NCBI RefSeq assembly: GCF_001429605.1
Contig: NZ_LMSS01000001.1
Span: forward strand, 309,469 to 373,468
Direction: 5' to 3'
Origin: Phycicoccus sp. Soil802
GTDB taxonomy: Bacteria > Actinomycetota > Actinomycetes > Actinomycetales > Dermatophilaceae
DNA length: 64,000 nt
Shown here: positions 1 to 64,000 of the stretch, piece by piece
Layout: each line of letters begins with the position of its first letter
Position numbering within the stretch: the stretch's first letter is position 1
Position numbers and translations under genes: made by a program
The notes under the pieces: model-generated
What the model was told of the DNA's origin: nothing
The model's input: only the letters and a program-made list of their open reading frames with translations
Database searches by the model: none

Positions 1-579
1 TCGGGTGAGGGCTCGGCGGCGGGTGGCAACCAGGTCACCGCTCCGGTGACCGCACCGGTCACGGCCGGTGGCAATGCGGTGTCGGTGCTGGGGGACTCGT
101 CGTCCTCGGGTTCGACCGCGACCGCTCCCTCGGGTGGTTCGGCTGGCGGTGCCGGTGACACGACGTCGGGTGAAGGCTCGGCGGCGGGTGGCAACCAGGT
201 CACCGCTCCGGTGACCGCACCGGTCACCGCCGGTGGCAATGCGGTCTCGGTCTTCGGGGACGCCACCACCACGGGAGCCGCCACCGGGCCCGACCCGGCC
301 ACACCTCCCGGCGACGACCCGAGCGACCCGACGACGCCCACCACGCCTGGTGACGGCGCCGACGGATCGGCGGGCCAGCCCTCGGGCGACACCGGGAGCG
401 GGTCGAGCAGCGCCAACCCGGCAGCCTCGGCCCTTCCGGCCGTCGGAGCACCCACTGCGGCGGCCGCGCTGGCGATGACCGGTGGCGTCCCGTGGCAGCT
501 CCTGCTGCTCGCCGGACCCCTGCTCCTCGCCGGAGCAGGCACCCGGGTCACCGCGCGGAGGTTCGCCGACGTGAGGTGA
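1..579 (+). CDS. Chaplin-like repeat surface protein, sortase-anchored (5' truncated)
   Basis: The reading frame is open from base 1, so the N-terminus lies outside the window. The visible 192 residues hold two copies of a 55-residue unit (165-bp DNA repeat beginning at 1 and at 166). Its core, GNQVTAPVTAPVTAGGNAVS, has the spacing and valine/asparagine pattern of the chaplin domain of actinomycete hydrophobic surface proteins. Unlike classical chaplins these copies have no cysteine. A Ser/Thr/Pro/Gly-rich linker follows, then LAMTG (469-483), a hydrophobic stretch and a short basic tail. That is the layout of a cell-wall sorting signal, and LAxTG is the motif used by class E sortases. Role inferred: wall-anchored, possibly amyloid-like or adhesive surface protein. 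No sortase gene lies in the window. Confidence 0.72.
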   Translation, partial: SGEGSAAGGNQVTAPVTAPVTAGGNAVSVLGDSSSSGSTATAPSGGSAGGAGDTTSGEGSAAGGNQVTAPVTAPVTAGGNAVSVFGDATTTGAATGPDPATPPGDDPSDPTTPTTPGDGADGSAGQPSGDTGSGSSSANPAASALPAVGAPTAAAALAMTGGVPWQLLLLAGPLLLAGAGTRVTARRFADVR

Positions 580-586
580 CCCGGCA

Positions 587-628
587 GGGGAGGACGGACG
601 GTGAAGCAGCCCGCCGTCCGTCCTTCCC
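587..628 (+). terminator. Hairpin terminator after the chaplin-like gene
   Basis: Arms 587-601 and 614-628 (core AGGACGGACGG / CCGTCCGTCCT) pair over 15 bp with one G-U and leave a 12-nt loop. It begins 8 bp after the stop codon and is followed by C/T-rich sequence without a strong U-tract. Confidence 0.6.
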
Positions 629-747
629 CCGCGCCCGCGGCCAGTCCCGAGGCTCACTCTCGGCGAGTCCTTGATGGGATGACGACACCAGGGTGGGGCC
701 GATCCATCAAAGATCCCGAGGCGGTGCGCGACACCAAGGCGGTGCCC

Positions 748-768
748 TATGATCGAACACATGTTCGA
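748..768 (+). promoter_or_regulatory. LexA (SOS) box overlapping a -10 element
   Basis: TCGAACACATGTTCGA at 753-768 is a perfect TCGAAC-N4-GTTCGA dyad, the LexA operator form known from mycobacteria and other actinobacteria. TATGAT at 748-753 is a good -10 box placed so that transcription would start near 760. The operator therefore covers the transcription start. It should place the downstream gene(s) under SOS control. Confidence 0.82.
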
Positions 769-838
769 ATCGCTGGAGGGCTCCCGTCGGTCGTCCAGCA
801 CGGCCGGCGATGTCTGCTTCGGCTCGCCGGCCGGGTGA
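761..838 (+). CDS. Putative leaderless 25-residue leader peptide under the LexA box
   Basis: An ATG at 761 lies 7 nt after the TATGAT -10 box and inside the LexA operator. This is the geometry seen at the leaderless starts elsewhere in this window. It opens a 25-codon frame ending TGA at 836-838, overlapping the first 29 bases of the next gene in another frame. It may be a translated leader coupling expression of the downstream gene, or the ATG may be fortuitous. The peptide matches no family I recognise. Confidence 0.35.
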   Translation: MFESLEGSRRSSSTAGDVCFGSPAG

Positions 839-1247
839 GGCCGGGGGACGCCTCGCGGGTCCGTCGCCGACGAGACCTGCGAGCCCTGCGGTGCCTCCGG
901 GCTGGCCTCCGCTGGTGCCGCCGCCGGAGTCGCACGGCTGGCAGGTCCCCGCCGTCTCGTGGCTGCTCGACTTCTGTCCCTCCGAGTACCGCCTGTATGC
1001 CGGGTGGCGACGGCAGCCGGTCGCGTTGGCCTGGATGACGACCCGGCACATCGACGCGCAGGTGGTCGCGATGCGGCAGGCCTACCGTGAGGTGCGCGTC
1101 GAGCTCGGCGACCACCTCACCAGCGAGGGGCTGGCCCAGGTGCTGGCCGACCTCGAGACCGAGGGGGTGCGGCTGCTCGCGGCGCGACGCAGTGCTGGTC
1201 TGGTCTACGACGCGCTGCAGGGCAAACGCTACGTGCCCAGGTTGTGA
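810..1247 (+). CDS. Conserved hypothetical protein, SOS-regulated
   Basis: A 145-residue protein. After a low-complexity N-terminus it reads PPGWPPLVPPP followed by a tryptophan-rich, helical-looking region (WLLDFCPSEYRLY, then HIDAQVVAMRQAYREVR) and ends KRYVPRL. Similar proteins are, as I recall, common in actinobacteria without assigned function; I cannot name a Pfam family. ATG 810 is the only usable start after the in-frame stop at 750-752, and it has no Shine-Dalgarno, so translation may depend on the overlapping leader frame 761-838. The perfect LexA box 42 bp upstream suggests a DNA-damage role, but nothing in the sequence indicates a catalytic activity. Confidence 0.65.
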   Translation: MSASARRPGEAGGRLAGPSPTRPASPAVPPGWPPLVPPPESHGWQVPAVSWLLDFCPSEYRLYAGWRRQPVALAWMTTRHIDAQVVAMRQAYREVRVELGDHLTSEGLAQVLADLETEGVRLLAARRSAGLVYDALQGKRYVPRL

Positions 1248-1411
1248 GTCCCCGCCACGAACCATGCCGCGCCCCGCACGAGGCTGCCCCACGCGCGGTG
1301 CCGCCCCGCGCGCACACGACCACCCCACGCGCGATGCCGCCCGCGCGCGGTGCGCCGCCGCGCCCGGTGCGCCGCCGCGCCCGGTGGGGCACGGCGGCAT
1401 ACCGAACGGCG
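1248..1411. other. GC-rich low-complexity spacer between convergent genes
   Basis: 164 bp made of imperfect short repeats such as CGCGCCCGGTGCGCCGCCG and CCCCACGCGCG. It separates a rightward and a leftward gene. No clear hairpin terminator and no coding signal are seen; G/C strings could fold in many ways. Confidence 0.5.
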
Positions 1412-2266
1412 TCAGCCCTTCTCGGCGCCCTCGTTGGCGCCCGACACGAAGTAGCGCTGGAAGGCGAAGAACAGCGCCGCGACCGGGATCGTCGTCAGGA
1501 GCGCGGCGCCGAGCTTGAGCGGGTACTGCGAGCCGGCACCCAGGTCGCCGCTGGCCAGGCTGGCCAGGCCGGTCACGAGGGTCTTCAGCTCCGGGCTCTG
1601 CGTGGTGACCAGGAAGTGGGTGAACTCGTTCCAGGAGCCTTGGAACGACAGGATCGTCAGGGTGATGAGGGCTGGGCGGGCCATCGGCAGCACCACCGAC
1701 CAGAAGGTCCGGAACACGCCGGCCCCGTCGATCCGCGCGGCCTCCTCGATCGACACCGGGACCGAGTCGAAGAACTGCTTCATGATGAAGACCCCGGCAG
1801 CGTCGACGACCAGCGGCAGGACCATCGCGGTGTAGCTGTCGTAGATCCCGAGGTAGTTCACCATGAGGAACTTCGGGATCAGGAGCGCGACGCCCGGCAC
1901 GCTCATCACGGCGAGCACGGTGGAGAAGAGGAACCCGCGGCCGCGAAACCTCAGGCGGGACAACGCATATCCGGCCATGCTGTCGAGGAAGACCCGAGCG
2001 GCCGTGATGACGACGGTGACGACGACCGAGTTCGTGAGCCATCGCATGATGGGGAGCGAGGTGTCCCCGCCGATACCGAAGATCCGCTTCCAGGTCGAGA
2101 GGTCGAGCGGGTTGGGGACCAGGCTCAGCGGGTTGTCGGTGGCGCTCGCGTTGGACTTGAACGACGTCGCGGTCTGGATGAGGAACGGGTAGAGGTAGAT
2201 GACCGCGAAGGCCACGAGGATGACGTAGAAGAGCGTCAGCTTCCAACCCTTGGTCCGCTGGTTCAC
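1412..2266 (-). CDS. Carbohydrate ABC transporter permease, MalG type
   Basis: Inner-membrane subunit of a sugar importer, 284 residues with about six hydrophobic segments beginning at residue 10. The cytoplasmic EAA loop that contacts the ATPase is visible at about 174-200 (EEAARIDGAG, then VVLPMARPAL). The GTG at 2266 overlaps the stop of the upstream permease as GTGA, so the two are translationally coupled; longer readings upstream belong to another frame of that permease. No ATP-binding subunit lies in this cluster. It probably uses a shared MsiK-type ATPase encoded elsewhere, as is usual for actinobacterial CUT1 systems (inference). Confidence 0.93.
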   Translation of the reverse strand: MNQRTKGWKLTLFYVILVAFAVIYLYPFLIQTATSFKSNASATDNPLSLVPNPLDLSTWKRIFGIGGDTSLPIMRWLTNSVVVTVVITAARVFLDSMAGYALSRLRFRGRGFLFSTVLAVMSVPGVALLIPKFLMVNYLGIYDSYTAMVLPLVVDAAGVFIMKQFFDSVPVSIEEAARIDGAGVFRTFWSVVLPMARPALITLTILSFQGSWNEFTHFLVTTQSPELKTLVTGLASLASGDLGAGSQYPLKLGAALLTTIPVAALFFAFQRYFVSGANEGAEKG

Positions 2267-3399
2267 CTCACACCTCCGGTGCCGGTGCCCTGGGTCGCGA
2301 CGCCGACGGCGGCTGCCCGCCCGAAGCGTCGCCTCGGCTTGATGTCCTTGTCGCGCATGAGCCACCGCTGGAAGGCGGTCAGCACGACGATGAGGACGAA
2401 GACGATGAAGGACATCGCCGCGCCACTGCCGTACTGGAGGCTCGTGAAGGACTGCTTGTAGGACAGGTAGGCCGGGGTCAGCGTGGTGTTGGCGGGGGCA
2501 CCCTTGCCCATGACGTAGATCTGGTCGAAGAGCTGCCAGGTGCCGATCAGCCCGAGCGTGGTCACGAGGAAGAACGCCGGCTTGAGCATGGGGATGGTGA
2601 CGTGGCGGAGCTTCTGCCAGCCGGTGGCGCCGTCGAGCATGGCGGCCTCCTCGACCTCGACCGGCACGTCCTGCAGGGCCGCCAGGAACATCAGCATGAA
2701 GGTGCCGGTGGTGGTCCAGACCGCCAGGATGATGACGACGCACATGGCGACCGAGGGCCCGGCGAACCAGTCCCAGACCGAGCGGCCGAGGACCAGGCCC
2801 TGGCCCCACCCGGGGTTGTCACCCGCGCCGAACCAGCCCAGCACGATGTGGAAGAGCCCGCGCGAGTCGCTGAACCAGGCCGGCCCCTTGATGCCCACGG
2901 CGCTGAGGACCGCGTTCACCGCGCCCGAGTTGGCGAAGAGGAACAGGAACACCACGCTGATCGCGATCGAGCTCGTGACCGAAGGGAAGTAGAACGCGGT
3001 GCGGAAGAAGCCCTTCCCTTTGAGGAAACGGTTGCTGACGATCAGCGCCAGGAAGAACGACACCGCCGTCTGGAGTGGCACGACGAACAGCACGTACCAG
3101 AAGTTGTTGTTGAGGGACTGCATGAAGTTGGCGCGCTTGAGGCCGTCCTGGGTGAACAGGGACGTGTAGTTGCTGGTCCCCACCCACTCGGCGTTGGTGC
3201 CGCCGTTGAAGGGCGAGCCGTTGCCGTTCCAGTTGGTGAAGCTGACGTAGAGGGCCATCACGATCGGGATGAACAGGAACAGCCCGAGGATGATCATCAT
3301 GGGCGCGGTGAACAACCAGCCTGCGACGGCCTCGCCGCCGCGGATCCCGCCGCCGGCCTTGGCGCGGCGGCGGGATCCGGGGATGACGGTCATGCTCAC
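2263..3399 (-). CDS. Carbohydrate ABC transporter permease, MalF type
   Basis: 378 residues, partner of the following permease. A basic cytoplasmic N-terminus is followed by a first membrane segment at about 27-52, a periplasmic loop rich in N and G, further membrane segments and the EAA loop EEAAMLDGATG at about 250-260. The GTG at 3399 overlaps the stop codon of the binding-protein gene (GTGA); ATG 3393, two codons later, is an equally possible start. The substrate is not readable from the permease, but the divergent debranching-type glycosidase suggests an alpha-glucan-derived oligosaccharide. Confidence 0.93.
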   Translation of the reverse strand: MSMTVIPGSRRRAKAGGGIRGGEAVAGWLFTAPMMIILGLFLFIPIVMALYVSFTNWNGNGSPFNGGTNAEWVGTSNYTSLFTQDGLKRANFMQSLNNNFWYVLFVVPLQTAVSFFLALIVSNRFLKGKGFFRTAFYFPSVTSSIAISVVFLFLFANSGAVNAVLSAVGIKGPAWFSDSRGLFHIVLGWFGAGDNPGWGQGLVLGRSVWDWFAGPSVAMCVVIILAVWTTTGTFMLMFLAALQDVPVEVEEAAMLDGATGWQKLRHVTIPMLKPAFFLVTTLGLIGTWQLFDQIYVMGKGAPANTTLTPAYLSYKQSFTSLQYGSGAAMSFIVFVLIVVLTAFQRWLMRDKDIKPRRRFGRAAAVGVATQGTGTGGVR

Positions 3400-4634
3400 T
3401 GACCCTTGAGGGCCGCGTCGCCGTTCTTCTGCAGGCTGGACAGGATCGTCTTCGGGTCCTTGCTCGCCAGCTGCTCGAGGTCGGTGTTGAAGGCGGCCAT
3501 CACCGGGTCGAAGCCCGGCACGTTCACCGGACCGGTGCCGTAGGCACCACCGGCGGAGAACGCGGCGTCGTCAGGGAAGGCGGCGGCATACTGCGTCGAG
3601 CCCTCCTTGGTGGACGGCATGACACCGAACGCCTTGGCGAACTCCATCTGCTGGTCGACCGAGGTCAGCGACTTCACGAGGTCGACCGCGGCGGCCTGGT
3701 TCTTCGACTTGGCGGCGATGCCCCAGCAGTTGCTGAACAGCAGCGTGCCCTTGCCGGCCGGACCAGCCGGCAGCTCGACGACCTTGGCCTTGATGTCGGG
3801 GAAGTCGTTCTTCAGCGCGCCGCGGATCCAGTTGCCCTCGATGGTCATCGCGGCCTTGCCCTTGCCCAGCGCCTCGCCACCCCAGCCGGCGTCGACCTGC
3901 TTGGCGTACTTCATCGAGCCGGCCTTGAGCAGCTTCTGCGCCTCGGTGAGCCCGGCGACGTTCTCCGGGGAGTCGGCCGTCACGGTCTTGCCGTCGGGGC
4001 TGACGACCCAGCCGCCGGCCTGACGCATGAAGACCCCGAGCCGGGCCCACTCGCCACTGACGACGAGGCCGGTGACCTTGCCGCTCGTGAGCTTCTTGGC
4101 CACGGTCTCCAGACCTGCCCAGTCCTTGGGGATGTCGGCGTCGGTCAGACCGGCCTTGGTCCACATCTCGGTGTTGATGACCAGGGCGAGCGTCGAGAAG
4201 TCCTTCGGCGCGCACTGGAGCTTGCCGTCGTAGGTGTAGGTCTGCACGAGGCTGTCGAGGTAGCCCGCGTCCTTGACCTGGTCGCCGTAGGCGTAGAGGT
4301 TGCCCGCCTTGGCGAAGTCGCCGATGCGGCCGGCGTCGGCGTAGAAGATGTCCGGGGGAGTGCCACCGGCGAAGCCCTGACCGAGCTGCTGGTTGAGGTC
4401 GGAGGCGACGACGACCTCAGCGGTGTTGCCGGTCTTCTTGGCCCAGGTGTCAGCGGCCGCCTTGACGGCCGCGGTCTCGGCGTCGCCGGACGTGCCGATC
4501 AGGATCTGCAGCTTCGCCGGGCCGGACGACTGCTGCGGTTTGGCGCCTTCGTCGAAGCCGCCGCCACCGCAGGCGGTCAGCGCCAGCGATGTCGTGGCCG
4601 CGACGACCAGGGCCAGGGTGGTGTTGCGCCTCAT
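3396..4634 (-). CDS. Sugar ABC transporter substrate-binding lipoprotein
   Basis: 412 residues with a lipoprotein signal: Met-Arg-Arg, a hydrophobic stretch and the lipobox LTAC at about residues 19-22, so the mature protein is anchored by its N-terminal cysteine. The rest has the character of the extracellular solute-binding family 1 (maltose-binding-like), for example GGTPPDIFYADAGRIGDFA and WTKAGLTDADIPKDW. ATG 4634 is preceded by a GGAG ribosome site (revcomp of 4640-4645). It is the first gene of a three-gene transport operon overlapping both permeases in order, 62 bp downstream of the LacI-type regulator. Confidence 0.93.
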   Translation of the reverse strand: MRRNTTLALVVAATTSLALTACGGGGFDEGAKPQQSSGPAKLQILIGTSGDAETAAVKAAADTWAKKTGNTAEVVVASDLNQQLGQGFAGGTPPDIFYADAGRIGDFAKAGNLYAYGDQVKDAGYLDSLVQTYTYDGKLQCAPKDFSTLALVINTEMWTKAGLTDADIPKDWAGLETVAKKLTSGKVTGLVVSGEWARLGVFMRQAGGWVVSPDGKTVTADSPENVAGLTEAQKLLKAGSMKYAKQVDAGWGGEALGKGKAAMTIEGNWIRGALKNDFPDIKAKVVELPAGPAGKGTLLFSNCWGIAAKSKNQAAAVDLVKSLTSVDQQMEFAKAFGVMPSTKEGSTQYAAAFPDDAAFSAGGAYGTGPVNVPGFDPVMAAFNTDLEQLASKDPKTILSSLQKNGDAALKGQ

Positions 4635-4696
4635 GGATGCTCCTCAGGATGGGTTTGCCGTCCGCAGGGATGTCGGACGACCTGGGTGACTCAGGG

Positions 4697-5767
4697 TCAG
4701 GGGGTGGGTCGGGGTACAGGGGTCGGAGGGCGTGCTGGGGTGTCGCCCGCGCGGGAGGTGCTCTCGCGGACCGTGAGCGTCGGGGCCAGCAAGGCGGTCA
4801 GGGACAGGTCGGTGCCCTTCGCATGGACGATCCGCCACGCCTCGGCGGCCGCCTGCTGGAGCGGCTGGCGCAGGCTGCTCAGCTGCAGGGCCTCCGCGAC
4901 GTCGCTGTCGTCGAACCCCACCACGCCGATGTCGCGGCCGGGCTCGAGGCCGCGGTTGCGGACCGCCCGCAGCGCTCCGAGGGCCAGCAGGTCGGACGCG
5001 CAGAGGATGGCGCTGTCCGGCCCGAGGCGCGCCAGCAACCGGTCGGCCGCCGCAGTCGCGGCGGCGAGGTCCTGCACCGCCTCCTCGGCGATGGGGTCGT
5101 CCGCCAGACCGGCGTCGGCGAGGCCGGCCAGCCAGCCTCGGCGCCGGTCGTCGCCGACGGGGGAGCCGTCCGGCCACCCCAAATAGGCGACCGAGGCGTA
5201 GCCCTGCCCGAGCAGGTGCTCGACTGCGAGCTCCATGCCGGCGCGTCCGTCGACGTCGACCCACCGACCCATGTGGGGTTCGTCCCAGATCCGGCCGAAG
5301 GTCACGAAGGGCACGTCGTTCTGGAGCAGCCAGGCGGGCCGGGGGTCGTCGTGCCGGGTGTCACCCAGCACGAACCCGTCGACCAGCCCGGTGGAGAGGA
5401 TCTGGTCGTAGCCCGCGAGCAGGCTGGTCAGGTCGGGAGCGAAGGTGACCAGGTGGCAGCTGTGGTCGGGGGCCGCCACGGTCAGCTCGACGAGGAAGCC
5501 GTCGAGGATGTGGCCCATCTTGCCGGCGCCCGAGGGGTTCACCTCGAACCCGTAGGCGGAGGCCTTGCGCCGGCGCAGCTGCTGCGCCGCCGCGTTGGGG
5601 GTGAACCCGAGGCGCTCGATCTCGCGGTGGACGCGCACGAGCGTGGCGGGCGCGACCCGCTGGGGGTAGTTGAGAGCGTTGCTGACGGTCTGGCGGGACA
5701 CCCCGGCCGCGGTGGCGACGTCGACGATCGTCGCTCGTCCGCGGGACTGCTCAGGTCCACTTGCCAC
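4697..5767 (-). CDS. LacI-family transcriptional regulator
   Basis: 356 residues. The N-terminal helix-turn-helix reads TIVDVATAAGVSRQTVSNAL (about 13-32) with the hinge helix region around AAQQLRRRKAS, followed by a periplasmic-binding-protein-like sensor domain. GTG 5767 follows AAGGGAG with good spacing. It lies upstream of and in the same direction as the sugar importer, and divergent from the glycosidase at 6013. It most likely represses both until the sugar ligand binds, probably through the dyad at 5819-5832. The C-terminus ends in a proline/threonine-rich tail. Confidence 0.93.
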   Translation of the reverse strand: MASGPEQSRGRATIVDVATAAGVSRQTVSNALNYPQRVAPATLVRVHREIERLGFTPNAAAQQLRRRKASAYGFEVNPSGAGKMGHILDGFLVELTVAAPDHSCHLVTFAPDLTSLLAGYDQILSTGLVDGFVLGDTRHDDPRPAWLLQNDVPFVTFGRIWDEPHMGRWVDVDGRAGMELAVEHLLGQGYASVAYLGWPDGSPVGDDRRRGWLAGLADAGLADDPIAEEAVQDLAAATAAADRLLARLGPDSAILCASDLLALGALRAVRNRGLEPGRDIGVVGFDDSDVAEALQLSSLRQPLQQAAAEAWRIVHAKGTDLSLTALLAPTLTVRESTSRAGDTPARPPTPVPRPTP

Positions 5768-5818
5768 AACCGCTCCCTTGCGCTGTGATCGACCGACGGC
5801 TTGGGTGAAGATGCCCTA

Positions 5819-5832
5819 TTTGAACGATCCAA
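5819..5832. promoter_or_regulatory. Candidate LacI-family operator between divergent sugar genes
   Basis: TTTGAACGATCCAA is a 14-bp imperfect dyad (10 of 14 positions symmetric) with a central CG, as is typical of LacI-family operators. It lies 52 bp upstream of the regulator start. TTGAAC at 5820-5825 could also be a -35 for rightward transcription, with TATGGC at 5843-5848 as a weak -10. Confidence 0.45.
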
Positions 5833-5894
5833 CTAGGCTGAATATGGCCCACGGCGGGCCGGCAGTCAAGAGATCATGGCCACCAACCCTTGAC

Positions 5895-5978
5895 GAATGC
5901 CCTGAGGGAAGCCTTTAGGAAAGCCTTGGGGAACGCCCTGAGGGAAGCCTTGAGGAATGCCCTGATGGAAGCCCCTGA
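5895..5978 (+). repeat. Seven-copy 12-bp tandem repeat before the glycosidase
   Basis: Consecutive 12-bp units of the form GRAWGCCYTKRK (for example GAATGCCCTGAG, GGAAGCCTTTAG, GAAAGCCTTGGG, GAACGCCCTGAG) run without a break. Being 4 codons long the repeat keeps frame. If translation began at TTG 5890 it would encode an Ala/Leu/Arg helix of NALR/EALR units. It may be a variable-number repeat in the 5' leader or in an N-terminal extension. Confidence 0.8.
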
Positions 5979-6012
5979 TGGACCCAGTGCTGAACCCGGA
6001 AGCGAGGCCCGC

Positions 6013-8094
6013 GTGACCACCGAGCAGAGCCCACGTCAACCGTGGCTGCACGACCTGCGGATCATCGTCGACGGCAACGCGACGGCCCTGTCCGCGACCA
6101 CGGGTGACGTGAGCCCCGGAGCCGGTCACGGGCTCTTCGTCGACGACGTGCGCCTCCTGTCCAGGCTCGAGCTGACCGTCTCGGGCGAGACGCCCAGCGC
6201 GGTCGCCTCGGAGGCCGGTGGTGCCACGGCGGAGTTCTTCGGCGCGGCTCGCGGGCTGGGCGACGAGGGGCCCGACCCGACCGTCGAGGTCCGCCGGGTG
6301 CGCACCCTGGAGGGAGCCACCCTGCACGAGGACGTGACGGTGACCTCGCGGGCTGCCCGCACCGTCCGCGCGACGTTGCGGCTCGAGCTCGGGTCCGACG
6401 GCCTGGCCATCGCCCGGGTGAAGTACGGCACCTTCGACGCTCCGTCGGTGGCGCCCGAGCTGACCGACGGGGTCCTGACGTTCACCACTGAACGGCACAG
6501 CACGCGCGTCGACTTCGACCCCGGTCCGACCCGACTCGAGGTCGCGACGGACCGCGCCGTCGTCAGCCACGACGTCGTCGTGGAGCCCGGCGAGAGCCAG
6601 ACCCTCAGGGTGACCGTCACCGCCTCCCGGACGACAGCCTCGGAGTTCGACGCCGACCCGGGCGGCGCCGCCGTCACGTGGGGCGACATCCGCGTCACGT
6701 CCGACGAGCCGCGTCTCGCGCCCCTCGTCGCCCAGTCCACGGACGACCTGCAGCACCTCCTGCTCCGCGACCCCCTCGAGCCGGCCGACGTCTTCGCCGC
6801 AGCCGGATCTCCCTGGTACCTCACGCTTTTCGGTCGGGACTCGATCTGGGCGGCGCGGATGATGCTGCCCTTCGGCACCGAGCTCGCAGGCGGCACGCTG
6901 CGCGCACTGGCCCGTCGTCAGGGCACGCGACACGACGCCGACTCGGCCGAGCAGCCCGGCAAGATCGCCCACGAGGTGCGCCGCACGGCATACACGGGGT
7001 CGCCGCGGAAGGGAGACCTGGCGCTCCCCCCGCTCTACTACGGCACCGTCGACGCCACCGCCCTGTGGGTGACGCTGCTCGTCGAGGCCTGGCGCTGGGG
7101 GCTGTCGGAGGGCGAGGTCCGCGCGCTGCTCCCCAACCTGCGCGCGGCCGTGGCCTGGCTCACCTCGGACGGCCAGCCCGACGACGACGGCTTCCTCAAG
7201 TACCTCGACACCACGGGCCACGGCCTCGCCAACCAGGGCTGGAAGGACTCCGGCGACTCGATGCGCATGCGCGACGGCAGCGTCGCTGCCGCGCCGATCG
7301 CCCTCGTCGAGGCGCAGGCGTATGCCGTGGAGGCACTGCTCGGGGCCGCTGACCTCCTCGACGCGCTGGGTGAGGACGGAGCGGACACCGCACGGGTGGA
7401 GGCCGGGGCGTTGCGGGAGCGCGTGCGGCGGGCTTTCTGGGTCGAAGGCGGTGCGGGCCGCTACCTCGCGATGGCGCTCGACGGGTCGGGCAAACCCGTG
7501 GACGGGCTGGGCTCCAACATGGGGCACGCGCTCGGTACCGGCACGCTGGACGCCGCGGAGGCCGCCGCGGTCGGGGAGACGGTGACGGGTGACGAGCTGC
7601 TCGACACCTTCGGCGTGCGCACCCTCGGCACCGGCAACGGTGGGTTCAACCCGATCGGCTACCACACGGGGTCGGTGTGGACCCACGACACCGCCATCGT
7701 CGCGCTGGGCCTGGCCCGTGAAGGGCTGACCGGGCCGGCTGCCCGCGTGGCGCAGGCCCTCGTGGCGTCCGCCGAGGCGTTCGACTACCGCTGGCCCGAG
7801 CTCTACTCGGGGCTGCCCATGCTGGGTCGCCCCTCGCCCTACCCCGCCTCGTGCCGACCGCAGGCGTGGTCCGCGGCCTCGGCCGGTGCCATCCTCACCG
7901 TCGCACTCGGCCTGCGCGCCGACCTGCCCGGCGGTGTCCTGCACGTCGACCCCGTCCTGCCGCTGCCGTTCGGCGCGCTGCGCGTCGAGGGCCTGCGGCT
8001 GGGTGGCGTGCCCTTCACGGTGTCCGTCAGCCGCGACGGTGAGGTGGAGGTCACCGGGGTCCCGCAGGAGGTCCGGATCAGCCGGGGCGCATAG
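6013..8094 (+). CDS. Glycogen-debranching-type amylo-alpha-1,6-glucosidase family protein
   Basis: About 693 residues. The N-terminal half (from [12 protein letters not shown]) is the GDE_N_bis-type beta domain. The C-terminal half is an (alpha/alpha)6 six-hairpin glycosidase-like domain with [25 protein letters not shown] and [13 protein letters not shown], which carry the acidic and aromatic residues expected of the family. Predicted role: cytoplasmic hydrolysis of alpha-1,6 branches or of oligosaccharides brought in by the divergent importer. GTG 6013 is chosen because it gives the usual short lead-in and has GAGG 5 nt upstream. ATG 5965 (with GAGGAA) and TTG 5890 are in frame and would add part or all of the 12-bp-repeat-encoded helix. 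Confidence 0.85.
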
Positions 8095-8141
8095 ACTCGG
8101 GCGGTTCCCCTGCAGAGATGACAACCGGAAGGACGGCGTGC

Positions 8142-10010
8142 GTGGGAGTGCTCGAGACCATCACCGGCCCGGCCGACCTCAAGGCGCTGACGCCTGCCCA
8201 GCTGCCCGGGCTGGCCCAGGAGATCCGTGACTTCCTCGTCGAGTCCGTCTCCAAGACCGGCGGCCACCTCGGCCCCAACCTCGGGGTCGTCGAGCTGACC
8301 ATCGCGCTGCACCGCGTCTTCGACAGCCCCCGGGACGCCATCGTCTTCGACACCGGCCACCAGTCCTACGTGCACAAGCTGCTCACCGGCCGGCACGACT
8401 TCAGCCAGCTCAAGAAGCAGGGCGGCCTGTCGGGCTACCCGAGCCGGGCCGAGTCCGAGCACGACGTGGTCGAGAACTCCCACGCCTCCACCGCCCTGTC
8501 CTGGGCCGACGGCATCGCCAAGGCCCGGCGACTGCGCGGCGAGAAGGGCCGGCACACCGTCGCGGTCATCGGCGACGGCGCACTCACCGGGGGCATGGCC
8601 TGGGAGGCGATCAACAACATCGCCGCCGACAAGGACCTGCCCCTGACCATCGTGGTCAACGACAACGAGCGGTCCTACGCCCCGACCATCGGCGGCCTGG
8701 CCGACCACCTCGCGACCCTGCGCACCACCCGTGGCTACGAACGCTTCCTCGACTGGGGCAAGAACACCCTGAGCCGGACCCCCGTGGTCGGCGGAGCGAT
8801 GTACGAGACGCTGCACGGGGTGAAGAAGGGCATCAAGGACATCGTCGCGCCGCAGGGCATGTTCGAGGACCTCGGCCTGAAGTACCTCGGCCCGGTCGAC
8901 GGCCACGACGAGCAGGCGGTCGAGGCGGCGCTGCGTCGCGCCAGGGCGTTCGGCGGGCCCGTGCTCGTCCACGTCATCACCGAGAAGGGCCGCGGCTACG
9001 ACCCCGCCCGGCGGCACCAGGGCGACCAGTGGCACGCCATCGGCAAGTTCAACCCCGAGACCGGGCTGCCGTTCGAGGTGAGCGGCCGGATCTGGACCGA
9101 CGAGTTCAACGACGAGATGGTCGCGATCGGCCGCGAGCGCGAGGACGTCGTCGCCCTCACCGCGGCGATGCTCATCCCGGTCGGCCTCGACGGCTTCGCC
9201 GCCGCGTACCCCGACCGCGTCTTCGACGTCGGGATCGCCGAGCAGCACGCCGTCACCATGGCCAGCGGCCTGGCCTATGCCGGCCTGCATCCGGTCGTCG
9301 CGGTCTACGCCACCTTCCTCAACCGGGCCTTCGACCAGCTGCTGATGGACTGCGCGCTGCACAAGGCGGGCGTCACCTTCGTCCTCGACCGGGCCGGCGT
9401 CACGGGGAGCGACGGTGCCTCGCACAACGGCATGTGGGACATGACGATCGCCTCGGTCGTCCCCGGCCTGCGGCTGGCCGCGCCCCGCGACGGCGACCAG
9501 GTCAAGCGCCAGCTGCGCGAGGCCATCGACGTCACCGACGGGCCGACCGTGATCCGCTTCCCCAAGGGTGATGTCGGGCCGGCCGTCGACGCCATCCGCC
9601 AGGACGGGGTCGTCGACGTGCTCCACGAGACCTCGACGGACCGGTGCGACCTGCTCCTCGTCGGGGTCGGTGCCTTCGCTGCCATGGCCGTCGACATCGC
9701 GGGCAAGCTCGAGGCGCAGGGACACTCGGTCACCGCCGTCGACCCGCGCTGGGTGCTGCCGGTCAGCGACGACCTCGTCGCGATGGCTCGCCGTGCAGGT
9801 GCCGTCGCCGTGGTCGAGGACAACCTCGTCAGCGGGGGAGTCGGCGCCGCCGTGACCCTGGCCCTGCGCGAGGCCGAGGTCGACGTACCGGTGCACGTGC
9901 ACGGCATACCGAAGCGGTTCCTCGACCACGCGTCGCGGGGACAGGTGCTCGAGGAGGTCGGCCTCACCGCGGACGCGGTGGCTACCTCGTTGGCGACCCG
10001 CCTGCGCTGA
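8142..10010 (+). CDS. dxs: 1-deoxy-D-xylulose-5-phosphate synthase
   Basis: 622-residue cytoplasmic TPP enzyme that condenses pyruvate and glyceraldehyde-3-phosphate, the first step of the MEP isoprenoid pathway (also feeding thiamine and pyridoxal synthesis). Family landmarks: [20 protein letters not shown] near the N-terminus; the TPP/Mg site [16 protein letters not shown]; the transketolase central domain with [18 protein letters not shown], including the catalytic Glu; and a C-terminal transketolase domain. GTG 8142 is favoured by GGAAGGA (8127-8133) at 8-nt spacing; GTG 8148 is possible and a more upstream ATG 8118 is unlikely. Its 3' end overlaps the convergent PucR gene by 29 bp. Confidence 0.96.
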
Positions 10011-11868
10011 GCCTGTTCACCTGCAGGCGCATCAGGCGCAGCGCGAGCTGGAGCTCGAGCGCGTCGTCGGGGCGCTGCCAGTGCGGTCCGAGGAGCGCGG
10101 AGATCCGCTCCAGTCGCTGGCTCACGGTGTTGACGTGGACGTGCAGGTCGGTGGCCGCGTGCCGGGGGCTGCCGCCGGCGTCGAAGTAGGCCTGGAGGGT
10201 CTTGACCAGCTCGGAGCCGCGGCGGGCGTCGTAGTCGAGCAGGGGACCCAGGTGCTGGGCGACGTACCCGCTGACGTCGGGTGCCGACCCGACGACCAGA
10301 CCCGCGAAACCGAGGTGGCCCGCGCTGGCTCCGGTGCCTGCCAACCCGAGCGACACGAGCGCGGAGACCGTGCGGACGGCTTCGCGCCACACGGCCGGCA
10401 GGTCGGCGCCGAGGGTGGTCGGACCGGCCGCGCCGACGGTCACGGTGGCGAGCCGACTGAGCCGGCGGGCCAGCTCGGCAGCGGCTTCGTGCGGGTCCTG
10501 CGAGGGCAGCAGCGCGACCACGTGGCCGTCGTGCTCACCGACGACCGAGCCCTGCCCGGCTGCGGCGTGGGCGGCGAGGAGCAGGGTGCGGCGCGGGGTG
10601 TCCGGGTCGGCGTGGGCGACCAGCACGGCGTGAGGAGCGGTGGGGTCGATGCCCTGCGCCCGCGCCCGCGTGGCCAGCGACGTCGGGTCGCCGCGACCGC
10701 TGACCAGGTCGGCCACGAGGTCGGTGCGGACCCGTTGCTCGGCCTCGGCGGCGGTGCGTTCGAAGAGCAGCACGAGCGCCGTCACCACCGACGCCCGCTC
10801 GACGGTGCGCCGGTCGGCGTCGTCGAGGATGCCCACGCCCCCGAGGACGAGGGTGCCGAGGGGGGTCTGGGGGGCCTTCACGCCGATCGCCCACTGGTCC
10901 GTGCCGGGGTCGTGGGCGAGCCGTCCGGTGCTGTCCGTCTCGCGGACGGCGCGCGACCGGGCCAGCACACCGGCGTTGCCGTCGTCCGGCAGCGGGGCCG
11001 ACCCGTGGGTGCTGAGCAGCTCGCCCTCCGAGCTCAACAGCACCACCCAGCCCCCGAGCAGGTCGCCCAGTGCCTTGGTGATGTCGTCGACCCCTCCACC
11101 GGCGAGGACCAGCTCGGCGAACCGGTCGTGGGCAGCGGCGGCGCGCTCCACCCCGGCCGTGTGGCGTCGGACCTCTTCGGCGCTGCGGGTCTGCACGATC
11201 GACACGGCGGCCAGCGCCGCGAGCGAGCCCAGCAGGGCCACCTGGTCGGGGGAGAAGGGGCGCGGGGAGCGGTTGGCCGCGAACAGCACGCCCACGAACT
11301 CGTCCTCGACGAGCAGCGGCGTGCCGCAGATCGACACCAGGCCCTCGTCCCCGACGGCGCTGTCGATGGTGCCGGTGTGCTGGAAGCGGTGGTCGTGGAG
11401 GTAGTCGGCGCTCCAGTAGGGCTTGCGCGTCGAGGCCACGAGCCCGCCCAGGCCGTCGCCGAGCGACAGCCGCACCTCCTGGAACTCGGCGCTCACCGAG
11501 CCGTCGGTCGCGCGCATGAAGGTGTCGCCCGCCTCGGGGTCGAACAGCGTCAGGTAGGCGACGTCCGTCCCCAGCAGCGCCCTGGCCCGGCGGACGATCG
11601 CCTCGAGGATGCCGCTGGGGTCACGCATCGCAGCCAGGTCACGAGCCGTCTCGACGAGGCCGGTGAGCTCGGCCTCCCGGCGACGCCGCGAGTCGAACGC
11701 CGCGCGCACCCGCAGCGCCAGGTCGCGGGCCTCGTCGGCGGCCTGGGCCGCAGCGGCGTCGTCGGTCGCGGCGGAGCCGGGCACCACCGCCTCGAGCTCG
11801 GCCGCCGGAGCACCCTGCGCGAGCAGGCGCAGCAGCGTCATCGCGGGGGAGTCGTCGTGGGCGTCCAT
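9982..11868 (-). CDS. GAF-domain, PucR/CdaR-type helix-turn-helix regulator
   Basis: 628 residues. A coiled-looking N-terminus is followed by a GAF sensor domain (about 70-230; [20 protein letters not shown] onward), a central GGDEF-like/CdaR region and a C-terminal PucR-type HTH at about 555-610 ([18 protein letters not shown], then [17 protein letters not shown]). It lies 28 bp downstream of a 3-hydroxybutyrate dehydrogenase gene in the same direction and is probably co-transcribed, so it likely controls ketone-body or acyl metabolism (inference). A TAGGAT -10-like box sits 8 nt before the ATG, so it could also be transcribed alone as a leaderless message. Its last codons overlap the end of dxs on the other strand. 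Confidence 0.88.
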
Positions 11869-11896
11869 CGAGTCGGATCCTAGGCGGCGGACCCGC

Positions 11897-12661
11897 TCAG
11901 TGGGCGGTCCAGCCGCCGTCCATCGAGAACGACGAACCAGACACCGAGTCGGCCGCCGGGCTGCACAGGAACGCCACCAGCTCGGCCACCTCGTCCGGCT
12001 CGACCAGCCGCTTGAGGGCCACCGGCGCCAACATGACCCGGTCGACGACCTCGTCCTCGGAGATGCCGTGGGTGCGGGCCTGGTCGCTGATCTGCTGCTC
12101 GACCAACGGCGTCCGCACGTAGGCCGGGTTCACGCAGTTGCTCGTGACCCCGTGCTCGCCACCCTCGAGCGCGGTCACCTTCGACAGGCCCTCGAGCCCG
12201 TGCTTGGCGGAGACGTAGGCGGCCTTGTAGGCACTGGCCCGCAGCCCGTGGACGCTCGAGACGTTGACGACCCGGCCCCAGCCCTGGTCGTACATGTGGG
12301 GCAGGACGCGTCGGGTCAGCCGGAACGGCGAGGTCAGCATGAGCCGGATGATCAGGTCCCAGGTCTCCACCGGGAACTCGTGCAGCGGGCTGACGTGCTG
12401 GATCCCGGCGTTGTTGACCAGGATGTCGACGGTGCCCGGCAGGGCGTCGACCGCGTCGAGGTCGGCCAGGTCCACCGCGAGGGCCTCGACCGCGCCGACC
12501 CCGTCGAACCGGGAGAGGCCCTCGGCGTCGCGGTCCACGGCATACACGCTCGCTTTGGCGGCGACCAGTCGCTCGACGCACGCGGCCCCGATGCCGCTCG
12601 CGGCCCCGGTCACCAACGCGCTCCGTCCGGACAGGTCGAGCAGCGTCGGCGTCATCGGCAT
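11897..12661 (-). CDS. 3-hydroxybutyrate dehydrogenase-type short-chain dehydrogenase
   Basis: 254-residue classical SDR. It has the NAD-binding TGAASGIG at about 18-25, NNAG at about 87-90, and a catalytic triad of Ser in NVSSVHGLRA and Tyr/Lys in YVSAKHG. The triad context, NNAGIQHVSPLHEFP, and the C-terminal SMDGGWTAH match D-3-hydroxybutyrate dehydrogenases, which interconvert 3-hydroxybutyrate and acetoacetate. ATG 12661 has no Shine-Dalgarno, but TAGTCT lies exactly 6 nt upstream, indicating a leaderless transcript; ATG 12655 is the alternative. It is followed by a GAF/PucR regulator and divergent from another SDR. Confidence 0.88.
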   Translation of the reverse strand: MPMTPTLLDLSGRSALVTGAASGIGAACVERLVAAKASVYAVDRDAEGLSRFDGVGAVEALAVDLADLDAVDALPGTVDILVNNAGIQHVSPLHEFPVETWDLIIRLMLTSPFRLTRRVLPHMYDQGWGRVVNVSSVHGLRASAYKAAYVSAKHGLEGLSKVTALEGGEHGVTSNCVNPAYVRTPLVEQQISDQARTHGISEDEVVDRVMLAPVALKRLVEPDEVAELVAFLCSPAADSVSGSSFSMDGGWTAH

Positions 12662-12667
12662 GCGGCG

Positions 12668-12793
12668 AGACTAGGTGCGGCGCGAGCACCCGAGCATGTG
12701 GTGCCAGCCCACAGTTCGCCGCCGACCTGTGGTGCGTCGGGACCCCCTCGGGCGGGCGCCGTGTGGGGTGGTGTCGGGGGTGGTGCCTAGCGT
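12668..12793. promoter_or_regulatory. Divergent leaderless promoters for the two SDR genes
   Basis: The leftward -10 TAGTCT (complement of 12668-12673) is 6 nt from ATG 12661. The rightward -10 TAGCGT (12788-12793) is 7 nt from ATG 12801. Neither gene has a ribosome-binding site at that spacing. The 138 bp between the starts contains no further gene. Confidence 0.6.
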
Positions 12794-12800
12794 CGTGGCC

Positions 12801-13553
12801 ATGGACCTGGAGGAGAGCACGGTCGTGGTCACCGGGGGCGCGACGGGGTTGGGCGAGCACCTGGTGCGGTCGTTCGCCGACTGCGGCGCCCGCGTGGTCA
12901 TCGCCGACCGCGACGCGGCGGCGGCCCAGCTGCTCGCCCGTTCGGTCCGCGAGCGTGGCGGGTCGGCCAGCGCCTGCCGGTGCGACGTCACCGTGGAGCG
13001 TGACCTGCAGGCGCTCCTGGCCCTGGCTGGGGACTTCGGCGGTGTCGACGTCCTGGTCAACAACGCGGGTGGCTGGGGGGCAGCGGCCCACCAGTACCCG
13101 GACGCAGCGTTCGAGGAGTGGAGCCAGGTCCTCGACCTCAACCTGCGGGCTCCGATGCGCCTGCTCCAGCTCAGTCTGGACGGGATGCGCCGGCGCCGCC
13201 GGGGCGCCGTCGTCAATGTGGCCTCCAGCGCGGGGGTGGCGTCGTCCGCCTACGGCAGCCCTCCGTATGCCGTGGCGAAGGCCGGCCTCATCCGCCTCAC
13301 TACCGCGCTGGCCGGGTTGCAGGCCGAGGGGGTCCGGGTCACCTGTGTCGTGCCGGGGTGGATCGGGCTACCGAGGGCACACACGGAGCGAGCGGCTCTC
13401 GACCCTGCCGAGCAGGCCACCGTGCCCGCGCTGGTGCCGCCGCACCTGGTCGCCGGCGAGGTCGTGCGCCTCGTCCGGGAGGACGTCACGGCCGGCACCG
13501 TGGTCGAGCTGCTCGACGGCACCGCGCGCAGGGTGCTCCCACCCGCGCAGTGA
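12801..13553 (+). CDS. Short-chain dehydrogenase/reductase
   Basis: 250 residues. The Rossmann motif TGGATGLGEHL is at about 14-24, NNAGG at about 88-92, the catalytic Ser in ASSAGVASSAYG and Tyr/Lys in YAVAKAG, so the SDR triad is complete. Substrate unknown: the C-terminus (VPGWIGLPRAHTER, then TVVELLDGTARRVLP) is not diagnostic, although short 3-oxoacyl-reductase-like functions are plausible. ATG 12801 is chosen because TAGCGT lies 7 nt upstream (leaderless), the protein then begins just before the first beta strand, and the frame upstream lacks conserved sequence. It ends at a strong hairpin. Confidence 0.85.
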   Translation: MDLEESTVVVTGGATGLGEHLVRSFADCGARVVIADRDAAAAQLLARSVRERGGSASACRCDVTVERDLQALLALAGDFGGVDVLVNNAGGWGAAAHQYPDAAFEEWSQVLDLNLRAPMRLLQLSLDGMRRRRRGAVVNVASSAGVASSAYGSPPYAVAKAGLIRLTTALAGLQAEGVRVTCVVPGWIGLPRAHTERAALDPAEQATVPALVPPHLVAGEVVRLVREDVTAGTVVELLDGTARRVLPPAQ

Positions 13554-13567
13554 CCCACTGACCTGCC

Positions 13568-13605
13568 GGTGGCCGGCACACCGTCGCTTCGGTGTGCCGG
13601 CCACC
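13568..13605. terminator. Perfect 16-bp hairpin between convergent SDR and fadB genes
   Basis: Arms 13568-13583 (GGTGGCCGGCACACCG) and 13590-13605 pair perfectly around a 6-nt loop. Lying 14 bp after the rightward stop and 21 bp after the leftward stop, it can serve both strands. Confidence 0.8.
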
Positions 13606-13626
13606 AGCCCTTGCTGGGACCCGCGC

Positions 13627-15774
13627 CTAGGCGGGGACGCTCGCGGCGCCCGGCGGCAGGAAGCGCCGCCCGGTCACCTTCTCGGCCACGCCTGCACGGT
13701 CGAGCAGGGGAGTGAGGCCGCCGTTCCAGAACTGGAACCCGGCACCGGTGATCATGGCCAGGTCGAGGTCCATCGGCGCAGCGACCACGCCCTCGTCGAG
13801 CATCCGGCGCGCCTCGTCGGCGAGCACGCCCAGCACCCGCTCACGGACCTCCTCGGTGGACAGCACCACCGGGTCGGCCGGCTTGTCGAAGAGCGCCTCG
13901 ACCTCGGGGTCGACGACCGGCTTGCCCTCGGGCCAGGTGTAGATGGCCGACTTCTTCGCCGCCACGACCTTGCGCAGGTTCTCGGAGACGTAGAAGCGGT
14001 CGGGGAACGCCTTGGCCAGGGTCTCGTTGTTGTGCAACGCGATGGCCGGACCGACCAGGCCGAGGAGGATGAACGGCGGCATCGGGGCGAGCCCCGCGAA
14101 GGCCCGGTCGGCGACCTCGATCGGGGTGCCCTCGTCGACCACCTTGGCGACCTCGCCCATGAACCGGCCGAGCAGTCGGTTCACGATGAAGGACGGGCTG
14201 TCCTTGACGAGGATGGTCGTCTTCTTCAGGCCCTTGCCGGTGGCGAACGCCGTGGCCAGGGTGGCGTCGTCGGTCTGCTCGCCCTTGATGATCTCGAGCA
14301 GCGGCATGACGGCGACCGGGTTGAAGAAGTGGAACCCGACGACCCGCTCGGGATGGGTCAGCCCGGAGGCCATCTCGGTGATCGACAGCGACGAGGTGTT
14401 GGTCGCGAGGACGCACTCGGGGCTGACGATCGCCTCGACCTCGGACCACACCTGCTGCTTGACCGACATCTCCTCGAAGACCGCCTCGATGACGAAGTCG
14501 GCGTCCGCGAAGCCGTCCTTGGACGTCGCGCCGGTGACCAGGCCCTTGAGCCGGTTGGCTTTGTCGGAGCTGACCCGCTTCTTGCCGAGCAGCTTGTCGA
14601 CCTCGCCGTGCACGTAGCCCACGCCCTTGGCGACCCGCTCCTCGTCGAGGTCGGTCATGACCACCGGCACCTCGAGCCGCTGGGCGAACAGCAGGGCGAG
14701 CTGGCTCGCCATGAGTCCGGCGCCCACGATGCCGACCTTGGTGACCTTGCGGGCCAGCGCCTTGTCGGGCGCGCCGGCCGGGCGCTTGGCGCGACGCTGC
14801 ACGAGGTCGAACGAGTACAGCCCGGCCCGCAGCTCGTCACCCATGACGAGGTCCGCGAGCGCCTCGTCCTCGGCCGCGAAGGCCTCGTCGCGGGTGGCGG
14901 TGCGCGCCTGGCCGACGAGCTGCAGCGCGCGGTAGGGCGCGGGGGCCTGGCCACCGGTCTTGAGGTCGACCAGGCCCTTGGCGGCCTTGATGGCTGCAGT
15001 CCACTCGGCCTCGTCCCTCGAGACCGCGGGCCGCTCGACCGCAGTCTGCCCGGTCAGGACCGAGGCTGCCCAGAGCAGCGACTCCTCGAGGAAGTCGGCC
15101 GGCTCGAGCAGGACGTCGGCAAGGCCCAGCTCGAAGGCCTGCGGACCCTTGAGCATGCGGTTCATGTTCATCGGGTTCTCGATGATGACCTTGAGGGCGT
15201 TCGCCGGGCCGACCAGGTTGGGCAGCAGGTAGCAGCCGCCCCAGCCGGGGACCAGGCCGAGGAAGGTCTCCGGCAGCGCGAGCGCGGGCACCCCGGCCGA
15301 GATGGTGCGGTAGTCGGCGGACAGCGCGATCTCCACGCCACCACCCATGGCCGCACCGTTGACGAACGCGAAGGTCGGCACGGGCAGGTCCATGATCGCC
15401 GCGAAGGCAGAGTGTCCCGCGCGAGCCACCTCGAGCGCCTGCTCGCGGTCCGCGGCCTGCGAGACCGCCTTGAGGTCGGCGCCGACGGCGAAGATGAACG
15501 GCTTGCCGGTGATGCCGACGGCCTGGATCTCGCCCGCCTCGGCGCGCGCCTGCAGGGCGTCCACCGTGGCCTTGAGGCCGGCGATGGTCTGCGGGCCGAA
15601 GGTGTTGGGCTTGGTGTGGTCGAAACCGTTGTCCAGCGTGACCAGGGCCAGCGTGCCGGCCTTGCCGGGGAGGGTGACGTCGCGCACCGGGGTGTGCGTC
15701 ACGACCTCCTCGAACGCGGGGGCGGTGGTCGTGGCGGTATTCGTCGTGGCGGTGTTCGTCGTGGCGTCGCTCAT
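13627..15774 (-). CDS. FadB-type enoyl-CoA hydratase / 3-hydroxyacyl-CoA dehydrogenase
   Basis: 715-residue two-activity beta-oxidation protein. The N-terminal crotonase domain (about 20-280) includes FAVGADLKAV and GAAMGGGVEIALSADYR, with the oxyanion-hole glycines. A Rossmann 3-hydroxyacyl-CoA dehydrogenase domain begins around VGIVGAGLMASQLALLFA, with VIEAVFEEMSVK and TNTSSLSITEMA, then C-terminal dehydrogenase repeats (GFHFFNPVAVMPLLEI, VKDSPSFIVNR). It hydrates trans-2-enoyl-CoA and oxidises the product with NAD. ATG 15774 overlaps the thiolase stop as ATGA. A small in-frame ACC/GCC repeat gives an ATTNTATTNTATTT N-terminus. Confidence 0.93.
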   Translation of the reverse strand: MSDATTNTATTNTATTTAPAFEEVVTHTPVRDVTLPGKAGTLALVTLDNGFDHTKPNTFGPQTIAGLKATVDALQARAEAGEIQAVGITGKPFIFAVGADLKAVSQAADREQALEVARAGHSAFAAIMDLPVPTFAFVNGAAMGGGVEIALSADYRTISAGVPALALPETFLGLVPGWGGCYLLPNLVGPANALKVIIENPMNMNRMLKGPQAFELGLADVLLEPADFLEESLLWAASVLTGQTAVERPAVSRDEAEWTAAIKAAKGLVDLKTGGQAPAPYRALQLVGQARTATRDEAFAAEDEALADLVMGDELRAGLYSFDLVQRRAKRPAGAPDKALARKVTKVGIVGAGLMASQLALLFAQRLEVPVVMTDLDEERVAKGVGYVHGEVDKLLGKKRVSSDKANRLKGLVTGATSKDGFADADFVIEAVFEEMSVKQQVWSEVEAIVSPECVLATNTSSLSITEMASGLTHPERVVGFHFFNPVAVMPLLEIIKGEQTDDATLATAFATGKGLKKTTILVKDSPSFIVNRLLGRFMGEVAKVVDEGTPIEVADRAFAGLAPMPPFILLGLVGPAIALHNNETLAKAFPDRFYVSENLRKVVAAKKSAIYTWPEGKPVVDPEVEALFDKPADPVVLSTEEVRERVLGVLADEARRMLDEGVVAAPMDLDLAMITGAGFQFWNGGLTPLLDRAGVAEKVTGRRFLPPGAASVPA

Positions 15775-16988
15775 GCCGCGACCTCCTTGCCGTAGTCGGC
15801 GTGGTGGGGGTTCTCCCAGATCACGGCGGCACCCATCCCGATCCCGATGCACATGGCGGTCAGGCCGAAGCGCACCTCCGGGTGCTCCTCGAACTGGCGG
15901 GCCAGCTGGGTCATCAGCCGCACGCCGGACGACGCGAGCGGGTGGCCGATGGCGATCGCGCCGCCGTACTGGTTGACGCGGGGGTCGTCGTCGGCGATGT
16001 CGAAGTGCTCGAGGAAGGCGAGCACCTGCACCGCGAACGCCTCGTTCAGCTCGAACAGGCCGATGTCCTCGATCGACAGGCCGGCCTTGGCCAGGGCCTT
16101 CTCGGTGGCGGGGACGGGACCGATGCCCATCACCTCTGGCTCGACACCCACGAAGGCGAAGTCGACGAGCCGCATCTTCGCCGGCAGGCCGAGCTCGCGG
16201 GCCGCCGTCTCCGACGCCAGGATGCACGCGGTGGCACCGTCGTTGAGCCCGGCTGAGTTGCCGGCGCTGACGTTGCCGTGCGGGCGGAACGGCGTCTTGA
16301 GCGTGGCGAGGTCCGCCACCGTGGTGCCCGGGCGCGGCGGCTCGTCCTGGGTGGCCAGACCGTAGCCGAGCTCCTGGTGACGGGTGGCGACAGGCACGAG
16401 GTCGGGCTGGATCTGCTCGTTGGCGTAGGCCTTGGCGAGCTTGTCCTGCGACCCCACGGCATACGCGTCGCTGCGGTCCTTGGTGATCGACGGGTAGCGG
16501 TCGTGCAGGTTCTCCGCCGTCGAGCCCATGACCAGGGCGGACGGGTCGACCAGCTTCTCCGCGACGATCCGCGGGTTGGGGTCGACGCCCTCACCCATGG
16601 GGTGGCGGCCCATGTGCTCGACGCCACCGGCGATGGCGATGTCGATGGAGCCGAACGCGATCGAGCTCGCGGTGGTCGTCACGGCGGTCATCGCGCCGGC
16701 GCACATCCGGTCGACCGAGTAGCCGGGGGTGGTCTTGGGCAGGCCCGACAAGAGGGCGGCCATGCGGCCGAGGGTGAGCCCCTGGTCGCCGATCTGCGTG
16801 GTGGCGGCGATGGCCACCTCCTCGACGCGCTCCGGGGGGAGCTCGGGGTGACGGCGCATCAGCTCGCGGATGCAGCGGATGACGAGGTCGTCGGCGCGCG
16901 TCTGGGCGTACATGCCCTTGTCGCCGGCCTTGCCGAACGGTGTCCGGACACCGTCGACGAACACGACCTCATGAAGGGTGCGGGGCAC
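15771..16988 (-). CDS. FadA-type acetyl-CoA C-acyltransferase (3-ketoacyl-CoA thiolase)
   Basis: 405 residues, catalysing thiolytic cleavage of 3-ketoacyl-CoA, the last step of the beta-oxidation cycle whose middle steps are encoded by the overlapping downstream gene. Landmarks: the acylated active-site Cys in YSVDRMCAGAMTAV; GGVEHMGRHPMGEG; NAGNSAGLNDGA-type sequence (SAGNSAGLNDGA); NEAFAVQVLAF; the GAIAIGHPLASSG His motif; and a second cysteine in LTAMCIGIGMGAAV. GTG 16988 follows GGGAGG. First gene of a two-gene fatty-acid operon. Confidence 0.95.
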   Translation of the reverse strand: MPRTLHEVVFVDGVRTPFGKAGDKGMYAQTRADDLVIRCIRELMRRHPELPPERVEEVAIAATTQIGDQGLTLGRMAALLSGLPKTTPGYSVDRMCAGAMTAVTTTASSIAFGSIDIAIAGGVEHMGRHPMGEGVDPNPRIVAEKLVDPSALVMGSTAENLHDRYPSITKDRSDAYAVGSQDKLAKAYANEQIQPDLVPVATRHQELGYGLATQDEPPRPGTTVADLATLKTPFRPHGNVSAGNSAGLNDGATACILASETAARELGLPAKMRLVDFAFVGVEPEVMGIGPVPATEKALAKAGLSIEDIGLFELNEAFAVQVLAFLEHFDIADDDPRVNQYGGAIAIGHPLASSGVRLMTQLARQFEEHPEVRFGLTAMCIGIGMGAAVIWENPHHADYGKEVAA

Positions 16989-17049
16989 GGGTGGCCTCCC
17001 TGGGTATGTGGATCAAGCTCGGGGTGGTGGTCCACCGGTGTGCCGGTGG

Positions 17050-17090
17050 GTTACCCGCTCGATGCTACTCCGCGGTAACAAGCGGGTCAC
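17050..17090. promoter_or_regulatory. Inverted repeats upstream of fadA, possible operator
   Basis: Nested dyads: GTTACCCGCT (17050-17059) with AGCGGGTCAC (17081-17090), and GTTACC (17050-17055) with GGTAAC (17074-17079). They lie 62-102 bp upstream of the thiolase start, where a TetR/FadR-type repressor of beta-oxidation genes could bind. No regulator gene is adjacent. Confidence 0.35.
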
Positions 17091-17167
17091 CGGACCTCGC
17101 GAGTGAGAGCCGTCACCCATGCAGGTATCTCTCCGATTGGAACGAAACCTGCACCGCGGGGACCCGG

Positions 17168-18412
17168 TCAAGTGTCGGGGTTGGCCTCGAAGGCCGCCTC
17201 GATCATCGGCGCGACGACCGCGGTCTGCCAGTGCCGGGCGCCGAGCCCGGACAGGGCGTCGGCGAACGCTGCCGCCGTGTGCTGCTCCGGCGGTGACCAG
17301 ATCACGCGGCGCAGGGGCTCCGGCGACAGGACGTTCTCGACCGGGATCTCGTGCTCGGTGGCGAACGCGGTCAGCGCCTCCCGGGTGGCCGTGAGCCGGG
17401 CTGCGGCGACCGGGTTGCGCTCGGCCCACGACCGCTGCGGCGGCGGGCCGTCGGAACGCAGGGTCATCGGCGGCAGGTCGGCTTCCGGGATCGCATTGGC
17501 CCGGGTGATGGCGTCGAGCCACTGGCGCTGGTAGCGGCGGACCGAGCGGTGCCCGCTGGGCAGGGCGCCGGTCTCGGTGGGCGACTCCATCGCGACCTCG
17601 ACCAGCACGGCATCGGGCAGCACCCGGCCGGGGGAGACGTCGCGGTCCTGGGCGATCTGGTCGCGGGTCTCCCACAGCTCGCGCACCACGGCGGCGATCC
17701 TGCGGTGCCGGACCCGGTGCATCCCGCTGGTACGGCGCCACGGGTCGACCCGCTGCGCAGGACCGGTGAAGTCGAGCAGCGCCTCGAACTCCTCGCGCGC
17801 CCAGCTGTCCTTGCCCTGGCGGGCCAGGTCGACCCCCATCAGGTTGCGGACGTCGACGAGCACCTCCACGTCGAGCGCGGCGTAGCGGAGCCAGGGCTCC
17901 GGCAGGGGGCGGGTGGACCAGTCGACCGCCGAGTGCTCCTTGGCCAGCGAGAGGCCCAGGTAGTGCTCGACGACGGCCGCCAGGCCGACCCGCGGCAGAC
18001 CCAGGAGGCGCCCCGCGAGCTCGGTGTCGAACAGCTGCTGGGGTCGCAGTCCCACCTCGGCCAGGCAGGCCAGGTCCTGGGTGGCGGCGTGCAGGATCCA
18101 CTCGGCGCTGCCGATCGCGTCGTTGACCGGGGACAGGTCGGGGCAGGCGATCGGGTCGATCAGCCAGGTGCCGGAGCCTTCCCGACGCAGCTGCACGAGG
18201 TAGGCCCGCTGGCCGTAGCGGTAGCCGCTGGCGCGTTCGGCGTCGAGGGCGACCGGGCCCTCACCCGCGGCGATCGCCCGGGCCGCGTCCATCAGCGCCC
18301 GCTCCGACTCGACCACCGGCGGCACCCCGTCGACGGGCATGTCGAGAGGAGTCAGCGGCGGGGCTGGCTCCTGCTCGGGCTCCACCGCCTGGTCGGCGTC
18401 GGTGTCGGTCAC
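17168..18412 (-). CDS. rnd: Ribonuclease D family 3'-5' exonuclease with HRDC domain
   Basis: 414 residues. The DEDD exonuclease domain is visible: Asp/Glu in ALDAERASGYRYGQRA (about 56-70), Asp in LHAATQDLACLAEVG, and Tyr/Asp in LRYAALDVEVLVDV. A C-terminal region starting about 210 carries HRDC-like helices. It trims 3' ends of structured RNAs such as tRNA precursors in the family. An acidic, proline-rich N-terminal tail precedes the catalytic domain. GTG 18412 is supported by TAGGTT 6 nt upstream (leaderless). DUF3000 lies immediately upstream in the same direction. Confidence 0.9.
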   Translation of the reverse strand: MTDTDADQAVEPEQEPAPPLTPLDMPVDGVPPVVESERALMDAARAIAAGEGPVALDAERASGYRYGQRAYLVQLRREGSGTWLIDPIACPDLSPVNDAIGSAEWILHAATQDLACLAEVGLRPQQLFDTELAGRLLGLPRVGLAAVVEHYLGLSLAKEHSAVDWSTRPLPEPWLRYAALDVEVLVDVRNLMGVDLARQGKDSWAREEFEALLDFTGPAQRVDPWRRTSGMHRVRHRRIAAVVRELWETRDQIAQDRDVSPGRVLPDAVLVEVAMESPTETGALPSGHRSVRRYQRQWLDAITRANAIPEADLPPMTLRSDGPPPQRSWAERNPVAAARLTATREALTAFATEHEIPVENVLSPEPLRRVIWSPPEQHTAAAFADALSGLGARHWQTAVVAPMIEAAFEANPDT

Positions 18413-18471
18413 CGGCTCAACCTATCGGCCCAGCGCGTCCCGGCACTTGCTGACGCTCAGCACCCCACCGT

Positions 18472-19059
18472 TCAACGACGTGGTCCGGGCAGGGCGATGA
18501 CGCCTTCCGGCAGCGGCGGGAGGCCCGCGATGGTGCACAGCAGGTCGGACCAGGCGACCAGGTGGGCACCGACGTTGCCGGCCACCGGCGTCCACGAGGC
18601 GCGGACCTCCATCTCGACGCTGGCGGGGCGGTCGGACAGCCCCGCGAAGCTCTCGGAGACGACCCGGGTGACCGTGCCCGCCTCCGCGGTGTAGCCGAGG
18701 TGGTGGCTCTTCAGCGCATCGGTCAGCCACGACCACCCGACCGCCCCGAGCATCGGGTCGTTGGCCAGCTCTGGCTCGAGCTCGGCCCGGGCGAAGGTCA
18801 CCGCCCGCCAGGCGCCGTCCCAGGGGTCCGGGACCGACGGGTCGTGCAACAGCACGAACCGTCCTGAGGCGAGCTCGTCCTCGTCCGCAGCGGCACCGAC
18901 GACCTCGGCGGTGAGCGCCACGGCATACGGCGCGATGCGCTGGGGAGCGGGGACCTCGGTGAGGCGGATCTCGGGGCGCAGCCGCGCCCCGCGCAGGTCG
19001 CTGAGCGCCTGCGTGAACTCGGGAGATTGGTCGCCAGGGACCGTTCGGCTGCCCACCAT
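18472..19059 (-). CDS. DUF3000 domain protein
   Basis: 195 residues. Recognised as the actinobacterial DUF3000 family by the body from FTQALSDLRGARLRPEI through FVLLHDPSVPDPWDGAWR, LGAVGWSWLTDALK and HLVAWSDLLCTIAGLPP. Function unknown; no catalytic motif or membrane segment seen. ATG 19059 is chosen because the conserved region begins soon after. The frame is open further upstream but runs antisense into the neighbouring transporter. Found next to RNase D and hemE, an arrangement I recall as recurrent in actinobacteria. Confidence 0.85.
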   Translation of the reverse strand: MVGSRTVPGDQSPEFTQALSDLRGARLRPEIRLTEVPAPQRIAPYAVALTAEVVGAAADEDELASGRFVLLHDPSVPDPWDGAWRAVTFARAELEPELANDPMLGAVGWSWLTDALKSHHLGYTAEAGTVTRVVSESFAGLSDRPASVEMEVRASWTPVAGNVGAHLVAWSDLLCTIAGLPPLPEGVIALPGPRR

Positions 19060-19138
19060 CAGAGGGTATGCCGCGGGGTCGGATATCACAGGGAGGTTGC
19101 CGTCCGCGTCGTGTCGCGGCGACCGGTACCGTGCGCGG

Positions 19139-19963
19139 ATGCTCTCCCTGCTCGCGCTCGCCTCCAGCGCGTGCTGGGGGACCTCCGACTTCTTCGCCGG
19201 GTTGTTCTCCCGGCGCCGGCCGGCTGTCGCCGTGGTGGGTTGGACCCAGTCGCTCGCGTTCGTCGTGCTGTGCGTCGTCGTGGCGATCCGCTGGGACCAC
19301 GTCACGTGGAGCGGTTGGCCGCTGTGGTCGGTCGGCGCCGCGGTCTCCGGCGTGGCCGGGCTGCTCTGCTTCTACACCGCGCTCGCCACCGGCACCATCG
19401 GCGTCGTCGCCCCCATCGCGGCCCTCGGTGTGGCCGTGCCCGTGTTCCTCGGGGTCGCCACCGGGGACGAGCCCTCCTCCTGGACCTGGGTCGGCATCGT
19501 GGTCACGGTCGTCGGGGTGACCCTCGCCTCCGGGCCCGAGCTGAGTGGCGGGGTGTCCCCGCGGCCGGTGGTCCTGGCCGGCATCGCGGCGGTCGGGTTC
19601 GGGCTGGCGCTGTTCTGCATCGACCGGGGCGCGCGCTCCTCCACCCTGATGACCCTCTGGGGGATGCGTGGGGTGTCGTTCGTCGTCTTCGCGACCCTGG
19701 CCCTCGTCGTGCGCAGCCGCGGTGGCGTCGTGGTGAAGGAGCTGCCGCCCCTGCTGCTCATCGGCTGCGGCGACATGGGTGCGAACCTGCTGTTCGGCAT
19801 CGCGTCGTCCCGCGGGCAGGTCAGCATCGCCAGCGTCCTCGGCTCGCTCTACCCGGTCGTCACCATCCTGCTGGCGCGGCTGCTGCTCAAGGAGAAGCTG
19901 CGACGCATCCAGCAGGTGGGCGCGGTGCTCTCGCTCACGGGCGCGGCGATCATCGCCCTCTAG
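19139..19963 (+). CDS. EamA/DMT-superfamily transporter
   Basis: 274 residues, almost entirely hydrophobic with about ten membrane helices forming two EamA repeats (first LALASSACWGTSDFFAGL; second from LAGIAAVGFGLALFCI and ending LLKEKLRRIQQVGAVLSLTG). Such proteins export metabolites or drugs; the substrate cannot be read. ATG 19139 has TACCGT at 19127-19132, 6 nt upstream, with no Shine-Dalgarno, so leaderless translation is likely. hemE follows 18 bp after its stop but has its own -10. Confidence 0.88.
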   Translation: MLSLLALASSACWGTSDFFAGLFSRRRPAVAVVGWTQSLAFVVLCVVVAIRWDHVTWSGWPLWSVGAAVSGVAGLLCFYTALATGTIGVVAPIAALGVAVPVFLGVATGDEPSSWTWVGIVVTVVGVTLASGPELSGGVSPRPVVLAGIAAVGFGLALFCIDRGARSSTLMTLWGMRGVSFVVFATLALVVRSRGGVVVKELPPLLLIGCGDMGANLLFGIASSRGQVSIASVLGSLYPVVTILLARLLLKEKLRRIQQVGAVLSLTGAAIIAL

Positions 19964-19981
19964 GCCACCTAGAATCTCCCG

Positions 19982-21016
19982 GTGACCTCCCCCCACGACT
20001 CTGCCCTGGTCCGTGCTGCCCGCCGCGAGCCCGTCAGCCACACACCGGTGTGGTTCATGCGCCAGGCCGGGCGGTCGCTGCCGGAGTACCGCGCGGTCCG
20101 TGAGGGCATCGGCATGCTCGACTCGTGCCGACGCCCCGACCTCGTCACGGAGATCACCCTGCAGCCGGTGCGCCGCCACGGCGTCGACGCCGCGATCTTC
20201 TTCTCCGACATCGTGGTGCCGCTGGCTGCCGTGGGGGTCGACCTCGACATCGTGGCGGGTGTGGGCCCGGTCGTCGCCAAGCCGATCCGCACCCGCGCGG
20301 ACCTCGACCGGCTGCCCGAGCTGACCCCCGACCACGTCCCCTACATCACCGAGGCCGTCGGTCTGCTGACGGCTGAGCTGGGGGCGACCCCCCTCATCGG
20401 GTTCGCCGGCGCCCCCTTCACCCTCGCCAGCTACCTCGTCGAGGGCGGCCCGAGCAAGAACCACGAGCACACCAAGGCGCTGATGTACGGCGATCCCACG
20501 CTCTGGCACGACCTGTGTGCCCGGCTGGCCCAGATCTCGGGTGCCTTCCTCGACGTGCAGGCCGCGGCCGGCGCCTCCGCCGTGCAGCTCTTCGACTCGT
20601 GGGTCGGTGCGCTCCCGCGCGCCGACTACGAGCGGTTCGTGGCCCCGCACTCGACCGCCGCGCTCGCCGCGGTCTCGGGCCGCGGCATACCGACGATCCA
20701 CTTCGGGGTCGGCACCGGTGAGCTGCTGGCGTCCATGGGCGCCGTCGGCGCCGATGTCGTGGGCGTCGACTACCGCGTGTCGCTCACCGACGCACTGGCT
20801 CGGCTCGACGGCCGGTATGCCGTGCAGGGCAACCTCGACCCCGCGCTGCTCTTCGCGCCGTGGGAGGCGTTGGAGGCCAAGGTGCGCTCGATCGTCGAGG
20901 AGGGCCGGGCCGCTCCGGGGCACATCTTCAACCTGGGCCACGGCGTCCCCCCGGACACCGACCCCGACGTGCTCACCCGGGTCGTCGAGCTCGTGCACGA
21001 GGTCGGTCAGCGCTGA
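19982..21016 (+). CDS. hemE: Uroporphyrinogen III decarboxylase
   Basis: 344 residues. Converts uroporphyrinogen III to coproporphyrinogen III in heme synthesis. Signature sequences: the N-terminal [48 protein letters not shown] and the C-terminal [13 protein letters not shown] and [17 protein letters not shown] 19982 lies 6 nt after TAGAAT (19970-19975), the clearest leaderless promoter in this region. The next pathway genes hemG and hemQ follow after a leftward DUF4349 gene. The stop codon is inside a strong hairpin. Confidence 0.97.
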
Positions 21017-21041
21017 CGCACTCAGGCGCTGACCGACCTCG
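20998..21041. terminator. 16-bp perfect hairpin spanning the hemE stop codon
   Basis: Arms 20998-21013 (CGAGGTCGGTCAGCGC) and 21026-21041 pair perfectly around a 12-nt loop that contains the hemE TGA. It separates hemE from the convergent DUF4349 gene and may terminate both. Confidence 0.75.
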
Positions 21042-21058
21042 GCATGCCCCCGCGGGAC

Positions 21059-22048
21059 CTACTGCGGCAGGACTGTGGGCGACGGGTTCACCGGACGTCG
21101 CCGACGCAGGTACCACCACACCGGAAGGCCCAACAGGGCGAACAGGGCGAGGAAGGGGAGCAGCGCTCCGAGGACGGTGAGCAGCACACTCAGCGAGGCG
21201 GTGAACGCGTCCCAGCCGCCCTTGAGCCCGACGAGGAAGCCGGCCTGGTCGGGCTCCTCGACGATCGCGCCCGGCTCGGTGGTCAGGCTGATCTGGATGG
21301 GGGAGCGGGCCACGCTGCCCTTGAGGGACGCGAGCTGCGCCTCGAGCGCCTCCAGGTCCGACTGGCGACGGGTCAGCTCGGCCTCGAGGGCGACGATCTG
21401 GTTGAGGTCCTTGGCGTCCTCGAGGAAGGCGCGCACCCGCTCGACGCTGACGCGCATCGTCTGGAGGCGTGAGGTGGTGTCGACGATCTGGCCGCCGACG
21501 TTCTCGCTGGAGCTCGTGGAGCGGATGACGGTGCCGACCGACCCGAGCTCGGCGATGACCCGGTCGAGCTCGGCGGAGGGCACCGAGATGGTGATCTCGC
21601 CATAGGTCGTCGCGGTGACCTTGGCCGACTCGGCCAAGGGTGCGTCACCAGCCGCCGTGCCGATGTTCTCCGACAGGACGATGCCCTGGGCGGTGGCGGT
21701 GGTGGCCCGTACCTTGGCCACGGCCTGGCCGATGTTCTTGACCTTCAACGCGATCGAGGCTCGACGGGCCAGGGAGTCCTGGCTGGCGGCGAGGTTGGCG
21801 GTCGTCACCGGGTCGGCCGACGACCCGCTGGCGCCCTTGCCGGGGCTGCCGGCGGACGAAGGCGTGTTGCCGGAGTCGGCGGCGCGACCGCCGGACTCGT
21901 CGGAGAACCCCGCTTGTGGGCTCGAGGCGGCCGAGTCGGCCGAGCTGCCGGCGCTGTTGTCGCCGCCGGCGCACGCGGCGAGGGCAAGGGTGGCGAGGAG
22001 GGCTGCCCCGATGGCGGCAGCGGTGCGGTGCGAACGAACACGGATCAT
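21059..22048 (-). CDS. DUF4349 lipoprotein
   Basis: 329 residues. Lipoprotein signal with lipobox LAAC at about 24-27, then a Ser/Gly/Asp-rich linker and the DUF4349 domain (ARRASIALKVKNIGQAVAKV, ITISVPSAELDRVIAELGS, then SENVGGQIVDTTSRLQTM). A long coiled coil (about 215-265, from LNQIVALEAELTRRQSDLEA) precedes a C-terminal membrane helix and a basic tail. It is therefore tethered at both ends, N-terminal lipid outside and C-terminal helix. Role unknown. ATG 22048 follows GGGAG. It sits between hemE and hemG on the opposite strand. Confidence 0.87.
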   Translation of the reverse strand: MIRVRSHRTAAAIGAALLATLALAACAGGDNSAGSSADSAASSPQAGFSDESGGRAADSGNTPSSAGSPGKGASGSSADPVTTANLAASQDSLARRASIALKVKNIGQAVAKVRATTATAQGIVLSENIGTAAGDAPLAESAKVTATTYGEITISVPSAELDRVIAELGSVGTVIRSTSSSENVGGQIVDTTSRLQTMRVSVERVRAFLEDAKDLNQIVALEAELTRRQSDLEALEAQLASLKGSVARSPIQISLTTEPGAIVEEPDQAGFLVGLKGGWDAFTASLSVLLTVLGALLPFLALFALLGLPVWWYLRRRRPVNPSPTVLPQ

Positions 22049-22181
22049 GGCGACTCCCTGGTGGTGGAGCGGGTCGTGGAGAGGTCGTGCGGCGGTGCGG
22101 ATACCGGTGCGACTCGTGCCGTGCGCTCGACGTTCCCACCCGGTGGTGTCGAAAGAGTCACGATCTTGAAAGGGTGTGGGC

Positions 22182-23684
22182 ATGGTCGGGTCACGAATCC
22201 TCATCGTCGGGGGAGGCATCGCTGGGCTTGCCTGCGCTTGGGAGCTGTCGCATGCGCTTCCCGACGCGACCATCACCCTGATCGATGCAGCCGACCGCCC
22301 GGGCGGCAAGCTCCGCCGGGAACCAGTGGCTGGGGTCGCTCTGGACGTAGGCGCCGAGTCGGTGCTCGCCCGGCGACCCGAGGCGCTGGACCTGGCCGCC
22401 GAGCTGGGACTCGGCCTCGACGTCGTGCACCCGGCGACCACCGCTGCCTCGATCTGGTCGCGCGGCGACCTCCACCCCATGCCCAAGGGGACGCTCATGG
22501 GCATCCCCTCGTCGGCGTCCTCGGCGCTCGGCATCCTGTCGCCTGAGGAGGTGGCCAGGGCGGAAGCCGAGCAGCCCTGGGAGGCAGGCGAGTTCGACGA
22601 CGTGTCAGTCGGTGACTACGTCTCGGCCCGGTTGGGTGACGCGGTCGTCGACCGCCTTGTCGAACCCCTGCTTGGTGGTGTGTATGCCGGCCAGGCCAGG
22701 TTGCTGTCCCTGCGCGCCTGCCTGCCCCAGGCCTTCGAGGCGGCGCGTCGAGGGGAGTCACTGACCGCTGCCGCCGGAGCGCTGGCCGCGGCCGCGCAGC
22801 CGACGGCCGACCAGCCCGCGCCGCCACCCGTCTTCGCGGGCCTGGCCGGCGGGGTGGGACGGCTCGCGGAGGTGCTGACCGAGTCGCTGCGGGGACGAGG
22901 AGTGACGATCCGCAGCGAGACCATCGTCCGCGAGCTGCACCGTGAGCCGGTCACCGCGGGTTCCGGGGGTGCGACGGGGTCGACGGGTGCGACGAGCTCG
23001 ACGCGGTCGAATGGTGGCGGTTGGACGGTCGTCGTGGGGCCGCAACCCCGACCCGAGCGGCTGCGCGCCGATGCCGTGGTGCTTGCCACCCCGGCGGCCC
23101 CGACGAGCCGGCTGCTCGCCCCTTACCTACCGGTGGCCGCGAGGGCCCTGCGGGAGATCGACTACGCCTCGATGGCGATCATCACCCTCGCGGTGGGTGC
23201 CGATGGCCCGCAGACCCCGCCCCTCCCCGGCTCCGGGTTCCTCGTCCCTGCGGTGGAGGGGCGCACGATCAAGGCGAGCACGTTCTCGTCGACGAAGTGG
23301 AAGTGGACCGCCGACGCCGCTGGCGACCTGTCTTTCCTGCGGGCGTCCGTGGGTCGCTACGGCGAGACCACCGACCTGCAGCGACCCGATGACGAGCTGG
23401 TCGCGATCGCGGTGGCGGAGGTCAGCGAAGCCCTCGGGCACCAGCTGCCCCGCATCGTCGACACGCACGTGCAGCGGTGGGGCGGGGCCCTGCCGCAGTA
23501 CACCGTCGGTCACCTCGACCGGGTCGCGAGGATCCGGGCCGACACCGCGACGGCACCCGGGCTGGAGCTGGCCGGCGCGGCATACGGTGGCGTCGGTGTC
23601 CCGGCCTGCATCGCCAGCGGTCGCTCCGCGGCGCAGGCCGTGGCCACCCACCTGCGGGCGCGGTCGGCGGGCACGGGAGGATAG
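22182..23684 (+). CDS. hemG: HemG/HemY-type coproporphyrinogen (protoporphyrinogen) oxidase
   Basis: 500 residues, FAD-dependent. The dinucleotide-binding motif [18 protein letters not shown] is at the N-terminus, followed by [12 protein letters not shown] and a C-terminal [19 protein letters not shown] region typical of the HemY group. In Actinobacteria with HemQ it oxidises coproporphyrinogen III to coproporphyrin III. ATG 22182 is favoured by GAAAGG at 8-nt spacing; GTG 22176, two codons earlier, is possible. An internal stretch at about 265-285 rich in Gly/Ser/Thr ([17 protein letters not shown]) looks like a low-complexity insertion. hemQ follows after 4 bp. Confidence 0.92.
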
Positions 23685-23688
23685 GGGC

Positions 23689-24402
23689 ATGAGCGAGCCG
23701 CACCCCTCCAACCCGAACGCCGCCCGGATCCGCGAGATCAACGAGTCGATCCGCTACGCGATGTGGTCGGTGTTCGCGGTCACCGCCCCCCTGGGTGACG
23801 ACCGCGAGGTGATGGCCAAGGAGGTCGAGGAGCTCTTCGCGTCCCTCGAGGCGGACGGCGTCGTGACCCGTGGCGTCTACGACGTCGGTGGCCTGCGTGC
23901 CGATGCCGACTTCATGGTGTGGTGGCACGCGGAGCGGGTCGAGGACGTGCAGCGGGCCTACCGCGCCCTCCTGCGCACCGACTTCGGCCACCTGCTCGAG
24001 CCGACCTGGTCGGCGGCAGCGCTGCACCGGCCGGCGGAGTTCAACAAGAGCCACATCCCCGCGTTCCTCGCCGACGAGGCGCCCAAGGACTTCATCTGCG
24101 TCTACCCGTTCGTGCGGTCCTACGAGTGGTACCTGCTCCCGGACGCCGAGCGCCGTGACATGCTCCGTGAGCACGGCCAGCAGGCGCGCGACTTCCCCGA
24201 CGTGCGCGCCAACACGATCGCGTCGTTCGCGCTCAACGACTACGAGTGGATCCTGGCCTTCGAGGCGGACGAGCTGCACCGGATCGTCGACCTGATGCGC
24301 GAGCTGCGGGCGTCGAGGGCGCGGATGCACGTCCGCGAGGAGCTGCCCTTCCACACCGGTCGCCGGGTGGAGGTCGGCGAGCTCCTCGCCTCCCTGCGCT
24401 GA
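23689..24402 (+). CDS. hemQ: Coproheme decarboxylase (chlorite-dismutase family)
   Basis: 237 residues. Final step of the coproporphyrin-dependent heme pathway: decarboxylation of Fe-coproporphyrin III using hydrogen peroxide. Family marks: [55 protein letters not shown] with the conserved tyrosine, and the His of [15 protein letters not shown], expected to ligate heme iron. ATG 23689 follows GGGAGG and lies 5 bp after the hemG stop, so the pair is an operon. The ferrochelatase gene is not in the window. A large inverted-repeat element begins 12 bp after its stop. Confidence 0.96.
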
Positions 24403-24413
24403 CCCCTGCCCAG

Positions 24414-24490
24414 CTTTATCGGGTCTAGCAAGAAGGTTGACCCTCGCTACACTTCGGAACCGGTGTGCAGGTCAACCTTCCTGTGGAAAG
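24414..24490 (+). repeat. Left inverted repeat of a nuclease-gene element
   Basis: The outer 17 bp (CTTTATCGGGTCTAGCA, 24414-24430) recur exactly as the reverse complement at 25546-25562, and similarity continues imperfectly inward over about 75 bp. Within this copy GAAGGTTGACC (24432-24442) and GGTCAACCTTC (24470-24480) form an 11-bp stem. The two repeats bracket a single gene. Confidence 0.88.
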
Positions 24491-24584
24491 CCAGTTGTCC
24501 ACAGGTCTTGGGGACGCACCCAGTCCTCCACAGGCGCAGATCGGGGATGCGGCGGACTGTGATCCACCACAGCACCATGCCTGC

Positions 24585-25532
24585 ATGAACCCGCTCCTGG
24601 CCCCGCTCAGCACCCTCGAACACCAAGTGTTTACGACAAAGGAGGCGGCCAGCCGGGGCCTGACCCCTTTCGACCTGGTGCGACTGGTGAAAGCCGGGGA
24701 GCTCGAACATCTGGCCAGGGGGGTGTACGCGTTTCCGGGCGCCGAGGGTGAGCGGGCCGAGCAGCGACACCTGCGCCTCGCGGCCGGAGTATGCCGTCTC
24801 TACCCCGACGCGGTGTTGACGCACCACTCCGCAGTGTTGGCTCTCGGACTCCCGGTCTGGGGCGCGAACCTGTCGAAGGCGCACCTTGCGAGGAATGTTC
24901 CGGCCGAGCGGATCGCGCAGCACTGGGTGATCAGACCGCGGCCGCCCTGGCTCGAGCAGGTGAAGGGATCGGTGGGATCGTGCGCCTCGGTGGCGGCCAC
25001 CACCGTCCACCATGCTTTGGAAAGTGGAAGCGTGGCCGGCATCGTGGCAGCAGACTTCGCGCTGCATGAAAGGCGGATGACGGTGCCGGAACTGGAGGCG
25101 ATGGCGGCGCACGTGGCGGGTTGGCCACGCTCACACCACGTGACGACGATGTTGGCGCACATCGACGGCCGCAGCGAGTCGCCGGGCGAGTCGCGCCTGC
25201 GGGTCGACCTGTCGATGGCAGGCATCGACGTGGTCCCGCAGGTGACCATCACCGATGCGTCCGGAAAGTTTGTCGCCCGAGTCGACCTGCTGGTCCGCGG
25301 CACCAATGTGGTGATCGAGTTCGACGGATTGGTGAAGTATCGCGACCGCGGATTCGAAGCACTGGTGGCAGAGAAGGCGCGCGAGGACGAGCTGCGTCGT
25401 CTCGGCTTCGTCGTCCTTCGGTTCGTCTGGTCAGACTTGGCCAACCCTGGCCGGATCGTGCGACGGGTACGCGAGGCGATGGCTGCTTCCCCCCACAACG
25501 TTGACCTTCACCCCGGTTCCAAAGTGGGGTGA
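24585..25532 (+). CDS. AbiEi-like / DUF559 (Vsr-type endonuclease fold) protein
   Basis: 315 residues. The N-terminal part (LSTLEHQVFTTKEAASRGL, then LVRLVKAGELEHLARGVYAF) resembles the winged-helix domain of AbiEi-type antitoxins. The C-terminal part (RVDLLVRGTNVVIEFDGLVK, KAREDELRRLGFVVLRFVW) has the D-x-E/F-D-G and basic pattern of DUF559, a Vsr-like restriction-endonuclease fold, with probable metal-binding Asp/Glu in DLLV and IEFDG. Function untested; possible roles are a nuclease, a solitary regulator or a selfish gene. ATG 24585 is chosen because the conserved region starts there; the frame is open to 24465. Its last ten codons and stop lie inside a perfect 18-bp hairpin. No toxin partner is adjacent. 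Base composition is visibly less GC-rich at third positions than its neighbours. Confidence 0.7.
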   Translation: MNPLLAPLSTLEHQVFTTKEAASRGLTPFDLVRLVKAGELEHLARGVYAFPGAEGERAEQRHLRLAAGVCRLYPDAVLTHHSAVLALGLPVWGANLSKAHLARNVPAERIAQHWVIRPRPPWLEQVKGSVGSCASVAATTVHHALESGSVAGIVAADFALHERRMTVPELEAMAAHVAGWPRSHHVTTMLAHIDGRSESPGESRLRVDLSMAGIDVVPQVTITDASGKFVARVDLLVRGTNVVIEFDGLVKYRDRGFEALVAEKAREDELRRLGFVVLRFVWSDLANPGRIVRRVREAMAASPHNVDLHPGSKVG

Positions 25533-25562
25533 AGGTCAACGTTCCTGCTAGACCCGATAAAG
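25486..25562 (-). repeat. Right inverted repeat with 18-bp hairpin
   Basis: Reverse-complement partner of the repeat at 24414-24490. The outer 17 bp are identical. Inside it AACGTTGACCTTCACCCC (25497-25514) and 25526-25543 form a perfect 18-bp stem with an 11-nt loop, which includes the end of the nuclease-like gene. Confidence 0.88.
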
Positions 25563-25568
25563 GTGGGG

Positions 25569-26006
25569 TCAGGCGGGGGTGGCGTCCTTGGGGCGCATCG
25601 TCAGGCTGATGCTGTTGATGCAGTAGCGCTGGTCGGTCGGGGTGCCGTAGCCCTCGCCCTCGAAGACGTGCCCCAGGTGGCTGCCGCAGTTGGCGCACCG
25701 GACCTCGACCCGCTTCATGCCCATCGTGACGTCCTCGATGTACTCCACCGAGTCGCCGGCGAGCGGCGAGTAGAACGACGGCCAGCCGCAGTGGCTGTCG
25801 AACTTGGTGTCCGAGGTGAAGAGCTCCGCGCCACAGGCCCGGCAGGCGTAGACGCCCTCGGTCTTGGTGTCGGTGTACTCACCGACGTAGGGACGCTCGG
25901 TGCCGGCCTGGCGGAGCACCTGGTACTCGGCCGGGCTGAGCTCGGCGCGCCACTCCTCGTCGGTTTTGGACACGGCGTACGTGCGGTCGGTCTGCTCCAT
26001 GCTCAC
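25569..26006 (-). CDS. msrB: Peptide-methionine (R)-S-oxide reductase
   Basis: 145 residues; repairs methionine-R-sulfoxide in proteins. The zinc site is given by the CRAC and CANC pairs, substrate-binding residues by HCGWPSFYSPL, and the catalytic cysteine by the C-terminal RYCINSISL. GTG 26006 (two codons before ATG 26000) is chosen because GGAG lies 7 nt upstream. Convergent with hemQ; the inverted-repeat element fills the whole space between the two stop codons. Confidence 0.95.
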   Translation of the reverse strand: MSMEQTDRTYAVSKTDEEWRAELSPAEYQVLRQAGTERPYVGEYTDTKTEGVYACRACGAELFTSDTKFDSHCGWPSFYSPLAGDSVEYIEDVTMGMKRVEVRCANCGSHLGHVFEGEGYGTPTDQRYCINSISLTMRPKDATPA

Positions 26007-26169
26007 GCTGCGACTCCTTCGCGGGACGGTGACGGTGTTTCGTCGGCTGTGCTTGCTCCAGATGGGCCTCACGACCATCTCAACGCAATCGGTGCCCATT
26101 CTGGTCCCACCTCTCCTTACGACCCGATGACGGGCGCACGGTGACGGAGGCCCCGGCTAGGCTCGCGCC

Positions 26170-28350
26170 ATGGCGGCCAAAGCAACCGAGCTGGAAGTCC
26201 CGGGGGGGCCTGAGGGGTCGCGGCTGGTCCGTGTCTCGAGCCCTGACCGGCTGATCTGGCCCGACGACGGGATCACCAAGCTCGACCTCGCCCAGTACGC
26301 GGTCGAGATGTCGGACGGCTTCATGGAGGCACTCGGCAACCGTCCGGTCACGCTCCAGCGCTTCCCCGAGGGCATCACCGGCGAGGAGTTCTGGACCAAG
26401 AACCCGCCCAAGGGCATGCCCGACTTCATCAACCCGGTGATGTGCACCTACCCCTCGGGGCGCAAGCACCTCCAGGTGGTCGTCGACGAGCCGGCGGCGG
26501 TCGTGTGGGCGATGCAGATGAACACCGTGACGTTCCACCCCTGGCCGGTGCGCACCAGCAACGTCGACAACCCCGACGAGCTCCGCATCGACCTCGACCC
26601 CCAGCCCGGGCGGGACTTCAAGGACTCGGTCGAGGCGGCCCTGGTCCTGCGCGAGCTGCTGACCGAGCTCGGGCTCACGGGGTGGGCGAAGACCTCCGGC
26701 AACCGCGGGGTGCACGTCTTCGTCCGCGTCGCGCCCACCCACGAGTTCCTCGACGTGCGACACGGGGTGATCGGGATCGCCCGTGAGCTCGAGCGCCGGC
26801 TGCCCGACCTCGTCACGACCTCGTGGTGGAAGGAGGAGCGGGGCGAGCGCGTCTTCGTCGACTTCAACCAGGCCTGCCGTGACCGCACCATCGCGTCGGC
26901 CTACAGCCCGCGCCCGCTGCCCGGCGCGCCGGTGAGTATGCCGGTGAGCTGGGACGCGCTCGCGGGCGTCAGCCCCGGCGACTTCACCGTGCGGACCGTG
27001 CCCGGCATCGTGGGCACGGACGGCGATGCCTGGGCCGGGATGGACGATGCCGTGGGCGATGTGTCCGCGGCGATCGCGTTGTGGGACAAGGACCTCGAGG
27101 AGCGCGGGCTCGGCGAGCTGAACTTTCCCCCGGACTACCCGAAGATGCCGGGGGAGCCGCCCCGCGTGCAGCCGAGCAAGCGCCGCAAGGACAAGACGGA
27201 CGAGGACTACATGCCGCCCAAGGCCGAGCGCGACGCCGACCTCCGCACGGTGTGGGGCCCGGTCGTGCCACCGGTGGCGCCGATGCTCGCCAAGCCGGTC
27301 AAGGGCATCCCGACCGGCGACTACCTGTTCGAGCCGAAGTGGGACGGCTTCCGGTCGATCATCTTCCGGTCGGGTGACCAGGTGGAGATCGGCAGCCGCA
27401 ACGAGAAGCCGATGACCCGCTACTTCCCCGAGGTGGTGGAGGCGGTGCTGGCCAACTTCCCGGAGAAGTGTGTGGTGGACGGCGAGATCGTCCTCATCGG
27501 CGCGAGCGGTGACCGGCTCGACTTCGACGCCCTCCAGCAACGGATCCACCCTGCCGCCAGCCGGGTGAAGAAGCTGGCAGCCGAGACGCCGGCGAGCTTC
27601 GTTGCGTTCGACCTGCTGGCGATCGGCGACGACGACCTCACCGAGCGACCGTTCTCGGAGCGCCGCGCGCGCCTGACCGAGGCCTTCGCGAACGTCCAGC
27701 CACCCATCCACCTGACCCGGGCCACCAATGACCCGGCGGTCGCGCAGGAGTGGTTCGAGCAGTTCGAGGGCGCCGGGCTCGACGGGGTCATCGCCAAGCC
27801 GCTCGACATCGCGTACGTCCCGGACAAGCGCCTCATGCTCAAGATCAAGCACGAGCGCACCGCCGACTGCGTGGTGGCCGGCTACCGCACCCACAAGAGC
27901 GGCGACGACGCGATCGGCTCGCTGCTGCTGGGTCTGCACACGGAGGACGGCTCGCTCCAGAGCGTCGGCGTCATCGGGGCCTTTCCGATGGCCCGGCGCA
28001 AGGAGCTGTTTGAGGAGCTCCAACCCCTGGTCACCGACTTCGACCACCACCCGTGGGCCTGGGCGGCCGAGGAGATGGGCAGCCGCACGCCGACCAGCGG
28101 TGCGACCTCCCGGTGGAACGCCGGCAAGGACCTGTCCTTCACACCGCTGCGCCCCGAGCGGGTGGTCGAGGTGAAGTACGACCACATGGAGGGCATCCGG
28201 TTCCGCCACACGGCCCAGTTCGTGCGGTGGCGTGAAGACCGTACGCCGGAGTCGTGCACCTATGACCAGCTCGAGGAGCCGGTCAGCTTCGACCTCGCGG
28301 ACGTGCTGGGCGAGGCTGCCGTGGCCAGAGCCGTGACGGGGGAGCAGTAG
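26170..28350 (+). CDS. ligD: LigD-type NHEJ polymerase-ligase (POL-LIG, no phosphoesterase domain)
   Basis: 726 residues. The N-terminal primase-polymerase domain (about 20-310) has metal-binding DELRIDLDPQPG, TSGNRGVHVF and VFVDFNQACRDRTIASAYSP. A charged linker (KRRKDKTDED, about 337-346) joins it to an ATP-dependent ligase with the adenylated lysine K390 in EPKWDGFR, then VDGEIVLI, DGVIAKP and LMLKIKHERTADCVVAGYR. It should repair DNA ends with Ku, but no ku gene is in the window and the phosphoesterase module of mycobacterial LigD is absent. ATG 26170 is 6 nt after TAGGCT (leaderless). The hydrolase gene overlaps its stop by one base. Confidence 0.93.
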   Translation: MAAKATELEVPGGPEGSRLVRVSSPDRLIWPDDGITKLDLAQYAVEMSDGFMEALGNRPVTLQRFPEGITGEEFWTKNPPKGMPDFINPVMCTYPSGRKHLQVVVDEPAAVVWAMQMNTVTFHPWPVRTSNVDNPDELRIDLDPQPGRDFKDSVEAALVLRELLTELGLTGWAKTSGNRGVHVFVRVAPTHEFLDVRHGVIGIARELERRLPDLVTTSWWKEERGERVFVDFNQACRDRTIASAYSPRPLPGAPVSMPVSWDALAGVSPGDFTVRTVPGIVGTDGDAWAGMDDAVGDVSAAIALWDKDLEERGLGELNFPPDYPKMPGEPPRVQPSKRRKDKTDEDYMPPKAERDADLRTVWGPVVPPVAPMLAKPVKGIPTGDYLFEPKWDGFRSIIFRSGDQVEIGSRNEKPMTRYFPEVVEAVLANFPEKCVVDGEIVLIGASGDRLDFDALQQRIHPAASRVKKLAAETPASFVAFDLLAIGDDDLTERPFSERRARLTEAFANVQPPIHLTRATNDPAVAQEWFEQFEGAGLDGVIAKPLDIAYVPDKRLMLKIKHERTADCVVAGYRTHKSGDDAIGSLLLGLHTEDGSLQSVGVIGAFPMARRKELFEELQPLVTDFDHHPWAWAAEEMGSRTPTSGATSRWNAGKDLSFTPLRPERVVEVKYDHMEGIRFRHTAQFVRWREDRTPESCTYDQLEEPVSFDLADVLGEAAVARAVTGEQ

Positions 28351-29519
28351 TGGCGGCGGCGTCGACGCCGGGCCGCAAGGCGGCCATCGCCGGTGCGGTC
28401 ACCGCGGGCTCGCTCGCCGCCGCTGGTGCACTCAGCACCGTCGGCGCGGCGTCCTACTTCGCCCGTCGGGTGCTGACGCCCGACCGCCAGCGCCCGGACG
28501 ACACCCAGATCCTCGCGGTCGACGCCGACTCGGTGACGCTGGGCGTCAGCCCGGACACGCTCTCGCCCGGTCGCTACGGACTCTGGCTCGACGGCGACCG
28601 AGGTCACGCGCGGGTGGGGGAGGTGCTCGAGGTGCACGAGGGCTCCGGCCGGGTGCGCCGTGAGCTCCTGGGCGTCGACTTCGGCCAGCTCACCAGCGGC
28701 TTCGGCCGCTGGAACCAGTACTACTTCGCCAGTCCACCGGACCGTGCGCTGGGGTTGCGCACCGAGTACGTCGACGTCGACACCGAGCTCGGCACGATGC
28801 CGGCCTGGGTCGTGCCCGCGCCCGCCCCGTCGGACCGCTGGGCGATCCTCGTGCACGGTCGCGGCGCGCGGCGTCAGGAGGGGCTGCGGGCGGTGCGCCC
28901 CCTGCACGCGGCGGGCATCAACGTCATCATCCCCAGCTACCGCAACGACCTCGGTGCCCGCAGCGGCCCTGACGGTCGCTACAACCTCGGTCTGTCCGAG
29001 TGGCGCGACATCGAGGACGCGGGGCTGCTCGCGGTGCAGCGGGGTGCGCGTGAGCTGGTCCTGGTGGGCTGGTCGATGGGTGGCGCGATCGTGCTGCAGA
29101 CCCTCGCGCGGTCCTGGCTCGCCGAGCACGTGAGCCACGTGGTCCTCGACGCACCGGTGATCGACTGGGGAGACGTGATCGCGCACCATGCGCGAGCCAA
29201 CGGCATACCCGCTCCCATCGGTGGGCTGAGCCGGGCCCTGATGGGACGGCGGTCGGCGCGCCGGCTCGTGGGCGTGCACGACCCGGTGGACGTGGCGAAG
29301 ACCAACTGGGTGTCGCGGGCCGGCGAGCTGGCGCACCGCATCCTGCTGATCCACTCGGTCGACGACGAGTTCGTGCCGGTCGGCCCGTCGCTGGCCCTCG
29401 CGGGGGCGCGGCCCGACCTCGTGACGATGGAGCGGTGGGACCGCGCCAGGCACACCAAGGAGTGGAACGTCGACCCCGAGCGCTGGGAGGCCGCGGTGTC
29501 GGAGTTCGTCGGCTCCTGA
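28350..29519 (+). CDS. Alpha/beta hydrolase with N-terminal membrane anchor
   Basis: 389 residues. A hydrophobic N-terminal segment (about 10-37) is probably a membrane anchor or signal. The hydrolase core from about 150 has the nucleophile elbow GWSMGG, an acid in HSVDDEFVP and a likely catalytic His in RARHTKEWN. The oxyanion region ILVHGRGARRQEGLRA precedes it. Substrate unknown; a lipase/esterase or peptidase is possible. The GTG start shares a base with the ligD stop (TAGTG), so it is coupled to ligD; whether this has a meaning for DNA repair is unclear. Confidence 0.82.
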   Translation: MAAASTPGRKAAIAGAVTAGSLAAAGALSTVGAASYFARRVLTPDRQRPDDTQILAVDADSVTLGVSPDTLSPGRYGLWLDGDRGHARVGEVLEVHEGSGRVRRELLGVDFGQLTSGFGRWNQYYFASPPDRALGLRTEYVDVDTELGTMPAWVVPAPAPSDRWAILVHGRGARRQEGLRAVRPLHAAGINVIIPSYRNDLGARSGPDGRYNLGLSEWRDIEDAGLLAVQRGARELVLVGWSMGGAIVLQTLARSWLAEHVSHVVLDAPVIDWGDVIAHHARANGIPAPIGGLSRALMGRRSARRLVGVHDPVDVAKTNWVSRAGELAHRILLIHSVDDEFVPVGPSLALAGARPDLVTMERWDRARHTKEWNVDPERWEAAVSEFVGS

Positions 29520-29547
29520 CGATCCAGCGACTGACCCCGCTCGTGGG

Positions 29548-30264
29548 TCAGCGGTTGACGAACCAGCGGCTGAGGATGGTGCCGTCCTCCTCGAGGAGGA
29601 GCGTCGGCGACGCAGGCAGGTTGAGGTGCGGACCGCGGGCGATGGTGGGGTGCTCGCCGCCGACGAGGATCGGCGACCACGTGAGGTCGAGCTCGTCGAC
29701 GACGCCTGCCGCCAACATGCTGTTGAGCAGGCTCGGGCCACCTTCGCAGAGGATCTGGCGGAAACCCTTGTCCTCCAACATGTTCCGCATCTTCACGAAG
29801 TCCACGGCCTGATCGCCCACCGTCAGGACGAACTCCTCCCCGATCAGGGAGCGCGAGGCGTCCAGCGTGGCGGGGTCGGCACCCTCGCGGGTGATCAGGT
29901 AGACCGACCCGAACGGACCGTCGACCACGCTCGGCGGCACCGCGCCCTGGTGGCTGACCACCATGAGCACGGGCGCCCTCGGGTCCTCGGCGCGCAGGGA
30001 CGGGTAGGCCTCGGCCCGCACGGTGCCCGCACCGACGATGACGACGTCGGTGAGGCGACGCAGCAGGTCGAAGACCACATGGTCGGCCGGGGTGTTGATG
30101 CTCCCCGAGCGGTCGTCGGCACCGTTGGCCGCACCGTCGAGGCTGGCCACGAAGTTGGCGCGCAGCCAGCGGCGGGCGGGCGCAACGTAGAGATCCGCGA
30201 GGGTGGCGGCGTCGACGTTCACACCGGGGGCATGGGTGCTGGACGAGTCGAGCAGCAGGCGCAT
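29548..30264 (-). CDS. RibD C-terminal-type reductase (pyrimidine reductase family)
   Basis: 238 residues. Dihydrofolate-reductase-like fold of the RibD C-terminal family: RANFVASLDGAANGADD with the conserved Asp, SINTPADHVVFDLLRRLTDV, VGAGTVRAEAYPSLR and CEGGPSLLNSMLAAGVVDEL. Stand-alone members in actinobacteria are often annotated pyrimidine reductases of riboflavin synthesis, but no rib genes lie nearby, so another NADPH-linked reduction is possible. ATG 30264 starts the conserved region; no clear Shine-Dalgarno. Divergent from zapE. Confidence 0.85.
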   Translation of the reverse strand: MRLLLDSSSTHAPGVNVDAATLADLYVAPARRWLRANFVASLDGAANGADDRSGSINTPADHVVFDLLRRLTDVVIVGAGTVRAEAYPSLRAEDPRAPVLMVVSHQGAVPPSVVDGPFGSVYLITREGADPATLDASRSLIGEEFVLTVGDQAVDFVKMRNMLEDKGFRQILCEGGPSLLNSMLAAGVVDELDLTWSPILVGGEHPTIARGPHLNLPASPTLLLEEDGTILSRWFVNR

Positions 30265-30314
30265 GTCCCACAGTGTTGCATTTATCCCCTGACTCCTCTC
30301 ACTAGGCTGCGCTC

Positions 30315-31319
30315 GTGCCTGGCTCGCTCGTGGACCGATTCCCGCAGCTCGACCGTGGGCGGTTGGTGCGCGAGCTCGTGCCACCGCCCCGCTTCGATGC
30401 CGAGCGCTTCACGACCTACCGACCCGATCCGGCCGAGCCGTCCCAGGCCGCGGCGGTGACCCGGCTGGAGGGGTATGCCGCGGGGCTGGGACAGCGCGCG
30501 GGTGGCGGGTGGTTCGGGCGCCGCAAGGCCCCGGCGGACAACGGGCGCGGGATCTACCTCGACGGTGGGTTCGGGGTCGGCAAGACCCACCTGCTCGCGT
30601 CGCTGTGGCACGAGGCCGATGGTGAGAAGGCCTTCGGGACGTTCGTGGAGTACACGAACCTCGTGGGCGCCCTCGGATTCCAGCCGACTGTCGAGGCGTT
30701 GAGTGGGCACCAGCTGGTGTGCATCGACGAGTTCGAGCTCGACGACCCGGGCGACACCGTCCTGATGGCCACGCTGCTGTCGCGTTTGGCGGGCGCCGGT
30801 GTCTCGCTGGCCGCCACGTCGAACACGCTGCCCGACGCCCTGGGCCAGGGACGGTTCGCGGCGGAGGACTTCCTGCGCGAGATCCAGGCGCTCTCGGCCC
30901 GCTTCGAGGTGCTCACGGTGGACGGGCCCGACTACCGGCACCGCGACAGCGTGGACAGCCCGTCGCCGTCCTCTGATGAGGAGGTGCGCGCGGGCGTCGA
31001 CACCGAAGGCGGCGTGCTCGACCACTTCGTCGACGTCACGCGGCACCTCGCCCAGGTGCACCCGAGCCGCTACCGCGCGCTGCTCGACGGGGTCACCGCA
31101 GTCGGTTGGACGCACGTGCGCCCGGTCACCGACCAGGCCGTGGCGCTGCGCCTCGTCGTGCTGGCCGACCGCCTCTACGACGCGGACATCCCGCTCTACG
31201 CGAGCGGGCTCCCGCTCAGCGAGGTGTTCTCCGCGGAGATGCTGGCCGGCGGCTATCGCAAGAAGTACTACCGGGCCATCTCCCGGTTGACGGCCCTCGC
31301 GCGGCACGACCCGGGCTGA
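30315..31319 (+). CDS. zapE: Cell division protein ZapE (AFG1-like ATPase)
   Basis: 334 residues. Walker A in YLDGGFGVGKTHLLASL (about 78-94), Walker B in QLVCIDEFELDDPGDT, sensor-like LAATSNTLPDALGQGRFA, and the FLREIQALSARFEVL segment typical of AFG1/ZapE. In proteobacteria ZapE modulates FtsZ assembly; in actinobacteria the role is not established. GTG 30315 is 6 nt after TAGGCT (30303-30308), a leaderless start. A PPK2 gene follows after 41 bp. Confidence 0.9.
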   Translation: MPGSLVDRFPQLDRGRLVRELVPPPRFDAERFTTYRPDPAEPSQAAAVTRLEGYAAGLGQRAGGGWFGRRKAPADNGRGIYLDGGFGVGKTHLLASLWHEADGEKAFGTFVEYTNLVGALGFQPTVEALSGHQLVCIDEFELDDPGDTVLMATLLSRLAGAGVSLAATSNTLPDALGQGRFAAEDFLREIQALSARFEVLTVDGPDYRHRDSVDSPSPSSDEEVRAGVDTEGGVLDHFVDVTRHLAQVHPSRYRALLDGVTAVGWTHVRPVTDQAVALRLVVLADRLYDADIPLYASGLPLSEVFSAEMLAGGYRKKYYRAISRLTALARHDPG

Positions 31320-31360
31320 CATCCCTCGCGCGGTCTGACCTGCACTGACAGGATGCGGGA

Positions 31361-32326
31361 ATGAGCAAGGGCAAGAAGGGCAGCGGCAAGAAGGACGAGA
31401 AGGCCAAGGGCAGCAAGAAGGGCAAGGACGGCAAGAAGTCCAAGGTCGCCGGCCTCGACGCGACAATGGCCTCGGACAAGGGCATCCCGGCGCCGTCGAG
31501 CTTCGCCGACGCGCTGCGGGTGGGCGAGGGCTTCATCCTCGCCGACCTCGACACCCGCTCGACCCCCGGCTTCGACGGCGACAAGGCCGCGGGCGAGGAG
31601 GCCCTGGCCGCCCGGGCCGGCGAGATCAGCCAGTTCCAGGAACGGCTGTATGCCGAGTCCAAGGGGCCCGTGCAGCGTTCCCTGCTGCTCGTGGTGCAGG
31701 GAATGGACACCTCGGGCAAGGGCGGCATCATGCGCCACGTCGTGGGCCAGATGGACCCGCAGGGCGTGAAGTACACCGCGTTCAAGGCTCCGTCGCGGGA
31801 GGAGCGGGCGCACCCGTTCCTGTGGCGGATCCGCAACGCCCTGCCGGCGCCGGGCCAGGTCGGCGTCTTCGACAGGTCGCAGTACGAGGACGTCCTGATC
31901 GTGCGGGTCCACGAGCTGGTGCCCCGCGCGACGTGGTCCCGGCGTTACGCGCAGATCAACGACTTCGAGGCCAAGGCGGTCGCCGACGGCACGACCATCA
32001 TCAAGGTCATGCTCAACATCTCCTCCGACGAGCAGAAGGCCCGGCTCACCGAGCGCCTCGAGCGGGAGGACAAGCACTGGAAGTACAAGCCGGGAGACGT
32101 GGACGAGCGGATGCACTGGCCGGAGTACCAGGCGGCCTACCAAGCGGTCCTCGAGAAGACGTCGACCGACGCGGCGCCCTGGTACGTCGTGCCGGCCGAC
32201 CGCAAGTGGTACGCCCGCCTGGCCGTCCAGAACCTCGTCCTCGAACACCTCGAGCGGATGGACCCGCAGTGGCCAGCCGCCGACTTCGACGTGGAGGCCG
32301 AGAAGGAGCGACTCGCCAAGTCGTAG
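31361..32326 (+). CDS. ppk2: PPK2-family polyphosphate:nucleotide phosphotransferase
   Basis: 321 residues, one PPK2 domain. Walker A LVVQGMDTSGKGGIMRHVV (about 112-130), lid region FKAPSREERAHPFLWRI, Walker B GVFDRSQYEDVLIVRVHEL. It transfers phosphate between polyphosphate and nucleotides; the class (AMP, ADP or both) cannot be assigned safely. The first 28 residues are a lysine-rich tail unusual for the family and may bind polyphosphate or nucleic acid. ATG 31361 lies 6 nt after CAGGAT, an imperfect leaderless -10. Confidence 0.92.
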   Translation: MSKGKKGSGKKDEKAKGSKKGKDGKKSKVAGLDATMASDKGIPAPSSFADALRVGEGFILADLDTRSTPGFDGDKAAGEEALAARAGEISQFQERLYAESKGPVQRSLLLVVQGMDTSGKGGIMRHVVGQMDPQGVKYTAFKAPSREERAHPFLWRIRNALPAPGQVGVFDRSQYEDVLIVRVHELVPRATWSRRYAQINDFEAKAVADGTTIIKVMLNISSDEQKARLTERLEREDKHWKYKPGDVDERMHWPEYQAAYQAVLEKTSTDAAPWYVVPADRKWYARLAVQNLVLEHLERMDPQWPAADFDVEAEKERLAKS

Positions 32327-32436
32327 GGCGCCCGTGAGCGCGCGGTGGGACCTGCCGCGATGACTTCTGCTGGCGCGCTCGGTCAGTACCGCTGTCGGAG
32401 CAGGCTCTGACCACGACCCCAAGGAAGGGAGCAGCG

Positions 32437-32817
32437 ATGCTCAGCGAGTCCAAGGCCTTCAGCGGATTCTCGGTGCCCGACACCGAGGCCGCCCGCGCGT
32501 TCTACGCCGACACCCTCGGACTGGAGGTGACCGAGGACCACGGCATCCTCAGCATCCAGCTCGGGGGAGGGCACCGCGCCATCGCCTACCCCAAGCCGGA
32601 CCACGAGCCGGCGGGCTTCACGATCCTCAACTTCCCGGTGCCCGACATCGAGGCGACGGTCGACGAGCTGACCGCGCGAGGGGTGTCCTTCGAGAAGTAC
32701 GAAGGCACGCAGATGGAGACCGATGCGAAGGGGATCTTCCGTAAGGGCGGCCCACTGATCGCGTGGTTCACCGACCCGGCCGGCAACGTGCTGTCCGTGA
32801 TCGAGGACGCCGGCTGA
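32437..32817 (+). CDS. VOC-family (glyoxalase-like) protein
   Basis: 126 residues. Two beta-alpha-beta-beta-beta modules of the vicinal oxygen chelate fold: [20 protein letters not shown] and [20 protein letters not shown], ending [17 protein letters not shown] with the usual metal-ligand Glu near the C-terminus. Function undetermined; members include glyoxalases, dioxygenases and antibiotic-resistance proteins. ATG 32437 is preceded by AAGGAAGGGAGC, one of the strongest Shine-Dalgarno sites in the window. Confidence 0.88.
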
Positions 32818-32843
32818 CGGACCTGACCGACCCGTGACCTGCC

Positions 32844-34490
32844 CTAGGCGATGAACGCCCGGTCGACGATCGCCCGGGCGTGGGTGGCCGACAGGCCTGC
32901 GTCCAGGGTCCCGAAGGTCACGCCGTGCTGCCCCCCGAGGCGGCTGGCGACGAAGGCGTCGGCCACCTCCGTCGGGGCGTGGCGGGCGAGCAGGGCGGCC
33001 TGCAGGGTCACCGCGAGGTGCTCCACGACGTGGCGTGCCCCAGCCTCGGCACCCGGCTCCGCGGCATACCGGACAACGTCGTCGACGCGGGCGATGGCGG
33101 CGTCGAGGACGGCGCTGTGCCCGTGCGCCAGCGCGAGCTCCTTGCGGAATGCCTCGACCGACAGGGGTTCGCGGGTGATCGCCCGCAGGACGTCGAGCGC
33201 GTTGACGTTGCCCGCGCCCTCCCAGATCGAGTTGAGCGGGGCCTCGCGGTAGAGCCGAGCCAGGCCGTTCTCCTCGACGTAACCGTTGCCGCCCAAGCAC
33301 TCCAGCGCCTCGGCGACCATGGGCGAGGTGCGTTTGCAGACCCAGTACTTGCCCACGGCGACCCCCAGCCGCGAGAGCGCCGTGTCGCCCTCGTCCACCG
33401 CGTGGGCGAGGCGCAGGGCCAGCGTGGTCGCGGCCTCGACCTCGAGCGCGAGGTCGGCCAGGACGTTCTGCATCAGGGGCTGGTCGACGAGCAGCGCCCC
33501 GAAGGCCGACCGGTGGCGGGCGTGGTGGACCGCGCGCACCAGCGCCGCGCGCATCGTGGACGCCGAGCCGAGGATGCAGTCGAGCCGGGTGGCCGCGACC
33601 ATGTCGAGGATCGTGCGGATGCCGCGGCCCTCGTCGCCGACCCGCACGCCCCAGGTGCCGTCGAGCTCGACCTCCGACGAGGCGTTGGACCGGTTGCCGA
33701 GCTTGTCCTTGAGGCGTTGCAGCGCAAAGGGATTGCGCGTGCCGTCATCGAGAGCGCGGGGCACGAGGAAGCAGCCCACGCCTGCCTCGGTATGGGCCAG
33801 CACGAGAAACCCGTCACTCATCGGCGCGGAGCAGAACCACTTGTGACCGGTCAGGCGATAGGTGTCGCCACCCTCCATGGGACCGCCCGGGGTGGCGACC
33901 GCCCGCGTGGTGTTGGCGCGCACGTCCGAGCCGCCCTGCTTCTCGGTCATGCCCATGCCCACGAGGGCGCCACGCTTCTGGTCGAGTGGCCGCAGCCCGA
34001 AGTCGTAGCTACGAGAGGCGAGCTGGGGGAGCCAGCGCTGCTGGAGGGCGGGGTTGGCTGCGAGAGCCGGCGCGGCGGCATACGTCATCGAGATGGGGCA
34101 GAGGTGACCCTGCTCGTTCTCGGACCAGGCGATGAAGCCCGCGGCGCGACGCACGTGCGCCCCGCTGCCGGACGGCTGCGTCCACGGCTCCGCGGTGAGC
34201 CCGGCGCCGACGCCGACATTCATCAGCTCGTGCCACGCCGGGTGGAAGTCCACCTCGTCGAGGCGTTCGCCGGTGGGGGAGTGGGTGCGCAGGACCGGCT
34301 CGTTCTCGTTGGCCTGCACCGCCCATTCGCGCGCCTGCGCGCTGCCGGCGCGGGCGCCCAGGGCGCAGACCTCGTCATATGCCGCCTGGCCGGCCCAGCG
34401 CCGCAGGCCCTCGTCCAGCGCGGGCTGGGACGTGACGGTGTTGACGTCGGGGAGTGGGGGTACCTGGTTGGTCACGGCGTGGGTGGGCAC
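32844..34490 (-). CDS. AidB-type acyl-CoA dehydrogenase
   Basis: 548 residues, long for the family, as in the AidB group. GMGMTEKQGGSDVRANTTRA is the FAD/substrate loop. TGHKWFCSAPMSDGFLVLA and LECLGGNGYVEENGLARLYREAPLNSIWEGAGNV are characteristic of AidB/isovaleryl-CoA-dehydrogenase-like proteins. AidB is linked to the alkylation response and binds DNA; whether this protein is enzymatic or protective is not visible. GTG 34490 lies 6 nt after TAGTGT on the minus strand (leaderless). Its promoter interlocks with that of the divergent YihY gene. Confidence 0.9.
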   Translation of the reverse strand: MPTHAVTNQVPPLPDVNTVTSQPALDEGLRRWAGQAAYDEVCALGARAGSAQAREWAVQANENEPVLRTHSPTGERLDEVDFHPAWHELMNVGVGAGLTAEPWTQPSGSGAHVRRAAGFIAWSENEQGHLCPISMTYAAAPALAANPALQQRWLPQLASRSYDFGLRPLDQKRGALVGMGMTEKQGGSDVRANTTRAVATPGGPMEGGDTYRLTGHKWFCSAPMSDGFLVLAHTEAGVGCFLVPRALDDGTRNPFALQRLKDKLGNRSNASSEVELDGTWGVRVGDEGRGIRTILDMVAATRLDCILGSASTMRAALVRAVHHARHRSAFGALLVDQPLMQNVLADLALEVEAATTLALRLAHAVDEGDTALSRLGVAVGKYWVCKRTSPMVAEALECLGGNGYVEENGLARLYREAPLNSIWEGAGNVNALDVLRAITREPLSVEAFRKELALAHGHSAVLDAAIARVDDVVRYAAEPGAEAGARHVVEHLAVTLQAALLARHAPTEVADAFVASRLGGQHGVTFGTLDAGLSATHARAIVDRAFIA

Positions 34491-34496
34491 GGGGGC

Positions 34497-34516
34497 ACAC
34501 TATGCCGGGATACCGT
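34497..34516. promoter_or_regulatory. Interlocked divergent leaderless promoters
   Basis: Leftward -10 TAGTGT (complement of 34497-34502) and rightward -10 TACCGT (34511-34516) are only 8 bp apart, and the two start codons (34490 leftward, 34523 rightward) 32 bp. Each -35 must lie at or beyond the other gene's start, so the two promoters probably compete. Confidence 0.6.
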
Positions 34517-34522
34517 GACGGG

Positions 34523-35683
34523 GTGACTCCCAAGGCCCGGGTACGGCGCGCGCTGCTCCGCGTGCCCGGCGCCATGCCCGTGGCGAGGCTCACGGTGGAG
34601 ACGATCCGGGTCTGCCTGCGCTACCGGGTGACCGGTCTGGCGTCGGAAGCCGGCTTCTTCATGTTGCTGTCGCTGCCGCCCCTGGTGCTCGGGCTGATCG
34701 GCGGGGTGGGGTACGTCGGCGGCTGGCTGGGTCAGGACATCGTCGACCAGGTCATCGACGGCATCCAGACCTTCTCGGAGCGCTTCCTCGTGGCCGACGT
34801 CGTCACCGGCACGATCCTGCCCACCGCCGACGACGTGCTCAAGAACGGCCGGGGCGACCTGATCTCGCTCGGCTTCCTGCTGTCGATCTGGTCGGGGTCG
34901 AGAGCCCTCAACGTCTTCGTCGACACCATCTCGATCATGTACGGACAGTCCGGGGTGCGGGGGATCGTCCGCACCAGGGCGCTGTCGCTGACCCTCTACT
35001 TCCTCTCGCTCGTCGTGGGGATCGTGGTGGTCCCGCTCGTGGTGATCGGCCCCTCGTGGCTCGGGGACCTGCTGCCCGAGGAGGTGCACTTCCTGACCTA
35101 CCTGTACTGGCCGGTGGTGAGCGTCCTGGCTGTCGCCAGCATCGCGACGTTGTTCCACATCTCGACGCCCAAGCGGTCTCCCTGGCTGCGCGACGTGCCC
35201 GGTGCCGTGCTGACGCTGGTGATCTGGGTGCTGGCGTCGTTCGTGCTGCGCGGGACGATCACCGCGTCCGTCAAGGGCGGGACGTCGATCTACGGACCGC
35301 TGTCGACGCCGATCGTGCTGCTGATCTTCCTCTATGCCCTCGCGATCGCCGTGCTCATCGGTGCGGCCCTCAACGCCGCCATCAGGGTCATGTGGCCGGT
35401 CGAGGACCGGCTCTCCCTGCGGGCCAAGGGCGTCGCCTGGGCCAGGGGCTGGCTGAAGCGGCGCAGGGCCGGCGGAGGTCCCGTGAACGCCCCACTCGAC
35501 GCCACTGACACCCGCGGTGCGGGGCAGGACGAGCAGCTGTCGTCCTCGGTGCAGGGGCTGCGCGACGAGGCCCGAAAGCCGCTCACACCGATGCCACGCA
35601 AGCCCGGAACCGACTCTGACGACACCCAATTTGGAGACGACGCCGATGATCGGATAATGTCTGCACGCACGCGCAGCGGGTGA
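34523..35683 (+). CDS. YihY/BrkB-family membrane protein
   Basis: 386 residues with about six membrane helices over residues 35-310 (AGFFMLLSLPPLVLGLIGG, LISLGFLLSIWSGSRALNVF, LTLYFLSLVVGIVVVPLVV, LIFLYALAIAVLIGAALNAA). The helix IWSGSRALNVFVDTI carries the family's conserved polar residues. A hydrophilic C-terminal tail of about 70 residues is rich in D, R and T. Role unknown; once misnamed ribonuclease BN. GTG 34523 follows TACCGT by 6 nt. Three tRNA genes follow. Confidence 0.88.
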   Translation: MTPKARVRRALLRVPGAMPVARLTVETIRVCLRYRVTGLASEAGFFMLLSLPPLVLGLIGGVGYVGGWLGQDIVDQVIDGIQTFSERFLVADVVTGTILPTADDVLKNGRGDLISLGFLLSIWSGSRALNVFVDTISIMYGQSGVRGIVRTRALSLTLYFLSLVVGIVVVPLVVIGPSWLGDLLPEEVHFLTYLYWPVVSVLAVASIATLFHISTPKRSPWLRDVPGAVLTLVIWVLASFVLRGTITASVKGGTSIYGPLSTPIVLLIFLYALAIAVLIGAALNAAIRVMWPVEDRLSLRAKGVAWARGWLKRRRAGGGPVNAPLDATDTRGAGQDEQLSSSVQGLRDEARKPLTPMPRKPGTDSDDTQFGDDADDRIMSARTRSG

Positions 35684-35715
35684 AACACCCCGTTCAACAC
35701 CAATAGCGCGTGTAT

Positions 35716-35788
35716 GCGGATGTAGCTCAGTTGGTAGAGCGCAACCTTGCCAAGGTTGAGGTCGCCGGTTCGAGCCCGGTCATCCGCT
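35716..35788 (+). tRNA. tRNA-Gly (GCC)
   Basis: 73 nt. Acceptor GCGGATG pairs with CATCCGC; D-loop AGCTCAGTTGGTAGAGC; anticodon stem-loop AACCTTGCCAAGGTT with anticodon GCC; T-loop GGTTCGAGCC. No CCA is encoded after the discriminator T. Confidence 0.97.
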
Positions 35789-35810
35789 CGGAGGGTTTGA
35801 CCGCCTTCAC

Positions 35811-35881
35811 GGTGGAGTGGCCGAGAGGCGAGGCAGCGGCCTGCAAAGCCGCGTACACGGGTTCAAATCCCGTCTCCACCT
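35811..35881 (+). tRNA. tRNA-Cys (GCA)
   Basis: 71 nt. Acceptor GGTGGAG pairs with CTCCACC; anticodon loop CCTGCAAAG gives GCA; T-arm CGGGTTCAAATCCCG. No CCA is encoded. Confidence 0.97.
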
Positions 35882-35912
35882 CGACACGTACGAACCCGAA
35901 AAGCACCACCCG

Positions 35913-35984
35913 GGGCGATTGGCGCAGTGGTAGCGCGCTTCCTTGACACGGAAGAGGTCACTGGTTCAAACCCAGTATCGCCCA
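35913..35984 (+). tRNA. tRNA-Val (GAC)
   Basis: 72 nt to the discriminator A. Acceptor GGGCGAT pairs with ATCGCCC; anticodon stem-loop CTTCCTTGACACGGAAG gives GAC; T-arm CTGGTTCAAACCCAG. CCA follows in the DNA (35985-35987), unlike the two tRNAs before it. Confidence 0.97.
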
Positions 35985-35990
35985 CCATCG

Positions 35991-36038
35991 ATGACGAAGG
36001 CCCTGACCCGCGCAAGTGCGGGTCAGGGCCTTCGTCAT
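35991..36038. terminator. 21-bp perfect hairpin after the tRNA cluster
   Basis: Arms 35991-36011 and 36018-36038 (core AAGGCCCTGACCCGC / GCGGGTCAGGGCCTT) pair over 21 bp with a 6-nt loop, 4 bp after the encoded CCA. A strong intrinsic-type terminator for the tRNA operon, though without a U-tract. Confidence 0.85.
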
Positions 36039-36115
36039 GGCGCGCCCGTCGACACCTCCGTCGCGCTCGGTCTGGCTTGCGTGCGAGGAGCCGGCTCCGA
36101 CACAGGTGGGGGGCC

Positions 36116-36322
36116 TCATCCCAGGCTGAGGAGGAGCAGTCCGCCGACACACGCGGCGACGAGGCCGATGGTGGCCACGTAGAGCAGGGCTGAGGTTCCC
36201 ACCACGCCTTCCCCCATCACGTCAGGCTCCCGCGAGAAGCGGTACATCACCACCAGTAGGGACAGCAACAGCACGGCGTTGAGCACCTGGGTGAGCACCA
36301 GCACCGGAACGAGGGAGACGCC
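36116..36322 (-). pseudogene. C-terminal remnant of an NRAMP-type metal transporter
   Basis: About 68 residues (LVLTQVLNAVLLLSLLVVMY, RFSREPDVMGEGVVG) match the end of NRAMP/MntH manganese-iron transporters, with two membrane helices. The roughly 350 residues expected before it are absent; the sequence upstream in frame is unrelated and lacks a credible start. A decayed or transferred fragment. Confidence 0.65.
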
Positions 36323-36348
36323 AGGCGGGAGGACGGCACCCGCCGTAG

Positions 36349-36669
36349 TCACCCCTGTGGATCGTCTGCAGCACCGGCCCCCCGGCAGGCGTGACGCCTT
36401 GACGTCACCCTCCCCAAGCAGCATGCCCCTGACGGGGAAGCCGGCCGCCACGAGGAGCCTGCCGTCAGCCTCCTGACCCAACCGGGCGAAGGGCGGTCCG
36501 GAAACGTGCGTACATCAGCCTCGGCGACTTCTCGGACGCGAACGAATGCACCACCGATGAAAGACGCGAGCTGGTCCTGACCGACCGTGGCGCGGACGAC
36601 CAGCGCGGGCTGCTCGGACAGCCTGACGGCCTCGACCTGGTACTCGGATGGCTTCGTCTCACCGGTCAT
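36349..36669 (-). pseudogene. Truncated GyrI-like/effector-binding domain fragment
   Basis: From ATG 36669 the frame gives YQVEAVRLSEQPALVVRATV followed by QDQLASFIGGAFVRV, which resembles the first half of AraC-type effector-binding (GyrI-like) domains. It then continues into unrelated basic sequence and meets the neighbouring remnant. No Shine-Dalgarno. Probably a relic; the family assignment is tentative. Confidence 0.4.
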
Positions 36670-36846
36670 GCGGCACTCGAGTGCTGCTCGGCTCAGTGAG
36701 CCAAGGGCTGCTCCATCACGAACGCCCCTGCCCGCTGGCCGTGGTGCGCGCCCAGGACTGAGGAGTCCGGGACGACCGACGCAGGCCCCGGACAGCACGG
36801 CGCGTCCGGGGTCCTGACGTCTGGCGAACTGCCGCGCCTCCGGGGA

Positions 36847-36860
36847 TGACCAAGGGTCCC
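36847..36860. promoter_or_regulatory. Weak DosR-like site
   Basis: TGACCAAGGGTCCC is a partial match to the GGGACC-N3-GGCCC pattern found upstream of stress genes in this cluster. It lies among gene remnants and may be vestigial. Confidence 0.25.
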
Positions 36861-36903
36861 GGATACGACCGCACGAGGGTCCCGGGTACCACTGCAGGTC
36901 CAT

Positions 36904-37153
36904 GGCGCCACCGCACTACAGGACCAGGTTCGGACCCGGTGAGGCAGCCAGCTCAAGCACCTGTGCTGCGGGGGCGTCGTCTCGAGCCGCAGCCCCAGCT
37001 GTCCCGCGTGAGCAGGAGGTCGCACGGAGGCGTCTCGAGCAGTGACGTGTCGATGCTGTTGGGCTGACCGCTTCGGGTCGGGTGGACTCCCAGGACGAGA
37101 ACGTCATCGGGCTCTGGCAATTTCACTGTCCCGGTGACCGGTGGAGCGTCACA
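36904..37153. other. Non-coding stretch, nothing recognised
   Basis: About 250 bp upstream of the first stress-protein gene between gene relics and two DosR-like sites. Short open frames on both strands have no recognisable content. Confidence 0.4.
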
Positions 37154-37227
37154 GGGACCAAGGGCCTGTCTTCGGGCTCCAGCCGCCGCCCCGGTCGAGC
37201 TCATCACGTATTCGGGACCAAGGCCCC
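37154..37227 (+). promoter_or_regulatory. Paired DosR-like sites before a universal stress gene
   Basis: GGGACCAAGGGCCT (37154-37167) and GGGACCAAGGCCCC (37214-37227), 60 bp apart, are near-identical palindromic sites located 70-144 bp before the start at 37298. They resemble the DosR/DevR dormancy box GGGACTTTSGNCCC. The spacing of about six helical turns would put both on one face of the DNA. Confidence 0.55.
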
Positions 37228-37297
37228 GGGTGCCCCCGCCGGACTCGCTCCATCGTGGTGGAACGGGACGTAGGCGTCCCGGGACGAAAGGATCGAG

Positions 37298-38296
37298 ATG
37301 CCGCGCTCAAGCCCAGTCGTCGTCGGTTATGACGGTTCAGGACGTGCCCTCTCAGCTCTGAAGTGGGCCGCCCGCGAAGCCGGCGATCGCGGACTTCCCC
37401 TTCGGGTCGTCCGGGCCATTCCGTATGCCGCGGTGCTGGAGGCCGCTCCAGGGCTCGCCCCTGGGCACCGCACCACTCACGAGGACAAGGTGCTGGACGA
37501 GGGCATTCGGGTCGCGAACATGCTTCTGGATCCGGATCAGGTGAGTGGGGTGTCCATCCCCGGGCACCCGGCGGGCGTCCTCGCCGATGCCTCAGCCCAT
37601 GCTGCCCTGGTCGTCGTCGGCCAGCGCGCACAGGACGGTCCCGTCTCCAGTGCTGTCGGTTCCACCTCGCTGGTCCTGGCTGACCGGGCGCCCTGTCCGG
37701 TCGCGGTTGCCCGGGGAGCCCTTGCGCCGGAGCGCTCCCTCCTACCCGTCGTCGTGGGGGTCACCGAGGATGAAGGCTCGCGTGCCGCCCTTGACTTCGC
37801 CGCAGAGACGGCCGAGCTCCGGGATGTGCCGCTGACCATCGTGTCGGCTTGGTCGCTTCCTCCGACCCGAGAGTGGGCCCGGAGCTCGCCCGACTTCGAC
37901 ACCGTCGCTCAGGTGGCCCGCCACCTCAAGGCGCGGGCCGCAGCCGTTGCCGAGGCGAGCAAGATCTACGTCCACCGGCACCATCCCGCGGTGGCAACGC
38001 GGACCGAGGTCGAGCCCCTCGACGCAGCAACGGCGCTCGAGATCGCCTCCCACCGAGCCGGTCTGCTGGTGGTCGGGGCCACAGGCGGTCGCGGACCGGG
38101 TTCTGGTGGACGGTCCGGTGACGCAGGACGAACCCGGTTGCCCGGGCGGGGCCAAGTCGCACAGGCAGTCCTGGGTCGCGCCGCCTGCCCGGTGGTGGTG
38201 GTCGTACCCGTGCGCACCGCCACTGCGGACGAGGCAGGAGCCTCGTCGCACGAGGTGGACACCGACGCCACTGGTAGCGCTCCGACCAACGTCTAG
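37298..38296 (+). CDS. Tandem-domain universal stress protein
   Basis: 332 residues with two USP domains: the first begins SPVVVGYDGSGRALSALKWA, the second around LLPVVVGVTEDEGSRAALDF. The first nucleotide-binding loop (VVVGQRAQDGPVSSAVGSTS) is near the G-x2-G-x9-G-S/T consensus. In the second, a Gly/Arg-rich stretch of about 30 residues (starting GGRGPGSGGRSGDAGR) replaces the usual short loop before QAVLGRAACPVVVV. That could be an insertion or a pair of compensating frameshifts. Such proteins bind ATP and act in hypoxia, starvation or dormancy. ATG 37298 follows GAAAGGA. Two DosR-like sites lie upstream. Confidence 0.85.
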   Translation: MPRSSPVVVGYDGSGRALSALKWAAREAGDRGLPLRVVRAIPYAAVLEAAPGLAPGHRTTHEDKVLDEGIRVANMLLDPDQVSGVSIPGHPAGVLADASAHAALVVVGQRAQDGPVSSAVGSTSLVLADRAPCPVAVARGALAPERSLLPVVVGVTEDEGSRAALDFAAETAELRDVPLTIVSAWSLPPTREWARSSPDFDTVAQVARHLKARAAAVAEASKIYVHRHHPAVATRTEVEPLDAATALEIASHRAGLLVVGATGGRGPGSGGRSGDAGRTRLPGRGQVAQAVLGRAACPVVVVVPVRTATADEAGASSHEVDTDATGSAPTNV

Positions 38297-38401
38297 TAGC
38301 ACTCCGGCCAACGTCGCCAACAGCTCTGGTCCAGGGTGGCTCGGCGGCGGCGGTGCACCGTGGCAGGGGCGAAGGTCCTCCATCGGCGTCACCGTGCTTA
38401 C

Positions 38402-39385
38402 TCAGAGGCGTTCGCGCACTGGGGGCACCGGAAGGTGGAACTCGCGGCGGCGGTGCGAGGTCCCGGCCGTTTGGGTCGAGGTCTGGTCCGAGGCCGAGAC
38501 GACTGCTACTGGGCAGTGCGCGTCGTGGAGGACCCGCTGCGAGACCGAACCGAGGACCAATCCCTTGGCACTCCCGCGGCCCCGGGTGCCCAGCACGAGG
38601 AGCGCGGCGTTCTCGCTCTGCCGTGCGAGCTCTGCCACGGGGTGGCCCCGCACCACGTGCCGACACACGTCCACCGTGGGGAACTCGCTGGCGTAGCCCG
38701 CCACCGCCTCGGCCACAAGGGCGCGTTCCTGCTCATCGGCCTGCTGCCAGTCCACCGACCACGCCAGCGCTGCTGCCGTCGCGTCGACGTCGAGGTCCCA
38801 CGTGTGCACGACGGTGACCCCCAGCTGCTGGCGCTCGGCTGCCTCGAACGCGAAGCGAAGGGCTGCCGCGGAGTCGGCAGAACCGTCCACGCCGACGATC
38901 ACCCGCATCTCGGAGAGAGACCTGCTGGGTGCCTCGTGAACCACGACGACCGGACTGTGCGCGCGCGGCGCGACGTACGACGAGACCGATCCCATGAGCA
39001 GCCCGCGTACCCTGCCCACCCCGCGAGCACCGACGACGACCAAGGCAGCCGAAGACGATGCCTCGACGATGGCTGCCCCGGGATCGTCGGGCACGACCCT
39101 CGCAGCGACCTCGAGCGTGGGGTGGCCGGCGCGAGCGCGCTCGACCGCGGCCGCGGCAGTCTCCTCGGCTGCGGCGTGGATCGCGCTCGACGGCTGGGGT
39201 GGCACCGGCCCACCGGGTCCAGCCGAGCGAGCCGCGGGGTAGTCAGGCGAGTAGGCCTGGAGGACCACCAGCGGGGCCCGACGCCGGTCTGCCTCGGCGG
39301 CTGCCCAGTCGAGTGCGAGCTCTGCGTGCGGCGAGCCATCGACACCGACCACGACGGGTTGGCGACTGTCTTCGTGGGCGTTCAT
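38402..39385 (-). CDS. Tandem-domain universal stress protein
   Basis: 327 residues, two complete USP domains: QPVVVGVDGSPHAELALDWA with loop VVVGARGVGRVRGLLMGSVS, and MRVIVGVDGSADSAAALRFA with LVLGTRGRGSAKGLVLGSVS. Both loops fit the ATP-binding G-x2-G-x9-G-S motif. Related to mycobacterial dormancy USPs by domain layout. Convergent with the previous USP gene. A DosR-like site (39448-39461) lies 63 bp upstream of the ATG. Confidence 0.92.
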   Translation of the reverse strand: MNAHEDSRQPVVVGVDGSPHAELALDWAAAEADRRRAPLVVLQAYSPDYPAARSAGPGGPVPPQPSSAIHAAAEETAAAAVERARAGHPTLEVAARVVPDDPGAAIVEASSSAALVVVGARGVGRVRGLLMGSVSSYVAPRAHSPVVVVHEAPSRSLSEMRVIVGVDGSADSAAALRFAFEAAERQQLGVTVVHTWDLDVDATAAALAWSVDWQQADEQERALVAEAVAGYASEFPTVDVCRHVVRGHPVAELARQSENAALLVLGTRGRGSAKGLVLGSVSQRVLHDAHCPVAVVSASDQTSTQTAGTSHRRREFHLPVPPVRERL

Positions 39386-39447
39386 GGCTTCTCCCTAGTA
39401 CGACGACGTGGTGCAACCAGACTCCCCAGCAGTCACACCATGGGACA

Positions 39448-39461
39448 GGGCCCTTGGTCCC
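39448..39461 (-). promoter_or_regulatory. DosR-like site before the second USP gene
   Basis: On the minus strand GGGACCAAGGGCCC, a near-perfect palindrome and the best-conserved form of the site in this cluster, 63 bp upstream of the leftward USP start. Confidence 0.5.
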
Positions 39462-39472
39462 GGGGGCGCAGC

Positions 39473-39670
39473 TCAGACCGAACGAACTCCGAGCACGCGG
39501 GTGACGGCCATGGCGGCGACGCCGGAGGGGCCCGCCACCAGCCAGGCCAGGGCGCCGACCGGAACGGTCTCGAGGAGCTGGCGAACGGGCGCGACGAGGC
39601 TTGCCGAGACGAGCATCGCCCCCGCCAGCGCCAAGAGCGGGAGCAAGGGGTCCGAGCGCAGGTCACCCAC
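39473..39670 (-). CDS. Small hydrophobic membrane protein, possibly 5' truncated
   Basis: 65 residues from GTG 39670: two membrane helices (LLPLLALAGAMLVSASLVAP and VGALAWLVAGPSGVAAMAV). The frame stays open upstream to a stop at about 39764 and encodes another hydrophobic stretch (ATAALLALGTGQLGVAWGL), but no ATG, GTG or TTG is available there. Either the true start is unusual or the gene is damaged. No family recognised. Confidence 0.4.
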   Translation of the reverse strand: MGDLRSDPLLPLLALAGAMLVSASLVAPVRQLLETVPVGALAWLVAGPSGVAAMAVTRVLGVRSV

Positions 39671-39935
39671 CGCGCCCCGTCGTGGGGTGCGCAGGCCCCA
39701 CGCGACGCCGAGCTGGCCCGTCCCGAGCGCCAGCAGGGCGGCCGTCGCGCGAACCCGGCGGACTCACTGCTGTCGCGACCAGGGCTTGCCCCCGTGAGGA
39801 ATCTGTCCCTGAGTGCCGTGCGCCAGCCTCAGTTGGCCTCGGTGGTTGTCAGCCCGTCCAGCACGGATCTGTCCGTGAGCGAGTTGAGCGCTCGGTTTCC
39901 GGGCGACGAATTGGGCTGCACACCGACTCACGTCA

Positions 39936-40457
39936 TCAACGCGCCCGGAGGCTCACGTCGTGCTCGCCGGTGATCCCTTCGATGTCGTCGGCCGCCGTCT
40001 CGAGCAGCTGGTCGGCAAGACGTCGCAGGGCCCGGGCCACCGCAACCTCGTCACCGATCTCAGGGACGGCGCGGTCGTGGCCGCTGCGGTGGCTACGGCC
40101 GTGTGCCGTCAGGTGCTCGGGCGAGTCGGACAGCAGCACCACGGTGGCTTCGGCGTCGTCGTCCGAGCCCAGGATCGACACGCGAACCTCCCAGTCACGC
40201 ACGCGTGGATGTGCTCCGGTCCGATGGGGCTGAGAACTCGTGGGCCTGGGCTCGGCTGCACCCTCGGGGTCGTGCGATGTGACCCGCAGTATCGAACCGG
40301 GTCCGGGGTACAGCAGCCCCTCGTGGCCGTCGCTCCAGCGGACCACGTACGGAGGCTCCCCGTCGTCCCCACGGGCCTCGAGCACCTCGCCGTCACGCAG
40401 AGGGCCGTCGATGTTGGGTGCGGCGAGGATGATGCGATCTCCGGGCTTTGCTCTCAT
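39936..40457 (-). CDS. DUF1918-DUF1876 fusion protein
   Basis: 173 residues. The N-terminal DUF1918 domain (KPGDRIILAAPNIDGPLRDG, PYVVRWSDGHEGLLYPGPGS; SH3-like, about 1-62) is joined by a Pro/Ser-rich linker to a C-terminal DUF1876 domain (DWEVRVSILGSDDDAEATVV, then EVAVARALRRLADQLLE; about 88-165). Mycobacterial Rv1738, a DosR-induced dormancy protein with a fold like ribosome-hibernation factors, is the known DUF1876 member. A cytoplasmic dormancy or ribosome-associated role is inferred. ATG 40457 follows GGAGGAG. A DosR-like site lies 58 bp upstream. Confidence 0.8.
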   Translation of the reverse strand: MRAKPGDRIILAAPNIDGPLRDGEVLEARGDDGEPPYVVRWSDGHEGLLYPGPGSILRVTSHDPEGAAEPRPTSSQPHRTGAHPRVRDWEVRVSILGSDDDAEATVVLLSDSPEHLTAHGRSHRSGHDRAVPEIGDEVAVARALRRLADQLLETAADDIEGITGEHDVSLRAR

Positions 40458-40514
40458 GGTCTCCTCCAGAAGGTCTTGGCCATTCAAGGCTCCTCCCACC
40501 GGGCGTCGGGCGGT

Positions 40515-40528
40515 AGGTCCAAGGTCCC
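40515..40528 (-). promoter_or_regulatory. DosR-like site before the DUF1918-DUF1876 gene
   Basis: Minus strand GGGACCTTGGACCT, a variant of the repeated site, 58 bp before ATG 40457. The surrounding 40458-40887 (430 bp) holds no gene and separates two divergent stress genes. Confidence 0.45.
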
Positions 40529-40778
40529 GGCGTCCGCGACATCCGGCCTCGGGGAGTCGTGCCGGAGGTGGTGGACAGGACCAATGCCCCTGTCCGCCGC
40601 CGGCAGGGCCGAGGACAGTGGGGGCGAGCTACCGCCGTCGGCCACGACGCGGGCAGGATGGACAGGGGCAGCACCGTGACCAGCTCGGCAGGATCAGCGA
40701 TCCCGGCTCGGATGCCCGCGTGGGAGGTCACTGGTCAAGCGGGCCGACTGTGCGCCCGCGGCGCGACGTCGTTGAGCA

Positions 40779-40792
40779 GGGACTTTCGGCCC
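40779..40792 (+). promoter_or_regulatory. DosR box matching the mycobacterial consensus
   Basis: GGGACTTTCGGCCC agrees at every position with the published core GGGACTTTSGNCCC. It lies 95 bp upstream of the rightward USP gene at 40888. Confidence 0.65.
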
Positions 40793-40887
40793 TCACCCAG
40801 CGGGGCGGGGAGCCGCATGCTCTCACCAGGGCAATGGCAGGTCGGGAGTTCCGCGAGCCAGCCGGCCCCTAGCTCAGGAGGAACGTC

Positions 40888-41799
40888 ATGGTCGACCAGT
40901 CAGAGCACCGCCTGGCCAAGGGAATTGTCGTCGGGTACGACGACTCCCCGGGCTCCATCGCGGCCCTGGAATGGGCTGCGATCACAGCAAATCGGTGGGG
41001 CGCGACCCTCACGGTGATGCACAGTGTCGACCTTGCGGCGGCACCCATGGAGCCGGCCTATGACGTGGCTCGGCTTCCGGACAGCCTCGACGAGGCGGGC
41101 CGCGAGCTCCTCGGTGATGGGGTCGCTCGGGCCCGGCAGCTGATGACCCAGCCCTCGGAGGTGGCCGGCTTGTTGGCCCTCGGCTCCCCGGCCGCCGAGC
41201 TCGTCAACGCGTCCAAGGATGCCGACCTCGTCGTGACCGGCAGTCGTGGACGGGGCCCGTTTGCGGCCGGGCTGCTGGGCTCGGTCGCTTACGCGGTCAC
41301 GGCGCACGCTGCCTGTCCAGCCGTAGTGGTGCACCCGGAGCGTCCGGTCCAACCGGGTCACGACCATCCCGTCGTCGTGGGCGTTGACGAGTCGCAGGCG
41401 TCGGAGAGTGCTCTGGACCTCGCGGCCGAGATGGCAGCCATCTCCGACGCTGCCCTGCACATCGTGCACGTGGCCCACGGCTCCTTCTCGCCAGACGCCC
41501 AGGCCTACGTCGAGAGCGCCCTCGCCGGCACCGAGCACACGAAGGCGGTGCGCGCGCACGCGGAGGACCTGGTCGGTCGTGCTGCTCGCCGGGCTCAGGC
41601 GACCTTCGCGAACCTGCCCATCGAGACGGAAGTCTTGTACGGCAGCGCAGGGCACGTGCTGAGCCCGCTGGGTGCACACGCGGGACTCATCGTCGTGGGC
41701 ACCCGAGGACACGGCGGGTTCGGGGGGCTGCTGCTCGGCTCGGTCAGCCACACCGTCATCCACGAGTCGTCATGTCCCGTCGTGGTCGTGCGCGGCTGA
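40888..41799 (+). CDS. Tandem-domain universal stress protein
   Basis: 303 residues, two USP domains: AKGIVVGYDDSPGSIAALEW with loop LVVTGSRGRGPFAAGLLGSV, and HPVVVGVDESQASESALDLA with LIVVGTRGHGGFGGLLLGSV. Both loops keep the ATP-binding glycines. ATG 40888 has AGGAGGAAC at good spacing. The consensus DosR box 95 bp upstream and neighbouring dormancy-type genes point to induction by hypoxia, NO or starvation (inference). Confidence 0.93.
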   Translation: MVDQSEHRLAKGIVVGYDDSPGSIAALEWAAITANRWGATLTVMHSVDLAAAPMEPAYDVARLPDSLDEAGRELLGDGVARARQLMTQPSEVAGLLALGSPAAELVNASKDADLVVTGSRGRGPFAAGLLGSVAYAVTAHAACPAVVVHPERPVQPGHDHPVVVGVDESQASESALDLAAEMAAISDAALHIVHVAHGSFSPDAQAYVESALAGTEHTKAVRAHAEDLVGRAARRAQATFANLPIETEVLYGSAGHVLSPLGAHAGLIVVGTRGHGGFGGLLLGSVSHTVIHESSCPVVVVRG

Positions 41800-41816
41800 C
41801 AGGCGGCAGATCCTGC

Positions 41817-41830
41817 GGGACCTTTGGCAC
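41817..41830 (+). promoter_or_regulatory. Weak DosR-like site before the SHOCT gene
   Basis: GGGACCTTTGGCAC keeps the left half of the site and part of the right half, 65 bp before the ATG at 41896. Confidence 0.3.
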
Positions 41831-41895
41831 AGCCCACGGGAACCAGCCCATGCAACGCTGACAGCCTGGAACAACAACCCGACGAGGTGAGCCTG

Positions 41896-42153
41896 ATGAT
41901 GGACTGGGTGGACGGGGAAACCAGCTTGATGATGATCGTCGTCATGGTGGTTCTGACCATTCTGCTGGTGGTCGGTCTCGTGGTGGGGATCAATGCTCTG
42001 TATCCCTCTGCGGGACAGGGCGATCGCACACCTCCTGCGCAGATTGGGCCACCTCGCACGGCAGCGGAGGAAGAGCTTGAGCTGCGGTACGCGCGCGGGG
42101 AGATCGACGCAGAGACGCTCGCCCGGCAGCGAGCAGTGCTGCGCCAACGATGA
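41896..42153 (+). CDS. Small single-pass membrane protein with SHOCT domain
   Basis: 85 residues. One membrane helix (MMIVVMVVLTILLVVGLVVG, about 12-31), a Pro/Gly linker and a C-terminal SHOCT motif (EEELELRYARGEIDAETLAR). SHOCT tails occur on many small membrane proteins and are thought to mediate oligomerisation; no function is known here. ATG 41896 is preceded by GAGGTGAG. Confidence 0.78.
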   Translation: MMDWVDGETSLMMIVVMVVLTILLVVGLVVGINALYPSAGQGDRTPPAQIGPPRTAAEEELELRYARGEIDAETLARQRAVLRQR

Positions 42154-42298
42154 GACCTCCGTCCGCGAACTGCCCGCGGGACTCCGCGAGGCTCGCCGAG
42201 CTGCGGTGGCTACGGAACATTTGCCCCGAATCGGCGGGGCGGTACGTCGACCACCACAGCCATCTTCACCGCACCGACGTAATGAACAGAGTCTGGTC

Positions 42299-42736
42299 AT
42301 GACCCCACCACAGGACGAGAAACCCCACACCGGCAATTTCGCTGAATTGTCGGAGACCGAGTGCGAGGAGCTCCTGACGCACCACGCGGCCGGCCGAGTC
42401 GGTTTCATGGCGGGTGAGGGGCCGCAGATCTTGCCAGTGACCTATCAATACCGTGCCGGCAGAGTGATTTTCCGTACGTCCCCCAATGGCCCTCTGGCTG
42501 GGCTCGTCCGGCGAACCAGTGTCGCCTTCGAGATCGACGCAATTGATGAGCAGAACAAGTCCGGCTGGAGCGTTCTCGTTCTCGGATTCGCTGAAGCGAT
42601 GACACACGACCAGCTCCTCGCATCGGCCTGGGAGACCGGACCGGTGCCCTGGGCGGACGGAGCTCGCAACCTCTTCATTGAGATCGAGCCGCGTAAGATC
42701 AGCGGCCGCGCGGTGACGTCAGCCACCCGCGGCTGA
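42299..42736 (+). CDS. Pyridoxamine 5'-phosphate oxidase-like flavin-binding protein
   Basis: 145 residues, split-barrel fold of the PNPOx-like family: LSETECEELLTHHAAGRVGF, QILPVTYQYRAGRVIFRTSP and SVAFEIDAIDEQNKSGWSVL are the standard strands. It probably binds FMN, F420 or heme; the substrate is unknown. Proteins of this type often accompany DosR-regulated USPs in actinobacteria. ATG 42299 begins the family's usual N-terminus; the upstream Shine-Dalgarno is weak. Confidence 0.85.
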   Translation: MTPPQDEKPHTGNFAELSETECEELLTHHAAGRVGFMAGEGPQILPVTYQYRAGRVIFRTSPNGPLAGLVRRTSVAFEIDAIDEQNKSGWSVLVLGFAEAMTHDQLLASAWETGPVPWADGARNLFIEIEPRKISGRAVTSATRG

Positions 42737-43117
42737 CCCCACCGACGTGCCGCCGCTGCAACGCGCTTCTGAGCCGGACGTGCTGGCGCTGGTCACCTCG
42801 CGGCGCTGTGAAGGTTGCAGATGATGCGCGAGTTGACGCCACGCAGAGGTCCTAGTCCGGGTGACGGGGAACGCGAGGCTCCCCGCGCCTCTTCCCCTGA
42901 ATCCCTCCGGCGCGGGGCTCCTCTTCCCGAGGTGAGTGTGCGCCTGAGCCGGACCCGCTGCAATGGTCAGTACTAGGCATGTACCCCCTCCCTGGCCAGT
43001 GCGAGAATGAATCGCGTGTGCCGCTACTCCGGGGTGCCGGTCGCGAACAGGACGGCCGGGTCGGCCGGAGGAGACTCCTATGGGTGAGGCTGAGGACAGC
43101 GCGGTGGTTCGTGCGGG
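42737..43117. other. 381-bp intergenic region without recognised genes
   Basis: Short frames exist but none resembles a known family. GC-rich tracts around 42865-42945 (GGGGAACGCGAGGCTCCCC) can fold as a local hairpin. It lies downstream of both flanking genes, so terminator function is possible. Confidence 0.35.
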
Positions 43118-45553
43118 TCACAGGTGTTGGGCACGCAGCCGCAGGGCATTGCCGATGACGCTGACGGAGGACAGGGCCATCGCGGCGGCAGCGATCATCG
43201 GCGACAGAAGTAGCCCGAAGGCGGGGTAGAGGACCCCGGCGGCGATCGGGATTCCTGCGACGTTGTACATGAATGCGAACACGAGGTTCTGGCGGATGTT
43301 GCCCATCGTGGCTTGGGACAGCTTCCTGGCGCGGACGATGCCGGTCAGGTCGCCCTTGAGCAGGGTGATGCCCGCGCTCTCGATGGCCACGTCGGTGCCG
43401 GAACCCATGGCGATGCCCACGTCCGCCGCGGCCAGAGCTGGGGCGTCGTTCACGCCGTCGCCCGCCATCGCGACCACGCGTCCTTCGCCGCGGAGCCGCT
43501 TGACGACGTCCGCCTTGTGGTCCGGCATCACCTCCGCCTCGACCCGGTCGATGCCAAGCCTGCGGGCGACCGCTTCCGCGGTGACGCGATTGTCCCCGGT
43601 GAACATGACCACGTCGATTCCTTCCTCGCGCAGCGCCTTCACCGCGGACGGCGTGGTCTCCTTGACTGGGTCGGCGATCGCGACGATCCCGGCAACCTGG
43701 TCGTCGACGCTCGCGAAGATCACCGTGGCACCATCCTCGCGCAACCGGTCAGCCTGCCTCATCAGGCCGCTCGGGTCGAGACCTTCACCGGACAGGAACT
43801 TGGCGCTGCCGACCCGCACCCGGCGCTGGTTCACGGTCCCGACGACGCCCCTGCCGACCGGCGCGTCGAAGTCGGTCACATCCGGCACGGTCAACCCGGC
43901 ATCGGTGGTGGCGTTGACGATCGCCGCGGCGAGCGAGTGTTCGGAGGCGCGTTCGACCCCGGCGACGAGCCGGAGCAGCTCGTCGCGGTCGAAACCGGAA
44001 GCGGTGACGACCTGCGTGACGGAGGGTTTGCCCTCGGTGAGGGTGCCGGTCTTGTCCACGACGAGCGTGTCGACCTTCTCCATCCGTTCAAGCGCCTCGG
44101 CGTTCTTGACCAGGACCCCGAGCCCCGCGCCGCGGCCGACGCCGACCATGATCGACATGGGGGTCGCGAGCCCGAGTGCACATGGGCAGGCGATGATCAG
44201 GACGGCCACGGCCACCACGAGGGCGTGGGCCAGTCGCGGGTCCGGTCCGACCGTGGCCCACACGATGAACGCGATGATCGCGATGACGATGACTGTGGGC
44301 ACGAACCAGGCGGCCACCCGGTCCGCGACCCGCTGGATCGGTGCGCGAGAGCGTTGCGCGTCGGCGACCATCTGCACGATCCGGGCCAGCATGGTGTCCC
44401 GGCCGACCTTCTCGGCCCGCACCACCAGCGACCCGGACCGGTTGATCGTCCCCCCGATCACCGTGTCGCCCACGGTCTTGGTCACCGGCATCGACTCACC
44501 CGTCACCAGCGACTCATCCAAGGTGGACCGGCCCTCCTCGACGGCCCCGTCCACCGGAACCTTCTCACCCGGCCGGACCCGGAACCGGTCACCAACACCG
44601 ACCCTGTCCAAGGTGACCTCCTCCTCGTTCCCGTCCACGTCGATCCGCCACGCGGTATCCGGGGTCAGGCCGAGCAGGGCCCGGATCGCCCCAGACGTCT
44701 GCTCCCTGGCCTGCAGCTCCAGCACCTGCCCGAGCAGCACGAGAGTGGTGATGACCGACGCGGCCTCGAAGTACACATCGACCGCACCATCCATCCGGAA
44801 CGCGTCTGGGAAGATCCCCGGTGCGACGGTGGCGACCACGCTGAACAGCCACGCGACACCGGTGCCCATGGCGATGAGCGTGAACATGTTCAGCTTCATG
44901 GTGCGGACTGAGGTCCAGCCGCGCTGGAAGAACGGCCACCCGCCCCACAGCACCACCGGTGTCGCCAGAGCCAATTGAACCCACGCCGAGGCCCTTGGGG
45001 AGATGAGGTCGTGGATCGCCGGGATCAGGTCCCCACCCATCCCGAGGATGACCACAGGGAACGAGAGGGCGACCCCGACCCAGAACCGGCGCCTCATTTG
45101 CGCCAGTTCCGGGCTGGGACCGCCGTCCGCGGTCACCATCACGGGTTCGAGAGCCATCCCACAGATCGGGCACGACCCCGGACCGGGGCGCCGGATCTCC
45201 GGATGCATCGGGCAGGTCCACTCCGCGACCTCACCGGCGCGAACGGCAGCCACGCCAGCAGGGGATTCCCCGTGCCCGGCAGGGATGTGCCCGGCCTGGT
45301 CGTGCCCGCCCTGGTCGTGCCGGGCATGGTCGTGCCCGCCGTTGTCGTGGGCATGGCCGTGACCGGCGTCGAGGGACACGTAGTTCTGCGGGGCGGCGTC
45401 GAACTTCGCCTGGCAGTGCCCTGAGCAGAAGTAGTAGTTCTGCCCGTCGTGGTCGGAGCGGTACTCGCTCGTTGCCGGGTCGACGTCCATCCCGCAGACA
45501 GGGTCCTTCACCACGGTGTTCGCCACGGGCGTGAGGTCAGCGTGCGCGTTCAT
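43118..45553 (-). CDS. Copper-type P1B ATPase with YHS and His-rich N-terminus
   Basis: 811 residues. Order: a YHS metal-binding domain ([16 protein letters not shown]), a histidine-rich stretch ([20 protein letters not shown]), a heavy-metal-binding CPMHPEI-CPICGM module, eight membrane helices, the TGES actuator loop ([10 protein letters not shown]), the ion-binding [11 protein letters not shown], the phosphorylation site DKTGTLTEG and the hinge [13 protein letters not shown]. It exports Cu(I), or possibly Ag(I). The CPC motif favours CopA-type transport even though the His-rich N-terminus recalls CopB. ATG 45553 is chosen because TATTAT lies 7 nt upstream and a -35 TTGACT fits 16 bp before that; ATG 45562 is in frame. 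The CsoR-like operator sits in the promoter. Confidence 0.93.
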
Positions 45554-45560
45554 ATCACTC

Positions 45561-45588
45561 ATAATACCCCCCAGGGGTATGTAGTCAA
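45561..45588 (-). promoter_or_regulatory. copper-ATPase promoter with CsoR-like operator
   Basis: Minus strand: -35 TTGACT (45588-45583), 16-bp spacer, -10 TATTAT (45566-45561). ATACCCC-CCA-GGGGTAT (45564-45580) is a 7-bp perfect dyad filling the spacer and touching the -10. A/T flanks with a G/C tract is the pattern bound by CsoR copper repressors, which would block RNA polymerase. No csoR gene is nearby. Confidence 0.75.
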
Positions 45589-45680
45589 CGGGTGGGAGTT
45601 GCTCGCCGCACTGGCGCGCGACGGGCTGCCGAAGGCCCGGTCGGCCGCGTCCATAGGCAGCAGCCGACCGAGCTGGCAGG

Positions 45681-46253
45681 TCAGGACTTCAGAAGGTCTT
45701 TCATCACGGCGATCTCGGCCGTCTGATCCGCCTCGATCTTCTTAGCGAGGGCGATCGCGTCGGGATTCTTGCCGTCGGCCTGTTCCGTCTTCGCCATCCC
45801 GACCGCACCCTCGTGGTGCTCAATCATCATGGTCAGGAACATCCGGTCGAACGCAGCTCCGTCAGAGGAGTCGAGCGACATGAGGTCGGCGTTGGTCATC
45901 ATGCCGGGCATCCCGTCAGAGCCGTGGTTCATCCCGCCCATGCTGCCGCCGGAGGGCACGTCCTTGCCCCAGGCTTTGAGCCAAACCGACATCGTCTTGA
46001 TCTCCGGTCCCTGAGCCGCCTCGATCTTGGCGGCCAGGTCCTTCACCTCAGCAGTCGAGGCGTGCGAGGCGGCCATCTTTGCCATCTCCACTGCCTGCTC
46101 GTGATGAGGAATCATCGACTGCGCGAACGTCACGTCCGCATCGTTGAACTCACTACTCGAACTGCTACTGCCGTTGCCTGCGTCATTACCGCACGCGGTC
46201 AAAGCCAGCGCTGCCACCAGGGCCAGCGCGAGCACACCAATAAATCGCTTCAT
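45681..46253 (-). CDS. DUF305 lipoprotein
   Basis: 190 residues. Lipobox LTAC at about 18-21, a poly-Ser linker, then the ferritin-like DUF305 domain with paired motifs [19 protein letters not shown] and [19 protein letters not shown]. The duplicated HH-E-A-V-x-M-A plus many Met residues ([18 protein letters not shown]) suggests copper binding outside the membrane. It follows the copper ATPase in direction and context, fitting copper handling. ATG 46253; the Shine-Dalgarno is weak. Confidence 0.9.
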
Positions 46254-46336
46254 CACCGGTCGTCCAATCAGGTCTATACGAATGTAGGCATGCAGACACC
46301 GCGGACCACCGCCTCCTGGGGCGGGTCCGCTGGGGA

Positions 46337-46792
46337 TCAGCAGCGCCGAATCGACAGATTGATCAAAGACGGCGGATCGGGGTCCCGACCATGGGGCCCA
46401 GGCGCGCGAGCTGGGGCACTCACCAGCCGGTAGAGCGGAAGGGCAGGCGCGTTCCCCAGCATCTGCAGGAGAACGGTCAGCGCCAGAGCCAGAACGGCCA
46501 TGCACATCTCCGCCATACCCGAGTCCATGCTCGACGCCCCAGCGGAGACCACGGCACCCATCGCCTCTAAGGGAGCCGCGATCCCATGCGCGGCAGCCGC
46601 CATCAGGTCTTGGCCGGCGGCCAGCGGCGCAGAGGCCGGAGCATGCGTCGCGACCGCGTGCACGGACGGGTCCATCCCCCCGCCGTGGCTGTTCATGCCA
46701 TGCATCGCGACAATCCCCACCAGGAGGACGAGCAGGCCAACGAACCACAGCGCGCGCCGCGCCGCAGTCCCAGACCGACCCAGAGTGCTCAT
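46337..46792 (-). CDS. DUF6153-type small membrane protein
   Basis: 151 residues, two membrane helices (ALWFVGLLVLLVGIVAMHG and MAVLALALTVLLQMLGNAP) with a Met/His/Gly-rich segment between them (MHGMNSHGGGMDPSVH). This matches the actinobacterial DUF6153 pattern, usually next to DUF305, and suggests a role in copper or another soft metal (inference). ATG 46792 follows GGGGAGC, and a TACACT -10 lies 8 nt upstream. Probably the first gene of an operon with DUF305. Confidence 0.75.
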   Translation of the reverse strand: MSTLGRSGTAARRALWFVGLLVLLVGIVAMHGMNSHGGGMDPSVHAVATHAPASAPLAAGQDLMAAAAHGIAAPLEAMGAVVSAGASSMDSGMAEMCMAVLALALTVLLQMLGNAPALPLYRLVSAPARAPGPHGRDPDPPSLINLSIRRC

Positions 46793-47064
46793 TGCTCCCC
46801 AGTGTAAGCAGGACCCCGGGCGGGCAACCCAGGGCTATCGTCCCGTTCACCCCCGAACCCGGTCGAGACCTCGGCCCACTCATTCATGCTTGTGCCCCCA
46901 TCGTCGGGTGAACCACTGACCTCAAGAAGCGAGAGCAGGGGCGCCGCGGTTCAGTGGAACATCGGGACGAGGGCACGAGGGGCCGGATAGAAATCTTCCG
47001 GATCACCTTCTGGATCTCGTCGTGGTGAATCAACTGGACAGTCGCGGGGAAGGGAGGTCACAAC

Positions 47065-47577
47065 TCAGTCGAGTGCCTCGCAGACGGCTTGCCTCACCGC
47101 GTCACCGGCCTTGGGTGTGGCGCTGATCGGGCCGGTCGCGAAGTCGAGCTCGTCGTGTCCGACGTGCGTCACGAGGCGCCGATTGTCGATCTCGACGTAC
47201 TCGAACAGCCCGGAGCGCGTGACGGCATAGGGCGCCCCACTCGAGTCGAGCGACAGGGTCAGGTTGAAGTCTCCGCCGCGCACGATCGAGCGCGAGGTGT
47301 CGGCAGAGGAGTAGAAGTGGCCGATGTAGTGGACGTGGCGGACCTCGCGGTCTGGCCACCGGGCGACGCTTCGCTGGACGTCGAAGTCGACGAGGAGGAC
47401 GAAGTCGCCGCAGCTCCCGGCATTGTCACCGAAGGCCTGGTAGTCGGCGACAGCGTCGGCGAGGGTGTAGCTGAAGGACGTCTCGAAGTGCTCTGGGGCG
47501 CTGGCAGAGGCTGGGGCGGCCACCGCCAGGGCGAGTGGGAGGAGCGCCAGGGTCACGGCGGATCGGGTGGGGGACAT
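47065..47577 (-). CDS. Secreted protein of unknown function
   Basis: 170 residues with a Sec signal peptide (about 1-26, ending ASA before PEHFET). The mature part is mainly beta-strand in character with two cysteines (SCGDF near the start of the mature protein and AVCEALD at the end) that may pair. No family recognised. ATG 47577 has AAAGGAG at good spacing, so the gene looks intact. No operon partner. Confidence 0.7.
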   Translation of the reverse strand: MSPTRSAVTLALLPLALAVAAPASASAPEHFETSFSYTLADAVADYQAFGDNAGSCGDFVLLVDFDVQRSVARWPDREVRHVHYIGHFYSSADTSRSIVRGGDFNLTLSLDSSGAPYAVTRSGLFEYVEIDNRRLVTHVGHDELDFATGPISATPKAGDAVRQAVCEALD

Positions 47578-47872
47578 CGAACTCTCCTTTCAAGGGATGT
47601 ACATGCATCAGCGCACGGAGGTCGAGACTCGCTCGACTGGTGGCCCATGGCGGCGGACTCTCCTGACTGGCCGAAGGCGCCCTGCCTGCGTTCCGCCCAG
47701 AGGTCGAGCCGAGAACTGGGTTGGCATCCAGAGTGCGAGCCCGTGGCATCCGGCAGTGTTGGTGCGAGCGGTGATCGGCTTCTTCACAGCAGCTGCCTTT
47801 CGAGGTTCTTCCAGACTCCTCGTGGCTTCCGGCGGTCGCATCGGTTGATTGGCTTAGTACCTCCGGGCCTGT
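47578..47872. other. Intergenic region, possible degraded sequence
   Basis: About 295 bp between the secreted protein and the methyltransferase remnant. Open frames on both strands have no recognisable content. It may hold the eroded N-terminus of the methyltransferase gene. Confidence 0.3.
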
Positions 47873-48203
47873 CGACGTGGGACCGACAATGCGCAGCAGA
47901 TGCTGGACGAGGCGCAGGCGATGGTGCGCACGGCTGGCTTGTCGAACGTCGAGCTGGTCGCCGACGACCTGTTCGCCAGCGCCTTGCCCGAGGCGGGGTT
48001 CGACCTGGTGCACACGCGGTTCCAGCTCGCGCCGCTGGGCAGGATGGCCGAGCAGGTTGCGGCCCACCGCCGGCTCCTCGCGCTCGGCGGCATACTCGTG
48101 CTCGAGGACCCTGACACGCGAGGCAGGGCTCGCGCCCGAGGTGCGAGCCGAGGTCGTCGCGCTCGAACCCGGACACCCGTATCTGCGGCTCCCTCGTGCA
48201 TAG
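47873..48203 (+). pseudogene. Remnant of a class I SAM-dependent methyltransferase
   Basis: RRGTDNAQQMLDEAQAMV, then VELVADDLFASALPEAGFDL and LALGGILVLEDPDT, represent the middle of a class I methyltransferase. The SAM-binding glycine loop and everything before it are missing. After the DPDT motif the similarity jumps frame to EAGLAPEVRAEVVALEPGHP, a normal continuation for this group, so there is a frameshift around 48117 as well as an N-terminal deletion. Non-functional. Confidence 0.7.
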
Positions 48204-48285
48204 CCCGCGTGAGCCATTGTCGGCTCCGTTGGTGCGGCAAGAGACTTGCTTATCGGTGTGTCAACCGGAGAAGGGCGGAGACATC

Positions 48286-48687
48286 ATGAAGAAGACAATT
48301 CTCTCAATAGCGGCAGGCGCGATCTTCGCGTGCGTCAGCGCGATGCTCGCACCGTCGGCGTGGGCGGCCAGCGGAGGACTGGCCGATACGTGGACCTCTG
48401 TGGACGCGGACGGAAGCACCCAGACACTGAGCATTACCGGATCCGGCGGCCAGGCCTATGCGATCGTCTACGACGATGAGTCAGCCACAGGCGCCTGCAG
48501 CGGCGCCCCTGCCCGGATCGTCGGCCCGGGCTTCGTGGACGGCAACGACGTCGTCATGGAAGGCACGCTTGTCTGCCTGCCTGGCGGGAACCCGTTCCGG
48601 TCGCGGCTGGCGATCGGCTTCAGCTACGACGCCGGCACCGACACCCTCACGGACTCCTTTGGAATCGTCTGGCATCGAGCGGGGTGA
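48286..48687 (+). CDS. Small secreted protein of unknown function
   Basis: 133 residues with a signal peptide (about 1-27, cleaved after AWA). The mature chain contains WTSVDADGSTQTLSITGSGG, VYDDESATGACSGAPARIVG and FSYDAGTDTLTDSFGIVWHR and has a beta-rich, lipocalin-like look with one disulfide possible between its two cysteines. No family recognised. GGAG lies shortly before ATG 48286. A hairpin follows downstream. Confidence 0.7.
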   Translation: MKKTILSIAAGAIFACVSAMLAPSAWAASGGLADTWTSVDADGSTQTLSITGSGGQAYAIVYDDESATGACSGAPARIVGPGFVDGNDVVMEGTLVCLPGGNPFRSRLAIGFSYDAGTDTLTDSFGIVWHRAG

Positions 48688-48777
48688 TTCGAGCGGCTGC
48701 GGACGGACGTCGGGGGAGTGGTTTGTGCTCAGAGGGGATGCCCATGGTCGTCAGCGGACGGTGCGAAAGTCGTTGAA

Positions 48778-48818
48778 GAACGGCCCCTGACCTGCGAAAG
48801 CGCGGGTAGGGGCCGTTC
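48778..48818. terminator. Hairpin between convergent genes
   Basis: GAACGGCCCCT (48778-48788) pairs with AGGGGCCGTTC (48808-48818), and TGCG/CGC pairs further inside around GAAAGC. It lies 22 bp before the end of the leftward ABC permease gene. Confidence 0.6.
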
Positions 48819-48840
48819 GCGTGGGGAGGATCGCCCAAGG

Positions 48841-49671
48841 TCACTTGACCTCGGCGCGTCGGACGACGAACAAACCGACCGCCATCGGCAACAGAAACCA
48901 CAGCACACCGGAGGCGGCGAGGTGCTGCCACTGTTGGCTGGTGAGGGTGCCTTCGAACAGGGGCCGCTGGGCGTAGCTGTAGTCGACCCAGGGCTGTACG
49001 TCGGCGAACCACCTCTGGTTTGCGGCCAGCAGGCCCAGCAGCGGTGGCAGGACGAGGGTGTAGACGAAGTACGTCACGATCGCCCCCGCCGAGTTCCGGA
49101 TCACCAAGCCCAGCATGAACCCGAACAGCATGCCGAGGACGCTGCCGAGGACGATCAGCGCGAAGTGGGCGGCGGAGACGTTCCAGACCGGGTCCACGCC
49201 CGCGACGGCACTCCCGAGGAGGGTGCCGAGGACACCGACGACGAGGGCGACGAACATCGACACGACTCCCACGGTCGTGGCTGCGAGGAACTTGGCGCGG
49301 AGCACCCGACCGCGATGCGGCACGAGGGTGAAGGTCGTCAGGCCGCTGCGCTGGCTCCACTCGCTCGTCACCGCCAGGATCCCGATCATGGGCAGGATCA
49401 CCGTCATCGGCGCCCCGATGGCTGCGGCGAAGTTGTCGAAGGTCAGCTGGTCGTCCGGGGCGAACACGATGATGGCTGCGGTGGCGAGCACGTTGGTGAT
49501 GACCAGGCTGGCCATCAGCCAGAAGCCGGAACGCGTATTGAACATCTTGCGCAGCTCGACCCCGATGATGCGGGTGAGGGGGATCCGCGGCTGCGGCCTG
49601 CGGGTGCGACCGACGACCGCGTCCGGCTGCGAGGTCGCCGGGGTCGAGGGCGTGAGGACGGTGGTGGTCAT
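48841..49671 (-). CDS. ABC-2-type transporter permease
   Basis: 276 residues with about six membrane helices after a Pro/Thr-rich N-terminus (GFWLMASLVITNVLATAAII, AAIGAPMTVILPMIGILAVT, FALIVLGSVLGMLFGFMLGL, LAASGVLWFLLPMAVGLFVV). The helical hairpin with EWSQRSGLTTFTLVPHRGRV is typical of ABC-2 permeases. Its ATG overlaps the stop of the ATPase gene (ATGA). Exported substrate unknown; antibiotic or lipid export is common for the class. Confidence 0.88.
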   Translation of the reverse strand: MTTTVLTPSTPATSQPDAVVGRTRRPQPRIPLTRIIGVELRKMFNTRSGFWLMASLVITNVLATAAIIVFAPDDQLTFDNFAAAIGAPMTVILPMIGILAVTSEWSQRSGLTTFTLVPHRGRVLRAKFLAATTVGVVSMFVALVVGVLGTLLGSAVAGVDPVWNVSAAHFALIVLGSVLGMLFGFMLGLVIRNSAGAIVTYFVYTLVLPPLLGLLAANQRWFADVQPWVDYSYAQRPLFEGTLTSQQWQHLAASGVLWFLLPMAVGLFVVRRAEVK

Positions 49672-50570
49672 GCTGCTGCTCCTTCGCGCTGAGTGTCTGC
49701 GGTGAGCTCAAGGAACATCTCCTCGAGCCCGGCCCCTTCGGCGGCGCGGAGCTCGGTGAGCACCACGTGCGCGGCCAGGGCGATCTCGCCGACCCGGTCT
49801 GGGGAGGCCTCGGTGCGCACGCTGCCGTCAGCGTGTCCGCTGAAGGTCAGTCCGGCGGACTCCATCGCCTGTGCGAGTGCCGCAGCATCGCGGGCGCGGA
49901 CGATGGTGCCGGCGGCTGCCAACAGGTCGGACTTGGTGCCCTGCGCCACGATTCGTCCGTTGCCGATCACCACGAGGTCGTCGGCGACCACCTCGATCTC
50001 GTGCAGGAGGTGGGAGGACAGGAGGACGGTGCCGCCCTGGTCGGCGAAGCCACGCAGGAGGTCACGCATCCACCGGATGCCGGCGGGGTCGAGGCCGTTG
50101 GCCGGCTCGTCGAGGATGAGCACGTCGGGATCGCCGAGAAGGGCCGTCCCGATACCGAGGCGCTGCCGCATCCCCAGGGAGTAGTCCCGGACGCGCCGGT
50201 CGGCCTCGTGGGAGGTGAGGCTCACCAGGTCGAGCATCTCCTGGACCCGGCTCCTGGGAAGGCCCATCGTCCGCTGGGCCAGGGTGAGGATCTCGCGACC
50301 GGTCCGGCCGGCGTGCTGGGCGGAGGCATCCAGGAGGACTCCGACCTCCGTGCCGGGGTTGGGGAGGTCGGTGAACCGGCGTCCGTCGACCATGACGGTG
50401 CCAGAGGTGGCGGGCGTCAGTCCGACGATGATGCGCATCGTCGTCGACTTGCCTGCGCCGTTGGGGCCGAGGAAGCCGGTCACCCGACCAGTGGCCGCGG
50501 TGAAGGAGACATCGTCGACGGCGGTCATCCCGCGGCCATACTTCTTGGTGAGTGATTCGACAGTGATCAT
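49668..50570 (-). CDS. ABC transporter ATP-binding protein
   Basis: 300 residues. Walker A FLGPNGAGKSTTMRIIVG, signature YSLGMRQRLGIGTALLG, Walker B DVLILDEPANGLDP and switch His in LLSSHLLHEIEVVADDL. The C-terminal tail ending EEMFLELTADTQ is that of BcrA/CcmA-like exporters. ATG 50570 starts the usual MITVESLTKKYG; ATG 50579 is three codons earlier. Forms a two-gene operon with the overlapping permease. Confidence 0.92.
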   Translation of the reverse strand: MITVESLTKKYGRGMTAVDDVSFTAATGRVTGFLGPNGAGKSTTMRIIVGLTPATSGTVMVDGRRFTDLPNPGTEVGVLLDASAQHAGRTGREILTLAQRTMGLPRSRVQEMLDLVSLTSHEADRRVRDYSLGMRQRLGIGTALLGDPDVLILDEPANGLDPAGIRWMRDLLRGFADQGGTVLLSSHLLHEIEVVADDLVVIGNGRIVAQGTKSDLLAAAGTIVRARDAAALAQAMESAGLTFSGHADGSVRTEASPDRVGEIALAAHVVLTELRAAEGAGLEEMFLELTADTQREGAAA

Positions 50571-50846
50571 GTCGAGCATCGTGGCCCGGGCGGCGGCACG
50601 GCCACATCGGGGAGAGGCCGGATGCTCCCCCTGAGCCGACCCTGATGCCGTCTCAGGGTGCAGTACCCCGGGTGCCGAGGAGCTGCGCCATGTGATGCGT
50701 GACGACACCCGGTATGTCCGGCCGACATGGGTTGAGCCCTCAACCGATGGACACGTCGTCGGTCACGACGTCGGGCAGTGCCCTCGTGGCTGGGCGGAGG
50801 GTGTGTACTGAGCCCGTATCGGTTCGCGCGGGCCCGAGGAGCGTCC

Positions 50847-52802
50847 ATGGACAGCACCACGACGTCATGGCACGAGGTGCCACCGCAGGACGTGCCCGAC
50901 GAGGGCAGGGTGCGAAGTGTCACCGTCGACGGGCGCTCGATCGCACTCACCCGATGTGGGGGACAGCTCGGGGCGCTGGAGAACCACTGCCCCCACCAGG
51001 GCGGCCCGCTCGGCGAGGGGTCGATCGAGGGCGGGCTGCTCCGCTGCCCCTGGCACGGCTACGACTACGACCCGATCACCGGCGCACCTCCGGGGGAGCT
51101 GGCCGACCACCTGGACGACCGGGTCGCCGCCTATGAGGTCGAGGAAGGCCCCGGCGGCGTCCAGGTGCGGCTGCCCGACCGGTTGGCGCCGGGCCGCACG
51201 GTCGCCGACGTGCTCGTCGAAACCCTTGTCGCCCATGGCATCGACACCGTCTTCGGGATGGTCGGCCACTCGAACCTGGGGTTTGCCGACGCCCTCCGGC
51301 ATGCCGAGGAGCGTGGTGAGCTGAGGTTCGTCGGCATCCGGCACGAGGGCGCGGCGGCGTTCGCGGCAAGCGCGTACGGCAAGCTCACCGGACGGCCCGC
51401 GGCGTGCTTCGCCATCGCCGGGCCCGGGTCCACGAACCTGCTGACCGGTCTGTACGACGCCAAGCTCGACGGCGCACCCGTCGTGGCCATCTCGGGACAG
51501 GTCCCGTCCAGGGTGCTGGGCCGCGGAGCCTTCCAGGACCTCGACCTGAGCGCGGTGTTCCGTGACGTGGCCATCTCGACGACCACCGTGCAGGCGGGCA
51601 GCGACCACGCCGAGCTGGCCGCGCTGGCGGTCAAGCACGCCCGCGACGGCCGCGGCGTCGCGCACCTCGTGCTGCCCGATGAGGTGCAGGCGCAGCCCTC
51701 GTCAGCACCAGCGGGGTCCCCGGACGGCCGCTACTCCCACAGCCCCGTGGGCCCGGAGCCGGACGCACTCGCGAGGGCCGCCGAGCTCGTCGCGTCGGCG
51801 GTGCGCCCGGTCCTCGTCGTAGGGCACGGCGCTCGCGGCGCCGGGCGCGAGGTGATCGCGCTGGCCGAGCAGCTCGGCGCGCCGGTGCTCACCACCTTCA
51901 AGGCCAAGGGCCTGGTCCCGGACACCCACCCGCTGGGCGCGGGCGTCCTCGGACGCAGCGGCACGCCAGTCGCGAGCTGGCTGATGAACGAGGCCGACCT
52001 GCTCGTCGTGGTCGGAGCGTCCTTCTCCAACCACACGGGCATCGCGCCGTGGCAGCGGATCGTGCAGATCGACGACACCCCCACCGCGATCGGACGCTTC
52101 GACGCGGTCACCGCCGACCTGCTCGGCGATGCGGCCGTCGCAGTCCCAGCCCTTGCTGAGGCGGTGCGGGTGGCCGGGGCGCGGGCCCAGGACCAGCGCG
52201 AGGACGTGGCTGCGCGGTGGGCGATCTGGCGGGCCGAGAAGGCCCGCCGGGTGGCCGACGACCGCGGTCGCGGTGTGTCGGCGGCCGCGGTCTTCGCCGC
52301 GCTCTCCGAACACCTCCCGGTCGATGCCGTGGTGGCCGTCGACGTCGGCAACCACGCCTACTCGCTCGGCCGCTACCTCGAGTCCAAGGGCCAACCGGTG
52401 CTGATGTCGGGCTACCTCGGCTCGATCGGCTTCGGCTACCCGGCGGCGATGGGTGCCTGGGCCGCCGACCCCACGCGGCCCGTCGTCGCGGTCACCGGCG
52501 ACGGAGGCTTCGGCCAGTACGCCATGGAGCTGACGACGGCGGTGCACCACGGCATACCCGTCAAGCACGTGCTGCTCAACAACAACTCGCTCGGCAAGAT
52601 CAGCAAGGAGCAGCTGGCGGCCGACTACCCGGTGTGGCACACCTCCCTGACCAATCCGGACTGGGCCGCGTATGCCGCGCTGTGCGGCGCCCGCGGAATC
52701 CGCGTCACCCAGCGCGGGGAGCTCGATGCGGCGATGGTCGAGCTGTTCGCCACCGAGGGTCCGGTCCTGTTGTGTGTGGAGCAGGACCCTGAGCTCTTGT
52801 GA
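50847..52802 (+). CDS. Rieske [2Fe-2S]-TPP-dependent enzyme fusion
   Basis: 651 residues. Residues 1-105 form a Rieske domain with ligands C48-P-H50 and C67-P-W-H70 (NHCPHQGGPLG, then LLRCPWHGYDYD). From about 112 it is an acetolactate synthase/pyruvate oxidase-type TPP enzyme: an N-terminal PYR domain with the catalytic Glu in FVGIRHEGAAAFAASAYGKL, a central domain, and a C-terminal PP domain with TPP/Mg motif GDGGFGQYAMELTTAV through NNNSLGKISKEQ. The iron-sulfur domain could take electrons from the TPP-bound intermediate in an oxidative decarboxylation. Substrate unknown. ATG 50847 has GAGGAG 7 nt upstream. No obvious operon partner. Confidence 0.87.
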   Translation: MDSTTTSWHEVPPQDVPDEGRVRSVTVDGRSIALTRCGGQLGALENHCPHQGGPLGEGSIEGGLLRCPWHGYDYDPITGAPPGELADHLDDRVAAYEVEEGPGGVQVRLPDRLAPGRTVADVLVETLVAHGIDTVFGMVGHSNLGFADALRHAEERGELRFVGIRHEGAAAFAASAYGKLTGRPAACFAIAGPGSTNLLTGLYDAKLDGAPVVAISGQVPSRVLGRGAFQDLDLSAVFRDVAISTTTVQAGSDHAELAALAVKHARDGRGVAHLVLPDEVQAQPSSAPAGSPDGRYSHSPVGPEPDALARAAELVASAVRPVLVVGHGARGAGREVIALAEQLGAPVLTTFKAKGLVPDTHPLGAGVLGRSGTPVASWLMNEADLLVVVGASFSNHTGIAPWQRIVQIDDTPTAIGRFDAVTADLLGDAAVAVPALAEAVRVAGARAQDQREDVAARWAIWRAEKARRVADDRGRGVSAAAVFAALSEHLPVDAVVAVDVGNHAYSLGRYLESKGQPVLMSGYLGSIGFGYPAAMGAWAADPTRPVVAVTGDGGFGQYAMELTTAVHHGIPVKHVLLNNNSLGKISKEQLAADYPVWHTSLTNPDWAAYAALCGARGIRVTQRGELDAAMVELFATEGPVLLCVEQDPELL

Positions 52803-52897
52803 GCCCACCCTCGCGCCACGCGCGGGGTGAATGGACTCGGACTGAACGCGTGTCCTCGAGAGGCTGCCCGGCTGCCCGGCTGCCCGCGGGCGCGTCT

Positions 52898-53842
52898 TCA
52901 GTCCGGTAGCTCGCTCGGCAGCACCACCGCATCGACCAGCGCGCCGTTGCGGATGACGGTGACCTCCATCCGCCGACCGATCGCGTCGGCGAACAGGCGC
53001 TTCTGCAGCGACTGGGCATCGCCCAGGGGGGCGCCGTCGATCGCGAGCACCAGGTCGCCGGCGAGCAAGCCACTCTTGGCGGCGGGGCTGCTCTCGACCA
53101 CCTCGACCAGGCGCAGTGCGCCACGCTGTCCGTAGCGCTCAGCCTGGGCGGGCGTGAGTCGGGCGGGGGTGCTCACCATGCCGAGGTACGCACGCCGCAC
53201 ACGCCCGTCGTGCATCAGGGCGTGGATGATCTGGTGGGTCGTGGCGTTGATGGGCACCGCCATCCCGAGGCCGATCCCTGCGACGGCGGTGTTGATGCCC
53301 ACGACGCGGCCGCGGCTGTCGGCCAGGGCTCCGCCCGAGTTGCCCGGGTTGAGGGCGGCATCGGTCTGGATGACGTCCTCGATCAGACGCGCCGTCGTGC
53401 GGGTGCGCGCCGGCATGCTGCGCCCCAGGGCGCTCACGACACCTGCGGTGACCGTCCCGGAAAGGCCCAGCGGGTTGCCGACGGCCACCACGAGCGAGCC
53501 CACGAGCAGTGAGCTCGCGTCGCCGAACTCGGGGGGTGCTGGCACGTCGCGATCAGCTCGGATGACCGCAAGGTCTGACAACGGGTCGCGGCCCACGACC
53601 TCGAAGCGAGCCTCCGTGCCATCGGCGAACTCGGCACTTCCCCCTCGGGCATCGCCGACCACGTGGGCATTGGTGACCAAGTGCGCTTCCGTGGTCAGGA
53701 CCACGGCCGATCCCGTGGACTCCCCGCGGCGGGACCGGATCCGCAGGGCGGCAACCTTGGGCGTCAGCTCCGCCGCGACGGAGGTGACGATCGCCGAGTA
53801 GGCGTCCAGGGCGGCCGACTCTGCCGCCGGGTCAGTGCTCAC
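52898..53842 (-). CDS. HtrA-type trypsin-like serine protease with PDZ domain
   Basis: 314 residues. Catalytic His in HLVTNAHVVGDA, Asp in DPLSDLAVIRAD and Ser in AALNPGNSGGALAD complete the triad. The C-terminal PDZ domain begins near RLTPAQAERYGQRGALRLVE with AKSGLLAGDLVLAIDGAPLG. GTG 53842 is the only plausible start near the conserved region. No signal peptide or membrane anchor follows it, although HtrA proteins normally act outside the cytoplasm; either export uses an unrecognised route or this member is cytoplasmic. The frame upstream to 53944 has no hydrophobic segment either. Confidence 0.87.
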   Translation of the reverse strand: MSTDPAAESAALDAYSAIVTSVAAELTPKVAALRIRSRRGESTGSAVVLTTEAHLVTNAHVVGDARGGSAEFADGTEARFEVVGRDPLSDLAVIRADRDVPAPPEFGDASSLLVGSLVVAVGNPLGLSGTVTAGVVSALGRSMPARTRTTARLIEDVIQTDAALNPGNSGGALADSRGRVVGINTAVAGIGLGMAVPINATTHQIIHALMHDGRVRRAYLGMVSTPARLTPAQAERYGQRGALRLVEVVESSPAAKSGLLAGDLVLAIDGAPLGDAQSLQKRLFADAIGRRMEVTVIRNGALVDAVVLPSELPD

Positions 53843-53944
53843 GCCTGTGACAACGAGCGCCCCTGAGGCGGGATTCCGGGGTTCACCGAGGGCGAACGGC
53901 GGGAGCAGAGGCCGAGGGGCTTTGGCGCAGCGTCGGGCGCGCAC

Positions 53945-54814
53945 TCAGGTGAACAGCCGTCGGGCGAGGCGCTGGGCCTTGACCTCGGTCTCGCGGGCGC
54001 GTCGCTGCTCGGCTTCATGGAGCAGGCCGAAGGTGAAGCTGCTCTCGCCGGGGGCCTGGTCGGCCACGTCGGCAAGGCGGCGAAGCAGCTGGGCGCTGAC
54101 CACGCTGTCCTGGTGCTCACCGAGCAGTGCCTGCAGCCGTCGGTAGCGGCGTGCGGCCTTGGTGGCTCCTGTCGACTCGACGGTGGACACCACCTCCGCC
54201 GCGTAGCGCGCCCGCTTGGCCGCCTTCCGGGCGCGGTGCATGTCCTCGACGTCGTCGGAGCGGTGCGCGTGCCTGAGTCGCTCGGCGACAGTGCGGTCCG
54301 CACGCCGCACCATGGGGGTGAGGGTGGACTCGGCCCGGCTGGCCTTGGCGGTCCAGGGCGGTTCGGTGCTCCATCGCTCGAGATGGTCGACCAGTGCGCG
54401 ATGCCGTTCGCTGGTCAGCGCCGCGACCACGGCCGCCCAGTGCTGGAGCCGGTCGTGGCCGAGCTCGACGTCGATCCGAGTGCGTACCGGGCCGACGACC
54501 AGCTCCTCGTCGAGGCCGGCGACCAGCGCATCGAGTCGGTCCTGCAGGACCTGCAGGTCGCGCACCGGGCTCAAGGTGCCGGCCCACCAGCGCAGCTCGC
54601 GATCCAGGTGCGTGGCGGCCGGCGCGTCAAAGAGGGGCCCGTAGACGCGCAGGACGCTCCGGGCTCGGCGGGCCGCGACCCTTCCGGCGTGGACGACCGA
54701 CTCATCGCCCTCCCGGAGCCTGTCGTCGGCGGTCAGCAGGGCCGTGAACTGCGCTCCCAGGTACGGCCCGACGAGTGACGCGGCACTGCCCGGGGTCGTC
54801 GTGGAGCCACTCAT
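53945..54814 (-). CDS. CHAD-domain protein
   Basis: 289 residues, all-helical and rich in His, Arg and Lys: DESVVHAGRVAARRARSVLR at about 38-57 and DMHRARKAAKRARYAAEVVS at about 212-231 are the CHAD signature segments. CHAD proteins bind polyphosphate and coat polyphosphate granules. A PPK2 enzyme is encoded elsewhere in the window (31361). ATG 54814 begins the protein; GGGAGG lies 11-12 nt upstream. Divergent from a small helical protein gene. Confidence 0.9.
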   Translation of the reverse strand: MSGSTTTPGSAASLVGPYLGAQFTALLTADDRLREGDESVVHAGRVAARRARSVLRVYGPLFDAPAATHLDRELRWWAGTLSPVRDLQVLQDRLDALVAGLDEELVVGPVRTRIDVELGHDRLQHWAAVVAALTSERHRALVDHLERWSTEPPWTAKASRAESTLTPMVRRADRTVAERLRHAHRSDDVEDMHRARKAAKRARYAAEVVSTVESTGATKAARRYRRLQALLGEHQDSVVSAQLLRRLADVADQAPGESSFTFGLLHEAEQRRARETEVKAQRLARRLFT

Positions 54815-54973
54815 CGTCAGACATCCTCCCTTCGCAGGGCCACCTGCACTCGGTGCGTTTCGGGCTTCCCCGCGCGGGTCGGGACCCTCGTATTGTCGCG
54901 GACGGTTCCGTTCGGCGCGGGCTGCCGCGAGACTCCTCTTGCCCCGGCCCCGGGCCGGGATCACACTGACCGG

Positions 54974-55174
54974 ATGAACGCGCACGACGAGGTAGCCGCA
55001 CTCGACGAAGTCCAGGAGCGGCTGTCCCAGCGGTTCCCGGACCTGGGGCCCGACGTGGTCGAGGCGGCCGTCCGCGTGGCGCACTCCCAGCTCACCGGCC
55101 CGATCCGGGACTTCGTGCCGGTGCTCGTCGAGCACATCGCCCGAGACCGCCTGGGCTCGCTGGTGAGGCGCTAG
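54974..55174 (+). CDS. Small three-helix-bundle dimerization-type protein
   Basis: 66 residues, three predicted helices (VAALDEVQERLSQRFPDLGP, VVEAAVRVAHSQLTG, VPVLVEHIARDRLGSLV), as in a small actinobacterial family known only by structure. CACACT lies 6 nt before ATG 54974, suggesting a leaderless start. Function unknown. Confidence 0.7.
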   Translation: MNAHDEVAALDEVQERLSQRFPDLGPDVVEAAVRVAHSQLTGPIRDFVPVLVEHIARDRLGSLVRR

Positions 55175-55239
55175 CAGGGGGCGGCGGCCTGCCGCGATCA
55201 CCCGGCCCAGGCTGGGGTGACCAGACAGAGAGGACCGCG

Positions 55240-55364
55240 ATGCCCGTCCGTCACGGCACGATGAACACCGCCCGCCCGGAGCGCTACGCCAAGCAGCTCG
55301 CCGGGCCCACCTCGAGCGGTTCGGTCAGCGCGACGAGCTCGATGTCGTCTGGCAGCCGGCCTAG
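55240..55364 (+). pseudogene. DUF2218 gene remnant with internal deletion
   Basis: ATG 55240, preceded by GAGAGGA, opens MNTARPERYAKQLAG, the start of DUF2218 proteins. After the AKQLAG codons the normal C-terminus (HLERFGQRDELDVVWQPA, then TAG 55362-55364) follows directly in a different frame. The middle of the domain has been lost with a frameshift. Confidence 0.7.
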
Positions 55365-55367
55365 GGC

Positions 55368-56066
55368 TCAACGACGCGGTCGGACCGCCAGGTAGACCGT
55401 GTTGGTGGACTCACCACCGGTCAGCGGGTTGGGGAACCGGACGACGTGGGCGTCGGCGTGGTCGAAGACCTCGCCCATCCGCCGCACCACCTCGGGCTCG
55501 GGTGGCTCGTCCGACCACAACGCGAACGCGCCGTCGTCGGTGACCATGCCGGCCAGCCGGGCGAAGCCCTCGACCGTGTAGAGGTCGCCGTGGTCGTCGC
55601 GGAGCAGCCAGTCGGGTGCATGGTCGATGTCCAGCAGGACCGCGTCGTAGGTGCGGTCGGCGCGGCCCGTGCGCACCAGGTCGAAGAAGTCGTCGAGCAC
55701 CAGGCGCACCCGCGGGTCCGCAGCCATGCCCTCGGTGTCGGGCAAGAGGTTGCGCCGGTGCCACGAGATGACCTGCTCGAGCGCCTCGACGACGGTCAGC
55801 TCGGCCACCCGGTCGTCCTCGAGGGCGGCCAGCGCGGTGTAGCCCAGACCGAGCCCACCGACCAGCACGGTCAGCGCCTCGCCGGTCACCGCTGCGAGGC
55901 CGATGCGCGAAAGCTCCTCCTCCCCGGTGGTGAACTGGCTGGACATCAGGAAGTCGTCGTCCAGCTTCACCTCGTGCACGTCCCGCTCGGTCACGCGGTC
56001 CCAACGCCGGCGGAGGCTGATGACGCCCCAAGGGGTGTCGGCCCAGTCGAGCTCCTCGATCCTCAC
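55368..56066 (-). CDS. Spermidine-synthase-like methyltransferase-fold protein
   Basis: 232 residues. VLVGGLGLGYTALAALE is the Rossmann glycine loop, LTVVEALEQVISWHR the acidic second strand and YDAVLLDIDHAPDWLLRDDH the acidic loop expected for the aminopropyltransferase fold. It lacks the tetramerisation N-terminus of true SpeE, so the substrate is uncertain. GTG 56066 lies 6 nt after TAGTCT on the minus strand (leaderless). Confidence 0.85.
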   Translation of the reverse strand: MRIEELDWADTPWGVISLRRRWDRVTERDVHEVKLDDDFLMSSQFTTGEEELSRIGLAAVTGEALTVLVGGLGLGYTALAALEDDRVAELTVVEALEQVISWHRRNLLPDTEGMAADPRVRLVLDDFFDLVRTGRADRTYDAVLLDIDHAPDWLLRDDHGDLYTVEGFARLAGMVTDDGAFALWSDEPPEPEVVRRMGEVFDHADAHVVRFPNPLTGGESTNTVYLAVRPRR

Positions 56067-56166
56067 CTCCCGAGACTAGTCGCGTCGTCGGCGGCGTCAG
56101 GCCGAGCCGTCGCCCGTGGCGCTGTCGACCGCCGTGGCTGTCGGCGGCTGGTGGGATGCTGCGGCC

Positions 56167-56772
56167 ATGGGAGGACAGGACGCCAGCACGACCACCACCC
56201 GCTCGTTCACGACGCGACTGCTCACCGAGGAGACCTGGCCGGACTTCGCGGCGCTCGTGGAGGCGAACAACGGCGTCTGGGGCGGGTGCTGGTGCATGGG
56301 CTTCCACCCCCAGGGTGTGGGTGCAGGCAGGACGGTCGCGGGCAACAAGGCCGCCAAACAGGCCCACGTCCGTGCGGGCACGGTCCACCAGGTGCTGGTC
56401 TACGAGGGTGACGACTGCGTGGGCTGGTGCCAGTTCGGGCCGCCCGTCGAGCTCCCCAACATCAAGAACACCAAGGCCTACGCGAAGGAGCTCACCCGCG
56501 AGCCGGACTGGCGGATCGGCTGCATCTTCACCGCCAGTCGGCACCGCGGGCAGGGTGTCGCCCGGGCCGCGGTCGCGGGGGTCATCGAGGCGATCCGTGC
56601 AGCCGGCGGGGGAGTCGTCGAGGCCTACCCGGAGCAGGTCGAGGCGCGGCCGCCGCAGCGCGGCGCCTACTTCCACACCGGCCCCGAGACCTTGTTCGAG
56701 GAGTTCGGCTTCGAGCGCGACCGCCAGATCGCCAAGTGGCGCTGGGTGATGCGGCTCGACGTCGCGGGCTGA
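56167..56772 (+). CDS. GNAT-family N-acetyltransferase
   Basis: 201 residues. The CoA-binding motif is seen in CIFTASRHRGQGVARAAVAG (about 120-139), followed by VVEAYPEQVEARPPQRGAYF. An NGVWGGCWCMGFHP cluster near the N-terminus carries two closely spaced cysteines. Target unknown. ATG 56167 is chosen for position in the fold; ATG 56116 would add 17 residues without conserved content. Convergent with the marR-type gene. Confidence 0.85.
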   Translation: MGGQDASTTTTRSFTTRLLTEETWPDFAALVEANNGVWGGCWCMGFHPQGVGAGRTVAGNKAAKQAHVRAGTVHQVLVYEGDDCVGWCQFGPPVELPNIKNTKAYAKELTREPDWRIGCIFTASRHRGQGVARAAVAGVIEAIRAAGGGVVEAYPEQVEARPPQRGAYFHTGPETLFEEFGFERDRQIAKWRWVMRLDVAG

Positions 56773-56787
56773 GCCGTCAGTGCCGGC

Positions 56788-57276
56788 TCAGCTGGTCGCT
56801 TCGTACAGCGGAGCCAGGGCGCGGTCGGTGTCGAGGGTCGGCAGGAGGGCGTCGCAGATCTCGCGGAGCTGCCTCACCTGGGCCGGGGTCAGCGGGTCCA
56901 GCACGTGCCGCCGCACGGCCTCGACGTGACCGGGTGCCGCCGCGACGACGGCCTCCCAGCCGGCGGTCGTGAGGCGGGCGTTGGTGGCCCGTCCGTCCTG
57001 GGGACACGGGAACCGCTCGACCAGCCCCCGGTCCTCGAGCCGGCGCACGACGTGGGAGAGCCGGGGGAGGGTGGCGTTGGTGCGCGCGGCGAGGGCCGTC
57101 ATCCGCAGCGTGCGCTCGGGCGACTCGGAGAGCATCGCGAGCACGTAGTAGTCGAAGTGCGTGAGCTGGGAGTCACGGCGCAGCTGCGCGTCGAGCGCGC
57201 TGGGCAGCAGCTCCACCACGGCGATCAGGCGCAGCCATGCCGCGCGCTCGTCCGCGTCCAGCCATCTCGGTTCCAT
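56788..57276 (-). CDS. MarR-family transcriptional regulator
   Basis: 162 residues. Winged helix: LTHFDYYVLAMLSESPERTL, LAARTNATLPRLSHVVRRLE (recognition helix) and the wing ERFPCPQDGRATNARLT. ATG 57276 lies 6 nt after TAGACT (leaderless). Divergent from an NADPH-F420-reductase-like gene. Two direct repeats in the shared promoter are likely binding sites, so it should repress itself and the reductase until a ligand or oxidant releases it (inference). Confidence 0.92.
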   Translation of the reverse strand: MEPRWLDADERAAWLRLIAVVELLPSALDAQLRRDSQLTHFDYYVLAMLSESPERTLRMTALAARTNATLPRLSHVVRRLEDRGLVERFPCPQDGRATNARLTTAGWEAVVAAAPGHVEAVRRHVLDPLTPAQVRQLREICDALLPTLDTDRALAPLYEATS

Positions 57277-57293
57277 GGGACGAGTCTAGCGAA

Positions 57294-57346
57294 TACTTGA
57301 AGGAACAACTAAATCGTGTATGGTGTTACTTGAAGCAACAACCAAA
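57294..57346. promoter_or_regulatory. MarR operator: two 20-bp direct repeats around a -10
   Basis: TACTTGAAGGAACAACTAAA (57294-57313) and TACTTGAAGCAACAACCAAA (57327-57346) match at 18 of 20 positions, 33 bp apart. TATGGT (57319-57324), the likely -10 for the rightward gene, lies between them. TTGAAG in the first copy can serve as its -35. Confidence 0.75.
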
Positions 57347-57385
57347 CCGAAGGCGACACCCGTCGCCCAGACCCAGGAGCACCTC

Positions 57386-57964
57386 ATGGCACACCTCTCC
57401 ATCATCGGCACCGGCAACATGGGCCAGGCCATCGCGGCCGTCGCGGGCCGCGGCGGACACACCGTCCAGCTGCTCGGCCAGGGCGACACCGCGACGCAGG
57501 TCACCGGCGAGATCGTGGTCCTCGCCGTCCCGTACCCGGCCGTCAGCACCGTCCTCGCCGAGCGCGGTGACAGCCTGGCCGGCAAGGTCGTCGTCGACAT
57601 CACCAACCCGCTGAACTTCGAGACCTTCGACTCCCTCACCGTCGCGTCCGACGGCTCCGCCACGGCCGAGATCGCCGAGGCCCTTCCGCAGTCCCGCGTG
57701 CTGAAGGCGTTCAACACCAACTTCGCGGGCACCCTCGCGGCGGGCACCGTCGGCCCGCTCGGCACCACGGTCCTCATCGCCGGCGACGACGCCGACGCCA
57801 AGAGCGACCTGGCCGGGGTGATCACCTCCGGTGGCCTCGAGGCCATCGACGCGGGCTCCCTCTCGCGCGCTCGCGAGCTCGAGGCGATCGGCTTCCTGCA
57901 GATCACCCTCGCCGCCGGCGAGAAGGTCGCCTGGACGGGTGGCTTCGGCGTCGTCGCCGCCTGA
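57386..57964 (+). CDS. NADPH-dependent F420 reductase-like / NAD(P)-binding protein
   Basis: 192 residues. LSIIGTGNMGQAIAAVAGRG is the nucleotide-binding loop; VVDITNPLNFETFDSL and VLKAFNTNFAGTLAAG are the family motifs of F420:NADP oxidoreductase-like proteins. Some members act as quinone or F420 reductases; the substrate is not known here. ATG 57386 has AGGAGC at 8-nt spacing. It is paired with a divergent MarR regulator. A hairpin follows its stop. Confidence 0.85.
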   Translation: MAHLSIIGTGNMGQAIAAVAGRGGHTVQLLGQGDTATQVTGEIVVLAVPYPAVSTVLAERGDSLAGKVVVDITNPLNFETFDSLTVASDGSATAEIAEALPQSRVLKAFNTNFAGTLAAGTVGPLGTTVLIAGDDADAKSDLAGVITSGGLEAIDAGSLSRARELEAIGFLQITLAAGEKVAWTGGFGVVAA

Positions 57965-57988
57965 CCCAGCCGGCTGACCAAGCCAGTC

Positions 57989-58033
57989 ACGTATGCCGCG
58001 GCCGCCCCGGAGAGGGGCGGGCGCGGCATACGT
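57989..58033. terminator. Long hairpin between the reductase gene and helR
   Basis: ACGTATGCCGCG (57989-58000) and CCGCCCC (58002-58008) pair with GGGGCGG (58014-58020) and CGCGGCATACGT (58022-58033): 19 bp with one mismatch and a 5-nt loop. It serves both convergent genes. Confidence 0.75.
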
Positions 58034-58043
58034 CGACTGGGCG

Positions 58044-60242
58044 TCAGCTGGTGAGGAGCACGAGCTGTTGGGTGGCGCGGGTCATCGCGACGTAGCGGTC
58101 GACGGCACCCTCGATGCCCTCGCCGAAGGCCTCCGGGTCGACCAGCACCACGAGGTCGAACTCCAGGCCCTTGGCGAGCTCGGGCGTGAGCGACCGGACC
58201 CGGCCGTTCGCCGCGAAGGACGGGTCGCCGATGACGCACCCGACCCCTTCGGGATGGGCAGCGAGCCAGGTGTCGACGACCGACCGGAGGTCTGCGGCGG
58301 ACCCGTGCACCACCGGCAACCCGTTGCGGCGGATGGAGGTCGGGACGTTGGCGTCGGGCAGCGCGGCGCGGATCACCGGCGCGGCCTCGGCCATCACCTC
58401 CTCGGGCGTGCGGTAGTTGATGCTGAGCGAGGACAGCGTGCTGCGGTCCAGCCCCACCCGCTCGAGCCGCTCCTGCCACGACTCGGTGAAGCCGTGCCGC
58501 GCCTGTGCCCGGTCTCCCACGATCGTGAAGCTGCGGGAGGGGCACCGGGCCAACAGCATCTGCCACTCGGCGTCGGTGAGCTCCTGTGCCTCGTCGACGA
58601 CGATGTGCGCGAACGGTCCGGCGAGCAGGTCCTGGTCGACGTCCCGGAGGGCGTCCTCGTCGACCCAGCGGTCCTTGAGGTCCTGTCCCTTGAGCATCGA
58701 CATGACCTTCATCTCGGAGTCGTCGGTCGCGATGAGGTGCTCGACCACCTGCGCCATCTGCTCGCGCTCAGCCGCGACCGCCGCCTCCTGCCGGCGCCGG
58801 CGGCGGGACGCCTCGGGGTCGCCGAGCCGCTGCCGGGCGGCATCGAGCAGGGGCAGGTCGGACGTCGTCCAGGCCTGGGCGTCCTTGCGCTGCAGCGACC
58901 TCACCTCGTCCGGGCTCAGCCACGGGGCGCACATCCGCAGGTAGGCCGGTACCGACCAGAGGTCACCGACCAGGTCGGTCGCCTCGACGAAGGGCCAGGC
59001 CCGGTTGAGCGCGTCCTGCAGCTCGCGGTCCTGCTGGAGCGACCTGCGCAGCAGCTGGGTCGGCACGTCCTCGTCGTGCTGGTCGACGATGATCGTCACC
59101 AGCTCCTCCCAGACCTGGTCGCGCGCCTCGTTGTGGGGAGTCCCCGGGTCGGCGGCGTCGAACGCCGTCGCCCAGTCGTCGGGGGTGAGCCGCGCGTCGT
59201 CCCAGGGCGTGGTGACCGTCATCGCCTCGGTCGGTGGTTCCTCGTAGAACCGCACGGCCTGGTCGACCGCACGCACGAGTTCGGCCGAGGACTTGAGGCC
59301 GGCCACCTCGGGGTCTGCCTCGACCTGCGCGGTGCCGCCCTCGGGCACGAGGTCGCGCACGGTACAGGTCTGGACGCCCTCCTCACCCAGGCTGGGCAGC
59401 ACGTCCGAGACGTAGGCTAGGTAGGGCTGGTGCGGGCCCACGAACAGCACGCCACCGCGCCGATGACCCAGCCTCGGGTCCGCATAGAGCAGGTATGCCG
59501 AGCGGTGCAGTGCCACGACCGTCTTGCCCGTGCCGGGCCCACCGTCCACCACGAGCGCGCCGCGGGAGCTCGCTCGGATGATGGAGTCCTGGTCGGCCTG
59601 GATCGTGCCGAGGACGTCGCGCATCCGCGCCGAGCGGTTGCTGCCCAGGCTGGCGATGAACGCCGACTGGTCGTCCAGGGCCGCAGCGTGACCCGTGAAC
59701 CCCTCCGCGGTGAAGACCTCGTCCCAGTAGTCGTTCACCCGGCCGCGCGACCAGCGGTAGCGGCGCCGGAAGGTCAGGCCCATCGGGTTCGCGTGGGTCG
59801 CCGCGAAGAACGGCTCGGCCGCGGGGGAGCGCCAGTCGACCAACAGCTGGCGGCCGGTGCGATCGGTGAGCCCGAGCCGGCCGACGTAGACCGGCTCGCC
59901 TCCGGAGCCGGCCGCCGAGCCGGCGGGCACCATGTGCCCGAGGCACAGGTCGAGCCCGAACCGACGCAGGGCGCGCAGCCGAGCGGTCAGCCGGTGCACC
60001 TCGAGGTCGCGTTCCAGCACCTCCTGGCCGGCTCGCGCCGGTGCCGTGCGCTCGGCGTCCAGGCGCTCGGACAGCTCGGTGATGGTCTCCTCGAGGCTCC
60101 GTCGGATGGCTTGGAAGTGCTCCTCGTCGCGGGCGATGAGGCCCGGGTCTGCCTTCGCCGAGAGGTGGTCCGGCAGGTCGAACGCCCCTACCTCCTGCTC
60201 GTCGAAACTCTGAGCCCGTACTTCGCGGTCGACCTCGTGCAT
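58044..60242 (-). CDS. helR: RNA polymerase recycling motor ATPase HelR
   Basis: 732 residues of the HelD/UvrD-like superfamily 1 class. A coiled-coil N-terminus (about 35-90) can enter the RNA polymerase channel. Walker A is VVDGGPGTGKTVVALHRSAY, Walker B HIVVDEAQELTDAEW, with helicase motifs SINYRTPEEV and AVDRYVAMTRATQQLVL. HelR proteins dislodge RNA polymerase and rifamycin and give rifamycin tolerance in Streptomyces. The upstream 19-bp element at 60301 is of the kind that makes such genes rifamycin-inducible. ATG 60242 is chosen (AAGGGGG about 10 nt upstream); GTG 60275 is an alternative. Confidence 0.9.
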   Translation of the reverse strand: MHEVDREVRAQSFDEQEVGAFDLPDHLSAKADPGLIARDEEHFQAIRRSLEETITELSERLDAERTAPARAGQEVLERDLEVHRLTARLRALRRFGLDLCLGHMVPAGSAAGSGGEPVYVGRLGLTDRTGRQLLVDWRSPAAEPFFAATHANPMGLTFRRRYRWSRGRVNDYWDEVFTAEGFTGHAAALDDQSAFIASLGSNRSARMRDVLGTIQADQDSIIRASSRGALVVDGGPGTGKTVVALHRSAYLLYADPRLGHRRGGVLFVGPHQPYLAYVSDVLPSLGEEGVQTCTVRDLVPEGGTAQVEADPEVAGLKSSAELVRAVDQAVRFYEEPPTEAMTVTTPWDDARLTPDDWATAFDAADPGTPHNEARDQVWEELVTIIVDQHDEDVPTQLLRRSLQQDRELQDALNRAWPFVEATDLVGDLWSVPAYLRMCAPWLSPDEVRSLQRKDAQAWTTSDLPLLDAARQRLGDPEASRRRRRQEAAVAAEREQMAQVVEHLIATDDSEMKVMSMLKGQDLKDRWVDEDALRDVDQDLLAGPFAHIVVDEAQELTDAEWQMLLARCPSRSFTIVGDRAQARHGFTESWQERLERVGLDRSTLSSLSINYRTPEEVMAEAAPVIRAALPDANVPTSIRRNGLPVVHGSAADLRSVVDTWLAAHPEGVGCVIGDPSFAANGRVRSLTPELAKGLEFDLVVLVDPEAFGEGIEGAVDRYVAMTRATQQLVLLTS

Positions 60243-60300
60243 GCGGCGGCTGCCCCCTTCGTTCGTCCCGGTCACGAGGGACGATTCTGAGGCAGCAGTA

Positions 60301-60319
60301 GGGCCTTGCCGCAAGGCCC
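60301..60319 (-). promoter_or_regulatory. Rifamycin-associated element (RAE)-like palindrome
   Basis: GGGCCTTGC-N-GCAAGGCCC, a perfect 9-bp dyad with one central base. This is the form of the 19-bp RAE reported upstream of rifamycin-inducible genes, including helR of actinomycetes. It lies 59 bp before the helR ATG. Confidence 0.7.
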
Positions 60320-60369
60320 CCTGTGCGCTATACGTTGGAGAGGGAAGACAGGTGGACTTCCCGGTGCAC

Positions 60370-61017
60370 CTACCGGCGAGGAGGGGTCGCCGCCCAGATG
60401 GGTGCGATCTCCTTGCGGTAGCCGCGCCCGAAGATCCCTCCGATGATCGACAGGACCGGCGCGGGCACACTGGCGGTGATGCCCGCACGCTCCTCGGGTG
60501 ACGCGCCGTCGAGCACCCACGAGAAGAACCGACCGCCGCGGGCCAGGCCGGTCTTGCCGAACGCCCTGCCCATGGCCTTGATCTCGGGGGTGTCCTTGTT
60601 GGCCTGGTAAACCGGTTCGAGCTCGGCCTCCTCGTGGTCGAGGTGCGCCACCGTCACGGTGCGCAGGGTCTCGAAGCAGGCCTTGGCGGCGGCGGCCTGC
60701 GCGTCGCCGGGGTCGCGCAGCAGACCGGCCATGGCGACGCGGGTCTCGGCGAGCGCGGCAGCCATGGTGTCGTGCTCGGCGTCCATGGCGTCGAGCAGCT
60801 CGGTGCTCACTCCCACCGCGTGCAGCGCCGGCCAGGCGATCTGGTGCTCGCCCTCGTGGTGGTGGGTGAGCTGGTCGTCGAAGTTCGCCCACGCGGTGGC
60901 GAGCTGGGCGGCCCTGGCGCGGTCGCCGGGCTGGAACGTCCCGAGCGCGGTGATGAACCGGTCGAGGTCGCGCCGGAAGGCGCCGTGGATGGCCTTGTTC
61001 ATGCTCATCTCTCCCAT
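60370..61017 (-). CDS. Hemerythrin HHE-domain protein
   Basis: 215 residues. Helices carry the di-iron ligands in HGAFRRDLDRF, LTHHHEGEHQIAWPAL, MDAEHDTMAAALAETR and VAHLDHEEAELEPVY. Actinobacterial relatives are thought to sense or scavenge oxygen, NO or peroxide. The C-terminus (FFSWVLDGASPEERAGITAS) is an additional conserved helical region. ATG 61017 lies 6 nt after TACAGT on the minus strand (leaderless); ATG 61002 with GGGAG upstream is an alternative. Confidence 0.88.
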   Translation of the reverse strand: MGEMSMNKAIHGAFRRDLDRFITALGTFQPGDRARAAQLATAWANFDDQLTHHHEGEHQIAWPALHAVGVSTELLDAMDAEHDTMAAALAETRVAMAGLLRDPGDAQAAAAKACFETLRTVTVAHLDHEEAELEPVYQANKDTPEIKAMGRAFGKTGLARGGRFFSWVLDGASPEERAGITASVPAPVLSIIGGIFGRGYRKEIAPIWAATPPRR

Positions 61018-61156
61018 GGCAGGACTGTAGGGCCGCAGCCCGGATCCGTGAACCGTCAACAGGCGGGGCCGGGTAGCCTTCCCTCACCGATCCGCATCCC
61101 CTGCGGGGCTGGCACGTGCGCCTTCTCCCCGGGAGGGGCCCCACCGAGAGGCACTG

Positions 61157-61717
61157 ATGAGGAGTCGACTCGCCAGCCTCGTGCTGCGGGCCAGCCGCTG
61201 GACCGCCGTGGGGGAGGTGCCCCGGACCGGGGTCCTCGTGGGCGCGCCGCACACCTCCAACTGGGACTTCGTGATGATGCTGCTCATCATGTGGCGAGGT
61301 GGCGTGACCCCTCGGGTGCTGATCAAGAAGGAGCTGTTCAAGGGTCCGTTGGGCTGGCTGCTGCCGAGGCTCGGTGGGCTCCCGCTCGACCGGGACAACC
61401 CTGGAGCCGTGGTGCGGGAGCTGGTGCGTGAGGCGCGCAGTGGCGAGCCCTTCCTGCTGATCCTCGCGGCGGAGGGTACGCGCCAGAAGGGCGAGTACTG
61501 GAAGTCCGGCTTCTGGCGCATCGCGCGCTCGGCCAAGCTCCCGATCGCCCTTGCCTTCATCGACGGGCCTACTCGCACAGCAGGATTCGGTCCGACGATC
61601 ACGGCCACTGCTGACGTCGTGGCCGACATGGACAAGGTCAGGGAGTTCTACCGCGACAAGCGCGGCATCCACCCCGAGCTGCGCACCGAGCCCCGCCTGC
61701 GCGAGGAGCAGCGCTAG
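61157..61717 (+). CDS. 1-acyl-sn-glycerol-3-phosphate acyltransferase-like protein
   Basis: 186 residues. The PlsC catalytic motif appears as APHTSNWDF (the H-x4-D box), with KKELFKGPLGWLLPRLGGLP and the acceptor motif ILAAEGTRQKGEYWKSGFW. Acylates a lipid acceptor at the membrane face; lysophosphatidate is the usual substrate, though short members may differ. ATG 61157 follows GAGAGGC. Confidence 0.88.
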   Translation: MRSRLASLVLRASRWTAVGEVPRTGVLVGAPHTSNWDFVMMLLIMWRGGVTPRVLIKKELFKGPLGWLLPRLGGLPLDRDNPGAVVRELVREARSGEPFLLILAAEGTRQKGEYWKSGFWRIARSAKLPIALAFIDGPTRTAGFGPTITATADVVADMDKVREFYRDKRGIHPELRTEPRLREEQR

Positions 61718-61764
61718 GGCAGACTGCAGTGAGGCAGCTCTCGACCAGGACCGGAGGAGGCAGC

Positions 61765-62154
61765 GTGGCGGAGCGCAACGTCCTGGGTGGCGAGCTGGAG
61801 GAGTGTGGCACGAGCCCGATGACGGGCTTCTACCGCGACGGCTGCTGCACGTCGGGGCCGGAGGACCTGGGCAGCCACACGATCTGTGCCGTGGTCACGA
61901 GCGAGTTCCTCGAGCACCAGCGCGGCATCGGCAACGACCTCTCGACCCCGATGCCCGAGTACGGCTTCCCCGGCCTGGTGCCGGGTGACCGCTGGTGCGT
62001 CACCGCCCTGAACTGGGCCCGGGCCCACCGGGACGGAGCCGCAGCGCACGTCGTGCTCGCGGCCACCAACGAGGCGGTGCTGCGGGTGGTGCCCCTCGAG
62101 GCCCTGCGTCAGCACGCCGTCGACGTGCCGCCGGACCTGAGCTCGCTGACCTGA
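61765..62154 (+). CDS. DUF2237 protein
   Basis: 129 residues, matching DUF2237: NVLGGELEECGTSPMTGFYR, DGCCTSGPEDLGSHTICAVV, EFLEHQRGIGNDLSTPMPEY and WCVTALNWARAHRDGAAAHV. Conserved cysteines (EECG, DGCC) hint at metal or redox chemistry, unproven. GTG 61765 is preceded by GGAGGAGGC. Confidence 0.88.
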   Translation: MAERNVLGGELEECGTSPMTGFYRDGCCTSGPEDLGSHTICAVVTSEFLEHQRGIGNDLSTPMPEYGFPGLVPGDRWCVTALNWARAHRDGAAAHVVLAATNEAVLRVVPLEALRQHAVDVPPDLSSLT

Positions 62155-62174
62155 GCTCCCTGACCTGCGCGGGC

Positions 62175-62568
62175 TCAGCCCTTCTTGAGCTGTCGCCACC
62201 CACCGGCGCGGTTGTTGGCGATGATCTGGCGCAGGAACTCCAGGAGCGCCGGCTCGTCGATGGGGTCGCCCTCCCAGAACGCGATGGTCCGGGCGGTGGT
62301 GTTGTCGTGGCCGCCGGTCACGAGGCCGTGTGGGTCCGGAACGATCGCACCGTCGTAGACGAACAGGTTGACGTGGTCCTTCGTGGCCAGCAGCGCACAC
62401 ACGTTGCCGGCCAGGGCGAAGTAGGGCTGGACCCGTCGCTTGACGACCTCGCGCACCTCGGGATCGGCGGTGTGGATGATGTCGCGCAGGTGCTGGCACA
62501 GCTCGCTGCCAGCCCGGCAGCGGCTCGAGGTAGGCGTCCACGCCCGGGTCCCGGTGGTAGGTGTCCAT
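62175..62568 (-). pseudogene. DUF1801 protein gene with frameshift
   Basis: ATG 62568 opens MDTYHRDPGVDAYLEPLPG, a normal DUF1801 start, then runs out of frame. The continuation SELCQHLRDIIHTADPEVRE, followed by PYFALAGNVCALLATKDHVN and WEGDPIDEPALLEFLRQIIA, lies in another frame ending TGA at 62175. A single frameshift near 62505-62515 links them. It could be a true mutation or a sequencing error. Little else is decayed, so the event would be recent. Confidence 0.75.
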
Positions 62569-62623
62569 GAGAGGTAGACCGGCGCGCTGGGGCCGACTCA
62601 TCGGCATACCGGCTTGCTGGTGG

Positions 62624-64000
62624 TCAGCGCAGCGGCGCGCTCGGGGCGATGGCCGAGGCGAGCGGGAAGAGGACGGTGAAGGTGGATCCCTGCCCGAGCA
62701 CGGAGTCGACCCTGATCGTGCCCTCGTGCCCGTCGACGATCGCCTGCACGATCGACAGCCCGAGGCCGGTGCCCTGCACGGCGCGCTCGGTGGCGTCGGT
62801 CGACCTGAAGAACCGGCGGAAGACCTGTCGCTGGTCCTCCTCCGAGATCCCGTAACCGCTGTCGCTGACCACCAGTCGCGCCTTGGCGCCGCCCCGCTCG
62901 TCCCGCACGATGTCGAGGGTCAGCGTCACGATGCCGCCGTCGGGCGTGAACTTCACCGCGTTGGACAACAGGTTCAGGACGACCCGTTCGATGGCGGTGT
63001 CGTCGCCGTCCACCGTGACCGGTCGGCTGGCGATCTCGTGGCGCAGGTGGAGGTTTCGCCGCTGGGTGAGAGGACCGGTGGCCTCCCAGGCGTGGTCGAC
63101 GATGGCGGCGAGGTCGCAGGGTCGTTTGGCCAGGTTGAGCTGGCCGGACTCGATCCGCGAGTTGAGCAGCAGGTCCTCGATCAGGCCCAACAGCCGTCGT
63201 CCGTTGCGGTCGATCCGGGACACCAGGTCGAGCTGCTTGGGCGACATCTCCCCGACGGCCCCGTCCTCGAGCATCTCGGTGTACCCGAGCACGCTGGCCA
63301 GCGGGGTCCGGAACTCGTGGCTGACGGAGGAGAGGAAGTCGGTCTTGGTCTGGTCGAGGGCGGTGAGCTCCTCGACCGCGTTTCGCTCGCGCTGCAGCGC
63401 GAGCTGGACCGCCTCGGACGCGACCCGGCGCTCGGTGACGTCCTCGGCAACGCCGATGTAGCCGATCACCGAGCCGTCCTGGTCGACGATGGGGCTGATC
63501 GTGAGGTCGACCACGATCCGCTTCTGGTCGCTGGTCACCCAGGTCCAGTCGCGGGTCTCGCTGCGGCCGGCCTGGTCGAGCCCGTGGACCAGCACCTGTG
63601 GGCCCGGCGACAGGCCGAGCTCCGCGGCCCGGGCGGCCACCTCGGCCGGCTCGTGCAGCTCGACCCAGTTGAGCGAGCCGACGACGTCCTCGGACTGGTA
63701 GCCCAGCAGGTTCGTGGCCCCGCGGTTGAAGAGGGTGATGGTGCCGGTGGAGTCGGTGCCGATGATGGCGGTGGCCGCTGCCGAGTTCAGCACGGTCTGG
63801 GTGAAGGTCGCCTCGCTGAAGAGGTCGGCCAGCGCGTCGCGACGCTGGGCCGACGCCACGGCCAGCGCCAGACCGGTGACGGCGGCGGTGACGAGGAACG
63901 CCTGCGTGAGTGCCCCCACCGTCTCCGGGGCGACGGCGCCGGACTTTCCGGCGATGGCGAACGGCCCGTAGCCCTCGCTGGTGAGCCCGACCACGATGAC
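62624..64000 (-). CDS. PAS-containing sensor histidine kinase (5' truncated, MASE1-like)
   Basis: At least 458 residues, continuing beyond the window. The visible N-terminus (ALTQAFLVTAAVTGLALAVA) is the end of a membrane sensor, resembling MASE1. It is followed by a PAS domain (ATAIIGTDSTGTITLFNRGA, YIGVAEDVTERRVASEAVQL), HisKA with the phosphorylated His in SSVSHEFRTPLASVLGYTEM, and HATPase_c with the N box RVVLNLLSNAVKFTPDGG and G boxes VSDSGYGISEEDQRQVFRRF and GTGLGLSIVQAIVDGHEG. Likely a membrane-bound kinase sensing an intracellular or membrane signal. No response regulator is visible; it may lie upstream. Confidence 0.93.
   Translation of the reverse strand, partial: VIVVGLTSEGYGPFAIAGKSGAVAPETVGALTQAFLVTAAVTGLALAVASAQRRDALADLFSEATFTQTVLNSAAATAIIGTDSTGTITLFNRGATNLLGYQSEDVVGSLNWVELHEPAEVAARAAELGLSPGPQVLVHGLDQAGRSETRDWTWVTSDQKRIVVDLTISPIVDQDGSVIGYIGVAEDVTERRVASEAVQLALQRERNAVEELTALDQTKTDFLSSVSHEFRTPLASVLGYTEMLEDGAVGEMSPKQLDLVSRIDRNGRRLLGLIEDLLLNSRIESGQLNLAKRPCDLAAIVDHAWEATGPLTQRRNLHLRHEIASRPVTVDGDDTAIERVVLNLLSNAVKFTPDGGIVTLTLDIVRDERGGAKARLVVSDSGYGISEEDQRQVFRRFFRSTDATERAVQGTGLGLSIVQAIVDGHEGTIRVDSVLGQGSTFTVLFPLASAIAPSAPLR

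What the first reader, a model, noticed from the sequence alone, without database searches (positions are those of the whole stretch)
24414..25562. Nuclease-like gene framed by long inverted repeats: candidate mobile unit
One AbiEi/DUF559-like gene is enclosed by about 75-bp inverted repeats with identical 17-bp outer ends. Each repeat contains its own hairpin (11 bp left; perfect 18 bp right, carrying the end of the gene). The 1.15-kb unit fits exactly between the stops of hemQ and msrB, and there is no transposase. This resembles a minimal selfish element in which a Vsr-fold nuclease could act on its own palindromic ends, inserting at intergenic terminator sites. I know of no described system with this exact layout.
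Basis: partly seen in the sequence, partly recalled or inferred. Interest (0 to 1): 0.8.

Follow-up and report, generated by a model that had tools for sequence, protein, structure and literature searches.

The report
Nuclease gene with matching palindrome family
A DNA-cutting-enzyme gene sits between two copies of a palindromic repeat that is scattered through the same genome, and related enzymes in other actinomycete bacteria mostly sit between palindromes of their own, which points to an undescribed kind of selfish or domesticated DNA element.

Summary
The unit (24414-25562) is an AbiEi-like + Vsr-fold nuclease gene between two palindromes. The palindrome is dispersed: 35 further intergenic places examined in this genome, no match in 10 same-genus genomes. 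Homologous genes are framed by long inverted repeats in 82 of 99 best-scoring same-family loci (7 of 2000 random spans) and 31 of 41 loci of other families (6 of 2000), palindromes mostly unalike between lineages. In the genus, two other palindromes occur only in genomes with a unit of that type. At shared sites both ends of a unit change together between species. The unit is absent beside hemQ in 10 of 10 relatives; one solo has an empty site in a relative, another sits where a relative has a full unit. A DnaA-box-like site lies upstream of the gene in 97 of 99 and 41 of 41 loci. My reading: a nuclease that copies and homogenises its own palindromes, working like RAYT/REPIN with an unrelated enzyme. 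The coupling is well supported; the biochemistry is inferred.

The parts
24414..24484 (.). left palindromic end: outer 12-bp terminal motif CTTTATCGGGTC (17 bp shared with the right end) plus hairpin; the inner arm lacks its terminal motif
   Evidence: same family as 20 complete 85-bp solo copies
24495..24532 (+). twin DnaA-box-like sites TTGTCCACA (24495-24503) and TCCTCCACA (24524-24532), 29 bp apart
   Evidence: only same-orientation pair of 28-30 bp spacing in the window
24585..25532 (+). 315-aa protein: AbiEi antitoxin-like body (about residues 1-194) fused to a Vsr/homing-endonuclease-fold nuclease domain (about 197-304)
25497..25562 (.). right palindromic end: perfect 18-bp hairpin plus inverted terminal motif GACCCGATAAAG (25551-25562); carries the stop codon of the gene
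23689..24402 (+). hemQ (chlorite-dismutase family), left neighbour, not part of the unit
25569..26000 (-). msrB, right neighbour, not part of the unit (upstream end approximate)

Best explanation
This is a two-part DNA replicator. The autonomous part is a 1.15-kb unit: terminal motif and hairpin, DnaA-box-like pair, AbiEi-Vsr nuclease gene, hairpin and terminal motif. The non-autonomous part is a population of solo palindromes (85 bp in this genome). SHOWN: the anatomy, the dispersal, the matching of gene and palindrome by lineage, one empty solo site, a unit in one species where this genome has a solo, and coordinated change of both ends of a unit. INFERRED: the AbiEi-like body binds the palindrome arms through its winged helix, the Vsr-like domain nicks or cuts there (on duplex DNA or on a hairpin exposed at replication), and repair from another copy both homogenises the arms and now and then places a solo copy at a new intergenic site. 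Solos may also arise when recombination between the two hairpins of a unit deletes the gene. The DnaA-box-like pair may tie expression to replication.
For: Dispersal in own genome, no match in 10 same-genus genomes. Framing: 82 of 99 same-family loci vs 7 of 2000 random spans and 1 of 140 control genes; 31 of 41 out-of-family loci vs 6 of 2000. Gene-palindrome matching: a GCAAAACGG pattern taken from units occurs in exactly the 5 of 11 genomes whose unit carries it, with copies away from the unit in each; a second pattern, for which two genomes were named beforehand (note), is in exactly those 2 of 11; 11 of 11 Janibacter genomes with the orthologue have 6-37 matches, unit ends included. Coordinated change: syntenic pairs with proteins 50-60% identical have ends alike within a locus (55.4) and unlike between species (15.4), 20 of 20; at 60-70% identity 60 of 61. 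Empty site of one solo in G003, 2 bp against 106 bp. Unit in G005 where this genome has a solo (81% and 87% flanks). Mosaic arms: 113 of 136 site pairs show all four combinations. Nuclease fold: I-Bth0305I Z 12.4, Vsr Z 10.6; 14 residues invariant in 37 proteins, all in that domain. DnaA-box-like site: 97 of 99 and 41 of 41.
Against: No cut, nick or movement has been seen; everything is comparative. No target duplication could be read because flanks are too diverged. Orphan palindromes occur: 4 of 5 Janibacter genomes in which the orthologue was not found (E <= 1e-60) still have 4-12 matches; only G063 has neither. 17 of 99 and 10 of 41 loci score under 30, and 18 of 47. Proteins at non-syntenic sites seldom share a palindrome (8 of 242 pairs), so units rarely move as such or change palindrome quickly. 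No compensatory pairing is evident in solos; two arms of one element are no more alike than arms of different elements (0.765 vs 0.798). Coordinated change could come from selection by one binding protein rather than from gene conversion, and loci for one search were chosen for good framing. Mosaic arms could in part be repeated mutation.
Confidence: 0.6

Rival explanations
1. IS-like transposon: the nuclease is the transposase, the unit jumps by cut-and-paste or copy-and-paste with its palindromic ends as terminal inverted repeats, and the solos are MITEs.
For: Single gene in matched inverted ends, solos with the same ends, an empty solo site; no homologue beside hemQ in 10 of 10 relatives.
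Against: No transposase domain in the Pfam or NCBIfam scans; in this genome one gene was found with this palindrome (its three paralogues lack the terminal motif, and have other ends); many units of other lineages are syntenic; no target duplication seen.
Confidence: 0.15
2. Host-serving system: the nuclease and its palindromes are a domesticated repair, recombination or replication-linked function, and the palindromes are sites kept by selection.
For: Units kept at the same site between species, invariant nuclease residues, DnaA-box-like sites upstream, fixed 85-bp length and invariant ends in 20 solos.
Against: Palindrome sequence differs between species, and many genomes have no match at the thresholds used (151 of 186 family genomes have one at E <= 1e-25; 100 of 394 class genomes at E <= 1e-50); orphan palindromes.
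Confidence: 0.15
3. Passive terminators: the palindromes are bidirectional transcription terminators that insulate genes, and the nuclease is an ordinary gene that happens to lie between two.
For: 35 of 35 solo places are intergenic by my gene calls and 26 of 35 lie within 60 bp of a gene 3' end; strong hairpins.
Against: 82 of 99 nuclease loci framed against 1 of 140 other genes; palindrome type follows the nuclease; 6 of 35 solos lie between divergent genes.
Confidence: 0.05
4. Toxin-antitoxin or defence locus: the AbiEi part is an autoregulator, the palindromes are its operators, and the nuclease is the toxin or effector.
For: AbiEi fold (Z 10.3) and AbiEi models in PADLOC on the N-terminal part.
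Against: No partner gene between hemQ and msrB; palindromes lie on both sides of the gene and at 35 places away from it.
Confidence: 0.05

Closest known systems
RAYT / REP (REPtron, REPIN) systems
   Same: Single gene flanked by palindromic repeats that are also dispersed in intergenic DNA; cognate pairing of protein and repeat; doublets forming hairpins (PMC3116915 and PMC8266576: abstract and outline seen). Mostly vertical inheritance of RAYTs is recalled.
   Different: RAYTs are HUH Y1 proteins; here an AbiEi-like body with a Vsr-fold nuclease domain, no Y1 domain in the Pfam scan. Solos are about 70-85 bp with invariant terminal motifs.
Insertion sequence with MITEs
   Same: One gene between inverted ends, many short non-autonomous copies with the same ends
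   Different: No transposase found; ends are themselves palindromes; one gene found for this palindrome family in this genome; no target duplication seen
Vsr-fold (EDxHD, name recalled) homing endonuclease I-Bth0305I
   Same: Closest solved fold of the nuclease domain (3r3p, Z 12.4)
   Different: Not in an intron or intein; fused to an AbiEi-like body; framed by repeats
AbiEi antitoxin of type IV toxin-antitoxin systems
   Same: Residues 1-194 match 6y8q (Z 10.3, rmsd 6.5, 179 aligned)
   Different: No AbiEii partner beside it; carries a nuclease domain
Vsr / DUF559 mismatch endonucleases
   Same: Fold (1cw0 Z 10.6; 3hrl Z 11.6); Caulobacter VsrA carries DUF559 (PMC12907096, passages)
   Different: Framed by palindromes; invariant lysine (K251) where I recall a histidine in DUF559/Vsr
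Correia/NEMIS-like intergenic repeats (recalled)
   Same: About 100-bp intergenic palindromic repeats
   Different: No resident cognate nuclease is recalled for them

Membership tests
RAYT/REPtron | HUH Y1 transposase domain | tested here: not met
   Pfam scan at E <= 1 lists AbiEi_4, borderline DUF559 and three weak models, no Y1_Tnp; AbiEi and Vsr folds
RAYT/REPtron | gene flanked by, and genome sprinkled with, cognate palindromes | tested here: met
RAYT/REPtron | protein processes cognate single-stranded palindromes | not testable with these tools
   needs a bench assay
Insertion sequence | transposase gene | tested here: not met
   single gene, no transposase model in Pfam or NCBIfam scans
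Insertion sequence | terminal inverted repeats | tested here: met
Insertion sequence | target site duplication | tested here: inconclusive
   one empty solo site found but flanks diverged
Homing endonuclease | fold of a homing-endonuclease catalytic domain | tested here: met
   3r3p Z 12.4, rmsd 2.7, 97 aligned; a shared fold shows no function
Homing endonuclease | cuts the allele that lacks the element | not testable with these tools
   an allele without the unit exists; cutting untested
Type IV toxin-antitoxin AbiE | adjacent AbiEii toxin gene | tested here: not met
   gene stands alone between hemQ and msrB
MITE (for the solos) | short copies with the ends of an autonomous element and an empty site in a relative | tested here: met
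   (one site examined)

The most novel reading that the evidence does not exclude
A previously undescribed class of bacterial DNA replicator, spread across the class in which the window lies: an AbiEi-Vsr nuclease acts in place of a transposase on its own fast-evolving palindromes, copies and homogenises them genome-wide, and is expressed from a DnaA-box-like (or DNA-uptake-linked) promoter, so that each lineage carries its own nuclease-palindrome code.
Probability: 0.5. Interest if true: 0.92.

Novelty: categorically new. Interest (0 to 1): 0.85.

Why it matters
As far as I recall, copying of palindromic repeats in bacteria has been tied to HUH (RAYT) enzymes. A second, unrelated enzyme class with the same genome-wide habit would show that the strategy evolved more than once, would give a function to a common unstudied gene family (match in 100 of 394 class genomes sampled; 151 of 186 in the family), and would offer many natural nuclease-palindrome pairs for reading out how such an enzyme recognises its site. 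It also makes concerted evolution of dispersed short repeats in bacteria directly testable.

Tried and rejected
Rejected: chance inverted repeat. Structure-driven compensatory change: the pair table of 20 solos shows the arms varying independently. Conserved orthologous terminator at hemQ-msrB: no terminal motif within 1.5 kb of hemQ in 10 of 10 relatives. Gene location as the sole cause of the palindrome: at syntenic sites palindromes differ while left and right stay alike. PDB sequence search gave only weak Bax1 matches, E 0.86. Paralogue palindromes in own genome: the core of L023 is about fivefold over control, but in loci that were chosen for solos (35 in about 179 kb vs 16 in 400 kb), not pursued. 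Literature: ten searches, seen as listings with titles and starts of abstracts, on DUF559, AbiEi with palindrom, RAYT/REPIN/nuclease, REP in Actinobacteria, MTES1575, DnaA box, Tad pili, and AbiEi with terminal inverted repeats or homing endonuclease. Nothing listed appears to describe this pairing; some searches returned many loose matches and listed only the top 20-25; only (14 papers with DUF559; 4 papers) were listed in full. Subscription papers and preprints are mostly not held.

Rows dropped or chosen: homologue loci are the best-scoring matches, not a random sample (28 given, 60 picked by me from its list, 12, own unit included); one search used 99 of these 100 (L086 at a contig edge); the three own paralogues L022-L024 were kept out of the count. 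One search looked at 47 of the 80 loci (29 of 47 at score 30 or more; overlaps). One search used 41 of 46 (five clipped at contig ends; 26 given, 20 picked by me). Three weak own-genome matches (C5:31925, C4:244156, C4:316758) were not fetched. The 16 invariant residues of the 69-row alignment are not used, since one search found its loci by a motif that fixes five of them; the 37-row alignment is free of that choice.

Full report
WHAT IS THERE. Between hemQ (stop 24400-24402) and msrB (ends at 25569) lies a 1.15-kb unit: a gene for a 315-aa protein (24585-25532) between two inverted, palindromic ends. The outer 17 bp are identical; the right hairpin is perfect over 18 bp and holds the stop codon. 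The gene has weak codon adaptation (0.083 per codon against a median of 0.32 for 44 window genes) and 66.5% GC against 70.6% for the window.

THE REPEAT IS A DISPERSED FAMILY. The left end finds 67 matches at E <= 10 in its own genome and, as a 73-bp query, 48 matches at E <= 0.001 with none in 10 other genomes of the genus; a palindrome can match on both strands, so places are fewer than matches. I examined 35 places apart from the unit. Twenty complete copies of the main type are all exactly 85 bp without an indel, and the terminal 12 bp (CTTTATCGGGTC / GACCCGATAAAG) is invariant in all 40 arms; other copies are variant or one-ended. By my own approximate gene of 35 are intergenic (two touch a gene end by 15 bp), 26 lie within 60 bp of a gene 3' end (median 19 bp over the 29 with such an end) and 6 lie between divergent genes. 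Inner positions vary, but not as compensating pairs; two arms of one element are no more alike (0.765) than arms of different elements (0.798), and 113 of 136 informative site pairs show all four combinations. So the 42-bp arms look like a shuffled genome-wide pool, though repeated mutation can add to this. Single-strand DNA folds: solos -30.4 to -42.4 kcal/mol (z -9.6 to -15.1, three tested), window right end -23.6 (z -6.4), window left end only -13.5 (z -2.2).

THE LAYOUT IS GENERAL. Homologues (E <= 1e-30) occur in 9 of 11 genus genomes, and the 11 loci other than the window's show inverted repeats of 52-91 nt around the gene. As a test I scored the best inverted repeat across each gene: 30 or more in 82 of 99 same-family loci (12 of 12 in the genus), 7 of 2000 random spans, 1 of 140 control genes; with narrower flanks 0 of 11 hemQ loci reached 20. 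Outside the family: 31 of 41 against 6 of 2000, with family f34 12 of 12, f27 8 of 9, f36 3 of 4, f5 and f46 2 of 2 each, f48 1 of 1, f20 1 of 2, f11 2 of 6, f38 0 of 2 and f13 0 of 1. Loci were taken from the top of the match lists. Homologues reach Kribbella, Luteipulveratus and Antrihabitans; 2 of 8 Kribbella, 2 of 2 Luteipulveratus and 0 of 1 Antrihabitans loci examined score 30 or more. Palindrome likeness between loci is low (mean 9-14) for pairs of proteins under 60% identical and rises to 36 at 60-80%.

GENE AND PALINDROME GO TOGETHER. A pattern taken from units of five genomes (GCAAAACGGNNGTTGC...) occurs in exactly those five of 11, 4-16 hits each with some away from the unit in every one, and none in the other six; the reversed pattern gives none. 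For a second pattern I named G006 and G007 beforehand; it was found only there, 5 hits each, unit ends included. In Janibacter (genus g27; G077 identified by the contig length 892,834 shared) the unit palindrome of G077 has matches in 15 of 16 genomes, most in G077 itself (37), where several are 90-96% identical. The orthologue is found (E <= 1e-60) in 11 of 16; all 11 have matches (6-37, unit ends included). I had predicted that G063, with no match, lacks the gene, which held; but four other genomes without it keep 4, 5, 8 and 12 matches, so orphan palindromes exist.

CONCERTED CHANGE. Among 106 pairs of units with like flanks on both sides, ends within a locus stay alike while ends between species drift apart: protein identity 50-60%, 55.4 against 15.4, within greater in 20 of 20; 60-70%, 59.8 against 36.2, 60 of 61; 70-80%, 63.0 against 52.6, 17 of 20; over 80%, 56.0 against 72.7, 0 of 5. 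Loci were preselected for score 30 or more, which inflates the within value but not the fall of the between value. Pairs share loci, so they are not independent. Replacement of one unit by another at a favoured site could explain the most distant pairs; gene conversion, or common selection by one binding protein, explains the closer ones. Of 242 pairs at unlike sites 8 share a palindrome.

PRESENCE, ABSENCE AND EXCHANGE. With eight nuclease queries no homologue (E <= 1e-3), and no terminal motif, lies within 1.5 kb of hemQ in 10 of 10 relatives. In G009 hemQ and msrB abut with a gap of 15 bp, and G004 has another reading frame there. One solo site examined is empty in G003: 2 bp where this genome has 106 bp; G004 has 46 bp of other sequence there. 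The closest homologue of the window protein (57% identity) lies in G005 next to an RNase J-like gene (named by eye), and this genome carries a solo at that site (flanks 81% and 87%); a second such case is G158 unit L144 and own solo L030 (76% and 87%). These are two sites among 98 other unit loci compared with 36 own loci plus the window. A solo is what recombination between the two hairpins of a unit would leave, so unit-to-solo decay is a live option beside copying.

A THIRD CONSERVED PART. In the 160 bp upstream of the gene lies TCCACA (or its complement), mostly in gene orientation (148 against 11) with consensus [TC][TC]GTCCACAG, in 97 of 99 same-family and 41 of 41 out-of-family loci; 60 of 99 and 19 of 41 have two or more, and the commonest spacing is 28-30 bp (55 and 13 cases). 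A pair at 28-30 bp is present in 50 of 82 framed and 5 of 17 unframed same-family loci. In 130-bp stretches the site was upstream in 96 of 99, downstream in 6 of 99, and in 49 of 1000 random stretches. The high-affinity DnaA box of M. tuberculosis and S. coelicolor is given as TTGTCCACA (PMC4285127, Table 1, passages read). Such pairs are rare elsewhere: 3 in 700 kb of control sequence and 1 in 800 kb of own genome. DnaA binding is not shown.

THE PROTEIN. AlphaFold model pLDDT 94.8, pTM 0.91 from 69 sequences. Residues 197-304 match homing endonuclease I-Bth0305I (Z 12.4, rmsd 2.7, 97 aligned), a DUF559-type protein (3hrl, Z 11.6; family name recalled) and Vsr (Z 10.6); residues 1-194 match AbiEi antitoxin (Z 10.3, rmsd 6.5, 179 aligned). 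Fourteen residues are invariant in 37 proteins, all in the nuclease domain, among them E198, E202, D234, D247, K251, E263 and K264, which argues for a working active site; which of them are catalytic is not tested.

MECHANISM. I think the AbiEi body recognises the arms, the Vsr-like domain nicks or cuts there, and repair or replication from another copy homogenises the pool and sometimes adds a solo between genes. Coupling of nuclease and palindrome I hold at about 0.9; the copying mechanism at about 0.6. It works like RAYT/REPIN but is not a member, since no HUH enzyme was found; it is not an IS as defined (no transposase found) and not an AbiE toxin-antitoxin pair (no partner). Ten full-text searches listed no description of this pairing (limits under Tried and rejected).

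Noticed in passing
L156:15240-15275 and 18790-18825; L160:16515: The rare twin TCCACA boxes also precede a Tad/Flp-like pilus operon (T2SSE ATPase by Pfam; small DUF4244 protein that I take for a pilin) and, in L160, a gene that looks AbiEi-like by eye (no Pfam match). In Micrococcus luteus tad clusters are described as essential for transformation (PMC8467076, passages), so nuclease units might share a promoter type with DNA uptake genes.
   Followed up: partly
own genome G000:C5:245778 (L388): The only twin box in 800 kb of own genome precedes an ORF that I take from memory for deoxyribose-phosphate aldolase; Pfam on its first 150 residues found nothing.
   Followed up: partly
L022, L023, L024: Three more distant paralogues of the nuclease in the same genome lie between inverted repeats of other sequences (35, 38 and 59 nt), so one genome may hold several nuclease-palindrome pairs; not tested against chance.
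   Followed up: partly
L291, L293, L295, L297, L299, L304, L312, L314, L334, L335: In two other families (f27, f5) different units share a terminal motif around TGATCAcGTTCA, a possible conserved recognition site.
   Followed up: no
L017, L033, L034, L036, L037, L039, L042: One-ended copies in own genome: one terminal motif, then hairpin, with no second terminal motif; possibly half units or a second subfamily.
   Followed up: no
L044, L041, L043, L032; L175; L113, L126, L087: A 20-25 bp mini-palindrome around CGGGT(C/G)ACCCG forms the outer end of some copies in own genome, in Lapillicoccus and, in a related form, in Janibacter and other units.
   Followed up: no
L256 (G004): At the site that holds a solo in this genome, G004 has a short array of GCGCGGCTG-like repeats.
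   Followed up: no
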